From the NCBI GenBank assembly GCA_027063755.1, contig JAMORD010000022.1, positions 1-12,380 of the forward strand: DNA of 12,380 bases. The letters are read 5' to 3'. Below are positions 1-12,380 of this stretch, in pieces; position 1 is the first letter of the stretch, and each line of letters opens with the position of its first letter. Made by a program: the position numbers and the translations under genes. Origin of the DNA: a bacterium (GTDB lineage: Bacteria > Coprothermobacterota > Coprothermobacteria > Coprothermobacterales > JAADFF01). The notes beneath the pieces were generated by a model that was given only the letters and a program-made list of their open reading frames with translations, had not been told where the DNA came from and did no database searches.

Positions 1-580
1 CGTTGAAGCTAGAGTTCACAAACATGTTGAAGCAGATATAGTGAAAATGTCTACGATTATTAATGAAGATAAGCAGGTTTCCCATGAGAAGCAGCTTAAT
101 ATGAGGACAGTAAACAGTTTTGCTAAAGCTGTGGAAACAATGAAAAGCAAGCATAAATATCCTGCTTATATGGCTATTAGGGTTAATGATAATATCGTCA
201 AGATGAAGTTGTCGTTTGATATAGAAAAAGGTGAATTTCTTCTTGAAATGATGGCGGATAAAGATATGGCCAAGACGCTTCATATGCAGAAGCATTTGCT
301 TGTCAGCGCACTCATGGAGAGAGATATTCATGTTAGAGATATAAAAGTATATATAGCAAATCAGTCGTCTATGATTGGGCTAAGGCAAGATACGAAGCAT
401 ATGAACTGGTCTTTTATGGGACATAGTGGGTCATGGCACAGTTATAGGCAGCAACACGATTATGCTACTTGGGTTAGAGAAGTTTATGGCAATGCTCATG
501 AGACACCTATTGATATAATGGGCTTATATAGTGCACCTGTTAGGACAACAAAGGGTGCAGACATTAATATCTATGTGTAA
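1..580 (+). CDS. fliK: Flagellar hook-length control protein FliK, C-terminal part (5' end outside window)
   Basis: The frame is open from base 2 to the TAA at 578-580, so the gene enters from upstream. The in-frame GTG at 41 has no convincing ribosome binding site and is probably internal. The part coded by about 160-360 alternates hydrophobic beta-strand-like segments with a helix and ends in DIKVYI. This fits the FliK C-terminal Flg_hook domain (PF02120), which contacts the export gate protein FlhB and switches secretion from hook to filament substrates. A tail rich in His, Ser and Trp follows, ending ADINIYV, similar to FliK tails. Sequence similarity to well-known FliK is weak. The call rests on the domain pattern and on the position directly before flgD, the usual place for fliK in Firmicute-type operons. 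A 12-base gap separates it from flgD. Confidence 0.7.
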   Translation, partial: VEARVHKHVEADIVKMSTIINEDKQVSHEKQLNMRTVNSFAKAVETMKSKHKYPAYMAIRVNDNIVKMKLSFDIEKGEFLLEMMADKDMAKTLHMQKHLLVSALMERDIHVRDIKVYIANQSSMIGLRQDTKHMNWSFMGHSGSWHSYRQQHDYATWVREVYGNAHETPIDIMGLYSAPVRTTKGADINIYV

Positions 581-592
581 GGAGGGAGGCCT

Positions 593-967
593 ATGCCCTC
601 TGTTAATTCTGTCAATAATTCCATAAAAGCAGGTTTTACAGAAGATGTAACGCATAAGGATAGCTGGTCTAATATTGGTCTTGGTAAAGATGATTTCTTG
701 AGACTTCTTATAGCGAATATTAAATATCAAAATCCGATGTCGCCTATGGATAGCGATAAGATGTTGGAACAATTTACCCAGCTAACGCTTATAGAGAAAA
801 TCATTGAGGTTAGTGAGAAATTGGATGACATAAAAGAGGTATTGCAAAGTATTAATGAGGCTATAGGTGGCAATTCCGGAGATGCTTCGTCTAATGCGAC
901 AGTTAATCCATCAAATGCGTATAATATATATAAGAAAACTCAAGATATCTCTGGTGGTGCCGTATGA
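593..967 (+). CDS. flgD: Flagellar hook assembly (hook cap) protein FlgD, short form
   Basis: FlgD caps the growing hook and guides FlgE polymerisation outside the cell; it is exported by the flagellar type III system. Residues 30-72 carry the FlgD N-terminal signature: LGKDDFLRLL, then QNPMSPMD, then an EQFTQLTLIEKI segment matching the usual AQLAQFSSLEQM. The rest is a Ser/Asn/Gly-rich tail. The 124-residue product lacks the Ig-like and Tudor-like C-terminal domains of enterobacterial FlgD, as many Firmicute FlgD proteins do, so this is a lineage form and not an obvious truncation. The ATG at 593 follows a strong GGAGGG (581-586) by six bases. The stop overlaps the next start in an ATGA arrangement. 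Confidence 0.93.
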   Translation: MPSVNSVNNSIKAGFTEDVTHKDSWSNIGLGKDDFLRLLIANIKYQNPMSPMDSDKMLEQFTQLTLIEKIIEVSEKLDDIKEVLQSINEAIGGNSGDASSNATVNPSNAYNIYKKTQDISGGAV

Positions 968-1353
968 TAAACAGGTATAAACAGGTGCAAAGTCTAACGG
1001 GTATTGAACAGACAAGACTTAATACTGCTGTTCAGCAAAAGAAAGAGCCCACAAAACCTGTGGGGTTATCTCCTTTTATGCAGGAACTTGCTTCTTCTAT
1101 GGGTATTAAATTTTCTAAACACGCGCTTGATAGGATTAGATTTAGAAAAATTGATTTTACCCAAGACCATCTGCTACGGTTAGCAGATGGTATAACCAAA
1201 TTAAGAAATAAGGGGGTGAAAGAGGGAGTTGTTGTGATGGATGACCTGATTGCAGTTGTCGGTGTTAAAGAGGGAACGGTTATTACGGTGAAGACACCAC
1301 CGTTTAAAAAGGATGCCGTGTTTTCTCAGATTGATGGAGTAGTGTTTGTTTAA
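964..1353 (+). CDS. TIGR02530-type flagellar operon protein
   Basis: This small (129 residue) protein belongs to the family found between flgD and flgE in Firmicutes and related bacteria (TIGR02530, flagellar operon protein). Visible family features are FSKHALDRIRFR near residues 50-61, a helix with LRLADGITKLRNKG, then VVMDDLIAVVGVKEGTVITV and a C-terminal IDGVVFV. Its molecular role is not established; the location suggests hook assembly. The ATG at 964 overlaps the flgD stop by four bases and has only a weak GGTGG-type binding site, so it is probably translated by coupling to flgD. The coding sequence contains a strong 11-bp hairpin (1166-1191), annotated separately. The gene is followed by a structured 98-base gap. 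Confidence 0.85.
   Translation: MINRYKQVQSLTGIEQTRLNTAVQQKKEPTKPVGLSPFMQELASSMGIKFSKHALDRIRFRKIDFTQDHLLRLADGITKLRNKGVKEGVVVMDDLIAVVGVKEGTVITVKTPPFKKDAVFSQIDGVVFV
1166..1191 (+). repeat. Perfect 11-bp inverted repeat (RNA hairpin) inside the TIGR02530 gene
   Basis: Bases 1166-1176 are the exact reverse complement of 1181-1191, with a CGGT loop at 1177-1180. No T run follows, so it does not look like a factor-independent terminator. It lies in coding sequence (residues about 68-76), where such a long perfect stem is unexpected by chance. It could slow ribosomes, protect the transcript end or be an RNase processing site, but the sequence alone does not tell. Confidence 0.6.
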
Positions 1354-1451
1354 TTAGCGCGACGGTGATTTGAGATATTGCCTGGGTAGCTGGACCGCAC
1401 TGGCGGGGGCTCCCAGGCGCTTAAAAAAGCGCCAAAGGGAGGTGTTTGTGC
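1354..1451 (+). promoter_or_regulatory. Structured flgE leader with mutually exclusive hairpins and a sequesterable Shine-Dalgarno
   Basis: The 98-base gap before flgE is a G+C island (32 of 41 bases at 1380-1420). Structure A pairs 1380-1386 (GCCTGGG) with 1412-1418 (CCCAGGC), then 1388-1390 with 1409-1411, and after an internal loop 1395-1398 with 1403-1406 around an ACTG tip. Structure B pairs 1416-1422 with 1427-1433 (GGCGCTT/AAGCGCC, loop AAAA). It continues across a small internal loop with CTCCC 1410-1414 against GGGAG 1437-1441, which is the flgE ribosome binding site (GGGAGG 1437-1442). Both structures need 1410-1418, so they cannot coexist. A would free the binding site and B would hide it. 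There is no T run, so control would be translational. I do not recognise a known riboswitch consensus; c-di-GMP-I and -II signatures are absent. The regulatory role is inferred; the pairings are seen. Confidence 0.6.
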
Positions 1452-3065
1452 ATGTTGAGATCTTTCTTCACCGCTATTTCTGGCCTGAAGGCCCATAATA
1501 CTCGTATTGATGTTATTTCTAACAATATTGCCAATGCCAATACTGTGGGATATAAATCTGCCAAGGCCACTTTTAGAGATGTTTTGTACCTTATGAATCG
1601 TGCAGCAAGGGCTCCATATGCTGGTAGAGGAGGAACCAATCCTTCTCAGATAGGTTTGGGTGTTCAGGTGTCTAATATCAACAACATAATGACACAAGGT
1701 GCTATACAAAACACAGGTAGAATAACGGATTTGGCTATACAGGGAGGAGGTTTCTTTGTTCTATCTGATGGGCAAAGATACTTCTATACACGCGACGGTA
1801 GCTTTGATATAGATACAAACGGTGCACTTGTCAGTGCTGCAACAGGTTTGAAGGTGCAAGGTTGGAGTATTTCACCAACGGCCAAAGTCAATGTTCACGG
1901 TTCTATTGATACATCTACAACAACTCAGACGCTCATTCGTGTCTATGATGAGTTTGGACAGGAGCATGTGCTTACTGTGAAATTTGACTCTACTACCAAT
2001 GGTGTTATTGCCACCATCTACGATGGTGTTAATGCATCGGCTCCCGTGCTTCTTAGCAATCATATCATTACCTTTGATGCTTCTACCAATAGGGTTATTG
2101 GTGGTCAGATAGCCAGCCTTAGATGGCATGGCCAGAATATCAGCATAGATTTTAATAATCTGCAGAGTGCTTCTGTGACCGCCGTCTTTGCCGATCCTGA
2201 TATTACCCCGGATGCAGGTAAAGTCGGTGATATTGTTATTCCTCAGGATATGAGCATGGCCCCCACTCCTACATCTTCTATTACCTTTAACGGAAACCTT
2301 GATGCAGCTGCAACGGCTTCTGACAACATCACATTCAGTGTCAGTGGCATTGTTGATTCTCTGGGTAGGGAGCATGCCATGGTTGTTACAATGACCCCCA
2401 AAGATGGAAGTGCTAATACATGGGTAGCCACTGTTAGTATTGGTTCTAAGGTATGGAAGTTTGGTGTAACATTTACCAATGATGGTAGATTTGAGAGTGT
2501 TTATTACAACACCTCTGATCCGGCTGGCGATCCATTTGATCCTGCAAACTCTGCAACAACATCTGAACCTACTATCGCCATTGATCCTAATGATCCACTG
2601 CTTTCCGAGTTTGCCGGTGCCAACCCTATGGATATTAATCTGACATTTAATTCACTGACGCAATATGCTTCTCAGTCTACTGTTTCTGGTTCTGCCGATG
2701 GTGTAAAAGAAGGGAAACTTGAGAGTTTCTTTATAACACCGGATGGGCAAGTTGTTGGTACATTTACAAATGGTCTTGTAAAGCCAATTGCTCGGATAGC
2801 CCTTGCTTCTTTCTCCAACCCTGCAGGTTTGCAGAGAGAAGGCTCCAACCTATGGTCTGATTCTGCTAATAGTGGCTTTGAGGGCTTTAAGACTGCAGAT
2901 GATCTGGGTTCCGAGGTTATATCAGGTGCCCTTGAAATGTCCAATGTTGACCTTGCTGAGGAGTTTACAGACCTTATTATTACACAGAGGGGATTCCAAG
3001 CTAATAGTAGAGTTATAACAACGGCTGATGAAATAACAATGGAGATATTGAATATTAAGCGATAA
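1452..3065 (+). CDS. flgE: Flagellar hook protein FlgE
   Basis: FlgE is the subunit of the hook, the flexible joint outside the cell that transmits torque from rod to filament. The N-terminus has the rod/hook signature FFTAISGLKAHN followed by IDVISNNIANANTVGYK. The C-terminus has the matching helix with MSNVDLAEEFTDLIITQRGF and an ANSRVITTADEI segment. The central 400 or so residues form the variable surface domains, with an Asp-Pro-rich patch near residues 356-380. At 537 residues it is larger than the roughly 400-residue Salmonella FlgE, but within the family range. I chose ATG 1452, nine bases after GGGAGG (1437-1442); a TTG at 1446 in the same frame is too close to that site. It is the only gene here with structured RNA on both sides: a switch-like leader before it and a terminator-like hairpin after it. 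Confidence 0.97.
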   Translation: MLRSFFTAISGLKAHNTRIDVISNNIANANTVGYKSAKATFRDVLYLMNRAARAPYAGRGGTNPSQIGLGVQVSNINNIMTQGAIQNTGRITDLAIQGGGFFVLSDGQRYFYTRDGSFDIDTNGALVSAATGLKVQGWSISPTAKVNVHGSIDTSTTTQTLIRVYDEFGQEHVLTVKFDSTTNGVIATIYDGVNASAPVLLSNHIITFDASTNRVIGGQIASLRWHGQNISIDFNNLQSASVTAVFADPDITPDAGKVGDIVIPQDMSMAPTPTSSITFNGNLDAAATASDNITFSVSGIVDSLGREHAMVVTMTPKDGSANTWVATVSIGSKVWKFGVTFTNDGRFESVYYNTSDPAGDPFDPANSATTSEPTIAIDPNDPLLSEFAGANPMDINLTFNSLTQYASQSTVSGSADGVKEGKLESFFITPDGQVVGTFTNGLVKPIARIALASFSNPAGLQREGSNLWSDSANSGFEGFKTADDLGSEVISGALEMSNVDLAEEFTDLIITQRGFQANSRVITTADEITMEILNIKR

Positions 3066-3078
3066 TAACCGATTATAA

Positions 3079-3115
3079 GTAAGGGAAGGAGATTATCTCC
3101 TTCCCTTACACTTTT
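3079..3115 (+). terminator. Factor-independent terminator-like hairpin after flgE
   Basis: Bases 3079-3092 (GTAAGGGAAGGAGA) are exactly complementary to 3096-3109, giving a 14-bp stem with a TTA loop, followed by ACTTTT and further T-rich sequence. It starts 14 bases after the flgE stop and ends before the flbD ribosome binding site. Because flbD and the rest continue in the same direction with no evident promoter, it is more likely a leaky terminator or an mRNA-stabilising stem that sets more flgE message than downstream message. The T run is short (four, then interrupted), which supports partial termination. Confidence 0.65.
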
Positions 3116-3132
3116 ATGTTGGGGGTGGTGAT

Positions 3133-3348
3133 GTGATAAAACTGCACAGGCTTAACGGCACGGAGTTTTACCTTAATCCTGAACATATTGAGCTGATAGA
3201 GGAAACCCCCAATACTGTTATTACATTGACCAATGGCCACAAATATGTGGTGAAAGAGTCAATAGATGAAATAATAGAACTTATAGTAGAATTTAAAGGG
3301 AGATTTTTAATTCGCAGACAGCATGGGGTAGAGGAGGTTAGTGACTAA
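3133..3348 (+). CDS. flbD: FlbD family flagellar protein
   Basis: This 71-residue product matches the short FlbD family (PF06289) found between flgE and motA in Firmicutes, spirochaetes and Thermotogota. It starts MIKLHRLNGTEFYLNPEHIE, then has a TVITLTNG turn, KYVVKES and a helical end with IIELIVEFKGR. The family is unrelated to the Caulobacter transcription factor of the same name. Its biochemical function is not settled. It starts at GTG 3133 behind a G-rich GGGGGTGG (3121-3128). The stop overlaps the motA start by one base (TAATG), suggesting coupled translation. Confidence 0.93.
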   Translation: MIKLHRLNGTEFYLNPEHIELIEETPNTVITLTNGHKYVVKESIDEIIELIVEFKGRFLIRRQHGVEEVSD

Positions 3349-4139
3349 TGGATATAGCGCTACTTGCAGGTTTGGGTCTGGCAGTTATACTGGTTATATC
3401 GGGTATGCTTGGTGGCGTGCCAATTTCTACATTTATAAATTTTCCATCGGCATTACTAACCATTGGTGGTTCCTTGGGTGCTACCATTGCCTCCTTACCT
3501 TTAAAAACGATTACTGGAATTGGTGGAGTTATTAGTGCTGCATTAAAAGGAGTAACCCTTGATCCTGTTCAACTTGTGACTACATTGGTAAACCTTGCAT
3601 ATAGGGCAAGAAAAGAAGGACTTTTATCCCTTGAAGAGGCCATTCAAGAGATAGAGGATGATTTTCTGAAAAGAGGAGTACAACTTGTTGTAGATGGTGT
3701 TGATCCAGAATCGGTTAGAGGCATTTTAGAAGCGGATATTGAAGCCATGCAGGCAAGGCACGCTATGTATAAAAGAGTGTTTGACTATTGGGGTGAACTC
3801 GCCCCAGCTTATGGTATGATTGGTACTGTTGTCGGTTTGATAAAAATGCTTAAGCAACTTGATGATCCTTCTACCATTGGTCCATCAATGGCTCTGGCTT
3901 TGATTACCACCTTATATGGTTCTTTGGTTGCTAATGTGGTTATGTTACCTATAAGTAAAAAGCTTGCAGCCAATGATGAAATAGAGGCATCTATCCGCCA
4001 AATGGTTGTTGAAGGACTATTAGCTATCCAGGCTGGAGAGAACCCGAGGGTTCTAGAAGAAAGACTTAAGTCATTCCTTTCTCCAGCTGATCGCAAAGCT
4101 GTAGAAGAGGCTCTCTCTGGTGGAGGAGGCGGACAATAA
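3348..4139 (+). CDS. motA: Flagellar motor stator protein MotA (sodium-type motif pattern)
   Basis: MotA is the membrane subunit that rings a MotB dimer and converts ion flow into rotor torque. Its 263 residues show four hydrophobic segments, two at the N-terminus and two around 150-172 and 182-204. The cytoplasmic loop holds R88 and E96, eight residues apart like the E. coli torque residues R90 and E98. The conserved prolines are P153 (in LAPAYGMIGT) and P201 (in VMLPIS). Thr160 and the pair Thr187-Thr188 (ITTLYG) correspond to threonines that line the sodium path in PomA; proton-type MotA usually lacks the TTLYG motif. I infer sodium drive. A Gly-rich GGGGGQ tail overlaps the region that supplies the motB ribosome binding site (GGAGGAGGCGG). 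Confidence 0.96.
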   Translation: MDIALLAGLGLAVILVISGMLGGVPISTFINFPSALLTIGGSLGATIASLPLKTITGIGGVISAALKGVTLDPVQLVTTLVNLAYRARKEGLLSLEEAIQEIEDDFLKRGVQLVVDGVDPESVRGILEADIEAMQARHAMYKRVFDYWGELAPAYGMIGTVVGLIKMLKQLDDPSTIGPSMALALITTLYGSLVANVVMLPISKKLAANDEIEASIRQMVVEGLLAIQAGENPRVLEERLKSFLSPADRKAVEEALSGGGGGQ

Positions 4140-4970
4140 GTGGCCAAAAATAAATGTAAATGTGAAGAGGGTGGCGGTGCACCACTTTGGTGTTTAAGTT
4201 ATAGTGATCTTGTTACAAATACACTCGTTTTCTTTATTTTGTTATATTCTTTTTCTACAATCAATCCTGTTAAATTTGAACAAATAGCTTTTTCTTTCAT
4301 CATTACATTTGGAGGTAGTCTAGGTGTTTTACCCGCTAACCCAATTTTCACACCTCCTATGCCTGTGCCACCAGATGTTATTCAAGTTGGACCTATGACG
4401 GTTATGCAAACTTATGCCAATGCAGAGGGGGCTGCAAAAGAGATACAAAAGGCAGTAGAGGAGGCCCTAAAAGGTAAGTTATCAGAAATGGGAAAGGAAG
4501 AGCAAAAAATCTTATCGGAACTGGCTAAACAGCCTGTTGAAGTAAAAACAGCTAGTGGGGAGATAACCCTTATATTGCAAGGAGATATATTTTTTGACCT
4601 TGGAAAGGCAACTATTAAGCCTGAGATGAAAGAGGCCCTTAAGAAACTTGTTCCTGTTCTAATCAATGCTAATGGTGAGATATGTATTACGGGACATACT
4701 GATAACATACCTATTCATACAGCCCAGTTTCCGTCAAACTGGGAACTGGGTGCTGCTCGTGCTCTTGCTGTTTTGCACTTTTTTGAAAAAGAGGGAATTA
4801 ATCCGGCCAAAATGTGTGCTGCCACATATGGTGAATATAGACCTCGTTATCCGAATGATACACCAGAACATAGAGCTCTTAACAGGCGAGTAGAAATTAA
4901 TATCAAAATACCCGAAACACCATCACTTACCGGTACCTCTACTGTTTCGCCTAAGGGGGGACAGAGATGA
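4140..4970 (+). CDS. motB: Flagellar motor stator protein MotB (PomB-like)
   Basis: MotB anchors the stator to peptidoglycan and carries the ion-binding aspartate. The N-terminus has clustered cysteines (CKCEE, C6 and C8) and the segment APLWCLSYSDLVT, in which D23 is the expected ion-binding residue at the start of the single membrane helix (about 18-40). A Pro-rich stretch follows (about 75-84), likely the plug/linker region. The C-terminal OmpA-like domain is clear: GHTDNIPI, NWELGAARALAVL and ALNRRVEI. The Cys-rich N-terminus and the FSTINPVKFEQIA segment resemble PomB. Asn27 and Thr28 replace the usual Leu-Leu just after D23, which is unusual in a membrane helix. The GTG start directly abuts the motA stop. 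The 276-residue length is ordinary, and the end overlaps fliL by four bases. Confidence 0.95.
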   Translation: MAKNKCKCEEGGGAPLWCLSYSDLVTNTLVFFILLYSFSTINPVKFEQIAFSFIITFGGSLGVLPANPIFTPPMPVPPDVIQVGPMTVMQTYANAEGAAKEIQKAVEEALKGKLSEMGKEEQKILSELAKQPVEVKTASGEITLILQGDIFFDLGKATIKPEMKEALKKLVPVLINANGEICITGHTDNIPIHTAQFPSNWELGAARALAVLHFFEKEGINPAKMCAATYGEYRPRYPNDTPEHRALNRRVEINIKIPETPSLTGTSTVSPKGGQR

Positions 4971-5398
4971 AGAAATTACTACCAATCTTGATACCTGTTA
5001 TTGCGGCGATTCTTGGAATCGCCATAGGAGGTTTTGTCATTGGTCCTATGCTGATCCCTAAACCTCCTGATGTAGAGCCACAAGAGGGAGTATTATATTC
5101 TTTGGGTAAAATGCAGATAAACTTAGATGAGATGTCATATATAGTTATCATATCGCCTGTCCTTGAGTTTCGTGATCAGAAGACTCTTGACGAAATTATG
5201 AAAAAAGATCCTAACTTGTCTGAAATAAAAAGTATCATTATTAGAACATTGGCAAAGTATAGCCCCGAAGATTTTGTGGGAGATAAAAGAAGGGCTACGA
5301 TGGCTGCTGTAGTAGAATCTATCAATAATTTTTATGGTGATAAGGTTGTGCTACGGATATTTGTTACAGAGTTACTCATATCTAAACTCCCACAGTAA
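4967..5398 (+). CDS. fliL: Flagellar basal body-associated protein FliL (copy 1)
   Basis: FliL is a single-pass inner-membrane protein that surrounds the stator and supports torque under load. Residues about 5-27 form the membrane anchor. The periplasmic part starts with LYSLGKMQINL and shows the family pattern: LEFRDQKTLDEI, then KSIIIRTLAKYSPEDF, then INNFYG and a final beta strand VVLRIFVTELLISKLP. It starts at ATG 4967 within the motB stop (ATGA), behind AAGGGGGGA. It is followed after 14 bases by a paralogue (5413-5859) that is about 48% identical over the periplasmic domain by hand alignment, so a gene duplication is evident. Confidence 0.92.
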   Translation: MKKLLPILIPVIAAILGIAIGGFVIGPMLIPKPPDVEPQEGVLYSLGKMQINLDEMSYIVIISPVLEFRDQKTLDEIMKKDPNLSEIKSIIIRTLAKYSPEDFVGDKRRATMAAVVESINNFYGDKVVLRIFVTELLISKLPQ

Positions 5399-5412
5399 AG
5401 GAGGGTGGAGCT

Positions 5413-5859
5413 GTGAAGAAATTACTTGTACCAATACTTATAGCAATAGTGGCTGTTGCTATTGGCTTAGGTATAGGAGTTTTTTTTATTGGTCCTAAGA
5501 TGGCTCCAAAGGCAGATGATAAAAAGAAAGATACAACAAAAGATGAATCGGTGTTATACGATATGCCTAAGATGACCATTAATCTTTCAGATTACTCTTG
5601 GATAGTGCAGATCAAATTGACACTTCGTTTTAAAGATCAAAAGACACTTGATGAAATAACAACTAAGGATCCCGATATGGCTGTTATAAAAGATATAATC
5701 ATAAGTGTTATTAGTAGAAAAAACCCTGGCGATTTTACATCAGAGGGTATGGATCAAATTATGAACGAAATCAAAGAGGCTATAAATGACTTTTATGGAA
5801 AAACTGTGGTATTAGATGTCTTTTATACTGAAAAACTTGTAACAAAATTACCCATGTAG
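5413..5859 (+). CDS. fliL: Flagellar basal body-associated protein FliL (copy 2)
   Basis: This second FliL has the same plan as its upstream neighbour: a membrane anchor at about 4-27, a short lysine-rich charged linker (KADDKKKDTTKDE, absent from copy 1), and a periplasmic domain with MTINLSDYSWIVQIKLTLRF, KDQKTLDEI, IKDIIISVISRKNPGDF, INDFYG and FYTEKLVTKLP. It starts at GTG 5413 with AGGAGG at 5399-5404. The two copies have clearly diverged, so both are probably kept under selection. They may form a mixed ring around the stator, or one may serve another state of the motor; this is inference. A TAGGGGGA sequence at its end serves fliM. Confidence 0.9.
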   Translation: MKKLLVPILIAIVAVAIGLGIGVFFIGPKMAPKADDKKKDTTKDESVLYDMPKMTINLSDYSWIVQIKLTLRFKDQKTLDEITTKDPDMAVIKDIIISVISRKNPGDFTSEGMDQIMNEIKEAINDFYGKTVVLDVFYTEKLVTKLPM

Positions 5860-5871
5860 GGGGAATCGCTG

Positions 5872-6945
5872 TTGGTACCGGATATTCTTAGTCAGGAAGA
5901 AATTGATGCCTTGTTAGCTGCTCTTGAGACCGGCGAGGTCAAAATTGAAGAGGAGACAAAAAAGCAAGATGTAAAGATATACGATTTTCGTCGTCCTGAT
6001 AAATTGTCTAAAGACCAGCTCAGGACGATTCAGATGATTTTTGAAAATTTTACCCGTTCAGCTGTTACAGGACTTTCTGGTTATTTGAGAACGGCCATTG
6101 AAATAAATCTTGTATCTGTAGACCAAGTCACATATCAGGAATATATTCGTTCTTTGACTGAACCAACATTTATGGTTATTGAAGATGTTTCGGAATCTGC
6201 TAATATCATTCTTGAGATGTCTTTACCTCTTGTATTTATTATTATAGATAAACTTCTCGGCGGTCCTGGTAAACCTATTTCCAATTTAAGAGGGTTAACA
6301 ACTCTTGAAGAAAAACTGATGCAGCGTATTATTGATATTGTCAATTCTTCACTTTCAGAAGCATGGCAACCTGTTGCTAATTGGAATTTTCAGGCTGTTA
6401 GATTAGAATACTCTCCAAGCTTTGTGCAGCTTGTTCCTCCAAGTGATATTACAGCTGTTACGACTATGGAAGTTAAAATGCAAGAAATGACCGGTATTAT
6501 GACAGTTGCTATACCGTATGTGGTGTTGGAACCGTATGTCCAAAAACTATCTGCTCAAATGTGGTTTACCAGTATTAGAAAAATTAAGCGGGACAAGAAG
6601 AAAGTGCTCAATACAATCAAAGATGTTATGTTAGATGTGGCCGCCGTCATAGGGGAAACTGATATTCCTATTAATGATTTGCTGCTTCTTGAGGTTGGAG
6701 ATGTTATAATTTTAGATAGAAAAGTTAAAGAGCCTATTGATGTAGAGGTAGAAGGTTATAAACTGTACAAGGCAATACCAGGTACAGTTGGTAAAACAAG
6801 GGCTGTTAAAGTTGTTGGCTATAGGGAAGATAAGAGTATAGAGGAGTCAATGAAAGAATTAGGCTTAGATATAAATACACTTGATATTTTGTCCGAAGAT
6901 TCTGAAGAAACAGATGAAGAAGAAAATGAAGGGGGTAAAGAATAG
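5872..6945 (+). CDS. fliM: Flagellar motor switch protein FliM
   Basis: FliM forms the middle of the cytoplasmic C-ring and binds phosphorylated CheY to change rotation. The N-terminal LSQEEIDALLAAL (residues 6-18) is the CheY-binding EIDALL peptide. The middle domain includes the GGPG motif (130-133), which contacts FliG, and LRGLTTLEEKLMQRI. The C-terminal SpoA domain (about 250-318) contains LLLLEVGDVIILDRKV and paired beta strands. An acidic tail of Asp/Glu residues ends the 357-residue protein. The start is TTG 5872; it gives the family-typical N-terminus, no ATG or GTG fits better, and GGGGGA lies at 5858-5863. The stop overlaps the fliY start by one base. Confidence 0.96.
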   Translation: MVPDILSQEEIDALLAALETGEVKIEEETKKQDVKIYDFRRPDKLSKDQLRTIQMIFENFTRSAVTGLSGYLRTAIEINLVSVDQVTYQEYIRSLTEPTFMVIEDVSESANIILEMSLPLVFIIIDKLLGGPGKPISNLRGLTTLEEKLMQRIIDIVNSSLSEAWQPVANWNFQAVRLEYSPSFVQLVPPSDITAVTTMEVKMQEMTGIMTVAIPYVVLEPYVQKLSAQMWFTSIRKIKRDKKKVLNTIKDVMLDVAAVIGETDIPINDLLLLEVGDVIILDRKVKEPIDVEVEGYKLYKAIPGTVGKTRAVKVVGYREDKSIEESMKELGLDINTLDILSEDSEETDEEENEGGKE

Positions 6946-7919
6946 TGCCAACAAAAGAAGAGGTATGGAAACCCCTAATTGATTCGCTTGCTGATGTCTT
7001 GCAAGGTGTTCTTGGGAAGTCTGTAACAATGACTTTGGGTGACGAGATTGCCCCATCTGCTATTGAAAGTGATTTGGGAAAGGTGTTTTATGCTTCATAT
7101 AACCTGTCTGGAGATTTATCTGGAAGTGCTGCTATTATTCTTCGTGGTGAAGATGCCCTTAATATAGCCAATTTGATGCTTCAGGTTTTTGGTATGATGG
7201 CCGCTACCCTTGAAGATGATATGGTTGTTAGTACTCTTGCGGAGCTGGCTAATCAGATGATAAGTGCATTTACCAATACAATGGCTGGGACATATGGCAA
7301 GACATCGGAAATTGAACCTGTAGATAATCAAATTCTCTCTATAGAGGAGATACCAGATAATCTGAAATATTTTTCTATCACCATGGATATAGAGGGGATA
7401 GGTAATACAACCATGTATATAGGCCTTAGTCCTGAAGTGGTAGATATTATAGATAGCTTTGCCAGTTCTCCTCAAGCAGAAGAGCCCGCACCTGCGCCAG
7501 CAACGGGTGCTTCTGGTTCTGGTGCTGCTCCAGCTCCTGCACCGGCGGGAGGTGCTACTGGTCCGACAGACTTTGTCAGTGGTAAAGTAGCAAGGGGAGC
7601 AGAGGGGGTCCAAGAGGTAGACTTTGCTCCTTTACAGCCTGCTGATAATGTAAGACCATATCCTGAAAATCTTGATTTACTGCTTGATGTTAATGTTACA
7701 ATTTCAGTAGAAATAGGTCGTACAAAGATGACACTGAGAGAACTATTGTCTTTGGGGGAGGGGTCTATCATTCAGCTTGATAAACTGGCCGGTGAGCCAA
7801 TGAATGTGCTTGTCAATGGTAAGGTAATAGCCCGTGGTGAAGTTGTTGTTATAGATGAGTCGTTTGGTGTTAGAATATTAGAGATAGTAGATAAAAGAGA
7901 GAGACTAATGAATGTGTAA
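6945..7919 (+). CDS. fliY: Flagellar motor switch phosphatase/FliN-type protein FliY
   Basis: FliY replaces FliN in the C-ring of many Gram-positive bacteria and joins a CheC-like CheY-P phosphatase to a SpoA rotor domain. The CheC-like domain spans about residues 1-170. A catalytic-type S-xxx-E-xx-N motif is intact at S96, E100 and N103. The matching N-terminal helix (LIDSLADVLQGVLGKSV) lacks the Glu/Asn pair expected for the first site of a two-site CheC domain. An Ala/Pro/Gly-rich linker (about 178-206) leads to the SpoA domain (about 242-320), with LLLDVNVTISVEIGRTKMTL and GSIIQLDKLAGEPM. GTG 6945 overlaps the fliM stop. Placement before cheY fits a role in ending the CheY-P signal at the switch. 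Confidence 0.93.
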   Translation: MPTKEEVWKPLIDSLADVLQGVLGKSVTMTLGDEIAPSAIESDLGKVFYASYNLSGDLSGSAAIILRGEDALNIANLMLQVFGMMAATLEDDMVVSTLAELANQMISAFTNTMAGTYGKTSEIEPVDNQILSIEEIPDNLKYFSITMDIEGIGNTTMYIGLSPEVVDIIDSFASSPQAEEPAPAPATGASGSGAAPAPAPAGGATGPTDFVSGKVARGAEGVQEVDFAPLQPADNVRPYPENLDLLLDVNVTISVEIGRTKMTLRELLSLGEGSIIQLDKLAGEPMNVLVNGKVIARGEVVVIDESFGVRILEIVDKRERLMNV

Positions 7920-7940
7920 ATTTTATAGGAGGTGTTGGCC

Positions 7941-8306
7941 GTGGGTAAAAAGGTGCTTATTGTAGATGATGCGGCTTTTATGAGGATGATGATTAAAAAC
8001 ATTCTCACGAAGAATGGATTTGAGGTTGTCGGTGAGGCATCCAATGGTGCTGAGGCCGTTGAGCTTTATAAAAAACTTCAGCCTGATCTAGTAACAATGG
8101 ATATTACCATGCCCGAAATGGATGGTATAGAGGCTCTTAAAAAGATAAAGGAAATAGATCCAAATGCAAAGGTTATCATGGTTAGTGCTATGGGACAGCA
8201 GCAGCTTGTTATTGAGGCCATTCAAGCAGGTGCAAAAGATTTTATTGTTAAGCCGTTCCAGCCTGATAGACTGCTTGAGGCTGTCAATAAAGCATTGTCT
8301 TCGTAA
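7941..8306 (+). CDS. cheY: Chemotaxis response regulator CheY
   Basis: CheY is a single receiver domain that, once phosphorylated by CheA, binds FliM to alter motor rotation. The 121-residue product has the complete site: acidic pair D9-D10, phospho-acceptor D54 (in TMDITMPEMDG), S82 (in IMVSAMG) and K104 (in IVKPF). There is no output domain. I chose GTG 7941 because AGGAGG (7927-7932) lies eight bases before it; the longer frame from 7932 would begin inside that binding site. The gene is embedded between fliY and fliO, as in Bacillus and clostridial operons, so it is co-expressed with its target and likely phosphatase. Confidence 0.96.
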   Translation: MGKKVLIVDDAAFMRMMIKNILTKNGFEVVGEASNGAEAVELYKKLQPDLVTMDITMPEMDGIEALKKIKEIDPNAKVIMVSAMGQQQLVIEAIQAGAKDFIVKPFQPDRLLEAVNKALSS

Positions 8307-8312
8307 TGGGGT

Positions 8313-8615
8313 ATGAACTGGTATCTGTATCTCTATATTTTTATAAGTTTGGCTATAATTGGTGGTAGCGCTTGGTTTATTGTATGGTTGAAAAAGAAAG
8401 TTGCCCCCTGGAACACGGAAACAGGGGGCTTTATTATTGTTGATAGGTTTATTATTGATTATAAGTGGCATATTGTTGTGCTGAAATATAGGAACAAATA
8501 CTATATGGTAGCCTTTTCAGATAAGGATTTTAGGCTATTGGATATATGGGAAGAAGAGAAAAGCGCATTACAGACACAGAATGATGTCTCCTTCAAGGAG
8601 GTACTGGACGAGTGA
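8313..8615 (+). CDS. fliO: Flagellar biosynthesis protein FliO (FliZ-like)
   Basis: FliO is a small membrane protein that helps assemble the FliP core of the export gate. This 100-residue product has one membrane helix (about 3-26), a basic WLKKKV boundary, then the short beta-rich cytoplasmic part typical of the family (FIIVDRFIIDYKWHIVVLKY, then YYMVAF). It has an acidic end. Overall similarity to named FliO proteins is low, as usual for this family; the call rests heavily on topology, size and position just before fliP. It starts at ATG 8313, six bases after the cheY stop, with a weak GGGG site. The stop overlaps the fliP GTG by four bases. It contains a terminator-like hairpin (8403-8441). 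Confidence 0.8.
   Translation: MNWYLYLYIFISLAIIGGSAWFIVWLKKKVAPWNTETGGFIIVDRFIIDYKWHIVVLKYRNKYYMVAFSDKDFRLLDIWEEEKSALQTQNDVSFKEVLDE
8403..8441 (+). terminator. Terminator-like hairpin inside fliO
   Basis: GCCCCCTG (8403-8410) is exactly complementary to CAGGGGGC (8422-8429), with an 11-base loop, and is followed at once by TTTATTATTGTT. An A-rich stretch precedes it (8391-8399). This is the layout of a factor-independent terminator, but it lies inside codons of fliO (residues about 31-43). It may cause partial premature termination before the export-gate genes, especially when ribosomes are not following the polymerase closely. It may also be a chance feature of Pro and Gly codons. Confidence 0.4.
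8588..8602 (+). promoter_or_regulatory. fliP ribosome binding site with adjacent complementary CTCC
   Basis: AAGGAGGT (8595-8602) is a near-perfect Shine-Dalgarno nine bases before the fliP GTG at 8612. Directly upstream, CTCC (8588-8591) can pair with GGAG (8597-8600), with G-U pairs able to extend the stem. The strong site identifies the GTG start. The small stem is probably too weak to block translation alone, and ribosomes finishing fliO would open it. Confidence 0.55.
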
Positions 8616-9280
8616 ATACCTCTACGCTTGTTATATCATTGCCGGGACTTGGTAATGAACCCTATATTGTGCAGATTATTGCTTTGCTTACTGTTTTGAG
8701 TATTGCTCCATATATTATCATGTTCTTTACAACCTTTCTTCGTATTTCTATTGTCTTTAGTTTTCTTCGTAATGCTATGGGACTTCAACAATTTCCATCA
8801 GCTCAGGTATTTGTTACATTGTCTCTTATATTGACCTTTGTTATAATGAAACCTACCTTTACGGCTATATATGCTGATGCGTGGGTTCCATACTCCAGTG
8901 GTGATATTACGCTTCAAGAATTTGTTAATAGAAGTTCAGGATATTTAGAAGATTTTATGTTAAAACAGACGGATCAAAAGGATTTGGAGATGATGTTTAC
9001 CATCGCTGGAGAAAAACCTCCGGAGAAGCCTAAAGATACCCCGTTTGCCATAGCTGCAGGGGCATTTATGGTATCAGAGCTGAAGAAAGCTTTTTTGATG
9101 GGTTTCCTTATATATTTGCCATTTATAGCGTTAGATATTGTTGTTGCTTCTGTGCTTATGTCTCTCGGTATGTTTATGATACCACCAATGATGATTTCGT
9201 TGCCTTTGAAGGTAATGTTATTTCTTATAGCAAATGGTTGGGATCTTGTTATTATGGGATTGGCGAGGAGTTTTAAATAA
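8612..9280 (+). CDS. fliP: Flagellar type III export gate protein FliP
   Basis: FliP forms, with FliQ and FliR, the helical core through which flagellar proteins leave the cytoplasm. Family features are LTVLSIAPYIIMFFTTFLRI (residues 26-45), SFLRNAMG, the FMLKQT segment in the central loop, SELKKAFLMGFLIYLPFIALD and SVLMSLGMFMIPPMMISLPL. The 222-residue protein starts only a few residues before the first core helix and shows no cleavable signal peptide, which many FliP proteins have. The Met gasket that seals the closed gate (Met-Met-Met in Salmonella) reads M187-F188-M189 here. The start GTG 8612 overlaps the fliO stop. The stop overlaps the fliQ ATG by one base. Confidence 0.96.
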   Translation: MNTSTLVISLPGLGNEPYIVQIIALLTVLSIAPYIIMFFTTFLRISIVFSFLRNAMGLQQFPSAQVFVTLSLILTFVIMKPTFTAIYADAWVPYSSGDITLQEFVNRSSGYLEDFMLKQTDQKDLEMMFTIAGEKPPEKPKDTPFAIAAGAFMVSELKKAFLMGFLIYLPFIALDIVVASVLMSLGMFMIPPMMISLPLKVMLFLIANGWDLVIMGLARSFK

Positions 9281-9543
9281 TGTTGACAGATTTTGTGTTT
9301 TTCTGGTTTCAAAAGGTGCTTGTTATGGTGCTTTTATGGGTGATGCCCGTACTTCTTGTTGCTGTTGTTATAGGTCTTCTTATTAGCTTATTTCAGGTTG
9401 TTACTCAAATTCATGATGCAGCACTGAATTTTGTACCCAAATTTCTTATAGCTATGCTCTTGGTTGTGTTGGGAGCTCCTATAGTATTTAAATCATTGGC
9501 AAAACTCTTTGGTGAAATCATTGCTACTTGGAATACCTTGTAG
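9280..9543 (+). CDS. fliQ: Flagellar type III export gate protein FliQ
   Basis: FliQ is the two-helix subunit that packs around the FliP/FliR core; four copies are known in solved gates. The 87 residues give two membrane helices (about 11-37 and 52-72) joined by the conserved cytoplasmic loop, seen as LISLFQVVTQIHDAALNFVP; the common form is FQATTQIQEQTLSFVPK, so the loop is slightly altered. ATG 9280 is inside the fliP TAATG junction, with GAGGAG (9265-9270) as binding site. The end may overlap fliR by 16 bases, depending on the fliR start. Confidence 0.94.
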   Translation: MLTDFVFFWFQKVLVMVLLWVMPVLLVAVVIGLLISLFQVVTQIHDAALNFVPKFLIAMLLVVLGAPIVFKSLAKLFGEIIATWNTL

Positions 9544-10295
9544 CCATGGAGATTGCAACATTTATTACCGTATATCCACGCATATTTGGGTTTTTTATAG
9601 GGCTGATGTTTCTCAATCCTCGTATTTTCCCTCTTAGGGTAAAATCGGCTCTTGCTGCTATATTGGCTGTTATTGTTTCGCTATACTTATCTCACAAAGG
9701 AATTGTAGTACCTCACTATTCTCTTCTTGGTATGTTTGTCATAGAGTTTATTGTGGGTGTGTTTCTGGGATTTGTAACCAGTCTGTTTCTTGTAGGGCTG
9801 GAGTTGACTGGTGCTATGTATGATATATCGTCTGGTTTCAGTATGGCCAATATGATGGATCCAGTTACAGGACAGCGTACGGCTATTATGGGGCAATATA
9901 TTGGTATGTACTTTGCCACATTATTCTTTGCTTCTGGTGGATTTGAGTTACTGTTGAAAATGATAATTGAGACATACCGTGTTTTACCTTTGGGCAGTGC
10001 AATGTTTACATCACTGGGAATAAAACATGTTGTATGGTTTATTACCAAGTCTACTATGTGGGGAATGTCTCTTGCTTTACCTTTAACGATTGTTGTTCTG
10101 GTACTTGAGATTTCTCTTGGTCTTATCAATCGTGGTATAGGTAATATTCCTATTTTCGTGCTCTGGCTGCCTATTCGTACATTTGTTGCATTGTTTTTAT
10201 TGGTGTTGCTCATGCGACCTCTTAATACTGTCATGATACATGCCATTAGTATACAAGCTGATATACTACAGAAATATTTACCCTTACTAAGGTGA
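9528..10295 (+). CDS. fliR: Flagellar type III export gate protein FliR
   Basis: FliR completes the FliPQR core and provides the plug region in the gate lumen. It is a 255-residue hydrophobic protein with several membrane helices. Family features include PRIFGFFIGLMFLNPRIFP near the N-terminus, the loop MMDPVTGQRTAIMGQYIG, and the C-terminal INRGIGNIPIFVLWLPIRTF. The usual PQxN motif of that last segment is absent (G205-N206-I207-P208). Two starts are possible: TTG 9528, overlapping fliQ by 16 bases, and ATG 9546, two bases after its stop. I favour TTG because it puts the first conserved Arg at residue 18, close to other FliR proteins, but the ATG (six residues shorter) is credible. Neither has a strong binding site. 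Spacing to flhB is six bases. Confidence 0.93.
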   Translation: MEYLVAMEIATFITVYPRIFGFFIGLMFLNPRIFPLRVKSALAAILAVIVSLYLSHKGIVVPHYSLLGMFVIEFIVGVFLGFVTSLFLVGLELTGAMYDISSGFSMANMMDPVTGQRTAIMGQYIGMYFATLFFASGGFELLLKMIIETYRVLPLGSAMFTSLGIKHVVWFITKSTMWGMSLALPLTIVVLVLEISLGLINRGIGNIPIFVLWLPIRTFVALFLLVLLMRPLNTVMIHAISIQADILQKYLPLLR

Positions 10296-10301
10296 TGAAC
10301 T

Positions 10302-11360
10302 GTGGCTGATGAAAAGACAGAAAAACCAACGCCGCGAAAACTAAGAAAAGCCAGAGAACAGGGTCAGGTACCTCGCTCCAGAGAAATGCAATCGGCTTTA
10401 GTGTTTCTTGCGGTAGTAGCAACGCTTAGTATGGTATACAACAAAACTTTGAATACATTAACACGGCTTATGATACTGTGGAGAGATTTGTCGCCAGATG
10501 CTTTGCTGAAACCTGAGCAGACTATATATACTGCATGGAAACCTGTCATTTCATTGTGGATATGGACTGTTCTTTTGCTGGGAGCAGTGGTAATTGTTGT
10601 AGTGTTCTTTACCAATATGGCATTTGGCGGTTTTGTACTTGCGTGGAAGAGGCTTATTCCCCGAATGGATGCCTTGAATCCGGTTTCCAACTTGAAGAGT
10701 ATGTTTTCCCTGAATAAGCTTGTTGAAACACTATTTGGTATTGTGAAACTATTTATTATTAGTGCTGTTGTCTATTTTTATCTAAAAGACCATTGGGCCG
10801 CGCTAATATCTGTTATGGGAGTGAACTTCAAAGCCCAGATGTATGAGTTTATAGAGGTTGTTAATAGCCTTTTGTGGAGGGTAGGTATTATTTATCTATT
10901 AATAGCCATTGTAGACTGGTATTATCAAAAGTGGCATTATATGAAGAACATGCGAATGACTAAGCAAGAGGTTAAAGAAGAGATGAAGGCTATGGAAGGT
11001 AACCCTCAGATAAAGAGTAAAATTAGACAAAAGATGTATGCCATGGTGATGAGACGTATGCTTATTGATACAAAAAATGCTACAGCAGTTATTACGAATC
11101 CTACAGAGTTTGCTGTGGCCATTCAATATGATGAGAGTATGATAGCCCCTAAGATTGTTGCCAAGGGGACAGGATGGATGGCCAAAAGGATTAAAGATAT
11201 TGCCCGTAAACATGGTATACCTATATTTAGAAGACCTAAATTGGCAAGAAGACTTTTTTGGGAACATGAAGTGGGAGATTATATAAAGCCAGATTTTTAT
11301 ATAGAAGTAGCAAAGATCATTAGAGATGTTATTATGAGAAAGAATAGGAGCAGGAGGTAG
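10302..11360 (+). CDS. flhB: Flagellar export apparatus switch protein FlhB
   Basis: FlhB wraps the FliPQR gate and, after self-cleavage, switches export from hook to filament proteins in concert with FliK. The N-terminus KTEKPTPRKLRKAREQGQVP is canonical. Four membrane segments lie at about 30-46, 82-106, 140-161 and 191-209. The cytoplasmic part includes VKEEMKAMEGNPQIKSKIRQ. The self-cleavage site reads N266-P267-T268-E269; the usual tetrapeptide is NPTH. The catalytic Asn and Pro are present, so cleavage is plausible but may be altered. Near the end, WEHEVGDYIKPDFY matches the usual EVGxxIPxxLY with the Pro shifted by one. GTG 10302 follows AAGGTGA (10289-10295). The length of 352 is typical. 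Confidence 0.96.
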   Translation: MADEKTEKPTPRKLRKAREQGQVPRSREMQSALVFLAVVATLSMVYNKTLNTLTRLMILWRDLSPDALLKPEQTIYTAWKPVISLWIWTVLLLGAVVIVVVFFTNMAFGGFVLAWKRLIPRMDALNPVSNLKSMFSLNKLVETLFGIVKLFIISAVVYFYLKDHWAALISVMGVNFKAQMYEFIEVVNSLLWRVGIIYLLIAIVDWYYQKWHYMKNMRMTKQEVKEEMKAMEGNPQIKSKIRQKMYAMVMRRMLIDTKNATAVITNPTEFAVAIQYDESMIAPKIVAKGTGWMAKRIKDIARKHGIPIFRRPKLARRLFWEHEVGDYIKPDFYIEVAKIIRDVIMRKNRSRR

Positions 11361-11365
11361 CCAAC

Positions 11366-12380
11366 TTGCGTGGCGATAAAGGTATTTCTGTAGTTGTATT
11401 TTTCGTAATTGGGTTGATTCTTATCATCTATCCATTGCCTACTGTTGTGTTGGATTTAATGTTTGCAATAAACCTTGCGTTGTCGTTTATTATACTTTTG
11501 CTTAGTGTGTATGTAGATAATCCAATAAAGTTTTCTTCTTATCCCTCTTTACTTCTGTTTATGGTATATTTGCACTTATCTTTGATTGTTGCTTCTGTTA
11601 GATCTATCCTCGCTACTGGTAGCGCTGGAGCTTTGTCTGACTTATTTGGAAGGTTAATATTGGGAGGTACTGGGAATTTTGTGATAGGCTTGGCTGTTTT
11701 TATTGTTATTGTCGTTATTCAATATATGGTTATCACCAATGGTCAACAGCGTATCGCAGAGGTTGCTGCTCGTTTTACCCTTGATGCTATGCCTGGCAAA
11801 CAGATGTCTATAGATGCCGATGTTTCCGCAGGTTTTATTACACCAGAAGAGGCGCGTAAACGTAGAAAAGCATTAGAGCAAGAATCAGCTTTTTTTGGTG
11901 CCATGGATGGTGCTTCACGATTTGTTAAAGGAGAAGTATTGGGAGCAGTTTTGGCTGCTCTTGTTAGCTCATTGGGTGGGGTTGCTGTTGGTATGTTAAA
12001 AGGTATGGATGCAGGTACAGCCTTTGAGCAGTATTTTTCTATGTCGGTGGGTTTCGTTATTCAAATTACATTATCATCTTTGCTTATATCCATGTCTGCA
12101 GGATTACTTGTTACCCGTGTATCTAAAGATGTGGGCATTTCTTCTCTGGTGGTTGATGAACTGACTTCTTATCCAAAGATTATGGAATATGCAGCATATG
12201 CATTTGCTATTTTGGCTTTTATACCCGGTATGGGAGGGTTTTCTACACGTCTTGTTTTCATTTTGCTTGCAGGTGCTTTATACTGGTTGGCTTCATACTT
12301 TAGGAAAGAAACAGTGCCCGTTCTTGAGACAGAGACGTCTGAAGGGGGCGAAATAGGGTCTGGGGCTGGTGTTACTGGAG
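11366..12380 (+). CDS. flhA: Flagellar export gate protein FlhA, N-terminal part (3' end outside window)
   Basis: FlhA is the ring-forming export gate subunit that couples ion flow to secretion and docks cargo-chaperone complexes. The frame is open from TTG 11366 to the window end (338 codons, about half of the usual 680-700). AGGAGG (11352-11357), eight bases upstream, and the lack of another in-frame start fix the TTG. The family signature RIAEVAARFTLDAMPGKQM is present at 129-147, followed by SIDADVSAGF, AFFGAMDGASRFVKGE and SAGLLVTRV. Several membrane helices are visible. Positions normally near-constant are changed: LRLALN reads LHLSLI (69-74), FVRGD reads FVKGE (E190), QIPAL reads QITLSSL, and GGN has become GGTGN. 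The family call is secure. Confidence 0.95.
   Translation, partial: MRGDKGISVVVFFVIGLILIIYPLPTVVLDLMFAINLALSFIILLLSVYVDNPIKFSSYPSLLLFMVYLHLSLIVASVRSILATGSAGALSDLFGRLILGGTGNFVIGLAVFIVIVVIQYMVITNGQQRIAEVAARFTLDAMPGKQMSIDADVSAGFITPEEARKRRKALEQESAFFGAMDGASRFVKGEVLGAVLAALVSSLGGVAVGMLKGMDAGTAFEQYFSMSVGFVIQITLSSLLISMSAGLLVTRVSKDVGISSLVVDELTSYPKIMEYAAYAFAILAFIPGMGGFSTRLVFILLAGALYWLASYFRKETVPVLETETSEGGEIGSGAGVTG

Follow-up and report, generated by a model that had tools for sequence, protein, structure and literature searches.

Upstream of the hook protein gene flgE in a member of the small-genome phylum Coprothermobacterota lies a short, G+C-rich element with the potential to fold in two ways, which raises the question of whether it is a regulatory RNA and, if so, to what it responds. 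The window, by which we mean the whole stretch of 12,380 nucleotides that was analysed (contig JAMORD010000022.1; all features on the forward strand), carries flgD, a gene for a 129-amino-acid TIGR02530-like 'flagellar operon protein' (964-1353), the RNA element, flgE (1452-3065, recognized by Pfam and NCBIfam FlgE domains), flbD, motA/B and more flagellar genes. Translation of flgE is assigned to the ATG at 1452, and an in-frame TTG at 1446 is also possible. The initial annotation had proposed a translational RNA switch of no described riboswitch class, triggered by a ligand, a protein, translation of the upstream gene or temperature. Elsewhere in the window, a 179-amino-acid open reading frame without a Pfam match (41-580) occupies the usual place of fliK, 5′ of flgD, and two FliL-like genes adjoin each other (4967-5398 and 5413-5859).

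Two exclusive folds before flgE

The element starts 26 nucleotides after the stop codon of the TIGR02530-like gene, as measured to the first helix, P1, and its G+C content over 1380-1420 is 78% (32 of 41 nucleotides), as originally stated. In structure A, the 5′ strand of P1 (1380-1386 and 1388-1391, with U1387 bulged) pairs with its 3′ strand, P1′ (1408-1418). The outer helix, 1380-1386 with 1412-1418, was found as claimed, and the inner helix, 1388-1391 with 1408-1411, extends one pair (U1391·G1408) beyond the original description. A 3x1 internal loop, in which GGA (1392-1394) faces G1407, separates P1 from the P2 hairpin (1395-1406), which consists of CCGC (1395-1398), the loop ACUG (1399-1402) and GCGG (1403-1406). 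Structure B, also present as claimed, comprises a second hairpin, P3 (1416-1433; GGCGCUU-AAAA-AAGCGCC, pairing 1416-1422 with 1427-1433), together with an anti-Shine-Dalgarno (anti-SD) helix. In the latter, CUCCC (1410-1414), which is part of P1′, pairs with GGGAG (1437-1441) of the flgE Shine-Dalgarno (SD) sequence GGGAGG (1437-1442).

Folded in isolation, hairpin A has a predicted energy of -27.1 kcal/mol (z -3.55), and structure B one of -20.6 kcal/mol (z -5.78), with none of 200 shuffled sequences doing as well. The stability excess of the wider 122-nucleotide region over shuffled sequence is modest (z -2.25). Structure A can be said to free the ribosome binding site, as proposed, only by comparison with the anti-SD helix: when the full region is folded in state A, the SD is not always unpaired, since it can base-pair with nucleotides on its 3′ side.

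Conservation in relatives shows that the element is not a chance structure. It lies between the TIGR02530 gene and flgE in all seven flagellated genomes of the phylum, among which FlgE identity falls to about 54%. Exact-pattern matches among relatives came from Coprothermobacter platensis, from other Coprothermobacter and Coprothermobacteraceae records, and from a relative of the same genus labelled as a Dictyoglomota MAG; most of the 37 exact-pattern matches, which lie in high-G+C coding DNA, were treated as chance. Across the seven genomes the core RGCY-GGA-CCGC-N3/4-GCGG-R-GGCU is nearly invariant, and the anti-SD helix is 100% paired wherever letters exist. In one genome (G003), two pairs of this helix are changed on both sides, from CUCCCAA/UUGGGAG to CUCCGAU/AUCGGAG. 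An origin as a repeat or mobile element was dropped, there being no second copy in the genome.

Both of the mutually exclusive structures, one of which engages the flgE SD, are thus kept in the seven Coprothermobacterota genomes. At 37-65 °C, the difference between their calculated ensemble energies ranges from -1.7 to +4.6 kcal/mol, a gap so small that a modest binding energy could decide between the states; state A is often calculated to be the more stable at 37 °C. As in riboswitches, a core stem and an SD-sequestering stem exclude each other and both are conserved, an arrangement that recurs in some other lineages. These data support the view that the Coprothermobacterota element works like a translational switch with two conserved, exclusive folds.

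An RNA family with a conserved internal loop

A covariance model (R1) built from the seven Coprothermobacterota sequences found further copies upstream of flgE in unrelated genomes, and a second model (R2) was built on 12 diverse copies (alignment A3). In this alignment, 12 of 16 base pairs show changes on both sides, a number that none of 500 shuffles equals, and all three helices covary. R2 matches 60 of 386 sampled genomes at E values up to 0.1; in 51 of these TIGR02530 is present and the copy was judged real, and the other nine look like chance. The match in the window covers 1386-1433 (29.3 bits, E 0.003 within the whole genome). Among 68 aligned copies, 92.5% of cells are paired, compensatory changes on both sides occur at all 16 pairs (including the four of P2), and the covariation score is 0.576, where shuffles score 0.221 and slid structures no more than 0.198; since this alignment was fitted to the R2 model, the 12-copy counts are the cleaner test of covariation. 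Covariance modelling, which the initial annotation had named as its check, thus reveals compensatory changes in the anti-SD helix within the phylum and in hairpin A in other phyla, and the outcome that was to count against a switch, namely that neither stem would be conserved or covary, is not what we found.

Members of the family fold into a hairpin whose internal loop reads YGGN/R, and in most cases a second hairpin, with the loop GANYGANNGA, comes after it. In the 68 copies, the first G of the internal loop is conserved in 67 and the second in all, the third base is A, C or U (A in 52, C or U in 10), and the opposite nucleotide is a purine in 67 (A in 49, G in 18). A resemblance to the T-box UGGNACC was dropped: C takes the position before GG in 21 of 68 copies, and T-box features were not found. 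Some 60 copies show almost no variation at the GA..GA..GA positions of hairpin 2, and in family f2 a covarying stem carries the GANYGANNGA loop seen in most copies. In the genus of the window this hairpin is reduced to a plain one with an AAAA loop, so the inner hairpin of structure B (1416-1433) is a degenerate version of the family's second conserved hairpin. Hairpin 2 is dispensable, as G000, the Atribacteria and two further copies (L098 and L103) show, and without it about 27 nucleotides remain. Carriers outside Coprothermobacterota include Atribacteria, Thermoleophilia and Geminicoccaceae MAGs. The original view of the element as a candidate switch is therefore supported in part, with the addition of what it had not seen: a family spanning many lineages, its YGGN/R core, the kinship of hairpin 2 and the link to TIGR02530.

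That no described riboswitch class has this sequence was borne out: neither the window nor any of 15 loci matched an Rfam 15 family at the gathering threshold, c-di-GMP-I and -II included, and at E values up to 10 only unrelated chance matches appeared. Under the name Termite-flg RNA (RF01729), another candidate structured RNA has been linked to flagellar genes (PMC2864571). It resembles the present element in tying a structured RNA to such genes, but its model matches no copy tested, and its weak matches lie elsewhere in the genomes. The RNA family thus appears to be new and to occur in many bacterial phyla.

Beyond Coprothermobacterota, the potential for SD sequestration is lineage-limited. 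Taken over 42 copies, P1′ is more complementary to its own SD than to swapped ones (p = 1e-4), also when Coprothermobacterota are left out (p = 0.002), but many copies elsewhere have no P1′-SD complementarity. We therefore rejected a universal anti-SD switch, and the output or direction of control may differ between lineages.

Most copies lie 10-60 nucleotides before flgE. Six precede flgF/G-like rod genes (L118, L164, L166, L169, L170 and L053), and two genomes (G075 and G216) have a copy before a rod gene instead of a clear one before flgE. Another copy (L132) precedes a region near a sigma factor. Two copies have less familiar neighbours: one (L165:1501-1553) precedes a gene of unknown family encoding 298 amino acids, away from known hook and rod genes, and the other (L168:1501-1553) a 442-amino-acid open reading frame without a Pfam match that may be fliK. 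In two related genomes, flgE is preceded by two copies in tandem, about 115-120 nucleotides apart (L171 in G187 and L172 in G321). At L217 (in G286), and also at L201, the TIGR02530 frame has no stop codon at the usual place and continues across the hairpin, which makes the element overlap coding sequence.

Association with TIGR02530 and the predicted protein fold

TIGR02530 is present in all 42 genomes with a strong R2 match (E up to about 1e-4), compared with 74 of the 386 genomes overall, although the genomes in these counts are not independent. When 37 flgE-positive families from a 98-genome set were scored with the covariance model only, 11 had both the element and TIGR02530, none the element only, four TIGR02530 only and 22 neither (p = 1.6e-6). 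Among these flgE-positive families, neither CsrA (p = 0.23) nor FlbD (p = 0.15) was associated with the element, and FlbD was accordingly rejected as its partner. For TIGR02530 genomes missed by the covariance model, the gap after the gene was read by eye and then searched with a strict descriptor. Many missed copies were confirmed in this way, with at most one of 60 dinucleotide shuffles as good, and several remain by-eye variants. By model plus descriptor or eye, hairpin 1 is found in 71 of the 74 TIGR02530 genomes; of the remaining three, one is cut off by the end of a contig (G099), and in two the match to the family is itself weak (G145 and G229). A similar descriptor found no element in ten upstream regions from flgE-positive, TIGR02530-negative genomes.

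Most copies are directly downstream of a TIGR02530 gene, and shared inheritance explains part of the correlation for this reason. However, adjacency does not explain all of it, because five copies before flgF/G-like genes (all those named above except L053) lie away from the gene, and a Thermoleophilia MAG has TIGR02530 on one contig and the element, before a rod-type gene, on another. Since the element is almost always in genomes carrying TIGR02530, this protein, encoded directly upstream in most cases, is probably the partner that reads the RNA.

The open reading frame at 964-1353 scores 73.3 bits against the NCBIfam TIGR02530 profile (E 2e-20), below the cut-off of 83.2 bits. Its place between flgD and flgE, its SxHA..R core and its NIDxxV C-terminus are nevertheless those of the family, whose profile also finds a gene in this syntenic position in every flagellated relative. 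Members share SxHA..R...R, KG and T motifs and a NIDSAV C-terminus; in an alignment of 58, S51, H53, A54, R57 and D124 are invariant, and Arg61 and Lys83 nearly so. A structure model of the protein (pLDDT about 96 over residues 45-128) has three helices followed by four strands. Of the listed structural matches, many are to RelE, ParE, HigB and T4 RegB (Z 4-5.4), with RegB (2hx6) at Z 5.1 over 97 residues, and colicin E5 is also weakly similar. A type III pantothenate kinase matches equally well (Z 5.6), and Z scores under 8 can reflect a common arrangement. Foldseek searches of the PDB and of viral models gave no significant match (E above 0.1), and a sequence profile search of the PDB nothing meaningful. 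Pfam RegB matches TIGR02530 weakly (E 0.088), as DUF4258 does 20 of the 58 members; DUF4258 is a BECR-superfamily domain listed among RelE/ParE-superfamily families (PMC11980606). Together, the model and these matches are suggestive of a RelE/RegB-type (BECR) RNA-binding fold. In the open-access literature we found no paper naming TIGR02530, and no account of its function or of the RNA element; one paper lists DUF3766 (Gmet 3104, adjoining flgD) among flagellar operon proteins whose function is unknown.

A proposed protein-responsive switch and its alternatives

We propose, with a probability of roughly 0.6, that the element is a cis-regulatory RNA of hook and rod genes that responds to the TIGR02530 protein. 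Hairpin 1 (P1, the GGN/R internal loop and P2) would be the putative binding site, to which hairpin 2, with its GANYGANNGA loop, would also contribute where present. In Coprothermobacterota, the protein would hold hairpin 1, so that P1 stays paired and the flgE SD accessible; in its absence, the RNA would adopt the nearly isoenergetic alternative, in which CUCCC(NN) pairs with the SD and flgE is closed. Hook-protein synthesis would in this manner be adjusted to the assembly state of the flagellum, as FliW and CsrA do for flagellin. Computation establishes the RNA family, its base pairs, the two states in Coprothermobacterota and the link to TIGR02530; we infer the binding of the protein to the RNA, the direction of its effect (opening rather than closing the SD) and the assembly signal. 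State A might even need no protein, because it is often the more stable state at 37 °C and forms first during transcription.

Of the triggers initially suggested, a protein is favoured by the link to TIGR02530, and a ligand stays a rival. Temperature as a general trigger is disfavoured by the conserved core and the tight link to one protein family. If the element were a small-molecule riboswitch, hairpins 1 and 2 would form an aptamer for a motility-tied signal, with the anti-SD as platform and TIGR02530 as a mere co-travelling neighbour. Conserved loop nucleotides in two covarying hairpins, the switch architecture in Coprothermobacterota and the tandem copies in G187 and G321 are all riboswitch-like. 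However, the ligand would have to be confined to TIGR02530 genomes even where gene and RNA lie apart, an aptamer would have to manage with the roughly 27 nucleotides left when hairpin 2 is missing, and Rfam riboswitches give no matches, so that we consider this reading improbable. Of similarly low probability is that TIGR02530 is a RegB/RelE-type endoribonuclease that cuts in or near the element, with processing setting the stability of flgE (and rod gene) mRNA apart from that of flgD. The weak likeness to RegB and to RelE and colicin E5, the weak Pfam RegB match, the invariant His53 and Arg57, and the nearly invariant Arg61 and Lys83 would fit a nuclease, but fold similarity by itself shows no activity, and plain processing needs no P1′-SD pairing, which is conserved in several lineages.

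Translation of the upstream gene could act without any dedicated binding factor if the ribosome finishing TIGR02530 opened P1 and shifted the RNA to the SD-closed state. The stop codon lies 1-10 nucleotides before P1 in many copies, near enough for a ribosome to cover the P1 5′ strand. Yet the spacing varies, from 26 nucleotides in the window to 37-110 at six loci (L111, L126, L128, L179, L183 and L187), copies before rod genes have no such upstream gene, and coupling needs no conserved GGN/R loop; we regard it as very unlikely. Least credible of all is that CsrA, or FliW/CsrA, binds the GGA of hairpin 1 and the SD to repress flgE translation. The genome of the window encodes CsrA, and the loop contains GGA and the SD GGAG, but CsrA targets have an invariant GGA in a hairpin loop, whereas here GG[A/C/U] lies in an internal loop and the third base is A in just 52 of 68 copies. 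Moreover, two genomes that carry the element (G071 and G086) gave no match to CsrA, and CsrA presence does not predict it.

The protein-responsive switch has partial precedents. Ribosomal-protein leader RNAs and translational riboswitches, as a general class, share a strand between core stem and anti-SD and so adopt exclusive folds. The element resembles them in this and in its conserved core, but differs in that it is not in Rfam 15, its platform is conserved in only part of the family and its partner is putative. The endoribonuclease RegB of phage T4 acts on early phage mRNA with specificity for GGAG (reviewed in PMC3014915). The predicted TIGR02530 fold weakly resembles that of RegB, whose own target is GGAG in mRNA, and of other RelE-type BECR proteins, but TIGR02530 is chromosomal, lies inside flagellar operons and has a hypothetical nuclease activity. 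In Bacillus subtilis, FliW-CsrA controls the translation of flagellin (hag) (PMC6529632). The proposed system would likewise regulate a major flagellar subunit post-transcriptionally, at the SD and through a small RNA-binding protein, possibly linked to export; its RNA motif, protein family and hook/rod targets are different, and the export link is here conjectural.

We see about even odds that TIGR02530 is a domesticated RelE/RegB-fold RNA-binding regulator, which together with the element would constitute a widespread, previously undescribed system of hook and rod translational control. Having a candidate partner puts the idea within reach of a direct test that needs a single purified protein and a short RNA. 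If the proposal is true, it would assign a role to a conserved but functionally uncharacterized flagellar protein, add an apparently new family of structured RNAs that occurs in several phyla, and offer a clue to how hook and rod synthesis is matched to flagellar assembly in bacteria that lack the known systems.
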